A stretch of DNA of 64,000 nt from Chloroflexota bacterium. Lineage in GTDB: Bacteria > Chloroflexota > Anaerolineae > Anaerolineales > Villigracilaceae. This document shows, piece by piece, positions 1-64,000 of this stretch. The stretch is taken from positions 1-64,000 of the forward strand of contig JAKAKJ010000006.1 of the NCBI GenBank assembly GCA_021824575.1, in the 5' to 3' direction. The notes beneath the pieces are model-generated. The model did no database searches, was not told the DNA's origin, and saw only the letters and a list, made by a program, of their open reading frames with translations. Each line of letters opens with the position of its first letter. The stretch's first letter is position 1. The position numbers and the translations under genes were made by a program.

Positions 1-105
1 GAACGCTGGGTCGGCACTGGTATCCTCGTCGCCAATCTGGTTATCATTGCGCGGGCACTATCCAAACGCCACCGCAAACGACAAAATGTTAAAGTTCAAA
101 CTTGA
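1..105 (+). CDS. C-terminal end of a probable transposase (partial)
   Basis: An open frame enters from the left edge and stops at TGA 103-105, giving 34 residues beginning ERWVGTGILVANLV and ending in a basic stretch (SKRHRKRQ). I recall this kind of ending, a hydrophobic helix after E-R-W-V-G followed by basic residues, from C-termini of DDE transposases of chromosomal insertion sequences. Too little is visible to name the family. It lies 16 bp from the point where the neighbouring nuclease gene is cut short, so an insertion sequence probably ends between 105 and 121. The call is an inference from a short tail; an unrelated basic protein is possible. Confidence 0.35.
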   Translation, partial: ERWVGTGILVANLVIIARALSKRHRKRQNVKVQT

Positions 106-120
106 GTTTTCCGACACGAA

Positions 121-930
121 CTAGCTAACATCGGTTTGCTGTAAAGTCATTACAAACCCAACGAACAACCCATCTTGTTCTTCGACAGGTTCAACAACAA
201 CTATGTCAGGAGGAACTTCAGCAACGACGGGAATTTCTGGCAAAGGAACTGGAATAGCGGGTTGATATGGAGCATTTGTAACGGGAACTCTGGCAAATGG
301 TTTGAACCCTTTTGCCCTTTTTCCTCGTTCTTTCTCTTGGCTTTTCCTCTCTTTTCGTTCCTTCTTCACTTGGCTTTCAGTAGGCAGATAATCGTTATCT
401 CGCAAATCGTTTAGAAATGGCAGACTTGCTTGAATTGCACATCCTGTCGAAGGGTCTGCCCAATAGTCAAGGTAAGAAATAATCTCATCATATTGGCGTC
501 TATCTTCGATATTCCGAAAATCTAGACTTACGCGAAGGAAAGCCTCGTAATTTGTAAACAAGCCGCCCTCAGTAAGATTGCCCGACCCCACAATGAAATC
601 CGCGCTTTGGCCATTCGCAAAAAGATAAACCTTCGGATGAAAAGTGGAAGAATTCTCGTTATGGAAAATCCACATTTCAGAATTTTCACCAATCGCGTCA
701 AGTAGATTTAACAGTCCTTCATAAGTGGTGACTCCATTGTCAATTCCCACAGATATTTTGGATATTCCCCTTTGTCGAAAATCGGAAAGTAAACTGTAAA
801 TATGTTTGACGCCAGAATTTTTCACAAATGCAACGGAGGCTCTGAAGAGAGTCCATCCTTCGTTTTGAAGGTTGTCAATAAGGTAGTCGCCCAATCGAAA
901 TTGTCCTAATGGTTGTGCAATGAAATCCAT
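121..930 (-). CDS. PLD-superfamily nuclease-like protein, probably 3'-truncated
   Basis: 269 residues from the ATG at 930, chosen because GGAG lies 5-8 nt upstream; in-frame codons further upstream belong to another gene remnant. Around residues 95-125 is a phospholipase D (HKD-type) half-site: HPKVYLF, then an acidic position and GSGNLTEGGL. This arrangement is typical of restriction-type PLD nucleases and helicase-associated PLD proteins. A Lys/Arg/Glu-rich segment (about 190-215) and a Pro/Val-rich linker follow. The frame then stops right after FVMTLQQTDVS, which looks like the start of the second domain such proteins usually carry. Loss of that domain fits truncation by the mobile element at 1-105. 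The product would have one HKD half and might work as a dimer or be inactive. Its neighbours are toxin-antitoxin and TIR remnants, so a defence role is likely but inferred. Confidence 0.65.
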   Translation of the reverse strand: MDFIAQPLGQFRLGDYLIDNLQNEGWTLFRASVAFVKNSGVKHIYSLLSDFRQRGISKISVGIDNGVTTYEGLLNLLDAIGENSEMWIFHNENSSTFHPKVYLFANGQSADFIVGSGNLTEGGLFTNYEAFLRVSLDFRNIEDRRQYDEIISYLDYWADPSTGCAIQASLPFLNDLRDNDYLPTESQVKKERKERKSQEKERGKRAKGFKPFARVPVTNAPYQPAIPVPLPEIPVVAEVPPDIVVVEPVEEQDGLFVGFVMTLQQTDVS

Positions 931-1000
931 TTTTTCTCCATCAACTTTTGACGGTATGAGATGCTTAGCCGGGAAAAAGCTTTTCTTTATCGAGCCACGC

Positions 1001-1018
1001 GTACTCTTCGAGTATGAT
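1001..1018. repeat. 18-bp hairpin insert, type A
   Basis: GTACTCTTCGAGTATGAT: a perfect 5-bp stem (TACTC/GAGTA) around loop TTC, with tail TGAT and then AT. The same 18 bases occur at 1939-1956 in the other TIR fragment but at a different position in the gene. Removing it restores the TIR reading frame and motif (DGVD-A-WLDKE). Confidence 0.75.
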
Positions 1019-1075
1019 ATCCACGCCATCTTTGACGAGTCGGTTATATAAGGCGCGAACGGCGGCCGCGTCGCT

Positions 1076-1093
1076 GTCCCGCAAGGGGATGAT
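1076..1093. repeat. 18-bp hairpin insert, type B
   Basis: GTCCCGCAAGGGGATGAT: stem TCCC/GGGA with a short loop and the same ATGAT tail as type A. A copy with one base change lies at 1900-1917 in the opposite orientation. It is inserted in frame after CHAH of TIR fragment 1. Confidence 0.7.
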
Positions 1094-1223
1094 ATGGGCG
1101 TGGCAGAGAAAAACTTTGAGAGGGCGTTTAGTTTCGGGCATGGAGTTTCCCACTGTTCGGCATAACAAAATTATACGACCAAAAATGAAAAGGCTGGTCC
1201 AAAAATGGGCCGGATTTTTTTGA

Positions 1224-1556
1224 TTACAGTAACTTTTCCAATTCAGGAACCAAAGGCGGCAAATCATTTTGAATGGTATCCCACATCAGTTTCTCGTCAA
1301 CTTTAAAATAGACATGCACAATGCGATTGCGCATGGCGCGCATCAGGCTCCATGGGATTGTCGTATATTTTTCTTCAACTTCTTCGGGGATTTGATTTGC
1401 CGCTTCACCGATAATGATGAAATTCATCTCAACGGCACGGACGGCTTTATCGTCCTCTTTGAAGGTTGCATAATTCATGCCGCGCGTAAACTTTTGGATT
1501 TCGGCAATGGCTTCCAAAATGTCGCGAATACGGTCTTGCCAGCCTCTAGGCGACAC
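1224..1556 (-). CDS. hepT: HepT-like HEPN toxin (first MntA-HepT module)
   Basis: 110 residues, the usual size of HepT (formerly DUF86). The HEPN ribonuclease motif R-x4-H is seen as RNRIVH near residue 80, followed by V-Y, the conserved H-x-Y arrangement of the family. In characterised HepT/MntA pairs the HEPN protein is an RNase toxin and the partner nucleotidyltransferase silences it by adding AMP to the tyrosine near this motif. The start overlaps the end of the upstream mntA-like gene by 11 bp, so the two are translationally coupled. The antitoxin-toxin pair is bordered on both sides by TIR fragments. Both key residues are intact, so the toxin is probably functional. Confidence 0.85.
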   Translation of the reverse strand: MSPRGWQDRIRDILEAIAEIQKFTRGMNYATFKEDDKAVRAVEMNFIIIGEAANQIPEEVEEKYTTIPWSLMRAMRNRIVHVYFKVDEKLMWDTIQNDLPPLVPELEKLL

Positions 1557-1839
1557 GGATCAATTCCCCCATCACACGATCTTTTATATAAGGCTTTAAA
1601 CTATCTGGAGTTCCCAAGTCAACGGGACAACCTAGCAATTTTTCGAGATAATCCTGTAAGGCGAACAAGCCAAAATATCCGACAGGACGGTTGAACTCCA
1701 CCAGCAAATCCACGTCACTGGTGGGAGTTGCTTCGTTACGTGCAACAGAACCAAACAGCAACAAGGACTTAACGCCAAATTGTTTTGTCAACTCAGCATT
1801 TTTTTGTTTCAAGATTTGGAGAACTACATCCTGCTTCAT
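1546..1839 (-). CDS. mntA: MntA-like minimal nucleotidyltransferase antitoxin (first module)
   Basis: 97 residues with the nucleotidyltransferase signature G-S-x10-D-x-D (GSVARNEATPTSDVDLLVEF, residues about 30-50) and the C-terminal pattern DLGTPDSLKPYIKDRV typical of minimal nucleotidyltransferases. The established role of the family is AMPylation of the cognate HepT toxin. It starts at ATG 1839 and has no obvious Shine-Dalgarno sequence. A TATAAT-like box (TATAATATTTGATATG, read on the minus strand) lies close to the start, suggesting a very short or absent leader. It is the first gene of a two-gene unit with hepT. Family assignment is firm; the modification target is inferred from relatives. 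Confidence 0.85.
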   Translation of the reverse strand: MKQDVVLQILKQKNAELTKQFGVKSLLLFGSVARNEATPTSDVDLLVEFNRPVGYFGLFALQDYLEKLLGCPVDLGTPDSLKPYIKDRVMGELIRVA

Positions 1840-1899
1840 ATCAAATATTATACGTCAATCCGCACCGTCTTTTATCAGCCGGTCATATAAGGCGCGTAT

Positions 1900-1917
1900 A
1901 TCATCCCCTTGTGGGAC
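1900..1917. repeat. 18-bp hairpin insert, type B (inverted copy)
   Basis: ATCATCCCCTTGTGGGAC is the reverse complement of the insert at 1076-1093 apart from one base. It interrupts TIR fragment 2 between AAV and RALYDRL without changing the frame. Confidence 0.7.
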
Positions 1918-1938
1918 GGCAGCCGCGTCGCTGTGTAC

Positions 1939-1956
1939 GTACTCTTCGAGTATGAT
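1939..1956. repeat. 18-bp hairpin insert, type A (second copy)
   Basis: Identical over 18 bases to 1001-1018 and in the same orientation, but placed after the CH of the TIR motif rather than after DGVD. Removing it leaves C-H-V-H-S-D, matching the C-H-A-H-S-D expected from fragment 1. Confidence 0.75.
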
Positions 1957-2052
1957 ATGGCATAAAAGGACTTTGAGAGGGCGTTTAGTTTCGGATATAA
2001 AGTTTCCCGCCGAAATGATATAACTGAATTATACGAGCGTTTTGCCGTGTTG

Positions 2053-2058
2053 TATAAT
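2053..2058 (+). promoter_or_regulatory. -10 box of second mntA, leaderless geometry
   Basis: TATAAT ends 7 nt before the ATG at 2066, which puts the expected transcription start at the start codon itself. No Shine-Dalgarno sequence is present between them. No good -35 is seen. Confidence 0.55.
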
Positions 2059-2065
2059 CAAAGCG

Positions 2066-2356
2066 ATGACGCGCAGGACTGTTATTTCCCGCATTCGTAA
2101 GCACCGCGCTCAACTAACCAAGTTGGGCGTAAAGTCGTTGTCTATTTTTGGTTCGGTCGCGCGCGGCGAGCAGCGTCCCGATAGCGATGTGGACATCCTT
2201 GTTGAATTCAAAGGCCGCGCTACCTTTGATCGTTACATGGACACAAAATTCTATTTGGAAGATTTACTTGGGTGCAAAGTGGATTTGGTTACGCCGAAAG
2301 CTATCAAGCCGCGAATGAAACCATACATCATGCAGGATTTAGTCCATGTCGCGTGA
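2066..2356 (+). CDS. mntA: MntA-like minimal nucleotidyltransferase antitoxin (second module)
   Basis: 96 residues from ATG 2066. A TTG at 2042 in the same frame lies upstream of the -10 box and was rejected as start. The G-S-x10-D-x-D signature is GSVARGEQRPDSDVDILVEF (about residues 28-47), and the C-terminus has the family pattern DLVTPKAIKPRMKPYI. It shares the family of the first module but is clearly diverged from it in sequence, so this is a second independent module rather than a fresh duplicate. It overlaps the following hepT by 11 bp. Expected role: AMP transfer onto the partner HEPN toxin, by analogy with characterised MntA proteins. Confidence 0.85.
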   Translation: MTRRTVISRIRKHRAQLTKLGVKSLSIFGSVARGEQRPDSDVDILVEFKGRATFDRYMDTKFYLEDLLGCKVDLVTPKAIKPRMKPYIMQDLVHVA

Positions 2357-2684
2357 CGAGACATTTTATCTTGAAGATATACAAGAATGTTGTGAAAAAG
2401 TTTTGAGATTCACCAAAGGGATGACATACAAAGATTTTTCGCATGATGAATTGCATTTCGATGCAGTCCTACGCAATTTGGAGATTATCGGTGAAGCCGT
2501 AAAGAACATTTCTGAAGAAACGCGGCAAAAATATTCGCAAGTCAAATGGCGGAAAATTGCTGGTTTTCGCGACGTTGTCGCACATGAATATTTTGGGGTT
2601 AATGCCGAGACCGTATGGGATATTATTGAAAATGAGATACCGTCCTTGTTGGCAGCAGTAAAAATCATGCTTGAGAATAAATAG
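2346..2684 (+). CDS. hepT: HepT-like HEPN toxin (second module)
   Basis: 112 residues with the HEPN motif RDVVAH followed by E-Y-F near residue 80, matching R-x4-H-x-Y of HepT toxins. The start ATG at 2346 lies inside the end of mntA (11-bp overlap), the normal coupling in this family. Helical composition and length agree with HepT. It probably cleaves RNA when not silenced by its partner. The divergent neighbour at 1224-1839 encodes the same type of pair, so cross-talk between antitoxins is possible but unknown. Confidence 0.85.
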   Translation: MSRDETFYLEDIQECCEKVLRFTKGMTYKDFSHDELHFDAVLRNLEIIGEAVKNISEETRQKYSQVKWRKIAGFRDVVAHEYFGVNAETVWDIIENEIPSLLAAVKIMLENK

Positions 2685-2770
2685 CTGGCGAGACAACTCA
2701 TGCTTCTTCCAGTTTGCATCATAGATGCTAAGCACTGGTAAAACGGTTTTGCTGGGAGGACGGCCCAACC

Positions 2771-4237
2771 ATGAAGCAAACTTCCATTGCCAATTACATC
2801 CTTCCTCGCATGCGGGATATTCTGTTCCTGCTCGTGTTCGCGGCCGCGCTGGCTGCAGGCTGGCGCACGCTGAACTCAGACGGCGACCTGCCGCGCCATC
2901 TGCTCATGGGACAGGTGATCGTCCAAACGCATTCCATTCCACGTACCGAATTATTTACTTACGTGAGCGAGGGCCAGCCCTACGTGGTCAATGAGTGGCT
3001 GGCAGACGTGATCTACTATCTTTCATATGAAGTACTGGGCTTGAAAGGAGTCGTTTTCCTCACAGCCATTTTGTTCGCTTTCGCCTTTTATGTATTGTAT
3101 TCGGCACTATGCTCAAAATTCGAAGAACGACTCCTGATATTTTTTCTTATGTTGTGGGGCGCACTCAACGTCTATCAGCATTTGATTGCAAGACCTCATC
3201 TGTTCTCCGTACTTTTCCTGGCAATCTGGCTGACGCTCGCCGATCGAATAAGCCGCGGACAGAAAATGTATCTTTGGATTCTGCCCATCCTGATGATTGT
3301 ATGGTGCAATCTCCATCCGGAATTCATTTCCGGCTTCCTGGTGCTTATCGCTTATATGGCCGGCTGGCTTTGGGACTATATCTTCCATCGTGAGACTGCT
3401 GATCCAATCGTTATTCGGAACTTGATCGCAACGTTTGTTCTCTCCCTGGTTGCCAGCTTGATCAATCCTTTTGGACTGCGTGCCTGGGGGGTTACTCTCA
3501 GTTATGTTGGCAACACAAGCCTGATGTCCGTCATCAACGATACGAGAGCGCCCGATTTCTCCAGTGTGGCATACCTGTCAGAATTTCTGCTGATCTTGGC
3601 ATCGATACTTGTGCTCGCTCTAAAAAAAGGAAAACTTCCCACCGGAGAGGCATTTTTGATCGTGGGGTTCACTGCATTGGCAATGACATCCGGGCGCAAT
3701 ATTCATCTGTATGGCATCGTAGCACCATTTGTTCTGGCCGGCCCCTTCATAGAAATTCTGGACAGTGGCATCCAAAGAAAGATTACCGATGCAGTTGCAA
3801 AAATCGAAAGACAGTTAAAGGGAGCTATCTGGCCCATTGCCACAGTAATCATATTTTTTGCTCTGTTGGTTTTCGGAACAATCGGAAAAGATTATTTTAT
3901 TGATCCGAAGCTTTTTCCCGTGAATGCCGTGCAATGGCTGAAAGCTCACCCGCAACAAGGACACATGTTCAATGACTACGCATGGGGCGGTTATATTGTC
4001 TGGCGTTTATGGCCATCGCAAAAGGACTTTATAGACGGCAAATCCGACTTGACTGGCGATGCGACAAAACTCTATGGCACCATAGCAATGCTGGAACCCG
4101 GCTGGCAGGATGCCTTGAAACAATATGGGATTCAATGGGTGGTCGTGACCCCGGACTCCGCGTTGAGCAAGGAATTGATCAAGGACGGTTGGCAAATTCT
4201 CTATCAAGATCAAGTCGCCATTATTCTCCATCAATGA
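2771..4237 (+). CDS. Polytopic membrane protein, GT-C-like
   Basis: 488 residues with about 10-12 hydrophobic segments and a soluble C-terminal domain of roughly 110 residues (from NAVQWLKAHP onward). After the first membrane helix comes D-G-D-L-P-R-H, then IPRTELFTYVSEG and NEWLADVIYYL. This extracytoplasmic acidic loop resembles the first loop of GT-C-fold glycosyltransferases and of uncharacterised relatives common in Chloroflexota. The C-terminal part (MFNDYAWGGYIVWRLWP, then DGKSDLTGD) is a recurrent feature of that uncharacterised family. GGGAGGA lies about 10 nt upstream of the ATG. A glycosyl or lipid-linked sugar transferase role is a guess from topology. The gene ends 19 bp before the next start, but the next gene seems to have its own promoter. 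Confidence 0.6.
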   Translation: MKQTSIANYILPRMRDILFLLVFAAALAAGWRTLNSDGDLPRHLLMGQVIVQTHSIPRTELFTYVSEGQPYVVNEWLADVIYYLSYEVLGLKGVVFLTAILFAFAFYVLYSALCSKFEERLLIFFLMLWGALNVYQHLIARPHLFSVLFLAIWLTLADRISRGQKMYLWILPILMIVWCNLHPEFISGFLVLIAYMAGWLWDYIFHRETADPIVIRNLIATFVLSLVASLINPFGLRAWGVTLSYVGNTSLMSVINDTRAPDFSSVAYLSEFLLILASILVLALKKGKLPTGEAFLIVGFTALAMTSGRNIHLYGIVAPFVLAGPFIEILDSGIQRKITDAVAKIERQLKGAIWPIATVIIFFALLVFGTIGKDYFIDPKLFPVNAVQWLKAHPQQGHMFNDYAWGGYIVWRLWPSQKDFIDGKSDLTGDATKLYGTIAMLEPGWQDALKQYGIQWVVVTPDSALSKELIKDGWQILYQDQVAIILHQ

Positions 4238-4241
4238 TGGA

Positions 4242-4247
4242 TATAAT
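4242..4247 (+). promoter_or_regulatory. -10 box of the flavoprotein gene, near-leaderless
   Basis: TATAAT lies 9 nt before ATG 4257, leaving at most a couple of untranslated bases. No Shine-Dalgarno sequence is visible. Confidence 0.5.
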
Positions 4248-4256
4248 CGTTGCCTA

Positions 4257-5549
4257 ATGCAATTCGATATTCTGATTATTGGTGCAGGCCCCTCCGGACT
4301 TTCAACAGCTCTGCATCTCGCCAAACATGCCCCGCATCTTACGGACCGAATCCTGATTCTCGAAAAGGAACATCACCCGCGTCTGAAGCTTTGCGCGGGC
4401 GGATTGACCGCCGACGCGGAGATCACTCTCCAGCGCCTCGGTCTCGACGTGAGCGAGATTCCGCACGTGGACGCGTCCGCCGCGCATTTGGATTTCGCGG
4501 GCAAAGGCTTGACCATTTCGATACCAAATAAACATGCCCTTCGAATCATTCGGCGCAATGAATTCGACGCGTGGCTGGCAAATAAAACAAGGGATAAGGG
4601 AATAGAGATTAGAGAAAATGTAACTGTAAAGAATGTCCAACCGCGCGATGATTGTGTAGTTGTTGAAACTGATGCAGGAACATTCACCGCGCAAATCGTC
4701 GTCGGTGCAGATGGCTCGAACGGAATCACGCGGCGATGTATTCTTCCCAACGAAGCAATCCACACGGCGCGCGTGCTGGAAATAATCGCCCCCGAGCAGG
4801 ATGTCATTGCGAGGAGCATCGCGCTGAGCGGAGCGACCACCGGGAGCGAAGTCGAAGCCACTGCAACGCGGCAATCTACAACTAAACAGGAGATTGCCTC
4901 AAGCGGGGTTCCGGTACACTCGCTCCGCTCGTTACTCAACCACCATTCTCGCAACGACACACACAAATCAGAAGACGCCTATTTCGATTTCTTCCCCGTG
5001 CCAGACGGTATCGCTGGATACACATGGGACTTCCCTACTCAAATCAACGGCGAGCCGAAGCGCTGTTGGGGAATCTACGACACGAATGTTTTGGCATACC
5101 AGAAACGTCCCGCACTCAAAGAGCCATTGGCAGAAGAAATGAAACGCCATGGCTTTGATTTGAGCGCTTACGAAATCAAGGGTCATCCGATTCGCTGGTT
5201 CAGTCCGTTCAACCAATTTGCTGTGCCGCGCGTGATCCTCGTCGGCGACGCGGCAGGCGCAGACGGAATCTTCGGCGAAGGAATCAGCATCGCATTGGGA
5301 TCAGGATTGATCGCGGCAAAGGCTATTCGAGATGCAATTGCTAAAAACGATTTTTCATTCCGCGATTATCGCAGGCGAATTCTGCTCAGTCCGCTTGGGC
5401 AGGCATTGACCATCCGCACAGGCATCACGCACATTCTTTATCATCTGCATTGGGCATGGTTCCAGAAGTTTTTCTGGCGCGTCTTTAAGCCTGTGGTTGC
5501 CGCAACCGCATGGTTATTTGTTTTGAATTGGGCAAAACGACTGAGATGA
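4257..5549 (+). CDS. Geranylgeranyl-reductase-family FAD oxidoreductase with internal repeat insert
   Basis: 430 residues. The N-terminus has the Rossmann dinucleotide site IIGAGPSGLSTALHL, then LILEK and the family hallmark LKLCAGGLT. A second FAD-binding segment LVGDAAGADGIFGEGI lies near residues 325-340. The family (GGR, UbiH-like fold) reduces prenyl chains of archaeal or chlorophyll-type lipids and related substrates; the substrate here is unknown. The aromatic motif YFDFFPVPDGIAGYTWDFP is normal for the family. Just before it, residues 183-234 are encoded by a 156-bp palindromic genomic repeat read in frame, lengthening a surface region with low-complexity sequence (RSIALSGATTGSEVEA...). 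The protein probably still folds. A further copy of the repeat lies directly after the stop codon. Confidence 0.8.
   Translation: MQFDILIIGAGPSGLSTALHLAKHAPHLTDRILILEKEHHPRLKLCAGGLTADAEITLQRLGLDVSEIPHVDASAAHLDFAGKGLTISIPNKHALRIIRRNEFDAWLANKTRDKGIEIRENVTVKNVQPRDDCVVVETDAGTFTAQIVVGADGSNGITRRCILPNEAIHTARVLEIIAPEQDVIARSIALSGATTGSEVEATATRQSTTKQEIASSGVPVHSLRSLLNHHSRNDTHKSEDAYFDFFPVPDGIAGYTWDFPTQINGEPKRCWGIYDTNVLAYQKRPALKEPLAEEMKRHGFDLSAYEIKGHPIRWFSPFNQFAVPRVILVGDAAGADGIFGEGISIALGSGLIAAKAIRDAIAKNDFSFRDYRRRILLSPLGQALTIRTGITHILYHLHWAWFQKFFWRVFKPVVAATAWLFVLNWAKRLR
4803..4958. repeat. 156-bp palindromic repeat inserted in frame in a coding gene
   Basis: Ends are GTCATTGCGAGGAG (4803-4816) and CTCGCAACGAC (4948-4958). 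The inner arms GGCAATCT and GAGATTGCC are also present. The same ends and arms occur at 5558-5635, 39863-39944 and 45730-45829. Length 156 = 52 codons, so the frame is kept. Confidence 0.75.
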
Positions 5550-5557
5550 GCGCGCAT

Positions 5558-5635
5558 GTCATTGCGAGGAGCCGCGCAGCGACGGCGCGGCAATCTCAAC
5601 TAAATGGAGATTGCTCCGCTTGCGCTCGCAATGAC
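5558..5635. repeat. Palindromic intergenic repeat (GTCATTGCGAG family)
   Basis: 78 bp with outer arms GTCATTGCGAGGAGC / GCTCGCAATGAC and inner arms GGCAATCTC / GAGATTGC. It fills the gap between the convergent flavoprotein and recO genes, where its hairpin could stop transcription from both sides. Confidence 0.8.
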
Positions 5636-5636
5636 A

Positions 5637-6398
5637 TTACGCTTTTATTCTTTTCAGAAACCCTGGCGTGTTCAATTCCCGCTCGAGCAGATAAGTGAAA
5701 TAGCCCTGCATCAGACTCTCCGCCTCCTTCTGGACCTCGAGGCTGGGGCGTGCGCGGGACGCATCCGCGTAGCTGGAGCGTTGGAAGTGACGCAAATATT
5801 TAAGAGTCTCCATCGAGATGGACGAAAGATTCGGCAGGCCCCTCCCGCAAATCGGGCAAATGACTCCGCCCGCGCTGAACGAGAGGAATTGATCTTCGGC
5901 GATGATCTCGCGTCCGCAGTTGGCGCACTCGAAGAGCTTCGGGCGGAATCCCAAATTGTCGAGCAGGCGAATCTCATAATAACGGAGGGCCAGCCACGGG
6001 TCCGATTTTGAAGCGAGGCGGGACAACGTCTCCGTCAGCAAACGGAAGAGAGTCGGATTCTCCGTCTCATCCTCATAAGTAAACCGGTCCACTAATTCGA
6101 TCACGTACGACGCATGCCCGGTCAGAATCAAATCTTCGCGCAAAGGCTGATATGACTCGATGGTGTCAGCCTGCGTGACGATGAACAGATCGCGGCCCCT
6201 CGCAAGTTGAAGTTTGACCTGGGTGAATGGCTCCAGATGCCCGGCCTTGCGCGAAGTGATTTTGCGCGCACCTTTGACGATGGCGCGCGTTTTTCCAAGC
6301 TGGCGTGTATATAGAGTCAACAGACGGTCGGCCTCGCCGTAATCGGTGTGGCGCAGGACAACCGCTTCTACGCGCAGAGAACGTTCGGGACGAGGCAT
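5637..6398 (-). CDS. recO: DNA repair protein RecO
   Basis: 253 residues, the normal length. The N-terminal OB-fold segment (RSLRVEAVVLRHTDYGEADRLL) and GARKITSRKAGHLEPF are characteristic. A zinc site is seen as CANCG (about residue 160) and CPICG (about 184). RecO works in the RecFOR pathway, loading RecA on SSB-coated single-stranded DNA. It is the last gene of a minus-strand row glmU-cdd-recO. The 52-bp gap to cdd is filled by a 7-bp-periodic repeat. The ATG at 6398 has only a weak ribosome site (CTGGA). Its stop lies next to the palindromic repeat at 5558-5635. Confidence 0.93.
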   Translation of the reverse strand: MPRPERSLRVEAVVLRHTDYGEADRLLTLYTRQLGKTRAIVKGARKITSRKAGHLEPFTQVKLQLARGRDLFIVTQADTIESYQPLREDLILTGHASYVIELVDRFTYEDETENPTLFRLLTETLSRLASKSDPWLALRYYEIRLLDNLGFRPKLFECANCGREIIAEDQFLSFSAGGVICPICGRGLPNLSSISMETLKYLRHFQRSSYADASRARPSLEVQKEAESLMQGYFTYLLERELNTPGFLKRIKA

Positions 6399-6411
6399 AA
6401 TGTTCCAGATA

Positions 6412-6454
6412 GATATTCGACAATTCGATACTCGATATTCGATGATCGAATTAT
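6412..6454. repeat. 7-bp-periodic repeat between cdd and recO
   Basis: Units GATATTC, GACAATTC (8 bp), GATACTC, GATATTC, GATGATC, GAATTAT follow one another. The block covers the stop codon of cdd (6451-6453) and most of the spacer to recO. Confidence 0.65.
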
Positions 6455-6858
6455 CGTTTCAAATCCTTCGGCGTGAACGCGCCGGGGAGAAGTTCGCCGA
6501 CGCTGGTTTTTTGAATCAGCTTTCCATTTGCATCGGCAATCAAAACAATCGTGTCCAGGCCGAATTCGGCCAACACCTGACGGCACGATCCGCAGGGCGA
6601 GCCGCCGTTTTCAGTCACAAGCGCGAGCACTTCAAATTCGCGTTCGCCCTCCGACACCGCTTTGAAGACGGCCACGCGCTCGGCACAAATCGTGACCGGA
6701 TAAGCGGCATTCTCGATGTTGACCCCGGCGTAGACGCGTCCAGTCTTTGTACGCAATACTGCGCCGACTGCATAATGGGAATAAGGAGTATAAGCGCGCC
6801 GCCGCGCTTCGTTGGCAAGTTCGATCAATTGTTTGTAGTCTTCACTGAGTCTGACCAT
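6451..6858 (-). CDS. cdd: Cytidine deaminase
   Basis: 135 residues from ATG 6858, preceded by AAGGG about 9 nt upstream; a TTG five codons earlier is less likely as start. The zinc/catalytic motif is CAERVA (about residue 50), with the second zinc motif PCGSCRQVL (about 87), as in tetrameric Cdd. It deaminates cytidine and deoxycytidine for pyrimidine salvage. YTPYSHYAVGAVL and NIENAAYP are the usual substrate-binding segments. It lies 36 bp downstream of glmU and upstream of recO on the same strand, suggesting one transcript. Confidence 0.95.
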   Translation of the reverse strand: MVRLSEDYKQLIELANEARRRAYTPYSHYAVGAVLRTKTGRVYAGVNIENAAYPVTICAERVAVFKAVSEGEREFEVLALVTENGGSPCGSCRQVLAEFGLDTIVLIADANGKLIQKTSVGELLPGAFTPKDLKR

Positions 6859-6894
6859 GCGCAAGCCCTTCAATGCAAATGATATAGCAGGCGA

Positions 6895-8259
6895 TCAATG
6901 CTTTTTGACTTTTCTTTCGACTTTCTTGATTGCACGCGCCGGCATCCCAACGACCAGCGTTTCGGGCGCGACATTTTTGGTGACCACCGCGCCTGCGCCG
7001 GTCTTTGCGCCATCGCCGATCTTCAATGGAGCGACCAACATGGTATCCGATCCGATAAAGACATCTTCGCCGATCTCGGTTGGATTCTTTTTCTCGCCAT
7101 CGTAATTGCAGGTGATCGTCCCGGCGCCGATGTTCGTGTTTGCGCCAATGGTCGCATTGCCGATGTACGAAAAATGTCCCATCTTGACGCCCTCGGCGAG
7201 ATAAGAATCTTTCACCTCGCCAAAGTTACCCATGTGGACATGTTTTCCCAAATGCGCACCGCTTCGGAGACGCGCAAACGGTCCCATGTCCACTTCATCT
7301 TCCAGCACCGCGCCTTCCATCACGGACATGAATACCTTGCATCCGTTTCCAATTTGCGAATCACGGATGTGCGAATTCGGTCCAATCGAACAATGTTCGC
7401 CAATCACGGTTTTGCCTTGAATGTACGTGTTCGGAAGAATGACGGTATCTTTGCCAATCATTACACTGGCTTCGATATAAGTCGAGACCGGGTCCATCAT
7501 CGTCACGCCATTCAACATGTGCTGGCGATTGATTCTTTCACGCATGGCGGCTTCTGCTTCCGCCAAATGGATGCGCGTGTTGATGCCAATGGTCTCGATC
7601 AAATCTTCATGGACAACTGCCTGCACCGGAAGATTTTCCTTCACGGCAAGTTCAACAATATCTGTTAAATAGTATTCGCCTTTTTGCGGATTCTTTTCGA
7701 TGCGATGCAAAGCGTCCCACAACCAATCGGATTTAAAGCAATACGCGCCGACGTTCAATTCTTTGATCGCAAGCTGCTCTGGCGCGGCAACATATTCCTC
7801 GACGATGGCTTCGACCGTCCCACGCGCGTTGCGGACGATTCGCCCAAAGCCGCGCGGATCTTCTGCGATAACGGTCACTAGAGTCAAAGGTCCGGGATTG
7901 ACGCGCTGGGTTTCGATCAGCCGTTGGAAAACATCCGCAGGCAGAAGCGGCATGTCCGCATAAGTAATAATTACATAATCCGTTTTGCCTTTGACGATTG
8001 CCTCGGCCTGCAGCGCCGCATGCGCGGTTCCCAATTGCGGTTCCTGCTCGACACAGACCGCGGAATCCGCGACATAATCCTTTACCTGCTCCGCGCCGTG
8101 ACCAACGACTACAACCGGCTTTTCCGTCGAAACTTTTTTCAACGCTTCCAGCACATGCCAGATCATCGGCTTGCCGCATAATGGATGAAGCACCTTGGGC
8201 AAATCGGATTTCATGCGAGTGCCCTGACCCGCGGCGAGTACAACAGCAGTAACCTTCAT
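6895..8259 (-). CDS. glmU: Bifunctional UDP-GlcNAc pyrophosphorylase / GlcN-1-P acetyltransferase
   Basis: 454 residues. The N-terminal uridyltransferase domain begins VVLAAGQGTRMKSDLPKVLH. The C-terminal half is a left-handed beta helix of hexapeptide repeats (IGPNSHIRDSQIGNG and following) ending with TNIGAGTITCNYDGEKK, the acetyl-CoA/GlcN-1-P region. It makes UDP-GlcNAc, the precursor of peptidoglycan and other surface glycans. TAGGAG lies 8-13 nt before the ATG at 8259. It is the first protein gene after tRNA-Gln on the minus strand and is probably co-transcribed with cdd and recO. Confidence 0.96.
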   Translation of the reverse strand: MKVTAVVLAAGQGTRMKSDLPKVLHPLCGKPMIWHVLEALKKVSTEKPVVVVGHGAEQVKDYVADSAVCVEQEPQLGTAHAALQAEAIVKGKTDYVIITYADMPLLPADVFQRLIETQRVNPGPLTLVTVIAEDPRGFGRIVRNARGTVEAIVEEYVAAPEQLAIKELNVGAYCFKSDWLWDALHRIEKNPQKGEYYLTDIVELAVKENLPVQAVVHEDLIETIGINTRIHLAEAEAAMRERINRQHMLNGVTMMDPVSTYIEASVMIGKDTVILPNTYIQGKTVIGEHCSIGPNSHIRDSQIGNGCKVFMSVMEGAVLEDEVDMGPFARLRSGAHLGKHVHMGNFGEVKDSYLAEGVKMGHFSYIGNATIGANTNIGAGTITCNYDGEKKNPTEIGEDVFIGSDTMLVAPLKIGDGAKTGAGAVVTKNVAPETLVVGMPARAIKKVERKVKKH

Positions 8260-8278
8260 ATCATGCTCCTAAATGAAA

Positions 8279-8300
8279 CAGGCTTGCTCGCGCAAGCCTG
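8279..8300 (-). terminator. Hairpin between tRNA-Gln and glmU
   Basis: A perfect 9-bp stem CAGGCTTGC / GCAAGCCTG around TCGC. No long T-run follows on the minus strand. It may end or process the tRNA transcript. Confidence 0.45.
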
Positions 8301-8361
8301 CTGCACTCGTCCATCAAAGTGCTGAGAGAAAAATCCCCGCCTGCGCGGGTTGGACAAAAGG

Positions 8362-8432
8362 CTGGGGCGCCTGGATTCGAACCAAGATCCACAGCTCCAA
8401 AGGCTGGTGTGCTGCCCTTGCACCACGCCCCA
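8362..8432 (-). tRNA. tRNA-Gln (anticodon UUG)
   Basis: 71 nt. The 7-bp acceptor stem TGGGGCG / CGCCCCA (8426-8432 and 8363-8369) begins with U1, as usual for bacterial tRNA-Gln. The D-arm is GTGC/GCAC. The anticodon arm has loop CTTTGGA, giving anticodon TTG. The T-loop is GGTTCGAATCC. CCA is not encoded. It lies 22 bp after the response-regulator gene. Confidence 0.9.
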
Positions 8433-8454
8433 GTGCGTGCAAGATTTTATCACA

Positions 8455-9516
8455 TTATTTTTTATCAGGCGTCAAACCCATCTTGCGAGCTTCTTCATAA
8501 GAGATCACTTCGGGATTGGTGGTTTTATTGGCATGTTGTTCTGCGGCTTGATTCCAGAAAGCGTCCATCTCCTCCTGCTTTATTTTTTTCCTGGCGGCCT
8601 CTTTGAGCAATGCTTCCATTTCAGGCGATGGAGGCGCGGCGGGAAGCAATTCCCCGGTCTTGCCTTTTTTCTTTGGAGTCGGCGCGGGCGGAGGCGGCTC
8701 TTTAAGTTCGGCAGTCACACCCATCGAGCGCAGCGTGCGTCCCACTTCATTGCGGACAGCCAGCAGAGTATCCACCGTGTCCATGATGTTTTCGCGTTTT
8801 GCAAGTTCCGGTCCAGCCAATAAAAGTGAATAAGAAACATCCACAGGGATCAGCAGGAGGTCTTGATCGCCGCCGCGGAAGACGAAATATTGGTCTATGG
8901 ATTCCTGGCGATTGAATTTGGCAATCTTCAAGCCCGCGCTGTAAATGGCGGTGAGCGCCGAGAGCAGGGAAACTTCCATGCTGCCATCGTGAAAATCCCC
9001 GGCGCGTGCCATCACAAGGCCGCGGTCATTCAACAGGAAGACCGCATTAGCCTTGATATCCTGCCGGAAATTGGCGAGCAGGTCCGAAATCCTGGAACGT
9101 TTCGCCTGCGTCCGCGCATCTGATTCTGGAGGAAAAATCGTGCGGACGAGTCCAAGGCTGCGCTCGACAACATCCAGAAAATCGGCCAGCGAGATGGGCT
9201 TGTCGAAGATCGCCACCGCGCCCGCATTCAGCATTTCATCGCGCGCCTTGCGGTCGGTCATGCCGCTGATCAAAACCACTTTGGCATTCGGATGCCTGGC
9301 GCGCACCTTGTGCATCAATTCGATGCCGGTCATGCCGGGCAGAAGATAATCGGTCACCAGCAGCTCGATTTGATGGCGGCCCATTTCGAGCATGGCCTCC
9401 TCGCCGGACGGAGCCTCGATAATATCGAGTTCATCATTCTTCAGCGTATCGAGCGTCGAATGCAGGAGGCGAAGAATATCGCGTTGATCGTCAACAAGCA
9501 AAATAGCATGGGACAT
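8455..9516 (-). CDS. Response regulator with a roadblock/LC7-like C-terminal domain
   Basis: 353 residues from ATG 9516. The receiver domain spans about residues 1-125: acidic pair VDD, phospho-acceptor in LVTDYLLPGMTG, VLISGMTD, and IFDKPIS with the conserved Lys. After a linker, residues about 140-270 (DIKANAVFLLNDRGLVMARAGD, then SLLSALTAIYSAG) resemble the roadblock/LC7 fold, which often serves small GTPases and gliding or polarity modules. The C-terminal part is Pro/Lys-rich and then helical. No sensor kinase is adjacent. The output is probably protein-protein contact rather than DNA binding. The assignment of the second domain is by pattern and is moderate. Confidence 0.75.
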   Translation of the reverse strand: MSHAILLVDDQRDILRLLHSTLDTLKNDELDIIEAPSGEEAMLEMGRHQIELLVTDYLLPGMTGIELMHKVRARHPNAKVVLISGMTDRKARDEMLNAGAVAIFDKPISLADFLDVVERSLGLVRTIFPPESDARTQAKRSRISDLLANFRQDIKANAVFLLNDRGLVMARAGDFHDGSMEVSLLSALTAIYSAGLKIAKFNRQESIDQYFVFRGGDQDLLLIPVDVSYSLLLAGPELAKRENIMDTVDTLLAVRNEVGRTLRSMGVTAELKEPPPPAPTPKKKGKTGELLPAAPPSPEMEALLKEAARKKIKQEEMDAFWNQAAEQHANKTTNPEVISYEEARKMGLTPDKK

Positions 9517-9612
9517 ATTCAATCCAGGATTGATTTATTTGCCATTCGCAGGCAGCCCAGCGGCCGGTTTTCCTTTCGGTGAATTCCGGCTCCTGATTTT
9601 GAGTTGCGCCTG

Positions 9613-9618
9613 ATTATA
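9613..9618 (-). promoter_or_regulatory. Probable -10 box upstream of the response regulator
   Basis: TATAAT on the minus strand, about 100 bp before the ATG at 9516. No convincing -35 was found. Confidence 0.35.
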
Positions 9619-9628
9619 GCAAAGAATT

Positions 9629-11551
9629 CTAATGCAACGCGGGCATCGCCAAAGACGGCGCGCCAAAGATCCCGCTCAAGCCGCCAGTCACCTGATCGAA
9701 CGGATATGAAATATTTCGATACGCATCAAATGTCAGGCCCGAATATAAAGGGATGAACGGTAAATCCTGAACAAGCACGGATTGGATTTGAAAGACTTGC
9801 TGCCGCGCGGAATTCAAATCGCCGGTCGAATCCAACGCATCGCACGCGGACTGGAGGCGGCTCCCATTATAACCAAACGGATTCCCGTCCCCGAACCACT
9901 CACACAAATAGCCTGGATACTCGCTCACGTTCCATCCGAGCACAGCCATATCGAATTGATGGCTGCTGAAAACGGCATAGTTGATTTGATCCGACGGCAG
10001 CGACGCTGCCGTTAATGGAATCCCAAGCAGGCGCGCCTGTTGTTCAACGTAAGACGCGGCATTCACTTTCGTTTCATCAGCGGAAGAAACCATCAGATTC
10101 ACCGGGGAAAAACGCACCCCGTTTGGCAACGTCAATCCCTGGCCCGCCGCGTTGCCAGACGGTTCCTGCGTCCATGTGTAACCAGCAGATTTAAGCAGGC
10201 TCATCGCCTGAGTCAAACGAGAAGCCGCATCCATGCCTTTGCACGGAAGCGATGCGCTCGCGTCAGACCAGAATGTTTCACCGGGCGGGACAAATGAATC
10301 AAGCGGCGCGGCGGATGAATTCATCTGCCGGGCCAGTCCGTTCTCATCAATCATGCAGGTCAGCGCCTGACGCAAGGCTGAATCATTTAGTTCCTGATTC
10401 GATGAATTGAAGACCAAAAAACGCAAATCGCGATCCGGATTTTCCGCGATTTTTTGAACAGCAGGAATCTGATCCAGCCCCTGCGAGGAAACACCGCCGG
10501 GTTCAAGAATGGAGTCGACTTCGCCCCGTATCAATGCGGAGATGGCCGCGCTTTCATTTGGATAAAAGCTGTATGCCGCCTGTTCGAATGCCCGATATCC
10601 AAATGGGAATTCTATATTCGCAATATTTAAAACAGAATCTTTGTGCGATGGATCCACCTTCCATGCACCCAATAACGGCTCGTTGCCATCGCTCAACGCG
10701 TAGAGCGATTCTCGCGCGGCCTTCATGGCCATATCGTAACTGGATTGCGCTTTGGCAAGATCGCTGTTGGCTTGATTCAGATTATTCAACTGGCGGTTGA
10801 TGGTCAACTGCGCCTGCTGCATTTGATTCGGAGGAAAGGGAGTCGCAAGCATGGCATCGTATTGTTTTTGAAGATCGGAAGCACGCGCCTTCAACGTTTC
10901 GATTTGCGCGGCCGAATCATTTGGAGGCAGCAAAGCTGCAGGTGCGGCAATCTTTGATGACCAATATGCCTTTTGAACAATGGGACCTTGCAGCGCGCCA
11001 TATTGCCACACACCCACATTCGGCATTTTCTTGAAATAAAACTTAACTGTGCGCGCGTCCAGAGCTTCAGCGTGATCGAGGTAATCAGGATTGTAATAAT
11101 CGTGCCAGTCAAAACCAAGCTGGAAAGATAGAACAGTGTTTACCGTAAACGCAACATCATATGCGGTGAAAGGAGAACCATCCGTCCATTTCAAGTCAGC
11201 GCGAAGCGGAACGGTCGCCGTGTAAAAATTTCCCTCCTGCTGAACGGAGGATGGCATTCCGCTGGCGGCCATCGGCATAAATTGCTGTTCGGGAATCGAA
11301 AGCTGGTACAGGCGCGGCCAATAACCGGATCGAACCGCGTAGTTGTTGTACGAATATCCTTTTGAATCAAATAACGCCCAGACGTTGGCGTCGGTCAGGG
11401 AGCCAACCAGCGCAAAGCGAATTTCATGCGCGAGGGGAAGCGGAGTCGCTGTCGGTGTGGGAATGGCCGATGTAACGGCAGCCGTTTGAGGTCCGCATGA
11501 GACGAGCAAAACCAGCAGAAGAAATGCCGGTAATAGTCTGTAACGAATCAC
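9629..11551 (-). CDS. Family-5 ABC substrate-binding lipoprotein with helical insert
   Basis: 640 residues from a GTG start at 11551 that overlaps the TGA of the upstream gene by 4 bp. The signal peptide ends in a lipobox, LLVSC. The fold follows the peptide-binding family 5 order: LRADLKWTDGSPFTAYDVAF near residue 115, CMIDENGLARQM near 395, and a C-terminal lobe. Between about residues 210 and 290 is an unusual helical, coiled-coil-like stretch rich in Q, N, A and L (DLQKQYDAMLAT, NRQLNNLNQANSDLAKAQSS) not usual for the family. It is the last gene of the oligopeptide ABC operon, so it may offer a different ligand specificity to the same permease. Confidence 0.8.
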   Translation of the reverse strand: MIRYRLLPAFLLLVLLVSCGPQTAAVTSAIPTPTATPLPLAHEIRFALVGSLTDANVWALFDSKGYSYNNYAVRSGYWPRLYQLSIPEQQFMPMAASGMPSSVQQEGNFYTATVPLRADLKWTDGSPFTAYDVAFTVNTVLSFQLGFDWHDYYNPDYLDHAEALDARTVKFYFKKMPNVGVWQYGALQGPIVQKAYWSSKIAAPAALLPPNDSAAQIETLKARASDLQKQYDAMLATPFPPNQMQQAQLTINRQLNNLNQANSDLAKAQSSYDMAMKAARESLYALSDGNEPLLGAWKVDPSHKDSVLNIANIEFPFGYRAFEQAAYSFYPNESAAISALIRGEVDSILEPGGVSSQGLDQIPAVQKIAENPDRDLRFLVFNSSNQELNDSALRQALTCMIDENGLARQMNSSAAPLDSFVPPGETFWSDASASLPCKGMDAASRLTQAMSLLKSAGYTWTQEPSGNAAGQGLTLPNGVRFSPVNLMVSSADETKVNAASYVEQQARLLGIPLTAASLPSDQINYAVFSSHQFDMAVLGWNVSEYPGYLCEWFGDGNPFGYNGSRLQSACDALDSTGDLNSARQQVFQIQSVLVQDLPFIPLYSGLTFDAYRNISYPFDQVTGGLSGIFGAPSLAMPALH

Positions 11552-13500
11552 TGCTGGCAGCCCGATCCTTTGTCAAACGCTTCGATATTCCACATCGGGT
11601 TGGCGCTCGGATCGAGATCGAAGTGGCAAATGTCTGCGCGCGCCGCGGCGACTTTGATCCGGTAATAAAGCGGGATGGATGGAAGTGTTGAAGCAAAGAT
11701 GGCTTGCGCCTGATGGTACGCGTCGGTAAAACTTTGCTCGCCGGGCAATGCCAGCTGTGCGGCATGACAGGCCGCATCGAAATCCGGATTTTTGTATCCG
11801 CTCACGTTCGTGCCAACCCAATGATTGGCTTCATTCGGAATCTCAAGGCTGGTGAACCAATCGCAGGGCGGATTGATATTATCTGTTGACATCGCGTATT
11901 CGATCAAATCGAAGCGGCGGCCAAATAACAGGCCAAGCGGGCCGGGCGCGTAAAGATCGTTCTGGGAAAAATATTGAACGTTTACGCCGATGCCGCATTG
12001 CGACAGTGACTGCGAGAGAATATCCGCCACCTGACGGCGCTGCGCCGCGGGCGTGGAATAATAATTTAATTTGAGCGGTGTGCCGTCCTTGACATTTTTG
12101 ACTCCAGCCGCGACGCGCGGCGTGGCCGGATTGCCATCGAGGTCGCGCCAGCCAATCTGGGCGAGCAATTGCTCGCCCGCGGTCGGGTCGAATTTGTAAT
12201 CGGGAAGACCGGGTTCATAAACTGGATGACCGGCAGGCACGAACGAAGTCGGCACGCGGGTCTGCCCGAATAGAACCGTGTCCACAACTTTCTGCCGGTC
12301 GAGGCACAGAGCAATCGCCTGGCGCGTGCGCGGGTCGCCAAAAATATCCTGGCGTTCGGCGTTTGCAGAACTGTAACCGTTATCGAACGTGGCAGGCGTA
12401 ATGCCAAGCCCAAGCCATTCAATCGAATCGCTCGGCACGAAATACGCATGGATTTCTCCGCCCTGCTGCATTTGCTGGAGCAAAGCGACCTGCGTATCGA
12501 GGTGAATACTCGGATCGAGAATATCACACCGTCCCGCGGTCAATTCGCTGATGGCGGTATTTGGGTCGGTGATGAAACGAAAAACGACTTGATCGAATTT
12601 GGGATAACCTTCCGATGTGCGGAAGTAATACTGATTCTTTTCAAGCGTAATGTGATCGCCCTTGATCCATTCCTGGATCGCGTACGGTCCCCAACCGATT
12701 GGCGTGCGCGCGGCAATATCCATGTTTGGAAGATCTGCGGCTTTATATTGACCCCAAACATGTTTGGGAGCCGGGGCAAAAAAATTGGTCATGAAGGTTT
12801 GGTCGAGATAACCGGGAATGCCCCACCATTGTGTCACTGACGGACCAGCGGCTTCGTACGTTTGCGTGCGGTCAACCAGGAACTTCGAGCCGGGCGTGTT
12901 GTTATCTGCGGCAAGTTGATAGGCGTAAACCGAATCTTCCGATGTCAGCGGCGTGCCATCAGACCATGTGAGGTCGGAACGCATACGGAACGTCACAACC
13001 ATTTGATCCATCTGCAGCGGGCTGACGCCGTCATACGTAACCACGCAACCGTCACTGCGGCATCCCGATGGGCGGACGCGAACACCGGCGGCCAGCGAAG
13101 TCAAGTTGCCGTCCGCGTCCACGATCTTCGAACCAGCCGTGACACTAACCGGCGCGATCTGCGCGTCGCCGTTTTCGAGGCTGGGCATCTGCTGCAAGAT
13201 GACGGGTTGATAGGTGTAGCCGATTGTATCAAACGGCCCCTCATCAATGGCAGCCAGCACACTCAGCGCCGCGTCATTCGGACCCGAAAACGGGTACAAC
13301 GTATTTGGCTCTTCGCCCAGGCAGACGGTCAGCGTGCTTGGCGCGGATGGCGTCCCCGTTTCCGCGGGAGCCGAAGGCGAGGCAGTCGCCGATGTGGGCG
13401 TGGATGGCGCCGCAGCCAGAAACGGAATCGCACAGGCCGTTAATACAAAAAACAAAACCAAAAGCGCCAGTAGGTACTTTTTCTTCAAGAGAATGTCCAT
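11548..13500 (-). CDS. Family-5 ABC substrate-binding lipoprotein
   Basis: 650 residues with the N-terminal signal KKKYLLALLVLFFVLTAC (lipobox LTAC). The usual signature segments appear in normal order: CLGEEPNTLYPF, MRSDLTWSDGTPLTSEDSVYAY, GWGPYAIQEWIKGDHITLEKN, and AIALCLDRQKVVDTVLFG. Its likely ligand is a peptide or another oligomeric solute, delivered to the DppB/DppC permease. A strong ribosome site GGGGAGG precedes the ATG. A Ser/Thr/Pro/Ala-rich linker (residues about 30-55) tethers it to the lipid anchor. A hairpin separates it from dppC, so it may be partly uncoupled from the operon. Confidence 0.85.
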   Translation of the reverse strand: MDILLKKKYLLALLVLFFVLTACAIPFLAAAPSTPTSATASPSAPAETGTPSAPSTLTVCLGEEPNTLYPFSGPNDAALSVLAAIDEGPFDTIGYTYQPVILQQMPSLENGDAQIAPVSVTAGSKIVDADGNLTSLAAGVRVRPSGCRSDGCVVTYDGVSPLQMDQMVVTFRMRSDLTWSDGTPLTSEDSVYAYQLAADNNTPGSKFLVDRTQTYEAAGPSVTQWWGIPGYLDQTFMTNFFAPAPKHVWGQYKAADLPNMDIAARTPIGWGPYAIQEWIKGDHITLEKNQYYFRTSEGYPKFDQVVFRFITDPNTAISELTAGRCDILDPSIHLDTQVALLQQMQQGGEIHAYFVPSDSIEWLGLGITPATFDNGYSSANAERQDIFGDPRTRQAIALCLDRQKVVDTVLFGQTRVPTSFVPAGHPVYEPGLPDYKFDPTAGEQLLAQIGWRDLDGNPATPRVAAGVKNVKDGTPLKLNYYSTPAAQRRQVADILSQSLSQCGIGVNVQYFSQNDLYAPGPLGLLFGRRFDLIEYAMSTDNINPPCDWFTSLEIPNEANHWVGTNVSGYKNPDFDAACHAAQLALPGEQSFTDAYHQAQAIFASTLPSIPLYYRIKVAAARADICHFDLDPSANPMWNIEAFDKGSGCQQ

Positions 13501-13590
13501 GTTACCTCCCCTATATTTTATCTTTATTCTGAAGGATTACGGATACGGTCAAATGATAACGAAAAAAAGAATGGCCTGAAATTAAAGCCA

Positions 13591-13638
13591 TTCCCTCCTG
13601 GAAAAGATGCGTTGTTGGCAGCGCCTTCCGGGAGGGAA
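13591..13638 (-). terminator. Hairpin between dppC and the downstream binding-protein genes
   Basis: Arms TTCCCTCC(TGG) and (CCG)GGAGGGAA. A run of seven T on the minus strand follows some 20 nt later (13563-13569). It may attenuate or terminate transcription from dppC. Confidence 0.45.
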
Positions 13639-13669
13639 CAAAAAGGATTGACTCCAAAGAGATGAAGAG

Positions 13670-14713
13670 TTATGTCTTGCCGCGCATGCGTGGATCGAGC
13701 ACATCACGCAGGGCGTCGCCGACCAGGTTCCATCCCATCACAAACAGGGTCAGTGTCAGTCCCGGCCAGACGATAATGTACCAGTACATGTTCAAGCTGG
13801 TGATCCAGTTGCGGGCAAAACTGAGCACCTGTCCCCAATCGGCATAACCAACATTCACGCCGATGCCGAGGAATGAGAGCGCCGCAAAAGTAAGCACAAC
13901 GTCACCAATGCCCAGGGAAGCCAGGACCAGTGTCGGGAAGATGGCATTGGGAATAATATGGCGGAAGAGTATCTGGCTGTCCTTGACGCCAATCACTCGC
14001 GCCGCCATAATGAAGTCACGTTCCTTGACAGAAAGAATATCGCTGCGAATGACGCGGGCATAACCCATCCAGCCAAACGTGATCAAGGCAATGATGGATG
14101 GTATCAGGCTCCTTCCAATCTTCGGCGTAAGCACAGCCGCCAGGATGAGGGCTGCCAAAATGAAGGGCAGGGTCAGGAAGACGTCCACAACACGCATGAT
14201 GATGTTATCCACCGCGCCGCCGTAATAGGCTGAGACCGAGCCAACAATAATGCCAATCAGGAAAGTGGCAATCACCACGATGAATCCGGTGCGGAAAGCT
14301 GTCCGCGTGCCCCAGACGATCCCATAAAAGACATCATACTGGCCCTGCGATGTACCGAGGATATGCACCCAGTGATCGGTTTTCATAATGGGCTTCCACC
14401 AGAAAGGCAGAGGCGGAGCATTGCGCGTCCAATCTGACATCATGGGCCGGGGTTCCGATGTAAACCCATCGCGCGGGATTTTGTAAGGGTCATCAGGTGT
14501 CAAAGGGGGCGCAATCAAAGGCGCAGCCAACGCGATGAAGATGAACAATGCAATCAAAATGAAACCCAGAATGGACGCGGGCGTCTTCAACAGGCCCCTA
14601 AGGATACGGTAATTTTCCGGGCCCAAAAAGCGTTCCAACCCGCTAATATCACGCAAGGGAGTGGTTTCGCGCAGAAGAGTATTGTCGCCGGTAGGAAGTG
14701 CAGAATCAGCCAT
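13670..14713 (-). CDS. dppC: Oligopeptide ABC transporter permease, DppC/OppC type
   Basis: 347 residues. The N-terminal cytoplasmic stretch and first helix (ILGFILIALFIFIALAAPLIAPP) are followed by a periplasmic loop and five more helices. The EAA loop that contacts the ATPases is seen around GVKDSQILFRHIIPNAIFP. GWMGYARVIRSDILSVKERDFI is typical of DppC. The C-terminus ends in D-P-R-M-R-G. GAGGAG lies upstream of the ATG. It is separated from dppB by 11 bp and forms the membrane channel with it. Confidence 0.92.
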   Translation of the reverse strand: MADSALPTGDNTLLRETTPLRDISGLERFLGPENYRILRGLLKTPASILGFILIALFIFIALAAPLIAPPLTPDDPYKIPRDGFTSEPRPMMSDWTRNAPPLPFWWKPIMKTDHWVHILGTSQGQYDVFYGIVWGTRTAFRTGFIVVIATFLIGIIVGSVSAYYGGAVDNIIMRVVDVFLTLPFILAALILAAVLTPKIGRSLIPSIIALITFGWMGYARVIRSDILSVKERDFIMAARVIGVKDSQILFRHIIPNAIFPTLVLASLGIGDVVLTFAALSFLGIGVNVGYADWGQVLSFARNWITSLNMYWYIIVWPGLTLTLFVMGWNLVGDALRDVLDPRMRGKT

Positions 14714-14724
14714 AAGAAATCTCC

Positions 14725-15789
14725 TCAGGACAAGCGTACGCGCGGATCAATGAACGCATACATGACGTCGACCACCAGGTTCGCCAGAATCAAGATCAAT
14801 CCATTGAAAATGGCAAAGCCCAGCACAGTTATCACATCCAACTGAGCAGCAGCGTTAGCCGCGGCCTGGCCAATGCCCGGGTAGTTGAAGACCGTCTCGG
14901 TGATCACCACGCCGCCCAGCAGGGTGATAACCTGGAACCCCGCCAGCGTTACAACAGGCAGCATGGCATTCGGGCGCGCATGTTTGTTGATGACAACATT
15001 CTCGGGCAGGCCCTTGGCGCGGGCTGTCGTAACGTACTCCATGCGCAGGGTTTCGAGCATCGAAGAACGAGTCACGCGTACGAAGGTCGCCCAACTGATA
15101 TAAGAAAGGGTCAGGATCGGCATGAGCATGTGGCGCATGGCATCCCAGAAAATATCGAGTCGCCCATTGAGCAGTGAGTCTATGGTCAACAAAGAAGTAT
15201 AGTGATGAAAACTACTCGAGTAAACGATCTGACTGGCCCAGTCAGAAAGCCTGCCCGGCGGGAACCATTGCAGGTTGGCATAAAAGATCAACAACATCAA
15301 TAAACCGAACACAAAGGTAGGGAAGGATGTGCCAATAATGCTGAAGATTCTTGCGGCCTGATCAATAAAGCCATTCTGGTGAACAGCGGCCTGAACTCCC
15401 AGCCAGATGCCAACCGAGATCACCGGTACAACCGCCCACAGGGTAAGGTCCAGTGTGTTCGGAAAACGAGTGAGAATGAGATTGTTTACGGTCGTGGATG
15501 CGGTACGCGAGTAACCGAAATCCCCGAAGAGGATCCCACCGGTCCGCTTCCCGGTGACTGTATCAGTGCGCCCAACCATCCAACGCCAATACTGGACGTA
15601 GAGGGGCTGATCCAGCCCATAAGTCTTGATAATGCCGTTGATCGCATTGTCATTTTTCGGTATATCCCTGACGTATAAAGCCGACCGCTCCACTGGGGAA
15701 AGGAACTGCAACATGCCGAAGATTAGCACTGTCACCCCGAAAAGCAACACCGGCACCAGCAGCAAACGGCGGATAATATATGTGCCCAT
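14725..15789 (-). CDS. dppB: Oligopeptide ABC transporter permease, DppB/OppB type
   Basis: 354 residues from ATG 15789 (GAGG 6 nt upstream); a GTG two codons earlier is possible. Start YIIRRLLLVPVLLFGVTVLIF and end DVMYAFIDPRVRLS are standard for DppB. The EAA loop is seen at ARAKGLPENVVINKHARPNAM. Six helices are predicted by eye. It follows the permuted binding-protein gene, from which a strong hairpin at 15875-15900 separates it, and pairs with dppC. Confidence 0.92.
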   Translation of the reverse strand: MGTYIIRRLLLVPVLLFGVTVLIFGMLQFLSPVERSALYVRDIPKNDNAINGIIKTYGLDQPLYVQYWRWMVGRTDTVTGKRTGGILFGDFGYSRTASTTVNNLILTRFPNTLDLTLWAVVPVISVGIWLGVQAAVHQNGFIDQAARIFSIIGTSFPTFVFGLLMLLIFYANLQWFPPGRLSDWASQIVYSSSFHHYTSLLTIDSLLNGRLDIFWDAMRHMLMPILTLSYISWATFVRVTRSSMLETLRMEYVTTARAKGLPENVVINKHARPNAMLPVVTLAGFQVITLLGGVVITETVFNYPGIGQAAANAAAQLDVITVLGFAIFNGLILILANLVVDVMYAFIDPRVRLS

Positions 15790-15874
15790 GAACACCTCAC
15801 GATTTTGTCATTCAGATTGAACTGAATCCGGTCAAAGATCCATTCCAATCGGCAGGACAAAACCTAAAATGATG

Positions 15875-15900
15875 GTATGGGGGCCCGCAGGCCCCCATAC
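15875..15900 (-). terminator. Strong intra-operon hairpin after the binding-protein gene
   Basis: A perfect 11-bp stem GTATGGGGGCC / GGCCCCCATAC around CGCA, 21 bp past the stop codon. No T-run follows. It probably stabilises the binding-protein mRNA end or partly terminates, giving more binding protein than permease. Confidence 0.6.
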
Positions 15901-15921
15901 AGAATACACATCGAACGTGAC

Positions 15922-17955
15922 TTACTTGATATTGAAGTTGTAGATGATCACGTCCTGGGAAAGGACCGGCAGGCCCATATACACACGCAAGGGCTTTTCC
16001 GTCGCGGAAGGTGCAGTTTGGCCCGCTGCGCAGACCACGAACTTGGCAACTCCCAGCTTGGTTGAGTCATAGCCGCAAACGGGCTGAGGTGCGTCATAGG
16101 ATCCGGTGGTTGTATTATACACAGCCAACTCACCGACTAGCGCATCAGCCTGCGAGCGGTTCTCGACCGGCACGTCTACAAGATCAGCATCACCAGCCTG
16201 TAATTCGCTGAAGCGGGTGCCCCACTCGGGGACGATCTGGATTACTGCGCGATCCAGTTTGGGCGCATTCGCGGTATCCCAATAAGTGGGATTCTTGGTC
16301 ATAACGATTTCCTGACCAGCGGTCCAGTGGTCCAGCATGAAGGGACCGGTGCCCATGGCAACCTTGGACAGCGGATCATCGGCAGAGGTGATTCCATAGA
16401 ATTTCTGCCAGGTGTCGCAGGAACCATCCCAACCGCCCTGCGCGGCAACCCACTTGGCATCCATGACAGAACCCCAAGTCTGGGCAATGGTGGCCAGGAA
16501 CGGGCCCCACGGCTGAGCCAGGGTCATGGTAACGGTATTGGCCGTGTCGTCAGGGACAATCTGCTTATTGAGGTTATCGCAAACAGCCTTGAGCTTGGCA
16601 GGATCAACCTTTTGAAGGCTGGCGGCATCATCCACGAGAGCGCCGGTGGAATCCAGCATATAAGCCACATCCTGATTGCCTACACCGAAGAATGGCTCAG
16701 AAAGCAGCCACTGCGGAGAAGCGCCGCCGCCCTGCAACAGGCCGCGTACAAATGAATAGGCAACATCGGAAGCGGTCAACGGATCACCGTTCGAGAACGT
16801 GACGCCGGAGTGAAGCTTGAAGGTATAGGTCTTTCCATCCGCAGAGACTGTTGGCATCTCAGAAGCCAGCATGGGGACGAAGGAACCAGGCTTGTCGCCA
16901 TCATAGAAGACCAGAGTATTGTAAATATTCTGGATGACTTCGCCGCTGGCGGTATCATAGGCTAGGGCCGGATCAAGCGTATCTGCGTCACCGATCGTTG
17001 CATACGTGAAGGTGGTCGGGTTCTTGGCGCCTGCAGCCTTGGAAATGGGCTGGAAGTAGATACCAGGATAGATCGGGTTGCGGACGAGTCCCTGCACCCA
17101 GCGCTGTTCGAAGCCATGGCTGGTGGCAAGTACAAGCGGAATACCAGGAACCTGATCGTAGTACAACTGATTGATCTGCTGGTAGAAAGGAGCGCGCGCT
17201 TCGGGAGTGGTTGCGCCTACGCCTTGATCCAACAGGGGTTTGAATTGAGCTTGCAGATCAGCCGGCATGTTCTGGCGGCCGCCGTAAGCGCCAACGGTAT
17301 AAGGCTGGTACCAGTTGGCCGGGTCATGAATATCTTCGAGCCAACCAGCAGTCATGATCGGGATCTGACTGGCGCGTTGAGCAGCCAAATAAGCCGGCCA
17401 CGGCAGACCTAGAACTTCGACCTGGAACTTGTCGTTGACCTGAGACAAGTTGGAAGCCAAAATTTCAGCCACGGTCTGGCGGGTGGTGTTACCCTGGTTG
17501 TACAGCATCTGAATGCGGAAGCCAACATCCCACAGGGATTTGCCATCCGGCGACTTCAAGGCCGAAGCCTTGAACGCGTCAGCGGACTTGGCGAGGTCCA
17601 TGGTGTAGTGCGGGGCATTCGGATCATAACCGGGCATCCCAGGGAGTGAAAGTTCCAACGATTGAACCGCTTCCCCCTTGTAAACATCATTAATGTAGGT
17701 ATCCCAGTCAAAGGCATAGCTGAAGCCTTTGCGGACATTCACATCAGCGAAGAAATCCGGGGGAACACCCTTACCATCCAACTGGCCGGAGCCAATATAC
17801 GGATTGGAAACCGGGGCTTCGGTGGGTGCCGCTGTTGGAGCTTCGGTCGCTCCTGCCGGAGCTTGGGTGGGGGCTGGGGTCGGCGTACCGCCGCAGGCGG
17901 ACAACACAACACTCAGCGCGATCAACAAACTCAGTAAAACAAAGGTTTTACGCAT
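15922..17955 (-). CDS. Circularly permuted family-5 peptide-binding lipoprotein
   Basis: 677 residues from ATG 17955 (GAGGAGA upstream; the ATG five codons earlier is less well placed). The signal peptide has lipobox LSAC (C21), then a Pro/Ala/Thr linker. Compared with the paralogue at 23556-25571 the order of segments is swapped. Residues about 51-306 (from YIGSGQLDGKGVPPDFFAD to VRNPIYPGIYFQPIS) match the paralogue's C-terminal residues 413-671. Residues about 311-677 (from KNPTTFTYATIGDADTLDPA to RVYMGLPVLSQDV) match the paralogue's N-terminal part, residues 62 to about 412. All conserved segments are present once, so this is a circular permutation with the secretion signal kept in front. 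The frame is open throughout, and the gene sits in the normal binding-protein position of its operon. Peptide binding is inferred from the family. Confidence 0.88.
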   Translation of the reverse strand: MRKTFVLLSLLIALSVVLSACGGTPTPAPTQAPAGATEAPTAAPTEAPVSNPYIGSGQLDGKGVPPDFFADVNVRKGFSYAFDWDTYINDVYKGEAVQSLELSLPGMPGYDPNAPHYTMDLAKSADAFKASALKSPDGKSLWDVGFRIQMLYNQGNTTRQTVAEILASNLSQVNDKFQVEVLGLPWPAYLAAQRASQIPIMTAGWLEDIHDPANWYQPYTVGAYGGRQNMPADLQAQFKPLLDQGVGATTPEARAPFYQQINQLYYDQVPGIPLVLATSHGFEQRWVQGLVRNPIYPGIYFQPISKAAGAKNPTTFTYATIGDADTLDPALAYDTASGEVIQNIYNTLVFYDGDKPGSFVPMLASEMPTVSADGKTYTFKLHSGVTFSNGDPLTASDVAYSFVRGLLQGGGASPQWLLSEPFFGVGNQDVAYMLDSTGALVDDAASLQKVDPAKLKAVCDNLNKQIVPDDTANTVTMTLAQPWGPFLATIAQTWGSVMDAKWVAAQGGWDGSCDTWQKFYGITSADDPLSKVAMGTGPFMLDHWTAGQEIVMTKNPTYWDTANAPKLDRAVIQIVPEWGTRFSELQAGDADLVDVPVENRSQADALVGELAVYNTTTGSYDAPQPVCGYDSTKLGVAKFVVCAAGQTAPSATEKPLRVYMGLPVLSQDVIIYNFNIK

Positions 17956-18051
17956 CTTGCTTCTCCTCACAATTGAAAAGTGAATTTTTGGGCACGACGA
18001 ACTAAGGACAGTTAAACTCTTTTACCGAGCAACCACCTCCTTTCCAATTCC

Positions 18052-19047
18052 TTATTGCACGAACCTCTCCGCGAAATGACAGGCCACAAAATGACCTGAT
18101 TTCAACTCACGGAACTCAGGCCGTTCCTGAGCGCAAATCGCCTCAGCAATTGGACAGCGCGTGCGAAAACGGCAACCCGAAGGCGGATTCACGGGAGAGG
18201 GGACATCCCCTTCCAATATAACACGTTTGCGCTGTGTTTCAATAACGGGATCAGGGACTGGAACCGCTGAAAGCAGGGCCTGGCTGTATGGATGCAACGG
18301 ATTCGAGTACAAATCCTTGCGTTCAGCCAATTCAACGATTACACCCAAATACATAACAGCCACGCGCTTGCTGATATGGCGCACCACAGAAAGATCATGG
18401 GCGATGAACAAATAAGTGAGGTTGAATTGCTGCTGCAATTCCTGGAGCAGGTTAATGACCTGCGCCTGAATGGAAACATCCAGTGCGGAAATAGGCTCAT
18501 CACAAACGATGAAAGAAGGCTGCAATGCCAAAGCGCGGGCGATGCCAATGCGCTGACGCTGACCGCCGGAAAATTCATGAGGATAGCGGGATGCAAAAGA
18601 TGGATTCAGTTTGACCAGTTCCAGCAGATGCTCGACACGTTCCCGAATCTCATTGCGTGTCCCCACATTGTGAACCATCAACGGTTCTCCGATGATTTGC
18701 TCCACGGTCATGCGCGGATTCAGGCTGGCGTACGGGTCCTGAAAGATCATCTGCATCTCGCGGCGCATCCAGCGCATTTCCTCCCGTTTCAACGCGATCA
18801 AATCGGAACCGTCGAAGTAGACATGCCCGGCGGTGGGCTTGTAAAGCTGCAAAATGGTACGGCCCGTCGTGGATTTCCCGCAGCCAGATTCACCTACGAG
18901 GCCAAGCGTCTCGCCGCGTCTGACATCAAAGGAAATCCCATCCACAGCATGAACGGCTCCAACCTGGCGTTGGATAACGCCGCGGTAAATCGGAAAGTGC
19001 ATGACCAGGTCTTCGACCCGCAACAGGATATCATTGTCGGCGCTCAT
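18052..19047 (-). CDS. dppF: Oligopeptide ABC transporter ATPase, DppF/OppF type
   Basis: 331 residues from ATG 19047, which overlaps the dppD stop by 4 bp (ATGA). An in-frame start 35 codons upstream lies inside dppD and is rejected. Walker A is GESGCGKST, the signature [15 protein letters not shown], Walker [13 protein letters not shown]. The C-terminal dipeptide-transporter extension has the Cys cluster [15 protein letters not shown]. It starts with [18 protein letters not shown], diagnostic of DppF. It forms the ATPase heterodimer with DppD. Confidence 0.94.
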
Positions 19048-20036
19048 GAGCGATATCTCCCGGTTTTGGTATCCACAAAGCAGGCCGCCTTGTGCTCTGG
19101 TCCAACATTCATCAATACAGGATTCTCTTTCCAGCATTTCTCCGCGGCCCACTTACAGCGCGGCGCGAAAGGACAGGCAGCCGGCTTCTCATAAAGCACT
19201 GGCGGCGCGCCTTCGATTGAAAAAAGCCTGGCACCTTCATCCTCGTCAACGCGCGGCAGGCTGCCCAACAAGCCAAGTGTATAAGGATGCTGCGGGTTGG
19301 CGTATAACTCCTTTACCGGGGCCTCCTCGATAATATAGCCGCCATACATCACAATGACACGCTCCGCCAAGCCTGCCACCACACCCAGATCATGGGTGAT
19401 CCAGATCACCGCCATGCCAAGCTCATCGCGCAAACGCTTGACGAGTTCGATGATCTGAGCCTGGATGGTTACATCCAGAGCGGTGGTTGGTTCATCGGCG
19501 ATCAATATTTGCGGATTGCAGGAAAGCGCCATCGCGATCATTACGCGCTGGCGCATGCCCCCAGAATATTGGTGAGGATAATCCTTCAAACGTTCTTTGG
19601 AATTGGGAATGCCAACCATGGATAACAGCTCCGCAGCGCGTGCATCTGCCTGCTTCTGGTTCATGCCCACATGCAGCATAAGCGGTTCTGTCAACTGGCG
19701 GCCGATGGTCAATACCGGATTGAGGGAGGTCATCGGATCTTGAAAGACCATGCTGATCTGTGCGCCGCGCACATGGCGAATATCCTCACTCGACATTTTC
19801 AGCAAATCCTTGCCGAGGAATGAAGCTTCGCCCGCGACGATTTTTCCAGGCGGCGATGGAATCAAACGTAACACCGACAACATGGTTACACTCTTACCAC
19901 AACCGCTCTCTCCGACCACCCCCAATGTTTCTCCCTCTTTTAGATCAAACGAAACTCCATTCACCGCGTGAACAACTCCCTCAGGGGTTTTGAAAGTCGT
20001 TTCGAGTTTTTGTACATCGAGCAATAGACCGGGCAT
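19044..20036 (-). CDS. dppD: Oligopeptide ABC transporter ATPase, DppD/OppD type
   Basis: 330 residues. Walker [11 protein letters not shown], signature [15 protein letters not shown], Walker [13 protein letters not shown], switch His in WITHDLG. The C-terminal cysteines [14 protein letters not shown] belong to the extension found in dipeptide/oligopeptide ATPases. It is the first gene of the downstream peptide operon. A good promoter lies about 70-95 bp upstream. Its paralogue at 26677-27669 is closely similar over the whole length. Confidence 0.94.
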
Positions 20037-20103
20037 CTACGCTCCTTTTATAAATTTGGATTTACTGGCGCAAAAAACTTGCATATCCTGCCCAGTGAAT
20101 CGG

Positions 20104-20131
20104 ATTATACCTTATTTCATGTGAACGTCAA
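20104..20131 (-). promoter_or_regulatory. Promoter of the downstream peptide ABC operon
   Basis: On the minus strand -35 TTGACG (20126-20131) and -10 TATAAT (20104-20109) are 16 bp apart. The transcript would have a leader of about 60 nt before dppD at 20036. This makes the operon transcribable independently of the upstream cytochrome gene. Confidence 0.65.
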
Positions 20132-20470
20132 ACGAATACGAATCGTATACCAACCGTTGGCCGAACATTTGAGCGGTCATCGGTCAGGGCATCCCCCTTT
20201 CCCGTAGGTGCTATTGCGTATCTCACCGGCCTATTGTTACGCAGCACGGATCATGCTAACACGCTTGCTTCTCAATGGTCAGGAATCCGCGCACTGGTAA
20301 TGTCTAAACGGCAAGCGCGTAAATTCGATACCGTTAAAATTTCATTTGCAATGCAGTTGCTTCTATATATTCGCCTTCACAACCAATGAATTATGCGCCA
20401 ACATCAGGCACGAAAAGACGCACAACCGGGCGCATCGTATCTTCTGAACAAGAACAACTCAACAGTACCT
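20132..20470. other. 339-bp gap without a recognisable gene
   Basis: Lies between the cytochrome c stop and the operon promoter. I see no credible reading frame, tRNA or strong hairpin. A few short inverted motifs (for example CGAATACGAATCGTAT near 20130) could be regulatory. Confidence 0.5.
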
Positions 20471-21193
20471 TCATGCCTTTGTTTTTTTTCGGATGAAAAG
20501 GATTGCAGATAATACAATGATAATCAATGCAAGGCCCACCAGGATGATCCAAAGCACGCCATTGTTCGATTCCCGAACTGGGGATTGAGGAACACTGGGG
20601 GCCGTTGCATTTTCTTTCATGGAGACAGGAATCTGCGCGGCATTGGACGCGTTGATCTCGACGGAGCTACTCCAAAGTCCGTTTTGACGAAGAAGAAAGG
20701 CAACGAGCTGATAATACTGTGTACTGTCAAGCGAAGCCGGAGCTTGAAAAGGCATGGCACTGCTGATGAAATCATATAATGCCGCTGCAGTAGAAAAATT
20801 ATCCAAAACATTGCTGCCGATCAATGGCGGTACGACCGTTGGAAGAACAAAGCCATTTGTATATGGCCGGTGACCATGACAACCTGATTTCCAGCAATCT
20901 TGATGATCTTGCGGGTAGAGTTGGCGGAATTCAGCAGTAAGCCCCTGCCCTTTGTTTCCATGGCATGCCATGCAATGTAACCAGTACACCTGCGCGCCAT
21001 AATCTGCCTGAGATGGTACCGCTGGTAAAGTCGGCTCTGCCAACGGATCTGGAGTGGGTGCAGACAGAGTATTCGCAGACGGAGAAATGGATAAGGCCGT
21101 ACTTCCGGGGAGCCAGAGCGCTGTCACGAACAATGCGCCAAGCGCAATGCACCACAGCACAAAAAGAAATTTGGCAACATCCAGATGCTTCAT
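20471..21193 (-). CDS. Membrane-anchored c-type cytochrome
   Basis: 240 residues. An N-terminal hydrophobic segment (FLFVLWCIALGALFVTALWL) acts as signal or anchor, and a C-terminal helix (ILVGLALIIIVLSAILFI) is followed by a basic end. A haem c site is seen as CMACHG (about residue 73). A second cysteine pair, CWKSGCHG (C-x4-C-H, about residue 103), lies 25 residues on and could be an atypical haem site. The likely axial Met is in SAMPFQAP. The domain faces outside and probably carries electrons. It is placed directly after the upstream peptide operon with a 71-bp gap. No oxidase or reductase is nearby, so its partner is unknown. Confidence 0.82.
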   Translation of the reverse strand: MKHLDVAKFLFVLWCIALGALFVTALWLPGSTALSISPSANTLSAPTPDPLAEPTLPAVPSQADYGAQVYWLHCMACHGNKGQGLTAEFRQLYPQDHQDCWKSGCHGHRPYTNGFVLPTVVPPLIGSNVLDNFSTAAALYDFISSAMPFQAPASLDSTQYYQLVAFLLRQNGLWSSSVEINASNAAQIPVSMKENATAPSVPQSPVRESNNGVLWIILVGLALIIIVLSAILFIRKKTKA

Positions 21194-21264
21194 GCAAAAT
21201 GGAATCGAGGGCCCCTCTCAACGCGAGAGAGGTCCCGCCTTTTGAAAGAGTTCCCCGATGTTCC

Positions 21265-22239
21265 TCATGGACGCAGGCCGCGCAACTTGGGATCAAGCGC
21301 ATCACGAAAGGCATCGCCTACGAGATTCCATGCAAGCACATAGAGCAGGAGCGCAATGCCCGGATAAACGATGATATACCAATACGTTGCCAGGCTGGGA
21401 ATCCAGTTGCGGGCAAAGCTAAGCAGCTGTCCCCAGTCCGCATATCCGACTTCAGTTCCAACGCCCAGAAAACTCAAAGCGGCGAATGAAAGCACATAAG
21501 TCCCGATATCGAGCGAGGCGACCACAAGCAGGGAATAAACAGAGTTTGGCAAAATGTGGCGCATCACCATCCGGAAATCGCGCACGCCGATGGCACGCGC
21601 AGCCAAAACAAAATCGCGTTCCTTGATCGCCAGCACGTCGCCGCGGATGATGCGCGCATAACCCGGCCAGCCAAATAACGTCAGCGCAATGATGCCGGTC
21701 AGGATGCCGCTATGCACTACCGGTCCAAAAACGGATGCGGCAGTGATTGCTGCAAGAAGGAAAGGGAAAGCAAGGAAAATCTCCACAACACGCTGCAGTG
21801 TCTCATCAATAATGCCGCCATAGTATGCTGAAACCAGGCCGACAATCATGCCAATGATCAGCGTAAGTCCCGTGATAATGATGCCAACTTCAAATGCAGT
21901 GCGCGTACCCCACACGACACCATAGAAAAGATCAAATTGCCCTTCTGTGGTGCCAAAGACATGCCTCGCACTAGGCGGTTGCGGTTCGGAGCTAAAACCA
22001 TCGCGCGGAATCATGTAAGGATTTCCAACATTTTGTTCAGCTTCCTGCTGTGCGATGGCAGGCTCAACAATATTAACGATTTGCTGGGCAAAGATGGCAA
22101 CCAGGGCAAATGCGACAATGAGCACTACACCGGTGATGGACGCCGGATTTTTTAACAAAGCGCGAAGCCAGGCCGGGGTGCGGCTTTGCGGAGGCAGGGC
22201 CCACTCATTCGCTTTGATATCGGGTGAAATCGTTGCCAT
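21265..22239 (-). CDS. dppC: Oligopeptide ABC transporter permease, DppC/OppC type (upstream operon)
   Basis: 324 residues from ATG 22239 with AGGAG 6-10 nt upstream; 50 upstream in-frame codons overlap dppB and are rejected. GFSSEPQPPSARHVFGTTEGQ, the EAA-type loop GVRDFRMVMRHILPNSVY and the C-terminal LDPKLRGLRP identify DppC. It is paralogous to 13670-14713. The stop of dppB lies 8 bp before its start. A cytochrome c gene follows it. Confidence 0.92.
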   Translation of the reverse strand: MATISPDIKANEWALPPQSRTPAWLRALLKNPASITGVVLIVAFALVAIFAQQIVNIVEPAIAQQEAEQNVGNPYMIPRDGFSSEPQPPSARHVFGTTEGQFDLFYGVVWGTRTAFEVGIIITGLTLIIGMIVGLVSAYYGGIIDETLQRVVEIFLAFPFLLAAITAASVFGPVVHSGILTGIIALTLFGWPGYARIIRGDVLAIKERDFVLAARAIGVRDFRMVMRHILPNSVYSLLVVASLDIGTYVLSFAALSFLGVGTEVGYADWGQLLSFARNWIPSLATYWYIIVYPGIALLLYVLAWNLVGDAFRDALDPKLRGLRP

Positions 22240-22247
22240 TTTTACTC

Positions 22248-23276
22248 CTATGAGAGACGAATCCGCGGATCGAGGAAGGCATACAAAACATCCACGGCCA
22301 GATTGGCAAGCACCAATAGAGTCGCCTCGAACATCACCACGCCAAGCACCGAGACCACATCTAACTGCAAAGCGGACTGGGCGATCCAAAACCCAATTCC
22401 GCGATAATTGAAGATGGTCTCTGTAATAACAACGCCATTCATCAAACCAACGAGCAGCAATCCGCCAACAGTCGCCACGGGGATCATCGCATTGGGGCGG
22501 GCATGCCTATTCATTACAGCCTGCTCTTTTAATCCTTTGGCGCGGGCAACGGTCACATAATCCTGTCGAACTACGTCAAGCATCGAGGAGCGCGTGACGC
22601 GGAGAATCAACGCCCAGGAAATATAAGAGAGAGTCAACGCCGGCAGCACCAAATGGCGCAGGGCATCCAGAAAGATATCAAACCGCCCATTCAACAACGC
22701 ATCGAATGTGTTCATGTGGGTATATTGATGAAAACTGGAAGAGCCTACAACCAGGTTGGCCCAATCGGACAGGCGTCCCGGAGGGAACCATTGCAATTTG
22801 GCGTAAAAAAGCATTAGAACCAACAGGCCGAAGACAAAACTGGGAAATGAATATCCAATGATGCTGAAGACGCGGGCGGCCTGGTCAATGAATTTATCCT
22901 GATGGATTGCGGCCTGGATTCCCATCCACACTCCAATCACGATGATTGGGATGAAGCTCCATATCGCGAGTTCAAGGGTGGCGGGAAAATAAGCAAGGAT
23001 GGCTTGAACGACCGGCCGCTGAGCAGTCTTCGAATACCCCAGATCGCCGTGCAAAACCTGGGAAAGCCAATTCCAGTACTGAACCGGAATAGGCTGATCA
23101 AGTCCGTATTTTAGAATAAGTTGGTTGAGGGCGTTTGCGGTTTTTGGGGGTGAGGACACATATAAGGCTGCGCGCGTAGCCGGGTCAAGGAACGAGATCA
23201 TTGCAAAAATTAAAATGCTCAACCCGATCAAAACAATGGGCAGGATCAATAATCGGCGAATGATGTATGAAATCAT
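22248..23276 (-). CDS. dppB: Oligopeptide ABC transporter permease, DppB/OppB type (upstream operon)
   Basis: 342 residues starting YIIRRLLILPIVLIGLSILIF and ending DVLYAFLDPRIRLS, closely paralogous to 14725-15789. The loop ARAKGLKEQAVMNRHARPNAM is the ATPase-contact region. Six membrane helices are expected. It follows the binding-protein gene after a 279-bp gap containing a repeat and a hairpin. Confidence 0.92.
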   Translation of the reverse strand: MISYIIRRLLILPIVLIGLSILIFAMISFLDPATRAALYVSSPPKTANALNQLILKYGLDQPIPVQYWNWLSQVLHGDLGYSKTAQRPVVQAILAYFPATLELAIWSFIPIIVIGVWMGIQAAIHQDKFIDQAARVFSIIGYSFPSFVFGLLVLMLFYAKLQWFPPGRLSDWANLVVGSSSFHQYTHMNTFDALLNGRFDIFLDALRHLVLPALTLSYISWALILRVTRSSMLDVVRQDYVTVARAKGLKEQAVMNRHARPNAMIPVATVGGLLLVGLMNGVVITETIFNYRGIGFWIAQSALQLDVVSVLGVVMFEATLLVLANLAVDVLYAFLDPRIRLS

Positions 23277-23363
23277 TGGTGACTCCTTGAATATTTAAAA
23301 CACGTTAACCAATGAGCAGACCAACTTTATGCTACTCTGCCTTATAGGTGTTTTGAAGTTCGC

Positions 23364-23458
23364 TTAACCACAGATGAAGCATGGGGTAAAAAAAGCGCCA
23401 GTCGGCTAAACAGGATTTTTATCGAACTCGGCGTTTATCCCTGTTTATCTACGGTAAA
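23364..23458. repeat. Inverted intergenic repeat (ACCACAGATGAA ... TTTATCTACGGT)
   Basis: Imperfect outer arms TTAACCACAGATGAA and TTTATCTACGGTAAA enclose AACAGGATTTTTATC and TTTATCCCTGTTTATC. It lies between a binding-protein gene and dppB. Confidence 0.55.
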
Positions 23459-23486
23459 TTCTTGACATGAAACACGCTATTGGTTT

Positions 23487-23520
23487 GGACAGAGGCCGGG
23501 AAAACTCCCGACCCCTGTCC
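23487..23520 (-). terminator. Hairpin after the upstream binding-protein gene
   Basis: GGACAGAGGCCGGGA / TCCCGACCCCTGTCC around AAAAC, 36 bp past the stop codon. It occupies the same place as the hairpin at 15875-15900 in the paralogous operon, with unrelated sequence. Confidence 0.6.
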
Positions 23521-23555
23521 CTAAACTACACTTATACAGTTACGTTACTGCCTGA

Positions 23556-25571
23556 CTACTGCCCTTTGCTCAAAGCGTAATAATAGAACGATGAGTAGAT
23601 CGGGTTGTAGTAATAACCGTGTACCCATTCCTGCTCGTAATGCCGAGCGGTGGGTGCGACAGCAAAGATGTCCAGCGCATTGTCCACAGCGATCTTGTTC
23701 AGCTGCGCGTAAAGCGACGCGCGCTGGGTTTGATCTGACGAGGACACAGCCTGATTGATCAGCGCGTCCATTTGCTTTTGCAGCGTAGGATCAAAGCTCT
23801 GCGTACCGGAATAAGCGCCGCCGCTGCCGAGGTATGGGGCAACCCAGTCATTCGGGTCATGATAATCCTCGAGCCAGCCAAGCCAGAAAGCAGATAATCG
23901 GCTGCCTTCATAATCCTTCAAGAATACAGGCCACGGTTCGTCGTTCACAGCGAGATGGAACTTGGGGTTAACCTTGGCGAGGTCTTGAGCAAGAATCTGA
24001 CCAGCGATCTGGCGCGTTGTGTTACCGGTGTTGTACATGTAGGCGAGGTAGAAGCCTTTCGTGTTCAGATCGGCCAAGCCGGGATCCTGCGCCGCAGCTG
24101 CGAATTCAGATTTGCACGTATCCAGGCTGAATTGCTGAGGCTGAGCGCTTGAGTCATAACCCAGCTCGCCCGGAGGAATCGGCCCGTTCGGCTGAACGGC
24201 CTCGCCGTTGTAGACCTGCTTGATGAAAGTGTTGAAGTCGAAGCAGGCGACGAAGGCCTTGCGAACATGGATGTCAGCGAAGAAGTTCGGAGGAACGCCA
24301 TTGCCATCCAGTTTGCCGGAGCCGAGGAAGGAATTGCCGCCGACCACGTTCACATTCTGGTTGAAGAACAAGTCATCCTCTTCCAGACCTGGCATGCCCT
24401 TATACAAGCGCAGGAAGCCATTGGCATTGGCAGGCTGGCATTGACCATTGCCTGATCCATCGCATGTTTCCTTCACCAGCGGATCCACCTGGGCAATATA
24501 GTTGCGGTCAACATCAGCGAAGTCAGCATCACCGGTTTCCAGCATGGCGAGACGCGTGCCGAATTCGTTGACGATCTTGATGGCGATGTGAGCGATCTTG
24601 GCAGTGCCGGAAGGACCGCCGGTCCATAACGGCTGCGTCGCCCAGTAATTCGGATTCGCGTCGAGATCAATCTCGTTGCCCTTGTCCCATTTCGCGAGCG
24701 AATAAGGACCCGTGCCGTTCATCTTATCGAAGAGCGGATCAGTTTGGGCATCAGGATTGTTGAACTTTTGGGCGTCGGCGCAGTTGCCGTCCCAATCACC
24801 CTGCTGCACAGCCCAGCTCTGGTCCAGGACACTGCCCCAGGAGTTTGCAATCGAGGCAAGGAATGGACCCCACGGCTGCTTCAAGGTCATTGTCACGGTA
24901 TTGGCATTGTTGTCAGCCACGATCATCTTTTGCGCAGCCTGACATGCGGCAACAAAGTCGCCGTTATACATCGTGTTCACGACATCGTCGCCAGTCTTGT
25001 CACCGGGCTTGACTGTCGCGTCCAGGAACGTGCCGGTCACAGAAGGACCAAAGAACGGCTGCAACATGATCCATTGCGGACCGCTGTCACGGCTTTGGAT
25101 AAAGCCGCGCACGAAGGAATACGCAACATCGCTGGCCTTCAGCGTATCACCGTTCTGGAATTTGACGCCTTGGCGAATGTTGAACGTCCAGGTCAGGCCG
25201 TCAGCAGATGTTGTCCATGAAGTGGCCAGCATGGGAACATACTGATCCACTTTATCGCGGTTATAGAAGACAAGCCCTTCGTAGACATTCTGGATGATCC
25301 CGCCGCTGGCCGTGTCATACGCCCACGCTGGATCCAACGATTGCGGATCACAACCCTCGCACGCATAAACGAGCGTATCGGGGTTCTTGATGGCTGGGGC
25401 CGCAACTGCAGTCGGTTGGGCTGTGCCCGCAGGCGCAGGGCTCGCAGTCGCGGGTGCGGAAGTTGCGGGTGCCGACGTCGCAGGTGCTGCAGTTGTCGCC
25501 GCAGGTCCGCAGGCGGTAAGCACTAAACCAGCAACCATCACAAAGCTTACTATTACTAAAAGCTTACGCAT
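23556..25571 (-). CDS. Family-5 peptide-binding lipoprotein (normal domain order)
   Basis: 671 residues. Signal peptide LLVIVSFVMVAGLVLTAC with lipobox LTAC (C21), then a long Ala/Thr/Pro linker. The mature part begins KNPDTLVYACEGCDPQSLDPAWAYDTASGG and proceeds in the family order through IRQGVKFQNGDTLKASDVAYSF, GTGPYSLAKWDKG and GSGKLDGNGVPPNFFADIHV to GYYYNPIYSSF. Additional cysteines (CEGC, CDGSGNGQC) may form disulfides. It is the reference against which the permuted protein at 15922-17955 is recognised. It sits between dppF and dppB in the upstream operon and probably binds peptides. Confidence 0.9.
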   Translation of the reverse strand: MRKLLVIVSFVMVAGLVLTACGPAATTAAPATSAPATSAPATASPAPAGTAQPTAVAAPAIKNPDTLVYACEGCDPQSLDPAWAYDTASGGIIQNVYEGLVFYNRDKVDQYVPMLATSWTTSADGLTWTFNIRQGVKFQNGDTLKASDVAYSFVRGFIQSRDSGPQWIMLQPFFGPSVTGTFLDATVKPGDKTGDDVVNTMYNGDFVAACQAAQKMIVADNNANTVTMTLKQPWGPFLASIANSWGSVLDQSWAVQQGDWDGNCADAQKFNNPDAQTDPLFDKMNGTGPYSLAKWDKGNEIDLDANPNYWATQPLWTGGPSGTAKIAHIAIKIVNEFGTRLAMLETGDADFADVDRNYIAQVDPLVKETCDGSGNGQCQPANANGFLRLYKGMPGLEEDDLFFNQNVNVVGGNSFLGSGKLDGNGVPPNFFADIHVRKAFVACFDFNTFIKQVYNGEAVQPNGPIPPGELGYDSSAQPQQFSLDTCKSEFAAAAQDPGLADLNTKGFYLAYMYNTGNTTRQIAGQILAQDLAKVNPKFHLAVNDEPWPVFLKDYEGSRLSAFWLGWLEDYHDPNDWVAPYLGSGGAYSGTQSFDPTLQKQMDALINQAVSSSDQTQRASLYAQLNKIAVDNALDIFAVAPTARHYEQEWVHGYYYNPIYSSFYYYALSKGQ

Positions 25572-25675
25572 GGTTCTCTTCTCCTGCTATTCTCCTCACG
25601 TTCTAAAATCAAATCTGTCGGATACATCTAAGGCTCAGACTCCGTTCTCACATTGTGGGCTTCGACCACCTCCTT

Positions 25676-26680
25676 TCAACCTGCAAATTGATCGGCGAAA
25701 TGGCACGCCGCAAAGTGACCTGGTTTCACCTCGCGAAACTCAGGCACTTGCTCAGCGCAAATGGGCTTTGCAATCGGACAGCGCGTGCGGAAGCGGCAGC
25801 CTGAGGGTGGATTTACCGGAGAGGGCACATCGCCTTCCAATATGATCCGCCGCCGCTTGGCCTCCACCATCGGGTCCGGAACAGGAACCGCAGATAGCAG
25901 CGCTTGCGTATAAGGGTGGAGCGGCATGTTGTACAACTCAATCCGATCCGCGATCTCAACAATGATGCCAAGATACATCACCGCCACGCGGTCACTGATA
26001 TGGTGCACCATTGAAAGATCGTGAGCAATGAATAAATACGTCAGGCCAAACTGCTTTTGCAAATCTTCCAGCAGATTGACAACCTGCGCCTGAATCGAAA
26101 CGTCGAGGGATGAGATCGGTTCGTCGCATACGATCAGGGAAGGCTGCAGTGCCAAAGCGCGCGCGATGCCGATGCGCTGGCGCTGGCCTCCGGAAAATTC
26201 ATGAGGGTAACGCGTGGCATATGCAGGATTCAATTTGACGACATCGAGCAGATAACCAACCCGTTCGCGCACCTCTCTGGTATTGGCCGCGTTATGGACG
26301 ATCAACGGCTCACCGATAATCTCGCCCACGGTCATGCGCGGATTGAGGCTGGCGTATGGGTCCTGAAAGATGATCTGCAATTTGCGGCGCATCTTTCGCA
26401 TCTCTTCCTTCTTGAGCTTTACCAAATTAACATCTTCAAAGAAGACATCGCCCGATGTGGGTTTATAAAGCTGCAGAACTGTCCGGCCGGTGGTGGTCTT
26501 GCCGCAGCCAGACTCACCCACGAGGCCCAATGTTTCGCCGCGATTGACCGAAAAACTGACGCCATCCACCGCATGTATGGCGCCTACTTGACGGCGTATC
26601 ACGCCGCGATAAATTGGGAAATGCATCTTGAGATTTTCAACCCGCAAGATGACTTCCTGGTTATTGCTATTGTCGCTCAT
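25676..26680 (-). CDS. dppF: Oligopeptide ABC transporter ATPase, DppF/OppF type (upstream operon)
   Basis: 334 residues from ATG 26680, overlapping the dppD stop by 4 bp. [18 protein letters not shown] at the start, Walker [10 protein letters not shown], signature [15 protein letters not shown], Walker [13 protein letters not shown], and the C-terminal [15 protein letters not shown] cluster. It is paralogous to 18052-19047 and was probably produced by the same operon duplication. Confidence 0.94.
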
Positions 26681-27669
26681 GAGCGACTTCTCCCAGTTTG
26701 AGTATTGACCCAGCAGGCCACGCGGTGTTCGGGAGCCACCGGTTCGAGCATGGGATTTTCCTGCCAACAGCGTTCAACAACCCACTTGCAGCGCGGCGCA
26801 AATGGACATGAGGCTGGCCTCTCGTATAAAACCGGCGGTTGCCCCTCGATGGAAAACAGGCGCTTTCTTTCTTTTTCATCGACGCGCGGAAGGCTGCCAA
26901 GCAAGCCGATCGTGTAAGGATGCCGGGGATTGGCATAAAGCTCGCTAACCGGAGACTCCTCAATAATAAAACCGCCATACATGACGAGGACGCGCTGGGC
27001 CAGTCCGGCGACAATCCCCAGATCGTGCGTGATCCAGATAATCGCCATGCCCAATTCATCGCGCAGCCGTTTGACAAGATCCGTGATTTGCGCCTGGATG
27101 GTTACATCCAGAGCCGTGGTGGGTTCGTCTGCAATCAAAATCTGTGGCGAACATGCCAGCGCCATGGCGATCATCACACGCTGGCGCATACCGCCGGAAA
27201 ACTGATGGGGAAAATCGTTCAAGCGATCCTGTGCCTGGGGGATGCCCACCATCGAAAGCAATTCCGCTGCGCGCGCCCGCGCCTGACTCCGGCTCATGCC
27301 AACATGCAGCATGAGCGGTTCTTCCACCTGACGTCCAATGGTCAATACTGGATTAAGTGAAGTCATTGGATCTTGAAAGACCATGCTGATTTGCGCCCCA
27401 CGCACATGCCTGATCTCTTCATTTGACATCTGGAGCAAATCTTGTCCAAAGAACAGCACTTTCCCCGCTGCTATCTTGCCGGGTGGCACTGGGATCAGGC
27501 GCAAAATTGATAACATGGTTGCGCTCTTGCCACAGCCGCTCTCCCCAACCATCCCCAGTGTCTCTCCTTCTTTCAGATCGAACGATACTCCATTGACTGC
27601 GTGAACTACTCCTTCGGGCGTCTTGAAGATTGTTTCAAGCTCTTGCACATCAAGTAGAGATTCAGACAT
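26677..27669 (-). CDS. dppD: Oligopeptide ABC transporter ATPase, DppD/OppD type (upstream operon)
   Basis: 330 residues, same length as its paralogue at 19044-20036. Walker [11 protein letters not shown], signature [15 protein letters not shown], Walker [14 protein letters not shown]-terminal [14 protein letters not shown]. It is the first gene of the upstream peptide operon, with a TATAAT box about 60 bp before its start. The operon order is D-F-binding protein-B-C-cytochrome. Confidence 0.94.
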
Positions 27670-27726
27670 CTAATATCCTTTGTCGCCAGTAGAGATAAAC
27701 GCAATAAAGAAAATCTGGTTCAAAAG

Positions 27727-27732
27727 ATTATA
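27727..27732 (-). promoter_or_regulatory. -10 box of the upstream peptide ABC operon
   Basis: TATAAT on the minus strand, 57 bp before the dppD start. The -35 position (ATTCTC) is weak, which suggests activator dependence or a different upstream element. Confidence 0.5.
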
Positions 27733-27790
27733 CGACGGTTACCAGAGTGGAGAATCAGCTTTAATCGTTTCTTAATGTGACGGCTTATCG

Positions 27791-27819
27791 TTGACATTCC
27801 ATCTCCCCAAATGTAGAAT
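27791..27819 (+). promoter_or_regulatory. Promoter of mscL
   Basis: -35 TTGACA (27791-27796), 17-bp spacer, -10 TAGAAT (27814-27819). A leader of about 30 nt with GAGGAGAGG precedes the ATG at 27858. Confidence 0.7.
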
Positions 27820-27857
27820 GTCTTTACTACAAAACTTCAGCAAGAGGAGAGGAAGAC

Positions 27858-28259
27858 ATGCTACAGGATTTCAAGAAATTCATCATGCGCGGCAACGTTA
27901 TGGATCTGGCCGTGGCTGTAATTATCGGCGGCGCGTTCGGAAAAATTGTCAGTTCGTTGGTGAGCGACATCATCATGCCGCTGATCGGTTTGGTCATTGG
28001 CGGCATTGATTTCACCGGTTTGGCATTCATTGTCGGCAATGCAAAGGTGACCTACGGCAACTTCATCCAAAATATAGTTGATTTCCTCATCATTGCTATC
28101 GTAATCTTTCTGATGGTTCGCGGCATTTCCAGCCTGGAGAACATAAGAGCACGCCCTGCCCCAGCCGCCGCACCAACCACAAAAGAATGTCCATATTGTT
28201 TTTCAACCATCCCGATCAAAGCCACGCGCTGCCCAAACTGCACTTCAGAAATCAAGTAA
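27858..28259 (+). CDS. mscL: Large-conductance mechanosensitive channel with zinc-ribbon tail
   Basis: 133 residues. The N-terminal helix and TM1 (KKFIMRGNVMDLAVAVIIGGAFGKIVSSLVSDIIMP) are classic MscL, and TM2 is FLIIAIVIFLMVRGI. The pore-forming pentamer opens under membrane tension to release solutes in osmotic downshock. The periplasmic loop is short. Instead of the usual helical bundle end, the C-terminus has an Ala/Pro linker and a zinc-ribbon-like motif CPYC...CPNC (about residues 113-130). It has its own promoter and a following hairpin and is monocistronic. Confidence 0.95.
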   Translation: MLQDFKKFIMRGNVMDLAVAVIIGGAFGKIVSSLVSDIIMPLIGLVIGGIDFTGLAFIVGNAKVTYGNFIQNIVDFLIIAIVIFLMVRGISSLENIRARPAPAAAPTTKECPYCFSTIPIKATRCPNCTSEIK

Positions 28260-28282
28260 AAATCCAACGGAAACATTTCTTT

Positions 28283-28312
28283 CTCTGGCGAGGCCGTCAA
28301 GCCTCGCCAGAG
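28283..28312 (+). terminator. Terminator hairpin after mscL, next to the pcrA promoter
   Basis: A perfect 12-bp stem CTCTGGCGAGGC / GCCTCGCCAGAG around CGTCAA. It has no T-run, and its right arm ends 4 bp before the TATAAT of the next gene. Confidence 0.6.
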
Positions 28313-28316
28313 CGCG

Positions 28317-28322
28317 TATAAT
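28317..28322 (+). promoter_or_regulatory. -10 box of pcrA, leaderless geometry
   Basis: TATAAT ends 7 nt before ATG 28330, so the transcript should start at or within 1-2 nt of the start codon. There is no ribosome-binding site in between. Confidence 0.6.
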
Positions 28323-28329
28323 CACCGTT

Positions 28330-30501
28330 ATGGATTTTCTCGACAAGCTCAACCCTCAACAAAGAAACGCAATCACAGCCGGGAACGGACCCGTTTTAGT
28401 GCTGGCCGGTCCCGGATCCGGAAAGACGCGGGTGCTGACTCAACGCGTCGCATACTTGATCGCGAACGAAGGCGTCCGCCCATATCGCATCCTGGCTGTG
28501 ACCTTTACCAACAAAGCCGCGCGCGAGATGCAGTCGCGCGTCGAAAAATTGTTGGGCAGCGACGCGACTCAAGGCATGATGCTCGGAACGTTTCACTCGA
28601 TCTGTGCGCGTCTGCTGCGGCGCGAGTCGGAATTTCTTCCGCTCGAATCGAATTTCGTCATCTTCGACGCGGACGATCAGGAACGGATTGTCAAGACCAT
28701 CATCAAGGAATTCAATCTCAGCGATAAGTTGTATCGCGCTTCGAGTGTGCATGCCGCGATCTCGAATGCAAAAAATGAGCTTATCGGTGCGGACGATTTC
28801 CCAATTACCAATTACAAAGACGAAGTAGTCAAGCGTGTTTATGTTGAATACCAAAAGCGACTGATCGCCAGCAACGCGGTGGACTTCGACGATCTGCTGG
28901 TTTACACCGCACGTTTGCTGGAAGATAATCCCGCAGTGCGCGAAAAATACGCGCGGCGATTTGAGCATGTGTTGGTGGATGAATTTCAAGACACGAATTT
29001 GGCGCAATACACTTTATTGAAACACCTTGCATCCGCACATCACAACATTTTTGTGGTGGGCGATCCCGATCAGTCCGTCTTCCGCTGGCGCGGCGCAGAC
29101 TGGCGCAACGTGCAGCGTTTTGAGCAGGATAATCCCGACGCACAAGTTGTTTTGCTCGAACAGAATTATCGCTCGCGCCAAACCATTCTCGACGCAGCCA
29201 TGTCGGTCATTGACCGTGCACCGCATCGCCGCAAAAAGAATCTATTCAGCGATCGCGGCGCGGGGGAGAAGATTTATTTTTATGAAGCGCCCGACGATTA
29301 TGCCGAGGCTTCGTTCGTTGTGGACAGCATCGCGCAGCTTGTTGCCAGCGGCGAGTTCGAACCCGGCGATTGCGCCGTAATGTATCGGACGAACGCGCAG
29401 TCCCGCTTGTTGGAAGAAGCGTTTTTGCAGGCGCGTTTGCCATATCGTTTGGTCGGCGCACAGCGATTCTATGGACGCCGCGAAGTCAAAGACATCATCG
29501 CTTTTTTGCGGCTGGTTCATAATCCCGCCGACGAAATCAGCCTCGACCGCGTCATCAACGTTCCGCCGCGCGGCATCGGCGATAAAACATTGACCACGTT
29601 ACATCTGGTTGCGCGCCAAAACAATATTTCCGCCGGACTCGTTCTTCTTGATCTGGCGCGCGGTTCCGATTCGCCGTTTTGGACTTCGTTCACCGGGCGC
29701 GCTTCCATCCCTCTGGCTGATTTCGGCGCCTCGCTCGCCAATTGGAAAACAGCCGCGCCCGCTCTAACCGTTTCCGAACTTTTTGATCGCATCGTCAACG
29801 ATCTCAATTACAAAGCCTACATTGACGATGAATCCGAAGAAGGCGCGGATCGCTGGGAAAATGTTCAGGAATTGCGCCGCCTCGCGCTGGAATATTCCAC
29901 ACAAACACTGGATGAATTTCTCGAAAATATTGCGCTGGTCGCTGATCAAGATACGATCAAAGATAACGTCAACGCGCCGACGCTTCTCACCCTCCACGCC
30001 GCGAAAGGGCTTGAGTTTGGCGCTGTTTTCATCGTCGGCCTCGACGATGGTATTCTTCCGCACAGCCGTTCCTTCGACGAACCCGAAGCGATGGAAGAAG
30101 AGCGCCGCCTCTTTTACGTGGGCATCACGCGCACAAAAGATCGCTTGTATTTAGTCCGCGCCATTCAACGCGGCGGACGGGGCTACGCGGAAGAAACCTA
30201 TCCGTCACGTTATCTGGAAGATATACCTGATGAATTGTTGATCGGCAAATCGCGGACCGGACGCGGACTCAAAAGCCGCGCGCGCGAATCAGTCTGGGCC
30301 GCGTCTTCGCGGACATCACATCCGGCTCCCGTTATCGAAAGCAAATTCCGCGCCGGGACGCGCGTCAAGCATCCCGTCTGGGGCGACGGCATCGTGCTCG
30401 ACAGCAAGGTCCAGGACGATGATGAGATCGTGGATGTTGTATTTGAATCAGTTGGCATCAAAAGACTTGCCGTGAGTCTTGCAAACTTATCGGTGATTTA
30501 G
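28330..30501 (+). CDS. pcrA: UvrD/PcrA-type ATP-dependent DNA helicase
   Basis: 723 residues of a superfamily 1A helicase. Starts LNPQQRNAITAGNGPVLVLAG with Walker A GPGSGKT; motif Ia TFTNKAAREMQ; Walker B VDEFQDTN; motif III GDPDQSVFRWRGA; motif IV QNYRS; motif V LTLHAAKGLEF; motif VI EERRLFYVGITRTKD. The C-terminal end (KHPVWGDGIVLDSK to FESVGIKRLAV) is the Tudor-like RNA-polymerase-binding domain of PcrA. It unwinds DNA in nucleotide excision and mismatch repair and removes RecA or polymerase from DNA. The start ATG is placed by the TATAAT box 7 nt upstream. Confidence 0.95.
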   Translation: MDFLDKLNPQQRNAITAGNGPVLVLAGPGSGKTRVLTQRVAYLIANEGVRPYRILAVTFTNKAAREMQSRVEKLLGSDATQGMMLGTFHSICARLLRRESEFLPLESNFVIFDADDQERIVKTIIKEFNLSDKLYRASSVHAAISNAKNELIGADDFPITNYKDEVVKRVYVEYQKRLIASNAVDFDDLLVYTARLLEDNPAVREKYARRFEHVLVDEFQDTNLAQYTLLKHLASAHHNIFVVGDPDQSVFRWRGADWRNVQRFEQDNPDAQVVLLEQNYRSRQTILDAAMSVIDRAPHRRKKNLFSDRGAGEKIYFYEAPDDYAEASFVVDSIAQLVASGEFEPGDCAVMYRTNAQSRLLEEAFLQARLPYRLVGAQRFYGRREVKDIIAFLRLVHNPADEISLDRVINVPPRGIGDKTLTTLHLVARQNNISAGLVLLDLARGSDSPFWTSFTGRASIPLADFGASLANWKTAAPALTVSELFDRIVNDLNYKAYIDDESEEGADRWENVQELRRLALEYSTQTLDEFLENIALVADQDTIKDNVNAPTLLTLHAAKGLEFGAVFIVGLDDGILPHSRSFDEPEAMEEERRLFYVGITRTKDRLYLVRAIQRGGRGYAEETYPSRYLEDIPDELLIGKSRTGRGLKSRARESVWAASSRTSHPAPVIESKFRAGTRVKHPVWGDGIVLDSKVQDDDEIVDVVFESVGIKRLAVSLANLSVI

Positions 30502-30512
30502 TCTTTGCTCTA

Positions 30513-30530
30513 GCCGCCGTCCTCGGCGGC
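30513..30530. repeat. Left REP hairpin flanking the transposase gene
   Basis: GCCGCC-GTCCTC-GGCGGC: 6-bp stem, loop GTCCTC. Its counterpart at 31093-31114 has loop GAGGAC, the reverse complement, so the pair is inverted about the gene. Confidence 0.7.
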
Positions 30531-30543
30531 ATCTGTAACCAAT

Positions 30544-31122
30544 ATGACCTTTTCCTCTTTTCATGACCCATCTCACTTATATTTCGTGACTGCTTCCGTC
30601 GTGGAATGGAAGCACCTGTTCATTACACCTGAATATATAAACATTCCCTTGAATTCATTATCATGGCTGCAACAACAGAATCGGATTTTGTTATTTGCTT
30701 TTGTGATAATGCCTTCGCATCTTCATGTAATCCTAAAACCTGAAGACAGCACAATTGGAGAAATCGTTCAACAATTTGGTTCTTTTACAGCACACAAAAT
30801 CCTGGAGAAACTACAAAGACAAAATCAAACAGATTTGCTGAATCTATTTCGCGAGAAGAAGCGCGACCAAAGGCATGAACACAGTATCTGGCAGGATATT
30901 CAGGCAAAGAACATTTATTCAATGGATTTTTTGAAACAGAAAATGGAATACATCCATCAGAATCCAATAGTAAAGGATTGGAAACTTGCAAAAGACCGGG
31001 CGGATTATTTATATTCCAGTGCAGGGTTTTATGATTATGGCAGGAAACCCATCATTGAAGTCACGGATATAAATGAATGGCTGACATTTAATCCTTCGCC
31101 GAGGACGGCGAAGGAAGCGTAG
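30544..31122 (+). CDS. REP-associated tyrosine transposase (RAYT, Y1 type)
   Basis: 192 residues. The Y1 transposase HUH metal motif is seen as MPSHLHVIL (about residues 58-66), and the probable catalytic Tyr lies in KMEYIHQNPIVKDW (about 137-150). The conserved end DYLYSSAGFY is typical of the family. RAYTs are single-copy relatives of IS200/IS605 transposases thought to move REP hairpins. Inverted REP hairpins lie 14 bp upstream and across its last codons (SPRTAKEA), so the C-terminus is itself REP-encoded. It is inserted between pcrA and an aldo/keto reductase gene. The catalytic residues appear intact. Confidence 0.88.
   Translation: MTFSSFHDPSHLYFVTASVVEWKHLFITPEYINIPLNSLSWLQQQNRILLFAFVIMPSHLHVILKPEDSTIGEIVQQFGSFTAHKILEKLQRQNQTDLLNLFREKKRDQRHEHSIWQDIQAKNIYSMDFLKQKMEYIHQNPIVKDWKLAKDRADYLYSSAGFYDYGRKPIIEVTDINEWLTFNPSPRTAKEA
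31093..31114. repeat. Right REP hairpin overlapping the 3' end of the transposase gene
   Basis: CCTTCGCC-GAGGAC-GGCGAAGG: 8-bp stem around GAGGAC, inverted relative to 30513-30530. Confidence 0.7.
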
Positions 31123-31145
31123 TTTATTAACAAGGAGAGAGAATA

Positions 31146-32129
31146 ATGGAATACGTAAAATTTGGGAATACCGGCATGAAAGTCTCGCGCCTGTGTCTCG
31201 GCATGATGACGTACGGAAACAAAAAATGGCGTGAGTGGGTATTGACGGAAGACGAAGCCAAGCCATTCGTCAAGCGCGCGCTCGATGCCGGGATCAACTT
31301 CTTCGACACCGCGGACGTTTACTCGTTCGGAGGAAGCGAAGAAGTGCTCGGCAATTCGTTGAAAGCCTTCGGCGTCAAACGCGAGACGGTTGTCGTCGCA
31401 ACGAAAGTCTTCCAAAACATGAGCGATGACATCAACGACCGCGGACTTTCCCGCAAGCACATCATGGATTCGATTGACAAATCTTTGAAGCGTCTCAAGA
31501 TGGATTACGTGGACCTTTATCAAATCCATCGCTGGGATTCCAGCACGCCCATCGAAGAAACGATGGAAGCGTTGCACGATGTTGTTAAATCAGGCAAAGC
31601 GCGTTACATCGGCGCATCGTCCATGTTTGCCTGGCAATTTTCCAAGGCGCAATACACCGCGATGATGCACGGCTGGACGCGTTTCTCCTCGATGCAGAAT
31701 CACTACAACCTTATTTATCGAGAAGAAGAGCGCGAGATGATCCCGTGCATTCGCGATCAAGGTGTGGCAATGATTCCGTGGAGTCCGCAAGCGCGCGGGT
31801 TTTTCGCGGGCAACCGTCAACGCGGCGGAGGCGGCGAAACGACGCGCGCAAAGACCGATCCGTTCGCCAATGAACTTTACTTTCTCGATGAGGATTTCAC
31901 GATTGCCGAACGCGCCAACGAAGTGGCAAAACAACGCGGCGTCAGCGGATCACAAATCGCGCTGGCATGGGTTTTGAGCAAACCATACGTCACCGCGCCG
32001 ATCATCGGCGCAAGCAAAATGTATCAGCTCGATGAAGCGATTGCCGCGCTCGACGTCAAACTTTCTGATGATGAAATCAAGCGGCTCGAAGAACTTTATA
32101 AGCCGCATATTATCCGCGGTCATAGTTAA
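31146..32129 (+). CDS. Aldo/keto reductase
   Basis: 327 residues of an AKR TIM barrel. The catalytic tetrad is visible: Asp and Tyr in [18 protein letters not shown], Lys in VVVATKVF, His in [10 protein letters not shown]. The NADPH site at the end is [16 protein letters not shown]. The family reduces aldehydes and ketones with NADPH; this sequence resembles the general-purpose subgroup (YajO/Tas-like), and no substrate can be named. AAGGAGAGAG precedes the ATG. The next gene, a methyltransferase, starts 26 bp after the stop, so the two may be co-transcribed. Confidence 0.9.
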
Positions 32130-32155
32130 TCCCAGAGTTGATTTTCAGGAGAACA

Positions 32156-32746
32156 ATGTTCCATAACATCCCTGATGCAATGCTCAAACGTATGCAAGAA
32201 ATGGAGCGTCTGGATGTTGCCGACCGAACTGACGGAACGCCGATCACAAAACGCCTGCGTCAGATTCCCCCTGAGACGGGCAAATTCCTTGCGTTGTTGT
32301 GCGCCAGCGCGCCAAAGGGAAATGTGATCGAGATCGGAACCAGCGGCGGATATTCCAGCATGTGGCTTTCACTCGCCTGCCGCGTCCGCGGAGACAAACT
32401 GACCACATTTGAGATTCTTCCCAACAAGGTTGAGCTTGCAGCGAAAACTTTCCGCATGGTCGGCATCGAGAACACCATAAATCTGATGCACGGCGACGCC
32501 CGCCAATTGCTGGATCAATACTGCCAAATCGCATTTTGCTTTCTGGACGCCGAGAAAGATATTTACACCGACTGCTACGAAAAAGTTATCCCCAATTTGG
32601 TCACTGGCGGATTGCTGGCTGCGGACAATGTCTTGAGTCATCAAGATGATCTGGCGTCATTTGTGGAACACGCAGAAGCCGATCCGCGCGTCGACGCGCT
32701 GACCGTGCCGATTGGCAAAGGAGTGCTTCTTTGTCGAAAGATTTGA
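32156..32746 (+). CDS. SAM-dependent O-methyltransferase, CCoAOMT-like
   Basis: 196 residues from ATG 32156, chosen because CAGGAGA lies 4 nt upstream; six further in-frame codons upstream are rejected. Motif [19 protein letters not shown] binds S-adenosylmethionine. ARQLLDQY and [32 protein letters not shown] match family 3 O-methyltransferases, where the Asp and Asn bind a divalent cation next to a catechol-type substrate. The substrate is not evident from context. Confidence 0.85.
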
Positions 32747-32795
32747 CAAGTTTGACGTAAAATAGAGCTGCAATAATTTCACCAGGGAGAATGCC

Positions 32796-33851
32796 TTGTC
32801 TGAAACTTTGAAGATTGTCATTCCGATGGCGGGCTGGGGAACGCGTATGCGCCCGCACACATGGAGCAAGCCGAAGCCGCTGGTCGGCGTGGCAGGCAGG
32901 ACCGCGTTGGATTATTGCCTCGACATGTTCCGATCCGTTCCAAATCCGCAGAAAACAGAATACGTTTTCATCGTCGGCCCATATCTCGGCGAGACTCAAA
33001 TCCCGCCGTTCATCGAAGAACATTACCCGGATATCAAAGCACATTACGTTGTGCAGGGTGAGATGAAGGGGCAATCTCACGCGTTATATTTGGCGCGTCA
33101 ATATTTGACTGGTCCGATGATTATGAGCTTCTCCGACACGTTGATCGAAACCGACTTTTCATTTTTGGAACGCGAAAAGAGCGACGGCATTGCATGGGTC
33201 AAGGAAATTCCTGACCCGCGCAGATTTGGCGTTGCGGAAATTAACAAGGAAGGCTGGGTTACGCGTCTGATCGAGAAGCCGCAAGACATGGAAAACAATC
33301 TGGCGGTTGTTGGATGTTATTATTTCAAAAACGGCGAGGATTTGATCAGCGCCATCGAAGAGCAGATGGAACGCAATGTTCAATTAAAGAACGAATTCTT
33401 TTTGGTGGACGCCATCAATATCATGCTCGAACGCCACGCCGTGATGCGCGTCCAGAAAATCGAAACCTGGCTCGACACCGGCACGATTGACGCGACGCTG
33501 GAGACCAACCGGTATTTGTTAGAAGGTTGGAAAGTTAAAAAGTTTGCAGGTTCAAAACCTTCAAACCTGCACACCTTCCAACAGGCAGGTGTTAAGATCA
33601 ATGAACCTGTCTTCATTCATGAGACCGCTCAGATCGCCGAATCAACCATCGGCCCATATGCGTCCATCGGCGCGGGTTGCAAGATTTCGGGAAGTCACAT
33701 CGAAGACAGCATCGTCGAGGCGGGTTGTGAGATCAAGGACGCAGCGTTGAAAAGCTCATTAATCGGCAGGCAGGCCCATGTCGAGGGAAGATACGGCAAA
33801 GAATTCATGAAATTGAATGTCGGAGATAATAGTTCTGTCACCCTAGGGTAG
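32796..33851 (+). CDS. Sugar-phosphate nucleotidyltransferase with beta-helix tail and repeat-derived insert
   Basis: 351 residues from a TTG start at 32796 (AGGGAGA ends 5 nt upstream; the nearby ATG at 32791 is out of frame). The nucleotidyltransferase signature is IPMAGWGTRMRPHTWSKPKPLV. The C-terminal part (from PVFIHETAQIAE) is a short left-handed beta helix. The family couples NTP to sugar-1-phosphates (glucose-1-phosphate thymidylyl- or mannose-1-phosphate guanylyltransferase type); the exact sugar is unclear. Residues 243-263 (EGWKVKKFAGSKPSNLHTFQQ) are encoded by a nine-unit 7-bp repeat, placed exactly between catalytic domain and beta helix, where relatives have a short linker. A strong terminator follows. 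Confidence 0.85.
   Translation: MSETLKIVIPMAGWGTRMRPHTWSKPKPLVGVAGRTALDYCLDMFRSVPNPQKTEYVFIVGPYLGETQIPPFIEEHYPDIKAHYVVQGEMKGQSHALYLARQYLTGPMIMSFSDTLIETDFSFLEREKSDGIAWVKEIPDPRRFGVAEINKEGWVTRLIEKPQDMENNLAVVGCYYFKNGEDLISAIEEQMERNVQLKNEFFLVDAINIMLERHAVMRVQKIETWLDTGTIDATLETNRYLLEGWKVKKFAGSKPSNLHTFQQAGVKINEPVFIHETAQIAESTIGPYASIGAGCKISGSHIEDSIVEAGCEIKDAALKSSLIGRQAHVEGRYGKEFMKLNVGDNSSVTLG
33522..33584. repeat. Nine-unit 7-bp-periodic repeat, in frame inside a gene
   Basis: Units GAAGGTT GGAAAGT, TAAAAAG TTTGCAG, GTTCAAA ACCTTCA, AACCTGC ACACCTT, CCAACAG. The first and last thirds are inverted relative to each other. 63 bp = 21 codons. It shares words (GGAAAGT, ACCTTCA) with the array at 47813-47868. 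Confidence 0.7.
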
Positions 33852-33875
33852 TGAATTTTTCACTACCCTTTTTTT
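33846..33875 (+). terminator. Rho-independent terminator of the nucleotidyltransferase gene
   Basis: Stem GGGTAGTGAA / TTCACTACCC with loop TTT, followed by seven T. Confidence 0.9.
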
Positions 33876-33900
33876 GTCGAAAACGCTAGAATAGTCAGCG

Positions 33901-34110
33901 ATGGAAATTGTCGAGTGCCGTTCAGATTCGGAATACGCAGAGCGTCCGCTGGCGCTGACCTGGCAGGGATGCCGGCTCGAAATCGCCGAAATCGTCGGGC
34001 GCTGGCGCGGGCCAAACGAAAAAGGCTTTCGCGTCAAGACGGCTGACGGCCAGGCATTTGAATTAACGTATCGGGAAATCCCCGATGAATGGCAAGTGCA
34101 GCCAATTTAA
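33901..34110 (+). CDS. Small conserved-looking protein of unknown function
   Basis: 69 residues, acidic/basic mix without signal or membrane segment: MEIVECRSDSEYAERPLAL, TWQGCRLEIAEIVGRWRG, then KGFRVKTADGQAFELTYRE and DEWQVQPI. The alternating hydrophobic pattern suggests a small all-beta fold. Similar short proteins with Y-A-E-R-P and W-x(7-9)-I are, from memory, common in Chloroflexota and actinobacteria as uncharacterised families. TAGAAT (33887-33892) ends 8 nt before the ATG, so it is likely a leaderless monocistronic gene. It lies between a terminator and the aminotransferase gene. Confidence 0.65.
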   Translation: MEIVECRSDSEYAERPLALTWQGCRLEIAEIVGRWRGPNEKGFRVKTADGQAFELTYREIPDEWQVQPI

Positions 34111-34155
34111 CAGTCATTGCGTTCGCTCGCGGTGACAAAAACAAACGGAGGCTAA

Positions 34156-35355
34156 ATGGTCAAAGAACAAACCGCTTTGCAGGAACTGGCAGATGTGCAA
34201 AGACTCTCCAAACGCGTGGCTGGACTCAAACCGTCCGGCATCCGCAAGTTCTTCGACATCGCCGCGACGATGAAGGATGTCATTTCGCTCGGCATCGGCG
34301 AACCGGATTTCACCACGCCCAAACCGATTCTCGATGCGGGCATTCAGTCGCTGCAACGAGGCGAGACACATTACACATCCAATCACGGCAAGATGGAATT
34401 GCGTCAGGGTATCGCCGACAACTTGATGCGACTGTATGGCGTGAAATATGACCCAGCCACCGAGATCGTCGCCACGGTCGGAGTCAGCGAGGCGTTGTAT
34501 CTGGCGTTCACGGCCATTCTCGATCCGGGCGATGAGGTTATCATCCCCACGCCGTGCTTCGTTTCGTATCAAGCCGAAGTGATTCTTGCGGGCGGCAAAC
34601 CAATTGAAATCCCAAGCCGAATCGAAAATAATTTCCAACTCGATCCCGATGACATTCGCAAAGCGATCACATCGCGCACCAAAGCCATCTTCATTGGTTA
34701 TCCGTCGAACCCAACTGGCGCGGTCGCGGAGCGCGACGTTTTGTTGGAAGTTGCCAAGATCGCGGAGCAAAATGATCTGCTCGTGGTCTCCGATGAAATT
34801 TATGACCGGCTCGTGTATGGCTTCCAGCACGTTTGTTTCCCATCGTTGAGTGAAAGCATCAAACGCCGCACTATTTTGCTTGGCGGCTTTTCGAAAGATT
34901 ATGCCATGACCGGCTGGCGCATCGGTTATGCGGCCGGCCCTGCGGACATCATCAAAGGACTCGTCCGCATCCATCAATACACGATCATGTCCGCGCCGAC
35001 CATGGCGCAGGACGCGGCTATCGAAGCATTGAAGAACGGCGAACCGCACGTACAGGAAATGGTCAAAGAATATGATCGCCGCCGCCGGTTGCTGGTGGAT
35101 GGCTTGAACAAATTGGGGCTCAAAACCTTCGAGCCGCGCGGCGCGTTTTATACGTTTCCAAACATTACCGCATCCGGCATGGACGATGAAACGTTCGCGC
35201 AAAAACTATTGGAAGAAGAACACGTGGCGGTCGTGCCCGGGAATTCATTCGGCCCCGGCGGCGACGGTTTTGTCCGCGCCTGTTACGCAACCAGCTATGA
35301 ACAAATCGAAGAGGCGCTGCGCCGCATGGAAAAATTTATGAGCAGGTATGGGTAA
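34156..35355 (+). CDS. PLP-dependent aminotransferase, class I/II
   Basis: 399 residues, fold type I. SLGIGEPDFTTPKPILDAG and HYTSNHGKMELR are N-terminal substrate-site segments. NPTGAVAERDVLLEVAKIAEQ and VVSDEIYDRLVY are around the PLP ring, and the PLP lysine is in GGFSKDYAMTGWRIGY (about residue 245). It probably transfers amino groups between an aspartate, alanine or aromatic amino acid and 2-oxoglutarate; the subgroup cannot be fixed by eye. GGAGG lies upstream of the ATG. A strong terminator follows. Confidence 0.9.
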   Translation: MVKEQTALQELADVQRLSKRVAGLKPSGIRKFFDIAATMKDVISLGIGEPDFTTPKPILDAGIQSLQRGETHYTSNHGKMELRQGIADNLMRLYGVKYDPATEIVATVGVSEALYLAFTAILDPGDEVIIPTPCFVSYQAEVILAGGKPIEIPSRIENNFQLDPDDIRKAITSRTKAIFIGYPSNPTGAVAERDVLLEVAKIAEQNDLLVVSDEIYDRLVYGFQHVCFPSLSESIKRRTILLGGFSKDYAMTGWRIGYAAGPADIIKGLVRIHQYTIMSAPTMAQDAAIEALKNGEPHVQEMVKEYDRRRRLLVDGLNKLGLKTFEPRGAFYTFPNITASGMDDETFAQKLLEEEHVAVVPGNSFGPGGDGFVRACYATSYEQIEEALRRMEKFMSRYG

Positions 35356-35356
35356 T

Positions 35357-35384
35357 CCAGGAAGCAGGAGACAGCAAGCAGTCG
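35357..35384. repeat. Four-unit 7-bp-periodic repeat before a terminator
   Basis: Units CCAGGAA GCAGGAG and ACAGCAA GCAGTCG directly after the aminotransferase stop codon. Confidence 0.55.
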
Positions 35385-35411
35385 GGGCAGACCTGTGTGT
35401 CTGCCCTTTTT
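35385..35411 (+). terminator. Rho-independent terminator of the aminotransferase gene
   Basis: Stem GGGCAGAC / GTCTGCCC with a six-base loop, followed by five T and GTTT. Confidence 0.88.
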
Positions 35412-35445
35412 GTTTGATGTACCATGCTGAAGGAGGAGAAATCAA

Positions 35446-35616
35446 ATGATCTCTCTTATTGGAATCGGAAACAACAACGAAGGCTTCCGCTCGATTGCAT
35501 GGGCATTGGAACATCCCGGTTGTTTTGCTTATGGAAAATGGAGTCCGCGCAAGATGTTGAGACGCGCCATCCGGCACGAACGAGAGCATACAATCCATAT
35601 TCGAAGATTATTGTAG
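35446..35616 (+). CDS. Short protein resembling the C-terminus of DinB-family proteins
   Basis: 56 residues from ATG 35446, which has an excellent ribosome site (AAGGAGGAG, 7 nt before the ATG), ending TAG 35614-35616. The sequence ends WSPRKMLRRAIRHEREHTIH. This pattern (W-S-x-R-K-x-L-R-R, then H-E-R-E-H-T) is the last helix region of DinB/YfiT-like four-helix metalloproteins, including the metal-binding H-x3-H pair. The preceding helices are missing, so this is either a remnant or a deletion fused to a new start. The ORF is shorter than usual gene-calling limits. Function unknown. Confidence 0.5.
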   Translation: MISLIGIGNNNEGFRSIAWALEHPGCFAYGKWSPRKMLRRAIRHEREHTIHIRRLL

Positions 35617-35766
35617 TATCACCGTATGACAGCCAAGACAAATAGTGCTTGTTTCTCTTATCAATAAGCCGTAAAATTATTCTGACGAATTCTTTTCGCC
35701 GCGCGGGGAGGCGCGATGAATGACATCCGTCGCTTATCTTAGTTTTGGGTTGGGAGGGATGTTTCC

Positions 35767-37389
35767 ATGGAGAAGCGGTTTGTAATCGCCCGTGACAGCG
35801 AGACGATCCTTGCCGGGTCATTGCTGCTCATTGTCATTTATTTGACCAGTCTGTACAGTTACCTGCTGTTTCACAGCGTGATCGAACTGTTCACGATCAT
35901 CGTTGCTGCGGGAATCTTTGTAATCGCGTGGAATGCCCGCGGCTACATCAATAACAACTATCTGCTTTTCATCGGGATTGCTTCCGTCTTCGTCGCGTTA
36001 TTGGATTTTTTCCACACGCTGGCCTACGAAGGCATGGGGGTGTTTTCGAACCAAACCGCCAACCTTGCGACACAACTATGGGTGGCCGCCCGTTATCTTC
36101 AAAGCATTTCCTGGTTGATCGCGCCCTTTTTCCTGGGACGAAAGCTCAAGCTTCATCTTCAGTTTGCGGCTTATTTTCTCATCACTGGCATCCTGCTTGC
36201 GTCCATTTTCTATTGGCACAACTTCCCCGCCGCGTATGTTGAGGGAGTCGGTCTGACCACTTTTAAAAAGATCAGCGAATATGTGACCTCATTCTTTTTT
36301 CTCGGCGCGATTGGATTTTTGCTTCGGAAACGTCAGGAATTCGATCCCGGCGTTTTACGTCTTCTGCTTATTTCTCTAATCCTTACCATCTGCTCGGAGA
36401 TCGTATTTACGTTTTATGTCAGTGTTTACGGGGAAGCCAACTTGATCGGCCATTTCCTGCGGCTGGCCGCCTTTTATTTTTTGTATAAGGCAATCATCGA
36501 AACCGGACTGGTCAAGCCTTACGCGATCCTGCTCCGTGACCTGAAACTCTCGCAGGATCAACTCCGCGAACAGGCAGTCACTCTGCAAATCCGTAATGAG
36601 GCATTAACGCGGTCAGAACATCAGTTGCGGGAAGATGCGGCCATCCTGAAAACCCGCAACGAGGAATTGGACGCCTACGCTCACACTGTCGCTCACGATC
36701 TTAAAAATCCTTTATCCGTTATGATCGCCACTGCCGACATCATTACGGATGTCGGCAATCTGACCCGCAAGGAATTGAAGGAGTTTCTTCAGCAGATCAA
36801 GTCCATTGCGTTCGAGATGAACAATATTATTGACAGTCTTTTGCTGCTCTCCGAAGTGAGAAAAGCGGATGCACCCATAGAACCGATTGACATGCTCAGG
36901 GTTGCGGTCGCCGTCCGGAATCGATTGAATTACATGATCAAGGAATATCATGGCCGCGTCACCCTTTCTGACAACTGGCCGACCGCCATCGGCTACAGAC
37001 CATGGATCGAAGAAGTGTGGGCAAACTACATCAGCAACGCGCTCAAATACGGCGGCCCGTCGCCTCATGTGGAATTGGGCGCTTCGACTCAAGCAGATGG
37101 CATGATCCGTTTTTGGACGCGTGATCACGGCCCAGGCATCCCCGCTGAAGAACAAACGCGATTATTCACACCATTCACACAACTTGGAAAGTTTCACAAA
37201 GGCGGGCACGGACTGGGTTTGTCAATCGTGTTCCATATCGTGGAAAAATTAGGTGGACAAGTGGGGGTGGAAAGTGAAGTCGGCAAAGGCAGTCTCTTCT
37301 ACTTCACACTGCCAGCCGACTCGTATAACGAAGGGACAGTCAACAGCCCGCGCCGCTCAACTGAATTATTACCAGAAACCACTCGATGA
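35767..37389 (+). CDS. MASE3-domain sensor histidine kinase
   Basis: 540 residues. Seven or eight helices in residues 15-245 with LLDFFHTLAYEGMGVF form the MASE3 membrane sensor. A coiled coil (LSQDQLREQAVTLQIRNEAL and following) leads to the HisKA domain with AHTVAHDLKNPLSVM (phospho-His about 315). The HATPase domain has the N box NYISNALKYGG, G1 RDHGPGIPAEEQ and G2 KGGHGLGLSIV. It should sense an unknown membrane or small-molecule signal and phosphorylate a response regulator; none is adjacent. Starts ATGGAGAAG at 35767 after GGGAGGGATGTTTCC. Confidence 0.9.
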   Translation: MEKRFVIARDSETILAGSLLLIVIYLTSLYSYLLFHSVIELFTIIVAAGIFVIAWNARGYINNNYLLFIGIASVFVALLDFFHTLAYEGMGVFSNQTANLATQLWVAARYLQSISWLIAPFFLGRKLKLHLQFAAYFLITGILLASIFYWHNFPAAYVEGVGLTTFKKISEYVTSFFFLGAIGFLLRKRQEFDPGVLRLLLISLILTICSEIVFTFYVSVYGEANLIGHFLRLAAFYFLYKAIIETGLVKPYAILLRDLKLSQDQLREQAVTLQIRNEALTRSEHQLREDAAILKTRNEELDAYAHTVAHDLKNPLSVMIATADIITDVGNLTRKELKEFLQQIKSIAFEMNNIIDSLLLLSEVRKADAPIEPIDMLRVAVAVRNRLNYMIKEYHGRVTLSDNWPTAIGYRPWIEEVWANYISNALKYGGPSPHVELGASTQADGMIRFWTRDHGPGIPAEEQTRLFTPFTQLGKFHKGGHGLGLSIVFHIVEKLGGQVGVESEVGKGSLFYFTLPADSYNEGTVNSPRRSTELLPETTR

Positions 37390-37463
37390 GTTTGTCCAAA
37401 GCTTGAAGTGAGGCGGCTGCGCGCCGCCTATTTTGTCTATGCTCATTTGCATTCGACTCTGGT

Positions 37464-37469
37464 TATAAT
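37464..37469 (+). promoter_or_regulatory. -10 box of mutS2, near-leaderless
   Basis: TATAAT ends 10 nt before ATG 37480; the leader would be only a few bases and has no ribosome site. Confidence 0.5.
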
Positions 37470-37479
37470 TCTCCCCGCA

Positions 37480-39852
37480 ATGGATTCAAGAACTTTGCGC
37501 GTCCTCGACTACGACAAAATCCTCGCCCGGCTGACGGGCTTTTGCGATTTCTCCGCCTCAGCGGAATTGGCTCTTGCCCTTCAACCAACATCCAATTTTG
37601 AAGAGGCGACGCGTCTGCTCGCCGAAACAGCCGAAGCGCGCTTTTTGCTTTCGACTCACGATTTGACCATTGGCGGCTCACACGATATCCGCCCCGCCGC
37701 CGATTTGGCCGCGCGCGGCGGCGTGCTTGATCCACTGGCCCTGCTTGAAATCAAATCCACGTTGATTGCCTGCCGCGATTTGAAGAAATCTCTCGAGCAC
37801 GCCGCCGACAAGGCGCCGCGCCTCGCGCAGATCGCGGTCGGCCTGCCTGAAACATTCGGCATTGTGGATGCCATTACACAGGTGTTATCAGAACGCGGCG
37901 AAGTGCTTGACTCGGCTTCGCCCAAACTGGCTTCACTCCGCCGTGAGATTAAAGTCGCGCACGACCGCTTGATGTCGCGCCTGCAAAAATATCTAACCGA
38001 GTCAGCCAACAAACTTCAAGAACCGATCATCACGCAACGCGATGGACGCTACGTGATCCCCTTGCGCGCCGAATTCAAAGGCAGCATCAAAGCCATCGTA
38101 CATGATCAATCATCATCCGGTGCGACGCTGTTTATCGAACCATTGCCCGTGGTTGAACTCAACAATGAAATCCGCGAACTTGAATTGGCCGAACGCGACG
38201 AAGAACGCCGCATTCTATCCGAACTTTCAGGCCTCGTCGGCGCGCACGCGGTTGAACTCAAGTATGGAATCGAAAATCTCGCGGCACTCGACCTCGCTTT
38301 TGCAAAAGCGAAATACGCCGAAGAGATTCACGCGAGTGAGCCAATCTTTCATAAGATGGATCATGGAAAAACCATTAACCATCCTCCATTAACCATCCTT
38401 CACGCCCGTCATCCCCTCCTCGATCCAAGCACCGTCGTGCCCATTGACTTCGACCCGCGCCCCGGTACGATTGCGGTTGTCATCACCGGTCCAAACACAG
38501 GCGGCAAAACCGTTTCGCTAAAAATGGTTGGCCTTCTCGTACTCATGGCGCAAAGCGGACTTCACATTCCCGCGCAGAGCGGCTCCGAGCTTCCGCTCTT
38601 CGAGTCAGTTTATGCCGACATAGGCGACGAGCAATCCATCGAGCAATCGCTCAGCACGTTCAGTGGTCACATCACCAACATCATTCAAATTCTCAAGAAG
38701 GCTGATCATCGTTCGCTCGTCATCCTCGACGAACTCGGCGCAGGCACTGACCCACAGGAAGGCGCTGCACTGGCGCGCGCCATCCTTGCTAATTTGCTCG
38801 AACGCGGCATCATGTCGCTTGTTGCCACACATTATCCTGAACTCAAAACATTCGCGCATTCAACCGAAGGCGTGGTCAATGCTTCGCTCGAATTCGACAT
38901 TCAGACGCTGCGCCCAACTTACAAATTGACGATTGGACTTCCCGGACGTTCCAACGCCTTGTTGATTGCACAGCGCCTCGGCATGGACCCGCAACTGGTC
39001 GCCGTTGCAAAGAGCGAGATCAACCCTGACGATTTACGCGCCGACAAACTGCTTGACGACATCCGCAAGGAACGCAACCGTACTTCGCGCGAACGCGAGA
39101 AATTGGAAAAGTCCCGCGCAAAGCTGGAAGAGAAAACGAGCGAGCTTGAAAAACGTTTGGACAAAATCGAAGACGAACGCCGCGACGTTTTAGCCAAAGC
39201 TCGCGCGGAAGGTGAATTGGAAGTCGCGGTGCTGAAACAAAACATCGAATCGTTGAAACAGCAATTGAAGAAAGCACGTCAGCCGTTGCAGGCAATCAAG
39301 GCTATTGAAGCGAAGTTGGAGTCAATCGAAGAAAAAACACAAGAGCCGGTGGAGAGAAAAAGTGATCAGTTGTCAGTAACCGGTGGTCAGTCCTTGAAGC
39401 TTGGCGAGAGAGTCTTCCTAGCCACTCTCAAGTCTGAAGGCATTGTGACCGCTTTGGGTGAGTCCGATGCGGAAGTTCAGATCGGGAGTCTGCGCGTGAG
39501 GGCGAAACTCTCTGATCTGGAGAGAAAGTCGGGACAAACAATCATGGACGACAAACCACAGACCGCGGTCAGTCGTCCGTCGTCGTCGGTTGCGACGAAG
39601 TCGCCTGGAATCGAAATCAGCTTGCGCGGGAAGCTGGTCGAAGACGGACTCGATGAATTGGAAAAATATTTGGAGAAGGCGTATTCGGCGGGGCTGCCTT
39701 TCGTCCGCATCGTGCACGGCAAAGGGACGGGCAAGATGCGTGACGCCGTGCGCAGTGCATTGAAGGACAACCCGTATGTCAAATCATTTGAAGAAGCGCA
39801 CGAGAACGAGGGCGGCGCGGGCGTGACGGTTGCGAAACTGGCAAGCGGGTAA
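37480..39852 (+). CDS. mutS2: MutS2-family ATPase/endonuclease with two repeat-derived inserts
   Basis: 790 residues from ATG 37480 (MDSRTLRVLDYDKI); a further upstream in-frame start precedes the promoter and is rejected. The core and clamp are followed by the ATPase with Walker A GPNTGGKTVSLKMVG, DIGDEQSIEQSLSTFSGH, Walker B VILDELGAGTDPQEG and ATHYPELK. Then a long coiled coil (about 515-620), and the C-terminal Smr nuclease domain with LRG and HGKGTGKMRDAVRSAL. MutS2 suppresses recombination or rescues collided ribosomes, depending on species. Two stretches are encoded by 7-bp-periodic repeats: residues 293-306 (MDHGKTINHPPLTI) just before HARHPLLDP, and about 628-640 (SDQLSVTGGQSLK) in the linker before the KOW-like segment. 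Both keep the frame. Confidence 0.92.
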   Translation: MDSRTLRVLDYDKILARLTGFCDFSASAELALALQPTSNFEEATRLLAETAEARFLLSTHDLTIGGSHDIRPAADLAARGGVLDPLALLEIKSTLIACRDLKKSLEHAADKAPRLAQIAVGLPETFGIVDAITQVLSERGEVLDSASPKLASLRREIKVAHDRLMSRLQKYLTESANKLQEPIITQRDGRYVIPLRAEFKGSIKAIVHDQSSSGATLFIEPLPVVELNNEIRELELAERDEERRILSELSGLVGAHAVELKYGIENLAALDLAFAKAKYAEEIHASEPIFHKMDHGKTINHPPLTILHARHPLLDPSTVVPIDFDPRPGTIAVVITGPNTGGKTVSLKMVGLLVLMAQSGLHIPAQSGSELPLFESVYADIGDEQSIEQSLSTFSGHITNIIQILKKADHRSLVILDELGAGTDPQEGAALARAILANLLERGIMSLVATHYPELKTFAHSTEGVVNASLEFDIQTLRPTYKLTIGLPGRSNALLIAQRLGMDPQLVAVAKSEINPDDLRADKLLDDIRKERNRTSREREKLEKSRAKLEEKTSELEKRLDKIEDERRDVLAKARAEGELEVAVLKQNIESLKQQLKKARQPLQAIKAIEAKLESIEEKTQEPVERKSDQLSVTGGQSLKLGERVFLATLKSEGIVTALGESDAEVQIGSLRVRAKLSDLERKSGQTIMDDKPQTAVSRPSSSVATKSPGIEISLRGKLVEDGLDELEKYLEKAYSAGLPFVRIVHGKGTGKMRDAVRSALKDNPYVKSFEEAHENEGGAGVTVAKLASG
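38356..38397. repeat. Six-unit 7-bp-periodic repeat inside mutS2
   Basis: Units ATGGATC ATGGAAA, AACCATT AACCATC, CTCCATT AACCATC; 42 bp = 14 codons, in frame. Confidence 0.7.
39361..39395. repeat. Five-unit 7-bp-periodic repeat inside mutS2
   Basis: Units AGTGATC AGTTGTC, AGTAACC GGTGGTC, AGTCCTT, possibly preceded by GAGAAAA (39354-39360) to make 42 bp. Each unit begins AGT or GGT. Confidence 0.65.
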
Positions 39853-39862
39853 TATATGTAAT

Positions 39863-39944
39863 GTCATTGCGAGGGCGCCGCGAAGCGCGCACGTGGCAAT
39901 CTCCTCTTGTAAATGGGAGATTGCTTCGCTTCGCTCGCAATGAC
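39863..39944. repeat. Palindromic intergenic repeat (GTCATTGCGAG family)
   Basis: 82 bp with outer arms GTCATTGCGAGGGCG / CGCTCGCAATGAC and inner arms GGCAATCTCC / GGGAGATTGC. It lies between the convergent mutS2 and phosphatase genes. Confidence 0.8.
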
Positions 39945-39953
39945 ATTTTCAAT

Positions 39954-40406
39954 TCATTGATAATTCCTCGCCCACTGACGAGCAAACAATAAAATCCTCC
40001 GCCGGATATAAAAGATATCAGGGTCAGCCTCTGCGCGTTTTTCCTTGATCAACGACATCGCGGCATCGGGCGACAAACCCTGCGCGATCAGAATTGCCGA
40101 ACCCATTGCCACACTGCGGTGACGTCCGTACGCGCAATGAACATAAACTTTCCCGCCATTGTTGATCGTTTCCAGCGCGGCATGAACGCCGCGAATCAGA
40201 GCACGAATCGAAATCGGAAACAACGGGCTGTCAATCGAGCGAAGCCAAAGATAACGAATCGCTGGTTCATTTTGATCGGGGCGCGTAGCAAGGCTGAAGC
40301 GCATGTTGATGATGAGCTGCACGCCCAGATCGTGGAGCAAGGCATAATCGCGCCTGCGCGGCATCGTGCCGATCAGCAAGTTATCCGTGATCTCGGAAAA
40401 ATTCAT
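39954..40406 (-). CDS. Dual-specificity/tyrosine-phosphatase-like protein
   Basis: 150 residues. The C-x5-R-S active site is VHCAYGRHRSVAMG (about residues 88-101), and the start (ITDNLLIGTMPRRRDYALLHDLGVQLIINMR) is typical of DUSP-type phosphatases. A general-acid Asp is plausible in the loop RSIDSPLFP. It should hydrolyse phosphotyrosine, phosphoserine/threonine or another phosphoester; the substrate is unknown. It is transcribed toward mutS2 and divergently from thrC. Confidence 0.82.
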   Translation of the reverse strand: MNFSEITDNLLIGTMPRRRDYALLHDLGVQLIINMRFSLATRPDQNEPAIRYLWLRSIDSPLFPISIRALIRGVHAALETINNGGKVYVHCAYGRHRSVAMGSAILIAQGLSPDAAMSLIKEKRAEADPDIFYIRRRILLFARQWARNYQ

Positions 40407-40461
40407 GGGTGAATCTTATCATGCGCGCCGCTCCAGCGGCAATCGGAATTAACCGCGAAGG

Positions 40462-40496
40462 TTCTTTCTTCTTTCATCTTTCTTCTTCACGATTCA
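40462..40496. repeat. Five-unit 7-bp-periodic repeat upstream of thrC
   Basis: Units TTCTTTC TTCTTTC, ATCTTTC TTCTTCA, CGATTCA in the 110-bp gap between the divergent phosphatase and thrC genes, just upstream of the probable thrC promoter (TATGCTAAACT, 40501-40511). Confidence 0.65.
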
Positions 40497-40517
40497 AATC
40501 TATGCTAAACTCCAGCC

Positions 40518-41573
40518 ATGACTTATCAAGGCGTTCTTTCCAAATACGGACATTTGCTCGATATCCCGCCTCACACACGTCCAGTGACTCTGCTCGAGGG
40601 CAACACGCCTTTGATTCAGGCTGACAATTTATCGCACCACCTCGGCGGCGAGTTTGAGTTGTTTATCAAATATGAAGGTTTGAATCCGACAGGTTCCTTC
40701 AAAGACCGCGGCATGACCGCCGCCGTCAGCGAAGCATTTGGACGCAACGCGACAACTGTGATCTGTGCATCAACGGGCAACACTGCCGCGTCCGCCGCGG
40801 CATACGCGTCACGCGCGGGAATGAAATCCATCGTACTGATTCCGCAAGGCAAAGTTGCGGCGGGAAAGTTAGCAGGTGCAATCGCATATGGAGCTCAGGT
40901 GATTCAAATTGACGGTTCATTCGATGACGCATTGACAATGGTCGTCGAGATCACCAATAAGCATCCAATCTGTTTGGTGAATTCCATCAATCCATTTCGC
41001 ATTGAGGGACAAAAGACTTCGGCGTTTGAAATTTGCGATGTACTTGAGTCCGCACCGGATTGGTTGTGCCTGCCGGTCGGCAACGCGGGAAACATCACCG
41101 CGTATTGGGCTGGCTTCAAACAATACAATCAATTAAAGTCAACCGGCTTGCCGCAGGTGTTGGGAGTCCAGGCTGCGGGCGCGGCTCCGCTCGTTTTGGG
41201 ACACGCCGTTGAAAATCCGGAAACAGTTGCGACGGCGATTCGCATTGGCAAACCCGCGCGCGGTGAACAAGCTTTGCAGGCCGCGGAAGAATCGAAGGGA
41301 CGAATCATCGCTGCATCCGATTCACAAATCCTGGATATGCAAAAATTGCTGGCGCGGCTCGAAGGAATTTGGGTTGAGCCTGCATCCGCGGCGGGACTGG
41401 CAGGATTGGCAATCGAAATCGCAAGCGGAAAATTGAACGCGAAAGGGAAACGCGTGGTCGCGGTTTGCACCGGTCACGGATTGAAAGACCCGGACATCAT
41501 CACGAAGGACATGGCGAAGCCGCGCATCGTGCCACCAAAGTTGGATGCGTTGGAAGAAATTATTTTGGGATGA
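40518..41573 (+). CDS. thrC: Threonine synthase
   Basis: 351 residues, the short (class II-like) form. The PLP lysine is in NPTGSFKDRGMTAAV (about residue 59), the phosphate loop is STGNTAASAAAYA, and the C-terminal VAVCTGHGLKDPD is conserved. It converts O-phosphohomoserine to threonine. thrB, which makes its substrate, follows 64 bp downstream with a palindromic repeat between them. No clear Shine-Dalgarno sequence precedes the ATG, and a -10-like box lies 6-7 nt upstream, so it may be leaderless. Confidence 0.95.
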   Translation: MTYQGVLSKYGHLLDIPPHTRPVTLLEGNTPLIQADNLSHHLGGEFELFIKYEGLNPTGSFKDRGMTAAVSEAFGRNATTVICASTGNTAASAAAYASRAGMKSIVLIPQGKVAAGKLAGAIAYGAQVIQIDGSFDDALTMVVEITNKHPICLVNSINPFRIEGQKTSAFEICDVLESAPDWLCLPVGNAGNITAYWAGFKQYNQLKSTGLPQVLGVQAAGAAPLVLGHAVENPETVATAIRIGKPARGEQALQAAEESKGRIIAASDSQILDMQKLLARLEGIWVEPASAAGLAGLAIEIASGKLNAKGKRVVAVCTGHGLKDPDIITKDMAKPRIVPPKLDALEEIILG

Positions 41574-41577
41574 TATG

Positions 41578-41630
41578 TGTAGGGGCGGAGCGTTGCTCCA
41601 CCCTGGGCACAGCGACGCTGTGCCCCTACA
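41578..41630. repeat. Palindromic repeat between thrC and thrB (TGTAGGGGC family)
   Basis: Outer arms TGTAGGGGC / GCCCCTACA with an inner palindrome GCACAGCGACGCTGTGC. It ends 7 bp before the thrB ATG and leaves no room for a ribosome-binding site. A shorter element with near-identical arms lies inside thrB at 42102-42131. Confidence 0.75.
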
Positions 41631-41637
41631 ACCAACG

Positions 41638-42549
41638 ATGAAATTTTTTGTAAAAGTCCCCGCCACATCTGCCAACCTCGGTCCCGGCTTTGACGCGCTG
41701 GGTCTCGCCCTCGATCTGTGGAACGAAACCAAATTCACGCCTGCGGACAAATTCTCTTTGCACATCGAAGGCGAAGGTGCAAACAGACTCGCACCCAATC
41801 AAAAGAATCTCATCGTGCGTTCGATGCAAAAAGTTTATGACGCGGCCGGCAAGCAAATGTCGCCTGTATGCATTCATTGCATCAATCGCATCCCACTCGC
41901 ATCGGGACTCGGCTCATCCGCCGCGGCAATCATTACAGGTTTGCTCGGCGCAAATGCGATGTTGGATAATCCGCTTTCAAGCACTGACATCCTGACCCTG
42001 GCGACAGAAATCGAAGGCCATCCCGATAACGTCGCGCCCGCGTTGATGGGTGGACTGGTTGTGTCAACAATGAATGAGAGCAAGGTCGTCGCGCGAAAGA
42101 TCATAGGGGCTCAACATGTTGTGCCCCTATGCGTAACAATCACATTGCCTGATTTCAATTTCCCAACCAAACAAGCGCGCGCCGCATTGCCAAAACACGT
42201 CTCGATGAAAGACGCAGTCCACAACATCAGCCGCGCCGTGCTGGTGATCGAGGCCTTCCGCAACGGAGACTTGGATTTACTCGGCAAGGTCATGGACGAT
42301 GTGTTGCATCAACCCTATCGCCTGCCGCTGATTCCCGGCGCGCGTGAAGCGATGGATGCGGCAAAAAAAGCTGGCGCATCGGCGGCGGCATTATCCGGCG
42401 CGGGACCGAGTTTGATCGCGTTCTCGGCAAAACAAGATGCAAATATCGGCGAAGCGATGAAGCGGGCGTTCGAGTCTGTTGGATTGAGTGCGCGGGTTTT
42501 TGAGTTGGGAATCAGCGAAGAGGGCGCGAAGATAGAAATCAAAGAGTAA
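41638..42549 (+). CDS. thrB: Homoserine kinase with a palindromic insert
   Basis: 303 residues from ATG 41638 (KFFVKVPATSANLGPGFDALG); in-frame codons upstream come from the repeat and are rejected. GHMP-kinase motifs: N-terminal ATSANLGPGFD, ATP loop IPLASGLGSSAAAI (about 85-98), and the C-terminal AALSGAGPSLIAF. It phosphorylates homoserine to feed ThrC. Near residues 155-164 the protein reads IIGAQHVVPLC, encoded by a 30-bp near-perfect palindrome (42102-42131) whose arms match the repeat just upstream of the gene. The stretch precedes the conserved LPDFNFPT strand and looks like a tolerated insertion. Confidence 0.94.
   Translation: MKFFVKVPATSANLGPGFDALGLALDLWNETKFTPADKFSLHIEGEGANRLAPNQKNLIVRSMQKVYDAAGKQMSPVCIHCINRIPLASGLGSSAAAIITGLLGANAMLDNPLSSTDILTLATEIEGHPDNVAPALMGGLVVSTMNESKVVARKIIGAQHVVPLCVTITLPDFNFPTKQARAALPKHVSMKDAVHNISRAVLVIEAFRNGDLDLLGKVMDDVLHQPYRLPLIPGAREAMDAAKKAGASAAALSGAGPSLIAFSAKQDANIGEAMKRAFESVGLSARVFELGISEEGAKIEIKE
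42102..42131. repeat. 30-bp palindrome inside thrB
   Basis: CATAGGGGC and GCCCCTATG arms around an ACATGT centre, one mismatched pair. The arms match those of 41578-41630 in seven core bases (AGGGGC.. / ..GCCCCT). Confidence 0.65.
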
Positions 42550-42592
42550 AGGACAAGCCTTTTCTATTACAATCAAAGGGAGGAGCATCATA

Positions 42593-42934
42593 ATGACCGC
42601 AATCGCACAAGCTTCAAAACCGCGCACGGGATTATTGATCTGGCTGATCGTTTCACAACTGTTGGCTGTGGCTTCGCTATTCATCTGGTTTGTCATGGCG
42701 GGGCTTTCCGTCATGGCTTTTGACTCAGGTGAAAGTCCGCAGGCATGGGCGTTCGTAATCGCGGTTTGGTCTTATCCAATTTTCCCCATCGTGATGGCCG
42801 TCGGCGCATGGATCGCGTATGCGCGCCGCAAAAATACACTCGCGACAATTCTGTCCGGCCTGACGTTCGCCGCGCCGGTATTGGTCTATATTGGGTCATG
42901 GATTGCCTCCGCAGCCTGGTTCCTGCAACATTGA
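42593..42934 (+). CDS. Small membrane protein of unknown function
   Basis: 113 residues with three hydrophobic segments (about 15-40, 50-70, 82-108): LLIWLIVSQLLAVASLFIWF, AFVIAVWSYPIFPIVMAVGA and TFAAPVLVYIGSWIASAAW. A good ribosome site GGGAGGAG precedes the ATG. No family is recognised and no catalytic motif is visible. It lies 43 bp after thrB on the same strand and may share its transcript. Confidence 0.65.
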   Translation: MTAIAQASKPRTGLLIWLIVSQLLAVASLFIWFVMAGLSVMAFDSGESPQAWAFVIAVWSYPIFPIVMAVGAWIAYARRKNTLATILSGLTFAAPVLVYIGSWIASAAWFLQH

Positions 42935-42943
42935 GATTGCAAT

Positions 42944-43026
42944 CTTTTTCCCTGCGATCTCCGTGTCTCTGAGGTGAAAATATGCTACACTCGCCACAAC
43001 CATTACCCATGATCCATTAACATCTT
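42944..43026. repeat. Degenerate repeat plus 7-bp-periodic array upstream of the carboxyltransferase gene
   Basis: 42944-42980 (CTGCGATCTCCGTGTCTCTG, then AGGTGAAAA) resembles one arm of the palindrome at 48328-48412. 42999-43026 is a four-unit array ACCATTA CCCATGA, TCCATTA ACATCTT. A -10-like TATGCT lies between them at 42981. Confidence 0.5.
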
Positions 43027-43034
43027 CCCCTACT

Positions 43035-44681
43035 ATGGAAACCATCCAAACCAACATCAACTCCAATAGCCAAGAATTCAAAGCCAACAGCGAACATCAC
43101 CGCGCGCTTGCCAAACTATTGAAGGAACGACTCGCCCTCGTCCGCGCGGGAGGCGGCGAAAAATATCGCAGGCGTCAGGAAGAACAGGGTAAGCTCTTCG
43201 TCCGCGACCGGATCGAACGTTTGCTCGATCCCGGCTCGCCGTTCCTCGAGTTGTCCCCGCTTGCGGCGTGGGATATGTATCCAGACCAGTCGAGCAATGG
43301 CGACTCTCAAGCCGCGCCGGGCGCGGGGATCGTCACCGGCATCGGACGCGTCAGCAATCGCGAAGTTCTGATCATCGCCAACGATGCTACCGTCAAAGGC
43401 GGATCGTATTTTCCGATGACGGTCAAGAAACATTTGCGCGCACAGCAGATCGCCGAAGAGAATCATCTGCCCTGCCTGTATCTCGTCGATTCGGGCGGCG
43501 CGTTCTTGCCGCTTCAAGATGAAGTTTTTCCCGACGTGAATCATTTTGGCCGCATCTTCTACAATCAGGCGCGCATGTCCGCCAAAAAGATTCCGCAGAT
43601 CGCGGCGGTGATGGGCAGTTGCACGGCGGGCGGCGCGTACGTCCCGGCCATGAGCGATGAAGCCATCATCGTCAAGGGTACAGGGACGATTTTTTTGGGC
43701 GGCCCTCCGCTGGTCAAAGCCGCGACCGGTGAAGATGTTTCAGCGGAAGACCTCGGCGGCGCGGACGTCCACACGCGACTCAGCGGTGTTGCAGATCATC
43801 TTGCAGATGATGACGATCATGCAATTCAAATTTTGCGCGACATCGTTGAAACCTTGCAACCTTTAGACTTTCAAACGCATCTCGCCGGACTTGAAGTGGC
43901 CGCACCCGAAGAACCTTTATTCCCCCCTGACGATTTATACGGCATCCTGCCCGCGACTTTCCGTGAGACGTATGATGTGCACGAAATCATCGCACGATTA
44001 GTGGATGGCAGTAAATTCCGTGAATTCAAGGCACGTTATGGCACGACGATTGTCTGCGGGTTCGCGCGCATTCACGGATACCCCGTCGGCATCATCGCCA
44101 ACAATGGCGTCCTGTTCAGCGAGTCCGCGCTCAAGGCGACTCACTTCATTGAGCTGTGTGACCAGCGCGGCATTCCACTTGTGTTTCTGCAAAACATCAC
44201 TGGCTTCATGGTCGGACGTGAAGCCGAAGTCGGCGGCATTGCCAAGGATGGCGCGAAGATGGTTCACGCTGTGGCAACAACGCGTGTACCAAAGTTAACT
44301 GTCGTCATCGGCGGCTCATTCGGCGCGGGCAACTATGCCATGAGCGGTCGCGCCTACGGCTCACGATTTTTATGGATGTGGCCGAATGCGCGCATCTCCG
44401 TCATGGGCGGAGAACAAGCCGCGAATGTTCTGCTGACCATCAAACAAGACCAGCTTGTGCGCGAGGGCAAACCGCAATTATCCAAAGCAGACGCCGACGA
44501 ATTCAAGCGTCCCATTTTGGAGAAATACGAAGATGAAGGCAATCCATATCATTCCACCGCGCGTTTATGGGATGATGGTGTAATCGATCCGGCGGATACA
44601 AGGCAAATTCTTGGTCTGGCTTTATCCGTTGTTTTGAATTCGCCGGTCGAAAAAAATAATTTTGGAGTTTTCAGAATGTAG
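43035..44681 (+). CDS. mccB: Acyl-CoA carboxylase carboxyltransferase subunit, methylcrotonyl-CoA type
   Basis: 548 residues. Two crotonase-like carboxyltransferase halves are present: the N half with [40 protein letters not shown] and [17 protein letters not shown], and the C half with [37 protein letters not shown] and [27 protein letters not shown] and FGRIFYNQA are typical of 3-methylcrotonyl-CoA carboxylase beta rather than propionyl-CoA carboxylase. It carboxylates the acyl-CoA with the biotin-bound CO2 made by the biotin carboxylase at 45841. No Shine-Dalgarno sequence is evident. Two unrelated small genes separate it from its partner subunits. Confidence 0.9.
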
Positions 44682-44712
44682 AAAGTAGTGATTGGAAAGT
44701 GGAGAATGAGCA
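44678..44712. repeat. Five-unit 7-bp-periodic repeat across a gene junction
   Basis: Units GTAGAAA GTAGTGA, TTGGAAA GTGGAGA, ATGAGCA. The array begins at the stop codon of the carboxyltransferase gene (TAG 44679-44681) and reaches the start of the next one, whose ribosome site GGAG it supplies. Confidence 0.6.
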
Positions 44713-44713
44713 A

Positions 44714-45193
44714 ATGAACTATCCTGATTGGCAAAAAACAGTTCCCGACAATATTACTCAAGACTCATTGTGGAAACTTGAAGTATATCGTTTGGGATTG
44801 TTCGTCTCTGATATTGCATGGCAAGATGCACTTGTTTTGAACAAGACTTCATTGACTCGCGACCTCGCTGACCAACTTTATCGCGCCGTTTGCTCGATTT
44901 CCGCGAACATTGCTGAAGGTTATTCCCGCTCAACTGGCAAAGACCGCGCCCGTTTTCTGGAATATTCGCTCGGCTCTGCACGCGAAGCAAGAGATTGGTG
45001 TTTCAAATCCCGACACACTCTGAAAGAAGAAGTTATTAATCATCGCATCAACTTATTGACCCAAATCATCAAAATCTTGAGCGTACTTACTCCTCACCAG
45101 CGTCAAAAAGGAATCCGCGAGGATCACGCCATTTACGAAACTTCGCCACAGCCGTCAGACTCCATCCTCGCTTCAGAGATTTCCCAACCTTAA
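44714..45193 (+). CDS. Four-helix-bundle protein, S23/IVS-related
   Basis: 159 residues from ATG 44714 (GGAG 9 nt upstream; a GTG at 44699 is an alternative start). KLEVYRLGLFVSDIAWQDA, LADQLYRAVCSISANIAEGYSR and RFLEYSLGSAREARDW are diagnostic of the four-helix-bundle family first seen in 23S rRNA intervening sequences and related to the Avd accessory protein of diversity-generating retroelements. No reverse transcriptase or rRNA is nearby. The molecular role of stand-alone members is unknown. It sits inside the carboxylase cluster as an apparent insertion with a 7-bp repeat on each side. Confidence 0.85.
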   Translation: MNYPDWQKTVPDNITQDSLWKLEVYRLGLFVSDIAWQDALVLNKTSLTRDLADQLYRAVCSISANIAEGYSRSTGKDRARFLEYSLGSAREARDWCFKSRHTLKEEVINHRINLLTQIIKILSVLTPHQRQKGIREDHAIYETSPQPSDSILASEISQP

Positions 45194-45194
45194 C

Positions 45195-45222
45195 CCACTC
45201 TTCACTGTCTACTCACTAAATG
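45195..45222. repeat. Four-unit 7-bp-periodic repeat after the four-helix-bundle gene
   Basis: Units CCACTCT TCACTGT, CTACTCA CTAAATG. It starts 2 bp after the stop codon. Confidence 0.6.
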
Positions 45223-45230
45223 GAATTCAC

Positions 45231-45719
45231 ATGACCTTCTCTAAATCATCATCTACTCCTCATCAATTCCTCGCCCAACTCGTTGGCGGATGGGCTGGCA
45301 GGACGCGCACCTGGCTCGAGCCTGAAGGCACGCCGATGGAATCGCAAACGCAGGGCAGCATTCAACTCGTGCTGGACGGCCGCTTCGCGTTGTATCTTTA
45401 TCAAAGTGCACTGGATGGCGAGCCACAACACGGCATCTTCACCTTTGGCTACAACACCACACTCGACCGTTACGAAGCCAGTTGGGTGGACTCATTTCAC
45501 AACAACACCGCCATCATGTTCTGCACGGGCGATGCAAAGCAAAACGGATTTTCGGTCCTGGGCAGTTATCCCGACACCGATGGCGGACCCGATTGGAATT
45601 GGCGCACGGAAGTTGAACTTATTGATAAAGATCATCTCATCATCACATCCTACAACATCAGCCCCGAAGGCAGCGAAGCAAAAGCCGTTGAATCCAAATT
45701 GACACGAGTAAAAAAATGA
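45231..45719 (+). CDS. DUF1579-like protein
   Basis: 162 residues, no signal peptide. FLAQLVGGWAGRTRTWLEPEGTPMESQ followed by a beta-rich body (RFALYLYQSALDGEPQHGIFTFGYN, RYEASWVDSFHNNTAIMF, LIDKDHLIITSYNIS) is the pattern of the DUF1579 family, a small beta-barrel of unknown function. It lies between the four-helix-bundle gene and the biotin carboxylase gene. A palindromic repeat follows. No enzymatic residues can be named. Confidence 0.7.
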   Translation: MTFSKSSSTPHQFLAQLVGGWAGRTRTWLEPEGTPMESQTQGSIQLVLDGRFALYLYQSALDGEPQHGIFTFGYNTTLDRYEASWVDSFHNNTAIMFCTGDAKQNGFSVLGSYPDTDGGPDWNWRTEVELIDKDHLIITSYNISPEGSEAKAVESKLTRVKK

Positions 45720-45729
45720 ATGAAGAGAT

Positions 45730-45829
45730 GTCATTGCGAGGAGGGTGCCCTTGGCAAGCAATCTCCATAAACAATCGGGTAATTGTTATGTGAGATTGCC
45801 ACGACCTGCTACGCAGGTCTCGCAATGAC
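45730..45829. repeat. Palindromic intergenic repeat (GTCATTGCGAG family)
   Basis: 100 bp with outer arms GTCATTGCGAGGAGGGTGCC / GGTCTCGCAATGAC and inner arms GCAATCTC / GAGATTGC. It ends 11 bp before the biotin carboxylase ATG, leaving no Shine-Dalgarno sequence. Confidence 0.8.
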
Positions 45830-45840
45830 ATAAAAAAATT

Positions 45841-47325
45841 ATGTTTAGAAAAATTCTCATTGCCAATCGCGGCGAGATCGCCATCCGAATCATGCGAGCC
45901 TGCAAAGAGCTTGGCATTCAAACTGTCGCGGTCTATTCCGAAGCCGATAAAAATTCCTTGCATGTTCAATTCGCCGACGAATCGATTCTGCTTGGCGCGG
46001 CCGCGCCAAAAGAATCCTATCTGAATATCGACAAGATTATTGATGCCGCCAAGCAGACAAATGCGGATGCGATCCACCCTGGCTACGGATTTTTATCGGA
46101 GAACGCATCCTTCGCCGCCGCAGTGGACTCCGCCAAATTAACTTTTATCGGTCCCTCAGCCGACTCCATCCGCGCGATGGGCGACAAAGCCGAATCAAAA
46201 ATCAGCATGAAGAAAGCGGGCGTGCCCACTGTCCCTGGAGTCGAGGGAATCGAATCAGAAAAAGATTTCAAGAAAGCCGCAAAGGAAATTGGCTATCCCG
46301 TTCTGGTCAAAGCCGCGGCGGGCGGAGGCGGTAAAGGCATGCGCGTGGTCAACACCGAAAGCGAGATGATCGAATCGCTTGAAGCAGCGCGGAGCGAAGC
46401 ACTCAACGCGTTTGGCGACGACCGTGTGTTGATCGAAAAATATCTCCCCAACGCGCATCACATCGAGTTTCAAGTTTTCGGCGATAAGAATGGAAATCTT
46501 GTTCATCTATTTGAGCGCGAATGTTCGGCGCAGAGACGCCACCAAAAAATCATCGAAGAGACTCCTTCGCCATTGCTGACATCAAAACTACGAAAAGAAA
46601 TGGGCGAGGCCGCGGTTGCCGCGGCGAAAGCAGTTGGATATTTCAACGCAGGCACGGTTGAATTCATCGTTGATCCCGACACTTTGAAATTTTATTTCCT
46701 CGAAATGAACACGCGTCTGCAAGTGGAGCATCCGATTACAGAATTTGTTGTCGGACTCGATTTGGTTCAATGGCAAATACGCATCGCGGCGGGAGAAAAG
46801 TTTCCGTTCACTCAAAAAGATTTATTCCAGCGCGGACATGCCATCGAGTGCCGCGTCTACGCTGAAGACCCCGCGGGTGGATTCCTTCCAAGCACAGGCA
46901 GGTTATTGCAATTCATCGAGCCGCGCGGGCCAGGCATTCGAGTCGATTCGGGTTTCGCCGCAGGCAATGAAGTTACGCACTTTTATGATCCATTGCTTGC
47001 CAAGTTGATTGTCGATGGAGAAAACCGCGAGGTCGCTATTCAACGCATGAAAGCCGCGCTGAGCGAATTCGTTGTCCATGGTGTGACAACCAATATTGAT
47101 TTCATGCAATCTGTGTTGGCTCATCCTGATTTTCAAAATGGTGAGGTCACCACGCGTTGGGTAGAGACGAATTTCAATTGGAAACCGTCAGAGCCCACAC
47201 TAGAAATTTTGATTGCCGCCGCGCTAGCGGACCAAACAATCACAAATCCAAAATCTAAAATCTCAAATTCAAATGAGCCTGACCCATATAGTCCGTGGAA
47301 AGCTGCAAGCGGATTTCGTAATTGA
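45841..47325 (+). CDS. Biotin carboxylase subunit of an acyl-CoA carboxylase
   Basis: 494 residues. FRKILIANRGEIAIRIMRACKELG at the start, ATP-grasp with VLVKAAAGGGGKGMRVV, biotin/bicarbonate site with FYFLEMNTRLQVEHPITE, ECSAQRRHQKIIEE, and the C-terminal RVYAEDPAGGFLPSTG are all standard. It carboxylates biotin on the carrier protein with ATP and bicarbonate. The last 30 residues (from ITNPKSKISNSNE) include a 7-bp-periodic repeat and end DPYSPWKAASGFRN, a piece that in one-chain methylcrotonyl-CoA carboxylase alpha subunits leads into the BT and carrier domains. Here it stops 1 bp into the next gene, so the alpha chain is split. Confidence 0.92.
   Translation: MFRKILIANRGEIAIRIMRACKELGIQTVAVYSEADKNSLHVQFADESILLGAAAPKESYLNIDKIIDAAKQTNADAIHPGYGFLSENASFAAAVDSAKLTFIGPSADSIRAMGDKAESKISMKKAGVPTVPGVEGIESEKDFKKAAKEIGYPVLVKAAAGGGGKGMRVVNTESEMIESLEAARSEALNAFGDDRVLIEKYLPNAHHIEFQVFGDKNGNLVHLFERECSAQRRHQKIIEETPSPLLTSKLRKEMGEAAVAAAKAVGYFNAGTVEFIVDPDTLKFYFLEMNTRLQVEHPITEFVVGLDLVQWQIRIAAGEKFPFTQKDLFQRGHAIECRVYAEDPAGGFLPSTGRLLQFIEPRGPGIRVDSGFAAGNEVTHFYDPLLAKLIVDGENREVAIQRMKAALSEFVVHGVTTNIDFMQSVLAHPDFQNGEVTTRWVETNFNWKPSEPTLEILIAAALADQTITNPKSKISNSNEPDPYSPWKAASGFRN
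47239..47273. repeat. Five-unit 7-bp-periodic repeat in the biotin carboxylase 3' end
   Basis: Units ATCACAA ATCCAAA, ATCTAAA ATCTCAA, ATTCAAA, each beginning with AT and ending in AA; read as ITNPKSKISNSN. Confidence 0.65.
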
Positions 47326-47825
47326 TGAAAACGACTTTCGACCAACGCGCAATTGATTTAACGTCCAACGGCAAGAATTACAAGGCCGTGCTGGACGACC
47401 AAACTGTTGACATTGAAATTGTCCACGCTGAAAATGGCAAATTGGATTTGCTGATTGACGGCAATCATGTCATCGCTTATGTTTCGTCGGATGGTGCAAA
47501 ACGCTGGGTGACGGTCAACGGTCGAACGTTCGTGTTGACCAAATCGTCGGGAACGGCATCAGACTCAAAGAACAGGCGAAGCAGCGCGGGAGGTGAGCAC
47601 GCGTCAGAATTGGCCGCGCCGATGCCGGGTCAGGTGCGAAGCGTCAACGTCAGCGAAGGAGACGCAGTCAGCAAAGGTCAGACCCTTTTGGTGCTGGAAG
47701 CCATGAAAATGGAAATCCGCATTCAAGCGCCATTCGACAGCACGGTGAAATCCATTACAGCCAAGGTTGGTCAAACCGTGGAACGCGAACAAATCCTGAT
47801 TGTCGTTGACAAGCTGGAAAGTTAG
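47325..47825 (+). CDS. Biotin carboxyl carrier protein of the acyl-CoA carboxylase
   Basis: 166 residues from ATG 47325, which overlaps the biotin carboxylase stop by one base (TGATG). Residues 1-75 form a beta-rich part like the BT domain that links subunits in methylcrotonyl/propionyl-CoA carboxylases. A Ser/Gly/Lys linker follows, and residues about 90-166 are a biotinyl domain with LAAPMPGQVRSV and the biotin-lysine motif LEAMKMEI (Lys about 127). It carries CO2 between the carboxylase and carboxyltransferase. The last codons and the spacer after the stop consist of a 7-bp-periodic repeat. Confidence 0.9.
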   Translation: MKTTFDQRAIDLTSNGKNYKAVLDDQTVDIEIVHAENGKLDLLIDGNHVIAYVSSDGAKRWVTVNGRTFVLTKSSGTASDSKNRRSSAGGEHASELAAPMPGQVRSVNVSEGDAVSKGQTLLVLEAMKMEIRIQAPFDSTVKSITAKVGQTVEREQILIVVDKLES

Positions 47826-47868
47826 CAAGTTGACTTTCCAACCTTCAAACTTTGCAACTTTCAAACCG
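47813..47868. repeat. Eight-unit 7-bp-periodic repeat after the carrier-protein gene
   Basis: Units GCTGGAA AGTTAGC, AAGTTGA CTTTCCA, ACCTTCA AACTTTG, CAACTTT CAAACCG with no phase slip over 56 bp. The first half is partly inverted in the second (GGAAAGT / ACTTTCC). It ends at the GGAGG of the next gene. Confidence 0.7.
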
Positions 47869-47876
47869 GAGGTCTT

Positions 47877-48329
47877 ATGACTGGCAAATATTTTGACGAA
47901 CTCGAAGTCGGGATGAAATTCAAACATGGCGGGCGCACCGTCACCGAAATGGACAACGTGTTGTTCTCCGCGCTGACGATGAACACACAGCCGCTTCATG
48001 TCAACGAAGATTTTGCATCGAAAACCGAATTTGGTCATCGCCTGGTGAATGGCGTTTTTACGTTTGGTTTGGTCGTCGGTTTGACCGTCCCCGATCTGAC
48101 TGAGGGCACGATTATCGCCAATCTTGGATACGATAAAGTTGTGCATCCGCATCCAGTCTTTCACGGCGACACGATTTATGCCGAGAGCGAGATCATCGAG
48201 AAGCGCGAGTCGAAGTCGAGGCCCGAAGTTGGCATCGTGCGAATCAAATGTTGGGGCAGGAAACCGGACGGTACAATTGTGGTGGAGTTCGAGCGTACAG
48301 CGATGTTTTTCAAGAAACAAAAAAATTAA
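47877..48329 (+). CDS. MaoC-family acyl-CoA hydratase
   Basis: 150 residues of a single hot-dog domain. The hydratase-2 motif is seen around ALTMNTQPLHVNEDFASKTEFGHRLVNG (catalytic Asn/His region), followed by FTFGLVVGL. MaoC proteins add water to enoyl-CoA or mesaconyl-type CoA esters. Strong ribosome site CCGGAGG upstream. It is followed by a CitE-like lyase; in Chloroflexus a MaoC-type mesaconyl-CoA hydratase and a CitE-like lyase work in sequence, so the pair may hydrate and cleave a branched acyl-CoA made by the carboxylase. The substrate is inferred. Confidence 0.85.
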   Translation: MTGKYFDELEVGMKFKHGGRTVTEMDNVLFSALTMNTQPLHVNEDFASKTEFGHRLVNGVFTFGLVVGLTVPDLTEGTIIANLGYDKVVHPHPVFHGDTIYAESEIIEKRESKSRPEVGIVRIKCWGRKPDGTIVVEFERTAMFFKKQKN

Positions 48330-48412
48330 CCACAAAGGCACGAAGGGCACAAAGCTTCTTTGTGCTCACAGAGAAAAAACTTTCTTTGTGTTCTCTGTGA
48401 CTTTGTGGTGAG
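48328..48412. repeat. Palindromic 9-bp-periodic repeat upstream of the lyase gene
   Basis: AACCACAAAGGCACGAAGGG then CACAAAG on the left and CTTTGTGTTCTCTGTGACTT then TGTGGT on the right form an imperfect palindrome. The left arm has 9-bp words (CCACAAAGG, CACGAAGGG). It fills the gap between the MaoC stop and the lyase ribosome site. Confidence 0.7.
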
Positions 48413-48419
48413 GAGAATT

Positions 48420-49289
48420 ATGCATTCACGACGCGCACTTTTATACATGCCCGGTGATGATTGGAAAAAGATCACCAAGTCCATCACGCTTGGCGTGGAC
48501 TGTATTTGCATGGACATGGAAGACGGCGTGGCCATCAATCACAAGGCCGAGGCACGCGCCACAATCGCAAAGGCTTTGCAGGAATTGGATTTTGGCAAAA
48601 GCGAAAAACTGGCGCGCATCAATTCTATTGGATCAGGATTTGAGAAGGAGGATATCGAGGCAGTTTTGCCATTTCATCCTGATGGAATTGTGATTCCAAA
48701 ACTCGAAGATGTAAAACAAATCCAGTGGGCGAGCGAGAACATCGAATCCGCGGAGTTGAGGCACAACTGGCCAGTCAATTCTGTTCGGATTTTGGTGATT
48801 GTCGAAACCGCAAGAGGAATTTTGAATCTAAAGGAAATCGCCTCGCATCCGCGCCTGGACGCGATCATCTTCGGCGGCGAGGATTACGCCGCGTCGGTCG
48901 GCGCGACGCGCACAAAAGACGCGGTCGAATTGCTTTACGCGCGCGAAGCGGTTGTCGCAGCTTGCGCCGCGTTTGAACTTCAAGCGATTGACATCGTGGC
49001 AATTGATTTCAAAGATATCGAAGCTGTGCGAGTTGAATCCGAGTTCGGCGCGCAGCTTGGATTTTCAGGAAAACAAATCATTCACCCCGCACAAGTTGTC
49101 CCGGCGCAGGAGGCGTTCACGCCATCCGATGAAGCCATCGCTTATGCAAAACGAATTGTCGAAACATTCGAAGCCGCTCAAAAATCCGGCGCGGGCGCGT
49201 ACGCACTGGATGGGAAAATGATTGACATGCCGCTGGTCAGGAACGCGCAGAAAGTTTTAGATCGAGCCAAAGCGGCGGGAAAGATGTAA
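48420..49289 (+). CDS. CitE-like (HpcH/HpaI family) acyl-CoA lyase
   Basis: 289 residues from ATG 48420 with GAGGAGA upstream; an earlier in-frame start lies in the repeat and is rejected. RRALLYMPGDDWKKITKSI, DCICMDMEDGVAINHKAEAR, VVIVETARGILNLKEI-type segment (ILVIVETARGILNL) and AIIFGGEDYAASVG are characteristic of malyl/citramalyl-CoA lyases. The Mg2+-binding Glu and Asp are in VETARG and GGEDYA. It likely cleaves or forms a hydroxyacyl-CoA with acetyl-CoA or pyruvate/glyoxylate. Its place after MaoC and the carboxylase suggests the last step of a branched acyl-CoA pathway. Confidence 0.88.
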   Translation: MHSRRALLYMPGDDWKKITKSITLGVDCICMDMEDGVAINHKAEARATIAKALQELDFGKSEKLARINSIGSGFEKEDIEAVLPFHPDGIVIPKLEDVKQIQWASENIESAELRHNWPVNSVRILVIVETARGILNLKEIASHPRLDAIIFGGEDYAASVGATRTKDAVELLYAREAVVAACAAFELQAIDIVAIDFKDIEAVRVESEFGAQLGFSGKQIIHPAQVVPAQEAFTPSDEAIAYAKRIVETFEAAQKSGAGAYALDGKMIDMPLVRNAQKVLDRAKAAGKM

Positions 49290-49337
49290 CGTTCGTCGTT
49301 TACAATATCGGGAAATTTTTTCACGGGAAAATAAATC

Positions 49338-50177
49338 GTGATCTCAATCTTACTTGGCCTCGCCGCCGCCTTCTCATGGGGCGCGGGCGATTTCAGCGGC
49401 GGATTGGCTTCGCGCAAAACAGGCGCATATCGCACGGTAGTGTATGGCGAAGCCATTGGATTAATTCTTTTGCTGCTATTTTCGCTCACGGGTCCGCAGC
49501 CCCTGCCCGATATGACCTCATGGGTTTATGCAGTGATCGCGGGCGCACTGGGAACAGCAGGTATTCTTTTGCTTTACACCGCAATGATCGAAGGCAAGAT
49601 GAGCATCGCCGCGCCGGTGTCCGCTTTGTTGTCCGCGGCGGTGCCGGTATTGGTGGGAATCTTCACCCAAGGCGCGCCCGGTTTGTTGACCTTCATCGGA
49701 TTCGGATTCGCACTGACGGCGGTCTGGCTGGTCTCACAAAACGAGGATGGGATCAAAGACATCTTCTCGCATCTCGCGGACCTGCGCCTGCCTCTGCTGG
49801 CAGGCCTTGGCTTCGGTCTGTACTTTACCTTCATGAACCTTGCAAGCCGTCATGTCATTTTTTGGCCGATTGTTGCCGCGCGCAGTTCGGGACTTGCAGT
49901 CATCGCATTGTTCATCTTATTCCGCCGCGGAGAATGGAGGCCCAGCCGTGCGGCCTGGCCGTTCCTGATCCTCAATGGAACGTTGGACGTCGGCGGGAAT
50001 CTCTTCTACGTTCTCGCCGGACAAGCCGGAAGACTCGATGTTTCCGCTGTGCTCAGTTCGCTCTTTCCCGGTGCGACCGTTCTGCTGGCATCATTGATTC
50101 TGAAAGAACGCATTTCGCGCACACAATGGATCGGCATCGCGGCCGCACTGATTGCCATTGTCCTGTTGACTTTATAG
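49338..50177 (+). CDS. EamA/DMT-family transporter
   Basis: 279 residues with ten hydrophobic helices in two EamA repeats (first from ILLGLAAAFSWGAGDFSGGL, second from LPLLAGLGFGLYFTFMN). The usual SALLSAAVPVLVGIF and SSLFPGATVLLASLILKERISRTQWIGI ends of each repeat are seen. The start is GTG 49338. The family exports amino acids, nucleotide sugars or other metabolites; the substrate is unknown. It precedes the marR regulator on the same strand but with a separate promoter between them. Confidence 0.88.
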   Translation: MISILLGLAAAFSWGAGDFSGGLASRKTGAYRTVVYGEAIGLILLLLFSLTGPQPLPDMTSWVYAVIAGALGTAGILLLYTAMIEGKMSIAAPVSALLSAAVPVLVGIFTQGAPGLLTFIGFGFALTAVWLVSQNEDGIKDIFSHLADLRLPLLAGLGFGLYFTFMNLASRHVIFWPIVAARSSGLAVIALFILFRRGEWRPSRAAWPFLILNGTLDVGGNLFYVLAGQAGRLDVSAVLSSLFPGATVLLASLILKERISRTQWIGIAAALIAIVLLTL

Positions 50178-50232
50178 AAGAATCGAAATTCGCCAGCAGG
50201 CATTTTCTAACATTCCTCTTACTTCCCCGTTC

Positions 50233-50292
50233 TTGACAAAAACTTAACTCGCGCATAAAGTTAAGCCCGCTTAACTAAAAAGAAGGCTTAAC
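50233..50292 (+). promoter_or_regulatory. marR promoter with TTAA-type operator repeats
   Basis: -35 TTGACA (50233-50238) with a possible -10 TAAAGT at 50256-50261 (17-bp spacer). A perfect inverted repeat GTTAAG-CCCG-CTTAAC occupies 50260-50275, a further half-site CTTAAC is at 50243-50248, and another CTTAAC is at 50287-50292, next to the ATG. This is the layout expected of an autoregulated MarR-type repressor. Confidence 0.75.
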
Positions 50293-50293
50293 C

Positions 50294-50740
50294 ATGAGTA
50301 AATCAGATCAATTCACGCAGGCCGTCCGCTCATGGGTGGATGTTTCCACCCATCGCTCGATGCGCGGCTGGTCGCATCACGCCAAGGCTACCGGGCTTTC
50401 CATGCCGCAGTTCAGCATCATGATGCAATTGTATTACCGCGGCGCATGCGGCCTCTCGGAGATCAGCGAACGCTTCGAGATCACGAACGCGGCCGCCAGC
50501 CAGCACGTGGACAACCTCGTCCAGGCCGGGCTGATCGAGCGCACGGAAGATCCGCATGACCGGCGCGCAAAACACATTCAGCTTTCGACGAAAGGCAAGT
50601 CCATGATCGAAAAAGGTATCAACGAACGTTATCGCTGGGTGGACCAGCTAGCCGAAAATCTCAGCGAGAAAGAACGCGAGAGAACCGCTGAGGCGCTCAA
50701 AGTCCTGACTGAAGCCGCGCGTAAGCTGGATCAAAAATAG
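50294..50740 (+). CDS. MarR-family transcriptional regulator
   Basis: 148 residues, typical winged-helix MarR: helical dimerisation ends and the DNA-binding part CGLSEISERFEITNAAASQHVDNLVQAGLIERTEDPHDRRAKHIQLSTKG, where recognition helix (AAASQHVDNL) and wing (EDPHDRRAKHIQL) are plain. It probably represses its own gene and the ABC exporter genes 190 bp downstream, as is common for MarR next to multidrug exporters. Four TTAA half-sites overlap its promoter. The ligand is unknown. Confidence 0.92.
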   Translation: MSKSDQFTQAVRSWVDVSTHRSMRGWSHHAKATGLSMPQFSIMMQLYYRGACGLSEISERFEITNAAASQHVDNLVQAGLIERTEDPHDRRAKHIQLSTKGKSMIEKGINERYRWVDQLAENLSEKERERTAEALKVLTEAARKLDQK

Positions 50741-50745
50741 TTTTA

Positions 50746-50842
50746 TGTCACTGCGAATCCTCGAGAAGCAGTCTTCCAGATCAAGGGATTGCTTCGCCGC
50801 ATCTTTCGACTTCGCTTCGCTCAGGACGCGGCTCGCATTGAT
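50746..50842. repeat. Degenerate copy of the GTCATTGCGAG palindromic repeat
   Basis: Outer words TGTCACTGCGA and GCTCGCATTGAT, inner GGGATTGCTTCGCC and CTTCGCTTCGCTCA. It is decayed compared with the other copies and lies between marR and the exporter operon. Confidence 0.5.
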
Positions 50843-50930
50843 ATCCGTAACGAGTTCACACCCAATTCACAACTGTCTTATATAAATCATCAGGCGTATT
50901 GTTTATAAATTCGAAATCGAAAGGAAATCC

Positions 50931-52892
50931 ATGCAAGCAACTGCAACCCGACCCATGTCACGCCATGGCGAAAAACGCCCCGGAGCCGGTTCCATTGGAA
51001 GAGCCATCCGATACTTGACTCATTACAAAGGCGACGCCGCCCTGCCGTATGTTTTCCTGGTGATTGCCACACTGGCGCAATTGGCCGTGCCAGCCATGAT
51101 TGCCAACATTATCAACGCGGTAACCAGCGGCTATGTGGCCGATCAAGTCTTACAGGCGCTCAACCAGATTCCGTCCAGTGTAATGTCACAAGCATTGCCA
51201 AAAATTCTTACGGCATTGAATTACCCAACGAGCTGGACACAAGCCCAGCTTGCCGCTCAATTGAACGCCAATCTCGCCAACGCACCACAGGCATTGATCT
51301 GGTCTGTCGTTGCCATCGCGATCCTGGCGGCGTTCCGCGGCGTCTTCGCATTCCTGCAAGCCTTTTGGGCTGAGAAAAATTCGCAGTCGGTGGCTTACGA
51401 CCTGCGTAATGATCTATATGCCAAAATTCAAAAATTATCGTTCTCGTATCACGACCAGAATCAAACCGGACAATTAATGATCCGCGCCACGGATGATGTC
51501 GAAAAAGTCCGTCTCTTTATCGGTCAAGGTTTATTGCAGCTGGTCGGCGCGATCATTTTGCTGACGGGCACAGTCATCATCCTGTTCTCGACCAATGTCC
51601 CGCTGGCGTGGACAGCCATGCCAATCCTGCCGATCGCGCTGGTCATGTTCCTGATGTTCAGTTCGGCAGCTCAGCCAATGTTCCGAAAAGTTCAGATCAA
51701 ACTATCAACGCTGAACACGATCCTGCAGGAAAATCTTGCAGGCATCAAAGTCATTCAGTCGTTCACGCGCGAGAAGCAGCAGCAAAAGAAATTCCGCACT
51801 GCTGCGGATGACCTGATGAGTCAAGCGATTTCTGTCGCCAAGTTATTTACGTTTCTCTTCCCGGTCATTTTCCTGATTGCCAACCTTGGACAGGCCGCGA
51901 TTCTTTATGTCGGTGGAAAGCAAATCATCACAGGCCTGCTGTCACTTGGTGACTGGCAGGAATTCTCGTTGTATTTGGTCTACCTGTTCTTCCCGGTCGC
52001 GCAGCTTGGATTCATCATCACACAATTTGGTCAGGCCGCAGCCTCCGCGGATCGCATCTTCGAAATTCTGGATGCCAGGTCTGACATCGTGGATAAGCCC
52101 GATGCGATTGAATTACCGTCTGTCAAAGGCAAAGTCAAATTCGAGAACGTGACCTTTCGCTATTTCCACGGCGGCGAACCGGTTCTGAGCGAAGTCACAT
52201 TCGAGGCCGCGCCCGGTGAACGAATCGCATTGCTCGGCGCAACCGGCTCCGGCAAAAGCACCATTATCAATTTGCTGCCGCGCTTCTATGATCCAACCGA
52301 AGGCAGGATCATGGTTGACGAACACGATCTGCGCGACATCAAAGTCGAATCGTTGCGCAGGCAAATCGGGATTGTTTTGCAGGAGACAACACTATTCAGC
52401 GGGACTGTCCGCGAGAACATTGCGTTTGGAAAGCCCGATGCCAGCGACGACGAGATCATCGCGGCAGCCAAGGCGGCTCAGGCTCATGACTTCATCATGT
52501 CCTTCCCGGATGGTTACGATACGCACGTTGGCGAACGCGGCACCACGCTCAGCGGTGGACAAAAGCAGCGCGTCGCGATTGCGCGCGCGCTTCTGCTCGA
52601 CCCGCGCATTTTGATCCTCGACGACTCGACTTCGAGCGTGGACCTCGCAACGGAAGCGCTGATCCAATCCGCTCTCGACAAGCTGATGGAGAATCGCACA
52701 TCCTTTGTAATTGCTCAACGCATCAGCACGGTGATGAGCGCGGACAAAATACTTGTGCTTGATAAAGGCAAAGTCGTTGCCCAGGGCAAGCACGCAGACT
52801 TAATGGAAAATGAACCAATCTATGCAGAAATTTATAACTCACAAATATTGGCGTATGAACAGGAACACGGGCATGCGCAGGAGGAGCGATAA
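50931..52892 (+). CDS. ABC exporter subunit with degenerate catalytic site (heterodimer partner A)
   Basis: 653 residues, full half-transporter: six helices then an ATPase. Walker A GATGSGKST, signature TTLSGGQKQRVAIARALL, Walker B ILILDDSTSSVD where the catalytic Glu is replaced by Asp, Q-loop IGIVLQETTLFSG. In LmrCD/BmrCD-like heterodimers the subunit lacking Glu forms the degenerate site. The first outside loop is unusually long (about residues 65-120, VTSGYVADQVLQALNQI and following). AAGGA precedes the ATG. The partner gene follows after 3 bp, and MarR lies upstream. Probable drug or lipid exporter. Confidence 0.92.
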   Translation: MQATATRPMSRHGEKRPGAGSIGRAIRYLTHYKGDAALPYVFLVIATLAQLAVPAMIANIINAVTSGYVADQVLQALNQIPSSVMSQALPKILTALNYPTSWTQAQLAAQLNANLANAPQALIWSVVAIAILAAFRGVFAFLQAFWAEKNSQSVAYDLRNDLYAKIQKLSFSYHDQNQTGQLMIRATDDVEKVRLFIGQGLLQLVGAIILLTGTVIILFSTNVPLAWTAMPILPIALVMFLMFSSAAQPMFRKVQIKLSTLNTILQENLAGIKVIQSFTREKQQQKKFRTAADDLMSQAISVAKLFTFLFPVIFLIANLGQAAILYVGGKQIITGLLSLGDWQEFSLYLVYLFFPVAQLGFIITQFGQAAASADRIFEILDARSDIVDKPDAIELPSVKGKVKFENVTFRYFHGGEPVLSEVTFEAAPGERIALLGATGSGKSTIINLLPRFYDPTEGRIMVDEHDLRDIKVESLRRQIGIVLQETTLFSGTVRENIAFGKPDASDDEIIAAAKAAQAHDFIMSFPDGYDTHVGERGTTLSGGQKQRVAIARALLLDPRILILDDSTSSVDLATEALIQSALDKLMENRTSFVIAQRISTVMSADKILVLDKGKVVAQGKHADLMENEPIYAEIYNSQILAYEQEHGHAQEER

Positions 52893-52895
52893 CCT

Positions 52896-54923
52896 ATGAT
52901 GGGTGGACCCGGCCGTTTCGGCAACATGCTTAATCAGGATACGCTCAAGCCGCGCAAGTTGAGCGATACCCTGCTTCGTCTCGTCGGTTATTTTGGCCGC
53001 TTCGGATATGCGGCATTCCTCGCCATCCTGTTTGTGGTCATAGCAACATGGACACAGGTCACCACACCAGATTTGATCGGCCAGGCAACAGATTGTTTCC
53101 TCGTCCCGCTTGGCGCAAGCAACACGAGTTTCGATGCATTCTTTTCCGCGACCAGCGCGCAAATCCAGCAATCGGAATCCGCCTGCTGGCTGGTATCTGA
53201 TCCGGGCAAACTCAGCGGCACGCAATGGATCGTCGCCAGTTCCTTCCGGCTAGGTAACTTCGTTCCGGTGGCGCTGACCGCCATGACGAACGCCGACCGC
53301 GTCGCCGGTCTGACGCGCTTGATCCTAATCATCATCGCGCTCTTCTTGATTGGATCTGTGTTTACCGGCATGACCTTCTTCACGATGTCGTGGTCGGGCC
53401 AGCACGTATTGCGCGCCCTGCGCGTGGATGTGTTCGAACGTCTGCACCAGCTTTCGCTCAGTTTTTATTCGATGAACGAAGCAGGTGATTTGATGAGCCG
53501 AATTACAAATGATACGAGCGCCATCGAACAGGCCATCTCGTTCGCACTGGTCAACGTGTTTAGCGGCGTCCTGCTTTTGGTTTGGGTGGCGTACAGCATG
53601 TTCACCAGCAACGCGCCGTTCGCTTTGCTTTCGCTCGCTGTCTCACCGATCATGTTCCTCGCCACGCTTTACTTCTCCGATCAGGCGCGCAAGGCTTTCC
53701 GCAAGACGCGTACAGAAATCGGCAACGTCAACGCCGAGTTGCAGGAAAGCATCGCTGCAGTCCGCGAGGTGCAGGCCTTCAATCGAACCGATGAGAATAT
53801 CGAAAACTTCAAGGAAGTCAACGCCGCCAACCGCGACGCGAACGTCCGCGCCGTGTCATTCACCGCTGCGCTCTCACCGACATTGGAAGCGCTCGGTTAT
53901 ATCGCGCTTGCCATCGTCACCGGCGTTGGCGGATGGTTCATGCTCAAGGGCCAGAGCCTGCTCGGCACAACCGTGACCTTCGGTTTGATCGTCACGTTCC
54001 TCGCGTATGTCCAACGCTTCAACCAGCCCATTCAACAAATTGCGGTTTTGTGGACGAACATCCAGAACGCGATTGCGGGCGCGGAACGAATCTTTGGTCT
54101 GCTCGATGAAGTGCCTGCCGTGCAGAACAAGCCCGGCGCAAAAGCCATGACCGAGATCAAAGGCAAAGTGGAATTCGATCACGTCTCGCACGCGTATGAA
54201 GATGGTGTGCCGGTTCTCAAAGATGTTTCATTCACCGCTGAACCCGGACAAACCATCGCCATCGTCGGGCCAACCGGCGCGGGCAAGACCACCATCATCA
54301 ATCTTCTGCCGCGCTTTTACGATGTGACCAGCGGAGCCGTCCGCATTGACGATGTGGATGTGCGCGACGTGACGACTGATTCGATCCGCAAACAGGTTGG
54401 CATCGTGCTGCAGGATACATTTTTGTTCAGCGCGACCGTGATGGAAAACGTCCGCTTTGGGCGGCCCGATGCGACCGACGATGAAGTGATGAATGCGATC
54501 AAACTTGCGCGCGCCGACCAATTCATTGAACGACTGCCGCAAAAATATCAGACAATTCTAGGCGAACGCGGCTCCGGTCTTTCTCAGGGACAGCGGCAGC
54601 TGCTTTCGATTGCTCGCGCCGCTTTAGCGGATCCCCGCATTTTGATCCTCGACGAAGCGACTTCCTCCGTGGACACACGCACCGAACGCCTCATCCAGAA
54701 CGCCTTCGACATTTTGCTCAAAGGCCGTACGTCCATCGTCATCGCGCACCGCTTAAGCACTATCGTCAACGCGGACATGATCCTCGTCCTCAACGGAGGC
54801 GAGATCATCGAACGCGGCAAGCACAATGAATTGATGGCAAAGCAAGGCTTCTATTACAACCTGTACATGAGTCAATTCAAGAAACAGGAAGAAGTGAAGG
54901 AAGCGGCGTTTGTAACAGAATAA
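52896..54923 (+). CDS. ABC exporter subunit with complete catalytic residues (heterodimer partner B)
   Basis: 675 residues. Walker A GPTGAGKTT, Walker B ILILDEATSSVD with the catalytic Glu. The signature is SGLSQGQRQLLSIARAAL, so the canonical LSGGQ Gly is Gln; this is compatible with the usual pairing in which the partner supplies the intact LSGGQ for the active site. Two Cys (TDCFLV and SACWLV) in a long first extracellular loop (about 55-125) could form a disulfide. It overlaps functionally with the gene 3 bp upstream as a heterodimer of the LmrD/BmrD type. A hairpin terminator follows. Confidence 0.92.
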   Translation: MMGGPGRFGNMLNQDTLKPRKLSDTLLRLVGYFGRFGYAAFLAILFVVIATWTQVTTPDLIGQATDCFLVPLGASNTSFDAFFSATSAQIQQSESACWLVSDPGKLSGTQWIVASSFRLGNFVPVALTAMTNADRVAGLTRLILIIIALFLIGSVFTGMTFFTMSWSGQHVLRALRVDVFERLHQLSLSFYSMNEAGDLMSRITNDTSAIEQAISFALVNVFSGVLLLVWVAYSMFTSNAPFALLSLAVSPIMFLATLYFSDQARKAFRKTRTEIGNVNAELQESIAAVREVQAFNRTDENIENFKEVNAANRDANVRAVSFTAALSPTLEALGYIALAIVTGVGGWFMLKGQSLLGTTVTFGLIVTFLAYVQRFNQPIQQIAVLWTNIQNAIAGAERIFGLLDEVPAVQNKPGAKAMTEIKGKVEFDHVSHAYEDGVPVLKDVSFTAEPGQTIAIVGPTGAGKTTIINLLPRFYDVTSGAVRIDDVDVRDVTTDSIRKQVGIVLQDTFLFSATVMENVRFGRPDATDDEVMNAIKLARADQFIERLPQKYQTILGERGSGLSQGQRQLLSIARAALADPRILILDEATSSVDTRTERLIQNAFDILLKGRTSIVIAHRLSTIVNADMILVLNGGEIIERGKHNELMAKQGFYYNLYMSQFKKQEEVKEAAFVTE

Positions 54924-54948
54924 AACAAAATATAAAAGACCCAATGCG

Positions 54949-54979
54949 AAGCCCCTTGTTCGATTTGAACGAGGGGCTT
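54949..54979 (+). terminator. Terminator hairpin of the ABC exporter operon
   Basis: AAGCCCCTTGTTC / GAACGAGGGGCTT around GATTT (12 of 13 pairs), followed only by TTCC. Confidence 0.7.
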
Positions 54980-55034
54980 TCCACTTGACGCCGCGCATCT
55001 TTCCCCGTAAGATAGGCACGCAAATAGAACATTC

Positions 55035-55182
55035 TTTCACCACAAAAATCCCAACCGCCAGGAGCGCGAAGGCCGCAAAGGAAGAACCTTTATTTCTTTG
55101 CGTTCCTGGCGAACCAAGCACTGTGTTCTTGCAGTGTTGCGGTTCAAGAATCTCTGTACGCTTTGTGTTTTCGGTGGTGAAC
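55035..55182. repeat. About 148-bp palindromic repeat upstream of gyrA
   Basis: Ends TTCACCAC and GGTGGTGAA. Inner arms CGCCAGGAGCGCGAAGG and CTTTGCGTTCCTGGCG with CGCAAAG/CTTTGCG. It has 9-bp words like the repeat at 48328-48412. It occupies most of the 270-bp gap before gyrA. Confidence 0.65.
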
Positions 55183-55193
55183 AAAGGTGATTT

Positions 55194-57800
55194 ATGGAAC
55201 TCGGACTCGTTCGCAAAATAGATATAGATAACGAAATGCAGCAGGCGTATCTCGATTACGCCATGTCAGTCATCGTGGCGCGCGCCCTGCCTGATGCCCG
55301 CGACGGACTGAAGCCCGTTCAGCGAAGAATTTTATACGCGATGTACGACATGGGCATCCGCGCCGACACTCCATACAAGAAGTCTGCTCGTATCGTGGGC
55401 GAAGTGCTCGGCAAATATCATCCGCACGGTGACGCGGCTGTTTATGAATCCATGGCGCGTTTGGCGCAGGATTTCTCAATGCGGACGTTGCTTGTGGATG
55501 GTCAGGGCAACTTCGGTTCGATTGACGGCGATCCGCCTGCGGCCATGCGTTACACCGAAGCGCGTCTTGCGCTACCTGCTATTGACCTATTGGCTGATCT
55601 CAATAAGAACACCGTTGATTTCACATCCAACTTCGATGACACGCTGACAGAACCGAGCGTTCTTCCCGCGGCGATTCCGAATCTATTGGTCAACGGCGCA
55701 ACCGGCATCGCAGTCGGCATGGCAACATCCATACCGCCGCATAATTTGGGCGAAATCGTTGATGCGCTGGTCTATCTTCTCGATCATTGGGAAAAGCTCG
55801 ATGACATCGATCTCGATCAATTGATGGAATTTGTCAAAGGGCCAGACTTCCCCACCGGCGGCGTCATCGTGCAGGAAAAAGGCGAGGAGGGAATCGAGTC
55901 CGCTTACGGCTCCGGGCGCGGACGCGTGACGGTGCAAGCCAAAGTCCACATCGAAGAAATGGAGCGCGGCAAGAGCCGCATCATCGTCACCGAATTGCCA
56001 TATCAAGTCAACAAGTCCAGTTTGATCGAACGCATCGCCGAATTGGCGCGCGAAGGTCACATGGAAGGTTTGGCCGATCTGCGCGATGAGTCGGACCGCC
56101 AGGGTATGCGGATCGTCATCGAACTCACGAAGAACGCCGAGCCGGATATGGTTTTGCGCGAACTCTACAAACGCACACCGATGCAGTCCACATTCAGCAC
56201 CATCATGCTGGCGCTCGTGGATGGCGAGCCGCGCATGTTGACACTCAAACAGGCTTTGCGCGTGTATCTCGAACATCGCCTGACGATCATCAAACGCCGC
56301 TCGGAATTTGATTTGGAAAAAGCGCGACAGCGCGCACACATCCTCGAAGGATATCTGATCGCGCTGAAAAATCTCGACGAGCTGATCAATCTCATCCGCA
56401 ACGCCGCGGACGTTGAAACGGCGCGCGCCAAAATGATGAAGCGCTACAAGCTGACGGAGCTGCAAGCCAACGCCATCCTCGATATGCAGTTGCGGCGGCT
56501 TGCCGCGCTCGAACGCAAAAAGATCGAAACAGAATATAAAGAAGTCACTGCAGTGATCAAGGATTTGGAAGGCTTGCTGAAATCTGCGAAACGAATGCGC
56601 GGCGTAGTGGCCGATGAATTACTGCGCGTCAAAGAAGCATTTGGAGATCGCCGTCGCACGCAGATCGTGAATCTAAAAGGCGGCAGACAAAAGTCCACGG
56701 CATTGACCACGAGCGACTTGCTTCCAGAGCAAATGGTTTATGTTGGCATCACCGCAGAGGGAATCGTCGCGCGCACACATGATGACAAGCCGCCGCGTCA
56801 CAGCGGCAATGACGCGCCGCGCTGGTTGGTGCGTGCGTCAACAACAGACACTTTGTATCTCGTCGCCGAAAGCGGAAAAGCCGCGGCGGTTGCATTGCAC
56901 GTCATCCCCGAAATCGGCACGGATGGACATCTGCATGATGGCGTGCCATTTTATAAAGTCTCGCCATTGGAAGAAGGCGATGTGCTGGCGGCAGTGTTTG
57001 CCTTCCCCGCGCGCAAATCAGATTATCCCGAAGACACCTGTGTTTTGACAGTGACACATAACGGCATGCTCAAGAAAAGTCTGGTCGCTGAATTGCCCGG
57101 CCCATCCGCACAGACATTTACGCTGGCAAAAGTCAACGAAGGAGATCGCTTGGGCTGGGTAGGATTGACGAATGGCAAGAAGGATATTCTGCTCGTCACC
57201 GCGCAAGGCATGGCGATCCGATTCAGCGAAGAAGATGTGCGCCCGATGGGATTGGTCGCGGCAGGTGTCAATGGAATCAAATTAGATGACAACGACGAAG
57301 TGATTGGCGCGGAGATTTTGCCGACAGAAGGAGAAGTATTTTTGCTGGCGTCGGATGGCAAAGCCAAGCGCGTCGAAGCAAAAGAATTCCCATCGCAGGG
57401 ACGCTATGGCAAAGGTGTTCGCGTTTGGGCTTTGCAAAAGAAAATCAAACTCGCAGGCGTCGCGAGTGGCAAAGCCAATGCGATGGCAACGATTCACTTA
57501 TCCAAAGGCGCGCCGAAGTCAACGCGCTTGGACGCGGCGAATATCCGCAAGCGCGCCGCAATCAAAGGCGATGCGGTCGTGGAAGTGAAAGCTGGTGAGG
57601 AAGTTATATCCGTCAATGTGGGCTGGGCGGTGGAACGATTCGTGAAGAAGGTTGTGGTTGAAGAAGCAAAGGGAGAGAAGAAATCTGCGACGAAGAAATC
57701 TGCAGAGAAGAAGGCTGTGGCGAAGAAAGAAGTGAAAAGCAAGAAGGCGGCTTCCAAGCCAAAGAAATCGATGCTAAAGAAAAAGAGCAAAAAGAAATGA
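55194..57800 (+). CDS. gyrA: DNA gyrase/topoisomerase IV subunit A
   Basis: 868 residues. [52 protein letters not shown], and the catalytic Tyr120 in [10 protein letters not shown] are invariant. It cuts and rejoins DNA with GyrB. In the quinolone region the residue matching E. coli Ser83 is Ala81 and Asp87 is Glu85, a combination usually less sensitive to quinolones. In the C-terminal beta-pinwheel I do not find the GyrA box (QRRGGKG); at its place the sequence reads [18 protein letters not shown]. The last 45 residues are Lys/Ala-rich ([18 protein letters not shown]), like histone-H1-type tails. Without the box it could act as a ParC-like decatenase. Confidence 0.88.
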
Positions 57801-57808
57801 AAGTTATA

Positions 57809-57861
57809 AAATCTCCGAGTTCTGGCCCCTCCGGGGTGCTTCGCGAAGAACTCGGAGATTT
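57809..57861. terminator. Bidirectional terminator between gyrA and the HD hydrolase gene
   Basis: A perfect 15-bp stem AAATCTCCGAGTTCT / AGAACTCGGAGATTT with an inner CCCCTCCGGGG hairpin. The A-rich and T-rich ends serve both convergent genes. Confidence 0.8.
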
Positions 57862-57873
57862 GTATTTATGACA

Positions 57874-58443
57874 TCATTGTTGAACGTTTCCTACCAATCC
57901 CAATTCCGGCGCGATGCGGCGCATGGCGGTAATGACGTTGCCAACATGTTCCCATAATTCGATCCCAAAATCCTGCGCGGCTTCGGCCATTTCGTCACGG
58001 TTGGTACCTGCGGCAAAGGCTTTGTCCTTCCATTTCTTTTTAACGGAAGACGGCTCGAGGTCCAGAAGAGAACGAGAAGGACGAACTAAAGCAACGGCGG
58101 TCACGAGTCCGGTAATTTCATCGCAAGCCATCAATGCTTTTCGGCGCGGTGTATCGCGCGGCACACCTGTCCCAATGCCATGACTCAAAATATCCTGAAT
58201 GATATCTTCGGGAACGCCGCGCTCGCGCAGAATCGGCGCACCTTTGGTTGGGTGCTCTTCGAGCGTCGGATGAATCTCCCAATCGAAATCATGGATAAGT
58301 CCAATCAGTCCCCACGCTTCGACATCCTCATTGAACTTCTCGGCGTAGAAACGCATGCACGCTTCGACCGATAACATGTGACGAACAAGGCCTTCATTCT
58401 TTACATATTCATGCACAAGAGCAAGAGCTTCCTCGCGGTTCAT
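57874..58443 (-). CDS. HD-domain phosphohydrolase
   Basis: 189 residues. Metal ligands of the HD fold are seen as VRHMLSVEACM (first His), LIHDFDWEIHP (His-Asp), and later ILSHGIGT and ACDEITGLV (terminal Asp). The arrangement with E-E-H-P-T-K-G-A is that of the HDIG-type single-domain hydrolases. The substrate is not predictable; nucleotides are common for this family. It lies 29 bp downstream of the sanA-like gene, so the two are probably co-transcribed. Confidence 0.82.
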   Translation of the reverse strand: MNREEALALVHEYVKNEGLVRHMLSVEACMRFYAEKFNEDVEAWGLIGLIHDFDWEIHPTLEEHPTKGAPILRERGVPEDIIQDILSHGIGTGVPRDTPRRKALMACDEITGLVTAVALVRPSRSLLDLEPSSVKKKWKDKAFAAGTNRDEMAEAAQDFGIELWEHVGNVITAMRRIAPELGLVGNVQQ

Positions 58444-58472
58444 TGATTCTCCTTTGGCATTGTTATTCGCGT

Positions 58473-59132
58473 TTAAGATTGCGCCGGAAAAATCGGTTCA
58501 GGGGTGCCAAGCACCGGCAAAGGTTTGCTGACATAAACATCCACGAACGCCCCGACGGTGGCAAGCTGTTCACGAATATTCCAAATCCACATCAGCGGCG
58601 GCCAGTAATGAAGATTGTTCGCCTCCACGCCCAACGCCTGGACGCCAAGCGCGTTGCACAAAAATAGTGCACGCGGCAAATGGAATTGCTGTGTGACAAG
58701 CAAAGCCGAATTGAGCCCGAAGATGGCTTTGGCGCGATAGCAGGTATCGTACGTGCGACGGCCCGCATAATCGAGGACAATCGCATCAGCCGGGACGCCG
58801 AGGCGGATCGCGTAATCGCGCATGGCGCCCGGCTCGTTGTAATTCAAAAAACGATTGTCGCCGCTCATCAATAACTTTTGGACTTTGCCATCAAAATAAA
58901 GTTGGGCCGCCGTTTCGACTCGGTCGCGCAGGATGGCTGTCGGAGTCCCGTCCCGGTTCAGTCCCGCCCCAAAAACGATGGCAACGCGTTCCGTTGGCGC
59001 GTCATTCACCTGATAGATTCGCGTCCAACTCGAAATCGTGGTGATGATGCGCGGCAAAAGCAATACGAGCAATCCAACTGCAATAAGCGCAAGAATCAAC
59101 TTTCGCGCAAACTTGAGAATCTGTTTCCACAT
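58473..59132 (-). CDS. sanA: SanA/YdcF-like DUF218 membrane protein
   Basis: 219 residues from ATG 59132; upstream in-frame codons run through the terminator and are rejected. One N-terminal helix (LILALIAVGLLVLLLP) anchors a DUF218 domain. RVAIVFGAGLNRDGTPTAILRDRV, LLMSGDNRFLNYNEPGAM, DYAGRRTYDTCYRAKAIFG and LLVTQQFHLPRALFLC match SanA, which affects cell-envelope permeability to vancomycin at high temperature in E. coli. The biochemical activity is unknown. It is transcribed with the HD hydrolase gene. Confidence 0.85.
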   Translation of the reverse strand: MWKQILKFARKLILALIAVGLLVLLLPRIITTISSWTRIYQVNDAPTERVAIVFGAGLNRDGTPTAILRDRVETAAQLYFDGKVQKLLMSGDNRFLNYNEPGAMRDYAIRLGVPADAIVLDYAGRRTYDTCYRAKAIFGLNSALLVTQQFHLPRALFLCNALGVQALGVEANNLHYWPPLMWIWNIREQLATVGAFVDVYVSKPLPVLGTPEPIFPAQS

Positions 59133-59153
59133 TTGCAGGATTCTACCAAACAA

Positions 59154-59179
59154 AAACCCCTCTGCTTGGAGAGGGGTTT
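59154..59179 (-). terminator. Terminator of the phosphonate-type ABC operon
   Basis: Stem AAACCCCTCT / AGAGGGGTTT around GCTTGG. On the minus strand the transcript continues into TTTTTG. Confidence 0.85.
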
Positions 59180-59187
59180 GTTGCGAG

Positions 59188-60333
59188 TTATGTATATCTC
59201 TTGCGGACTTCTGCACTCAAGAAGTCCATCGCCCACACCACCAGGACAATAGCCCAGATGGCTGTGCCAGCTTTTTGATATTCCAAAACGTTGATCCGCT
59301 GGCTCAGGTAAAATCCAATACCGCCGCCGCCCACGAATCCCAGGATCGTGCTGATGCGGACATTGATATCCCAGTGGTAGATGATAAATGAGATAAAGTC
59401 CGGGATCACCTGCGGGACCACCGCGAACCGAACCACTTCGACCGGGTTCGCCCCCGTGGCCGCGACCGCCTCGATGGGGCCGGCATCAATGCTCTCGACC
59501 GCCTCGGAAAAGAGTTTGCCAAGCGAGGCAACCGTTACGATGGTCAATGCCAGTACGCCTGCAAAAGCCCCAAAGCCCACCCACAGGGCAAATACAGTCG
59601 CCAGCACTAATGAATCGTAGGAGCGCGTAATGTTCAATATGGCCCGGACGACTGTGTAAACGGTGGTTCCCATCCAGCCGCGGCCCATGATATTACGCGC
59701 CGCCAGAAAACTAATGGGAGCGGCAATGATCGTCCCGGCAGTGGTAGCCAGCAAAGCCATAAAAATGGTTACCATGATGTTATTGATAACGTCAATCAAG
59801 GCTTGGCTTGGAACCCAGCCGCCCACCGGGACAGGAGTCTCTGCCTGCAGATGAGTCGGGATGCCCTGCGTTGCAACAGTGATCGGTCTCACTTCGACCT
59901 GCGCCGTAAAATTTCCGCTTGCATCGGTCCTGGCCAGCTCTGAGAACAAGGCGTTCCCGCTTGGCAGGAGCCACAGGATCTTCACATCGTTATTGGGCGC
60001 CATGTCGAACCCTTTAACTGTGATGACATCTCCGGGATTTGCGCATTCGACATTGGGGACAATGCGCGGGCCGCTATTCGGCAGCTGCGCGGGCTGTGCA
60101 GAACCGCAGGGAACAGGAAAAACCACGTCAAGCGTAGTATCCTGAGTTGCGCGTGTAAACAGGTCCGGGTGAATCAAATCGTTCAGGATTTTCTGGCTGT
60201 TGCCCAGCGAGCTAAAGAGTTTGACGGGGTCGATCTCAGTCACCTGGTAGCCAACAACATAAGCGACGATGACAAGCAAAGTAAAGAAGCCTGTCACAAA
60301 CCAGCGGCGGAGATTCATGTTTTGATGATTCAT
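59188..60333 (-). CDS. phnE: Phosphonate-type ABC permease with extracytoplasmic insert (second PhnE)
   Basis: 381 residues from ATG 60333, 1 bp after the stop of the first permease gene. After one helix (FFTLLVIVAYVVGYQV) comes about 120 residues outside the membrane, including a beta-rich segment (CANPGDVITVKGFDMAPNND, ILWLLPSGNALFSELARTDA) that looks like an IPT/Ig-type sandwich. Then the PhnE permease proper: TTAGTIIAAPISFLAARNIMG, ESIDAGPIEAVAATGANPVEVVRFAVVPQVIPDF and FVGGGGIGFYL. The domain between first and second helix is not part of ordinary PhnE. It probably forms a heterodimer with the first permease. Confidence 0.88.
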   Translation of the reverse strand: MNHQNMNLRRWFVTGFFTLLVIVAYVVGYQVTEIDPVKLFSSLGNSQKILNDLIHPDLFTRATQDTTLDVVFPVPCGSAQPAQLPNSGPRIVPNVECANPGDVITVKGFDMAPNNDVKILWLLPSGNALFSELARTDASGNFTAQVEVRPITVATQGIPTHLQAETPVPVGGWVPSQALIDVINNIMVTIFMALLATTAGTIIAAPISFLAARNIMGRGWMGTTVYTVVRAILNITRSYDSLVLATVFALWVGFGAFAGVLALTIVTVASLGKLFSEAVESIDAGPIEAVAATGANPVEVVRFAVVPQVIPDFISFIIYHWDINVRISTILGFVGGGGIGFYLSQRINVLEYQKAGTAIWAIVLVVWAMDFLSAEVRKRYT

Positions 60334-60334
60334 G

Positions 60335-61738
60335 CTACACCAGCCGTGACCTGACTCGGGCACTCACGTAATCGAGGATGATTACAATGATGGCAATGGC
60401 GATAAAGGAGGAGCTCACCGCGCGGAAATCGCCCTTGATGATCCACTGATAAAGATAAAAGCCGATTCCACCGCCGCCGACAAACCCAATGATGGTGGAG
60501 GTACGTACGTTGATATCCCAGCGGAAAAGGGTGAAGGAAGCAAAAGGCGGCACGATTTGCGGGATGACCGCATAGCGCACCATCTGGAGCCAATTCCCGC
60601 CGGTGGCCCGGATGGCTTCCAGCGGACCCGGGTCAATGCCTTCGATCACCTCCGAATACAATTTTCCAAGCGCTGCAATGGTATGCAGTGTAATGGCTAT
60701 CATCCCGGCAAACGGACCTAATCCGACGATGACAACGAAGATAATGGCGATGATCAGCGGTTCAATGGAACGCAGAATATTGAGGATCGTACGAACAATG
60801 AAATAAACAGACAGGGTGAGTGGGTTTCCGCCCATCAGATTACGAGCCGCCAGAAAACTGAAGGGAACGGCCAACAGCGCTCCGAGGGTCGTTGACATGA
60901 ACGCCAGGAAAAGGGTCTGAATGATTCCATCTACAACATAAGCGCCATTTTTCGAGAGCTGCATGGCCGCCTGCGGATGAGACTGCGTAAGGTACACGCG
61001 ATGCTCGAGCGGCAAAGTGGGATCCGGCGCTGCGGTGAGAGCGTTTGGAGAAACATGGATGACTACATTGAGATTTCCCTGCGCATCAGCAGGCACGTAA
61101 AGAGCAGTGATAAACCCTTTACCCAGCGGGAGGCGGTCGCCAATCGGCGTTGACCATTGGATGAGCGTCTCGGTATTCGGCCATAATCCGCTGGCTTGCA
61201 GGGTCAAAGCATCATTCAACTTGCCGCAGTTGGGAGAAATAGTGACTGTGATGCCGTTGATCGTATTTGTGGACGCAGGAGGATTCGGTCCGCACGGCAC
61301 CTCCACCGGGGCCCAGGCCGTATTCGTAACTTCAACCTGCGACAGAAAATCAGGGCGAAGCATTGGGGCTAAAATCATGGCGGCTCGATGGCTGTTCCTG
61401 GTGAGAGCTGGAAGGTCTATATTCGTGATCTGCCAGCCAATACCATATCCCATAATCAACGCGGCCGCGATGGGAAGGAGCGTTGAACGCAGTCTTCCCC
61501 TTGCAGCACCCACCGCATCCCAAACGTTCCATATCCAGATAATGGCAGGCGCGGCATACCAGGCCGGGACCTTGTACCAGACCGCCGTCAGGACCGCCAG
61601 AAGCTCGCTGATAAAAATAACGCCGCCTCGATATTGCTGTCGTCCATAGACTTGCCCTAATCCAGGCAGGATCAACGAAAGCAGTCCGGCAACAATTGGC
61701 GAACGGTCGGCTTGAGGGGACGGGGCTTTCGTCGCCAT
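60335..61738 (-). CDS. phnE: Phosphonate-type ABC permease with extra helices and extracytoplasmic insert (first PhnE)
   Basis: 467 residues from ATG 61738. The N-terminus has a hydrophobic module with LPGLGQVYGRQQYRGG and about three helices, unlike ordinary PhnE. A roughly 190-residue outside segment follows with CGPNPPASTNTI, TVTISPNCGKLNDALTLQAS and ALYVPADAQGNLNVVIHVS, again suggesting a beta-sandwich. The permease core carries LGALLAVPFSFLAARNLMG, EGIDPGPLEAIRATGGNWLQMVRYAVIPQIVPPF and FVGGGGIGFYLYQWI. The same insert design in both permeases implies a shared external function, perhaps docking of the binding protein. Confidence 0.88.
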   Translation of the reverse strand: MATKAPSPQADRSPIVAGLLSLILPGLGQVYGRQQYRGGVIFISELLAVLTAVWYKVPAWYAAPAIIWIWNVWDAVGAARGRLRSTLLPIAAALIMGYGIGWQITNIDLPALTRNSHRAAMILAPMLRPDFLSQVEVTNTAWAPVEVPCGPNPPASTNTINGITVTISPNCGKLNDALTLQASGLWPNTETLIQWSTPIGDRLPLGKGFITALYVPADAQGNLNVVIHVSPNALTAAPDPTLPLEHRVYLTQSHPQAAMQLSKNGAYVVDGIIQTLFLAFMSTTLGALLAVPFSFLAARNLMGGNPLTLSVYFIVRTILNILRSIEPLIIAIIFVVIVGLGPFAGMIAITLHTIAALGKLYSEVIEGIDPGPLEAIRATGGNWLQMVRYAVIPQIVPPFASFTLFRWDINVRTSTIIGFVGGGGIGFYLYQWIIKGDFRAVSSSFIAIAIIVIILDYVSARVRSRLV

Positions 61739-61740
61739 TC

Positions 61741-62511
61741 TCAACCTTCCTCGACCGTCGTAGCTCGGACTTCCTGTGCTTCTTCCCCATAGATTTCCTT
61801 GAACTTGGCGCGGTTGATTTCTTTTGGCAATCCCTCGAAAACCTTGACGCCATCTTTCAGAGCGATGACGCGCGTAGCATAGCGGTGAACGAGATCAAGA
61901 AAATGCAGGCTGCAAAGAACCGTAATTCCTTCTTTATTTAGTTGTTCGAGATATTGAAGGATGGAATGGGAAAGGACCGGGTCCAGGGACGCGACCGGCT
62001 CATCGGCCAGGATCAGTCTGGGTTCCTGCATCAACGTACGAGCAATGCCCACGCGTTGCTGTTGTCCGCCTGAGAGAGCATCCGCGCGTTCGTAGGCTTT
62101 GTCTTTGATTCCCACTCGATCCAGAGCTTTCAACGCGCGATCACGGTCCGCCCTGGACCAGATGCCTGCCAGGCTGAGAAATGGATTGACATAACCCAAA
62201 CGGCCTGAGAGCACGTTGGTCATAACACTGCTGCGTTTGACCAGGTTGAATTGCTGGAACACCATCCCAATGTGACGCCGTAATTGCCGCAAGTCGCCAG
62301 AGGATGCTTTCGTAACATCCGCATCATCCAAAAGGATGCGGCCCTCTGTTGGATCAATCAGGCGGTTGATGCAGCGCAACAACGTTGACTTACCGGAACC
62401 GGAGAGGCCAATAATGACCAGAAATTCACCGTCATTAACGGTGAAACTCACATCCTTTAATGCCACCGTGCCATTGGGATAGACTTTTGTCAGGTGTTCA
62501 ACCTTCAGCAA
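61741..62511 (-). CDS. phnC: Phosphonate-type ABC transporter ATPase
   Basis: 256 residues. Starts MLKVEHLTKVYPNGTVALKD, Walker A GLSGSGKSTLLRCINRL, Q-loop GMVFQQFNLVKRSSVMTNVL, signature ALSGGQQQRVGIARTL, Walker B LILADEPVASLD, switch CSLHFLDL where PhnC proteins have x-L-H. It energises import by the two PhnE permeases. The stop is 2 bp before the first permease start. No C-P lyase genes are visible, so the substrate may be phosphonate, phosphite or another phosphate analogue. Confidence 0.93.
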   Translation of the reverse strand: MLKVEHLTKVYPNGTVALKDVSFTVNDGEFLVIIGLSGSGKSTLLRCINRLIDPTEGRILLDDADVTKASSGDLRQLRRHIGMVFQQFNLVKRSSVMTNVLSGRLGYVNPFLSLAGIWSRADRDRALKALDRVGIKDKAYERADALSGGQQQRVGIARTLMQEPRLILADEPVASLDPVLSHSILQYLEQLNKEGITVLCSLHFLDLVHRYATRVIALKDGVKVFEGLPKEINRAKFKEIYGEEAQEVRATTVEEG

Positions 62512-62543
62512 TGGAGCACCTCCACTTTGCTAATTTAAGTACA

Positions 62544-62575
62544 GAGGGGAGAGAGGTCAATTCCTCCCTCCCCTC
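62544..62575 (-). terminator. Intra-operon hairpin between phnD and phnC
   Basis: GAGGGGAGAGAGG / CCTCCCTCCCCTC around TCAATT, 19 bp past the phnD stop codon. It probably lowers expression of the ATPase and permeases relative to the binding protein. Confidence 0.6.
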
Positions 62576-62594
62576 AAAGTATGGGCGTTTCTAA

Positions 62595-63539
62595 TTACTT
62601 GACGTACTTGCTGAGATCAATCCCTGATGCCTGCAGATAGGAACGGAACTGATCGTAGGCTGTGTCATCCACCTTGGTAAGCCCGCCAATCTGATACAGA
62701 TCATTGAGGGCCTTCTTGCCCGCTTCAGTCCCTGCAATCGTCATCATGGCAGTCGTGATCTTATCGCGCAGATCCTGAGGCATATCCGGCGCATACGACA
62801 TGTTGTCGTTGGGGATAATGGCTTCGGTCTGATAGATCACAACGACTTTGTCATTCACATCCGGATGATCCTTCGCAATGCTGGAGCGCGCATCCACAAA
62901 TGTGGGGCCGTAATCGCAGATTCCGCCATCATAGAGTGCCTGGACCGTCTGCGTATGTCCGCCGCTAAAGACAGGATCTGGAATATCCGCATCCGTCAGC
63001 CCGGCCTTCTTGAGGAAGATGAGCGGGATCACATACCCCGAAGTGGACTCGGGATCAGCGAAGCAGGCCTTCTTGCCCTTGAATTGAAGCAGGGTCGAGA
63101 GTTCAGCCGCTGTGCCTGGAGTGTCGGCAGCGGGCGTGAAGCCCGAGCTTACGTTGGCAAGGAACTGTGAGCCATAGTGATCGGAGCCAAAGCGCTTGGT
63201 GATCAAGGCAACATCAGCATAACCCTTCTGATGAGCAAGGATGTAGTTGAAAGTAGCCATCCAGCCGATCTGTGCGTTGCCGGAGCCCATGGCTTCGGTA
63301 AGGGCAGCATAAGATGTAGGCACGATGCCCTTGAAGGTCAGGCCGGTCTCCTTCGAGAGCAAATCCAAGAGTTCCTGCCCACCGGCCGTGATTTCCTGTG
63401 ATGTGCCCGATGGTTCAAAAGCGACAACAATCGGTTTGTCTGCTGTTCCGAGGGCCGGTGTCTTGGGGCCGCAGGCGGAGAGCGTCATCGAAAAGATGAC
63501 GACCAACGCCGTCAAGAAGAACACAACGCGTTTATTCAT
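62595..63539 (-). CDS. phnD: Phosphonate-type ABC substrate-binding lipoprotein
   Basis: 314 residues from ATG 63539 with GAGGAGAAGC upstream. Signal peptide VVFFLTALVVIFSMTLSAC with lipobox LSAC. The PhnD fold is seen in PIVVAFEPSGTSQEITAGG, SYAALTEAMGSGNAQIGWM, DPESTSGYVIPLIFLKKAG and FSGGHTQTVQALYDGGICDYGPTFVDAR. It captures the phosphonate-like ligand outside the cell. First gene of phnD-phnC-phnE-phnE. Confidence 0.92.
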   Translation of the reverse strand: MNKRVVFFLTALVVIFSMTLSACGPKTPALGTADKPIVVAFEPSGTSQEITAGGQELLDLLSKETGLTFKGIVPTSYAALTEAMGSGNAQIGWMATFNYILAHQKGYADVALITKRFGSDHYGSQFLANVSSGFTPAADTPGTAAELSTLLQFKGKKACFADPESTSGYVIPLIFLKKAGLTDADIPDPVFSGGHTQTVQALYDGGICDYGPTFVDARSSIAKDHPDVNDKVVVIYQTEAIIPNDNMSYAPDMPQDLRDKITTAMMTIAGTEAGKKALNDLYQIGGLTKVDDTAYDQFRSYLQASGIDLSKYVK

Positions 63540-63575
63540 ATGCTTCTCCTCTACTTGCATATAGATTTGGGATTT

Positions 63576-63651
63576 CAGGGGAAATATAGGAACCCCTGTT
63601 TCTGAAGTTGATAATAACCCGAATTATATGATTAGGCAAGCGGTTTGTCTT
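63576..63651 (-). promoter_or_regulatory. Promoter and hairpin leader of phnD
   Basis: On the minus strand -10 TATAAT (63623-63628) with an AAGACA -35 (63646-63651, 17-bp spacer). Downstream in the leader an inverted repeat CAGGGG ... CCCCTG (63576-63598) could be an operator or an RNA hairpin. Confidence 0.5.
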
Positions 63652-63677
63652 AAAAAAATACAAATGGGTGACTTTCA

Positions 63678-64000
63678 TCATCTTACCAAAGTGTTCAAAT
63701 CCAGTCCCGAAGCCCTGACCGCCTTGCGAAATTCATCATATTGACCATCCTGAATGACGCTCATCGCATTAAATCCATACAACGTTTGCATTGCGGAACT
63801 TCCATCGGGTGTGGAAATCAAATCCACAAAGGCGCGGGTCAAGACGCGGCGCATGTCAACCGTCATGCCACGCGCAAAGACCAGCGTCTCGTACGGAATG
63901 ATGGGCGGGATTTGCCAAACCACAACCACTTTTTGATTCACGTCGGGGAAACTATCTTCGAGGCCGGGATACGCACGCGCATCAATATACGTCGCGCCGA
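63678..64000 (-). CDS. C-terminal part of a second PhnD-like binding protein (runs off the window)
   Basis: The frame is open from the right edge to the stop at 63678, giving 106 residues. GATYIDARAYPGLEDSFPDVNQKVVVVW aligns with PTFVDARSSIAKDHPDVNDKVVVIY of the neighbouring PhnD, and DEFRKAVRASGLDLNTLVR with DQFRSYLQASGIDLSKYVK. The start lies outside the window. Two adjacent PhnD-like genes could serve one permease with two affinities. The gap to phnD carries that gene's promoter. Confidence 0.85.
   Translation of the reverse strand, partial: GATYIDARAYPGLEDSFPDVNQKVVVVWQIPPIIPYETLVFARGMTVDMRRVLTRAFVDLISTPDGSSAMQTLYGFNAMSVIQDGQYDEFRKAVRASGLDLNTLVR

Follow-up and report, generated by a model that had tools for sequence, protein, structure and literature searches.

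A naturally circularly permuted family-5 substrate-binding protein encoded in a Dpp-type transporter operon of Anaerolineae

In the genome of a Chloroflexota bacterium, one gene encodes a family-5 substrate-binding protein (SBP) whose two halves appear to have changed places. Is this a natural circular permutation in a working transporter receptor, or does it reflect a misassembled or decaying gene? The gene lies in a stretch of 64,000 nucleotides (contig JAKAKJ010000006.1), hereafter the window, which also encodes a paralogue in the normal order (23556..25571). Both genes, and the parts and operon partners described below, are on the minus strand, a point missing from the coordinates given by the sequence-only reading that preceded this analysis. 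The permuted gene (17955..15922) runs from an ATG at 17955 to a TAA stop at 15924-15922 and encodes 677 aa: a signal peptide and a linker come first, followed by the old C-terminal half (residues 51-306), a connector of ~4 residues and the old N-terminal half (residues 311-677).

The signal peptide (residues 1-21, 17893..17955) ends in the lipobox LSA-C, with Cys21 as the first mature residue. It shares 45% identity over 22 residues with the signal peptide of the paralogue (BLASTP, 1-22 to 1-22), and Cys21 is invariant among 26 permuted homologues. From motif and alignment only, as no signal-peptide predictor was used, we infer that the protein has what is expected of a lipoprotein: a signal peptide, a lipobox and a +1 Cys. 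A low-complexity Pro/Thr/Ala linker follows (residues 22-50, 17806..17892), which resembles in length that of normal-order homologues and falls where the predicted structure has a pLDDT <50 (residues 19-48). The old C-terminal half, now N-terminal (17038..17805), covers the greater part of lobe 2 (domain III) and then leads the chain back to domain I. The connector AAGA (residues 307-310, 17026..17037), which is missing in normal-order homologues, joins the old C-terminus ..PISK to the old N-terminus KNPTTFTY... The old N-terminal half, now C-terminal (15925..17025), corresponds to domains I and II and stops at the I-to-III hinge. The new chain is closed by a predicted hinge strand (residues 656-672, 15940..15990), where the break was aligned to normal-order homologues. 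In the normal-order chain, domain III follows this strand directly; the permuted chain ends there with ..IIYNFNIK, while normal-order homologues go on via a loop into ..NPYIGSG.

When compared with the paralogue by BLASTP, the permuted protein gave two non-collinear blocks in addition to the signal-peptide match: residues 302-677 matched paralogue residues 52-408 (43% identity, 4e-87), and residues 51-306 matched paralogue residues 413-669 (42%, 1e-60). PF00496 (SBP_bac_5) is likewise found in the permuted protein as two out-of-order stretches (1.7e-62, 212 bits, gathering cutoff 32.4), and in the paralogue as a single stretch. Two full-length repeats can be rejected because each segment is present only once. 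These results establish a natural circular permutation: two segments are swapped, each occurs once, and normal-order homologues exist. As the canonical N-to-C domain order is not met, we file the protein as a permuted family-5 variant rather than an ordinary member. The sequence-only reading had claimed swapped halves in a single open frame, each segment occurring once, a retained lipobox signal and a breakpoint at about residue 412/413 of the normal order. The first claim is confirmed by BLASTP and Pfam, the second and third (LSA-C21) held, and the breakpoint is right (paralogue 412/413).

AlphaFold2 (AF2) modelled the window protein with a pLDDT of 87.1 and a pTM of 0.82. The old C-terminal half has a pLDDT of ~60-98 and the blocks spanning the connector (residues 301-320) 94-96, so that the old termini are predicted to be joined by a short, feasible connector. 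The AF2 input was small, with 26 sequences (the window protein and 25 permuted relatives) in one run and 30 in the other, and the models are predictions only. With VIA-align, model residues 314-667 superposed on residues 1-264 of DppA (1dpe; Z 22.1, rmsd 2.1 A, 242 aligned), and the superpositions on OppA, AppA and GbpA were similar; across DppA and OppA, the matched region is the N-terminal 264-270 residues, onto which model residues 306-668 fit with Z 22-23. Because of the match of residues 314-667, we equate the C-terminal part of the permuted protein with the N-terminal part of DppA, and the new C-terminus falls at ~DppA 266. The OppA/DppA chain crosses between the lobes twice, and the first of these crossings, out of lobe 1 and into lobe 2, lies at about this residue. 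Foldseek and VIA both align sequentially and matched only one part of the permuted chain, and the TM-scores of the model (~0.3-0.4) therefore understate the similarity. Residues 51-300 were not separately superposed, and their assignment is supported by the 42% identity to the paralogue and by model confidence. With this part assigned by sequence, the protein is predicted to adopt the three-domain, two-lobed fold.

The permuted protein is encoded together with a full set of transporter components. Directly upstream is a DppF/OppF-type ATPase (18052..19152; NCBIfam OppF, E 7e-132), and a DppD/OppD-type ATPase of the same operon lies in a conserved position (19044..20036; NCBIfam OppD, E 5e-117). 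A DppB-type permease is directly downstream (14725..15795; NCBIfam Opp2B, E 2.9e-68), along with a DppC-type permease (13670..14713; NCBIfam Opp4C, E 1.9e-65). The normal-order paralogue sits in a second complete D-F-SBP-B-C operon.

The same order was found in dozens of other Anaerolineae genomes, a recurrence that places it far beyond chance. A further species of the same genus encodes the protein in this order in one frame, with 68% identity over its full length. Searches at the family, order, class and phylum levels, together with the family of genome G399, yielded 45 frames of this order, which we denote type A. Some of these frames are truncated at contig ends; they come from ~43 genomes and at least seven Anaerolineae families (f1, f5, f13, f14, f29, f31 and f46), and an eighth, f9, has a type A fragment at a contig end. 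One type A gene (G400) lies on a contig of 4,145,241 bp in a near-finished genome of two contigs. Pairwise dN/dS, calculated with our own Nei-Gojobori script, was 0.06-0.17 in permuted pairs and 0.06-0.09 in two normal pairs, and many positions in both halves are invariant among 26 permuted proteins. Orthologues, purifying selection, operon context and a confident predicted fold thus support the proposal that a family-5 SBP has undergone circular permutation in nature. Some genomes encode two type A paralogues (L164 and L184 in G1160; L194 and L195 in G1166).

The sequence-only reading also understated the case: the permutation is retained in different families, it arose or was altered repeatedly, and at least two further breakpoints exist. 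We mapped every homologue to an order-corrected coordinate, in which the old N-terminal half spans 1-371 and the old C-terminal half 372-627, and defined further types by the order of their matches. Type B breaks at 208/209, directly after GGWDGTC, and was found in three genomes (G609, G666 and G630, the last split over two contigs). Type C breaks at ~455-460, inside domain III, and was found in two genomes (G399 and G325), whose proteins share 49% identity. The receptor slot of related Anaerolineae thus holds four orders: normal, type A (that of the window gene), type B and type C. All three permuted types keep the signal peptide, the lipobox, a linker of 26-64 residues and the join of the same old termini. 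The connector has a near-constant length in all three, staying within 1 residue in nearly all type A and type C proteins. An AF2 model of a type C protein (pLDDT 86.0, pTM 0.84) places residues 222-677 on DppA 1-346. In the type C model of L150 (G399), the terminal strands (residues 44-48 and 674-678) each carry a cysteine (44 and 678); these might pair in a disulfide that staples the ends, and the G325 protein is without them. Two apparent variants were set aside: the protein of G706 looks permuted from its match range, yet has the normal order, and what look like remnants of the old N-terminal half opening some type A proteins (alignments that begin at dep 289-341) are low-complexity linker extensions rather than duplicated remnants. 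A normal-order SBP, L125 (G023), contains an insert of ~76 residues with a short repeated alignment on either side (dep 134-149) and adjoins a second normal SBP copy on the same contig.

Where enough flanking sequence was available, normal and type A loci read DppD-DppF-SBP-DppB-DppC, and a cytochrome-c-like gene and a second SBP often come after DppC. Type C loci have all of D, F, B and C, with D and F divergently oriented in G325. In type B loci, DppB and DppC are downstream of the SBP, and neither D nor F turned up in the flank examined. Within a single orthologous slot, then, the permuted form takes the place of the normal one.

Do the type A genes descend from a single permuted ancestor? 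In a tree of 56 order-corrected sequences, type A appears in four places: a main clade (f1, f13 and f14; support 95/95); L142 and L145 (f46 and f29; 100/100), beside the normal-order L106; L136 (f5), within normal-order sequences of f64; and L135 (f5), alone. The placements of L135 and L136 rest on one assembly each. Type B forms one clade, and type C forms one clade in the tree of the C-terminal half and is unresolved in the others. Separate trees of each half scatter type A in both. In AU tests, a single type A clade was rejected (p 5e-34, at a cost of 326 log units), as were groupings of the main clade with only L142/L145 (p 1e-6) or only L136 (p 1e-8). The groups tested were set by gene order, and the sub-group tests were picked after the tree was known. 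The normal order is suggested to be ancestral because it is universal in the solved family-5 proteins found; if so, the tree implies about six order changes, although the number of independent fusions is unproven. In normal homologues, the chain ends in, or close to, SK, and the fold begins with [K/A/P]DPTT. We read the near-constant connector as the shortest join that the fold allows, which does not exclude a single ancestral fusion.

Altogether, we consider it very likely (probability of roughly 0.85) that the permuted protein is a working transporter receptor in which recurrent permutation has relocated the tether site. The data show the chain order and its conservation, the operon slot, the predicted fold and several tree placements. 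Function, altered hinge mechanics and the duplication route are inferred, as there are no binding, transport or expression data, and any advantage of the permutation is unproven. On this reading, the protein would be secreted and then lipidated at Cys21, which would anchor it to the membrane. Lobe 2 (domain III) would be made first, and the chain would return to domain I, where the ~4-residue connector would stand in for the old termini; domains I and II would be built next, with the chain ending at the I-to-III hinge. The two-lobed fold would be unchanged, but the anchor would enter beside the hinge, where lobe 2 begins, rather than at the beginning of domain I. Given where the chain is broken, we infer a single lobe crossing instead of two. 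Its partners are encoded by the same genes in unchanged order, and the receptor may therefore be expected to bind a peptide-like or related substrate in the same cleft and to dock to the same DppBC/DppDF pump, although no binding data exist. Selection would keep the signal peptide and the near-zero-length join of the old termini. A bolder reading, which we would neither press nor dismiss, is that there were at least six separate order changes at three breakpoints, each keeping the signal peptide and the minimal join, that the tether site is evolvable, and that type A loosens the hinge by dropping one of the two lobe crossings.

Several alternatives to this receptor reading or to parts of it can be raised. 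The first is that types A, B and C all derive, through re-permutation, from one ancestral permuted or fused-tandem gene, in which case the intervening normal-order genes would be reversions, or recombination between copies would have misled the tree. In its favour, the connector is near-constant in length and similar in make-up (SK-xxxA-K[N/D]PTT) across the three types. Against it, monophyly of type A is rejected, both half trees scatter type A, and a single gain would by our reading of the tree need about seven or more reversions to the normal order, versus four gains. The constant length can also be explained by a minimal join at the same geometry, because the normal ends already carry SK and [K/A/P]DPTT. 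We consider a single fusion unlikely.

The route by which the receptor was permuted is also open to more than one account. Tandem duplication followed by trimming is a published model of permutation (PMC3320104) and is the route that we infer to be most in line with the data; it had been proposed by the sequence-only reading and remains plausible, though the homologues examined included neither a fused dimer nor an intermediate with a partial duplication. The recognised alternative (PMC3320104) is fission and then re-fusion in the other order, which would be helped by the fact that lobe 2 is a compact unit. Split SBP genes were not seen in the loci examined, however, the signal peptide and linker stayed at the front, three breakpoints would require three different splits, and head-to-tail duplicates do occur in the same slot (G701). 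Fission and re-fusion therefore seem improbable. In the G701 locus (L149, G701:C43, 3011-7405), the interval from DppF to DppB holds two normal-order SBP genes in head-to-tail arrangement, parted by a single in-frame TAG whose loss would fuse them into one frame. We rejected its 1465-aa frame as a fused protein, as it consists of two normal SBP genes around the in-frame TAG. The operon of G498 also contains two SBP genes.

A third possibility is that the permuted gene is decaying or silent, its function having been taken over by the paralogue (23556-25571), as the presence of two complete operons side by side in the window might suggest. Full-length dN/dS of ~0.1 and the many invariant positions in both halves of 26 permuted proteins speak against this, as do the lipobox, intact in all complete permuted frames, and the operons, intact wherever the flank sufficed; we regard decay as very unlikely. 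Finally, an assembly artefact, in which halves of one normal gene or of two genes were wrongly joined, is all but excluded, for although the source assembly has 98 contigs and no reads were inspected, dozens of other assemblies (one near-finished) share the order in single frames, the source genome has no normal-order copy of the gene, the stop codon and operon neighbours match exactly, and purifying selection extends over the full length. Of the two outcomes that would have refuted the sequence-only reading, full-length repeats and misassembly, neither survives, the latter on the evidence of orthologues.

How does the protein compare with known systems? With E. coli DppA (1dpe/1dpp; 8z1y complex), OppA, NikA, GbpA and AppA it has in common PF00496, a predicted two-lobed fold and the operon partners. 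DppA has the normal order, whereas the permuted protein is broken at ~DppA residue 266, is a lipoprotein tethered by a long linker, and shares only ~25-28% identity. The window paralogue and other normal-order Anaerolineae homologues (for example, L144 of G051 and L058 of G031) are much closer (42-60% identity, same slot, same linker type) and differ by their normal order. One lipidated binding protein of an ABC importer, Treponema pallidum Tp0684/TpMglB-2, is already known to be circularly permuted in nature, and its binding and closing were shown experimentally (PMC4990184). TpMglB-2 has a cluster B sugar-binding fold, it is broken within the N lobe, which gives it a fourth hinge crossing, and its permuted part matches poorly in sequence; the present SBPs, in contrast, belong to cluster C, match clearly in both halves, have several breakpoints and, in type A, are inferred to remove a crossing. 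Its authors proposed membrane tethering as the driver of permutation (PMC4990184), and our all-lipoprotein, long-linker set is consistent with this idea, but tethering alone is insufficient because normal-order relatives are tethered too. The type I to type II domain dislocation of periplasmic binding proteins (cited in PMC9815098) is likewise a change of chain order, but it is ancient and fold-level, with strands exchanged between lobes, rather than a permutation within orthologues. OpuAC/ProX offer a further lead, which was not confirmed in the open-licence literature searched.

Circular permutation of a binding protein is thus known; what appears new, in the literature searched, is that it occurs in family 5, that it is conserved and that it recurs with three breakpoints. 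The sequence-only reading knew of no described permutation in this family, and we too found no report of a permuted family-5 SBP or of such recurrence in the open-licence literature searched, which leaves most subscription journals outside its scope. The finding extends permuted binding proteins from cluster B to cluster C, with a chain that has been cut and re-joined more than once without visibly breaking its predicted fold. Natural circular permutation is usually inferred from distant homologues; here, normal and permuted proteins share 55-62% identity in one slot. With both orders and three breakpoints in that slot, direct tests become possible of how the permutation arose, how far the fold tolerates it and what part membrane tethering plays. 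Natural permutation sites are also of use in biosensor design. More cases may hide in other phyla, because annotation pipelines label such proteins plain SBP_bac_5.

The window itself contains tandem paralogous D-F-SBP-B-C operons, both complete (11548-20036 and 20471-27669), one with a permuted and the other with a normal-order receptor, and a third SBP (11548-13500) comes after the genes of the first. It also encodes a small membrane-anchored cytochrome-c-like protein with a CMACH motif (20471-21193, minus strand). Such a protein recurs inside or at the end of these peptide-transporter operons, being found also at L141, L144, L146, L135 and L138.
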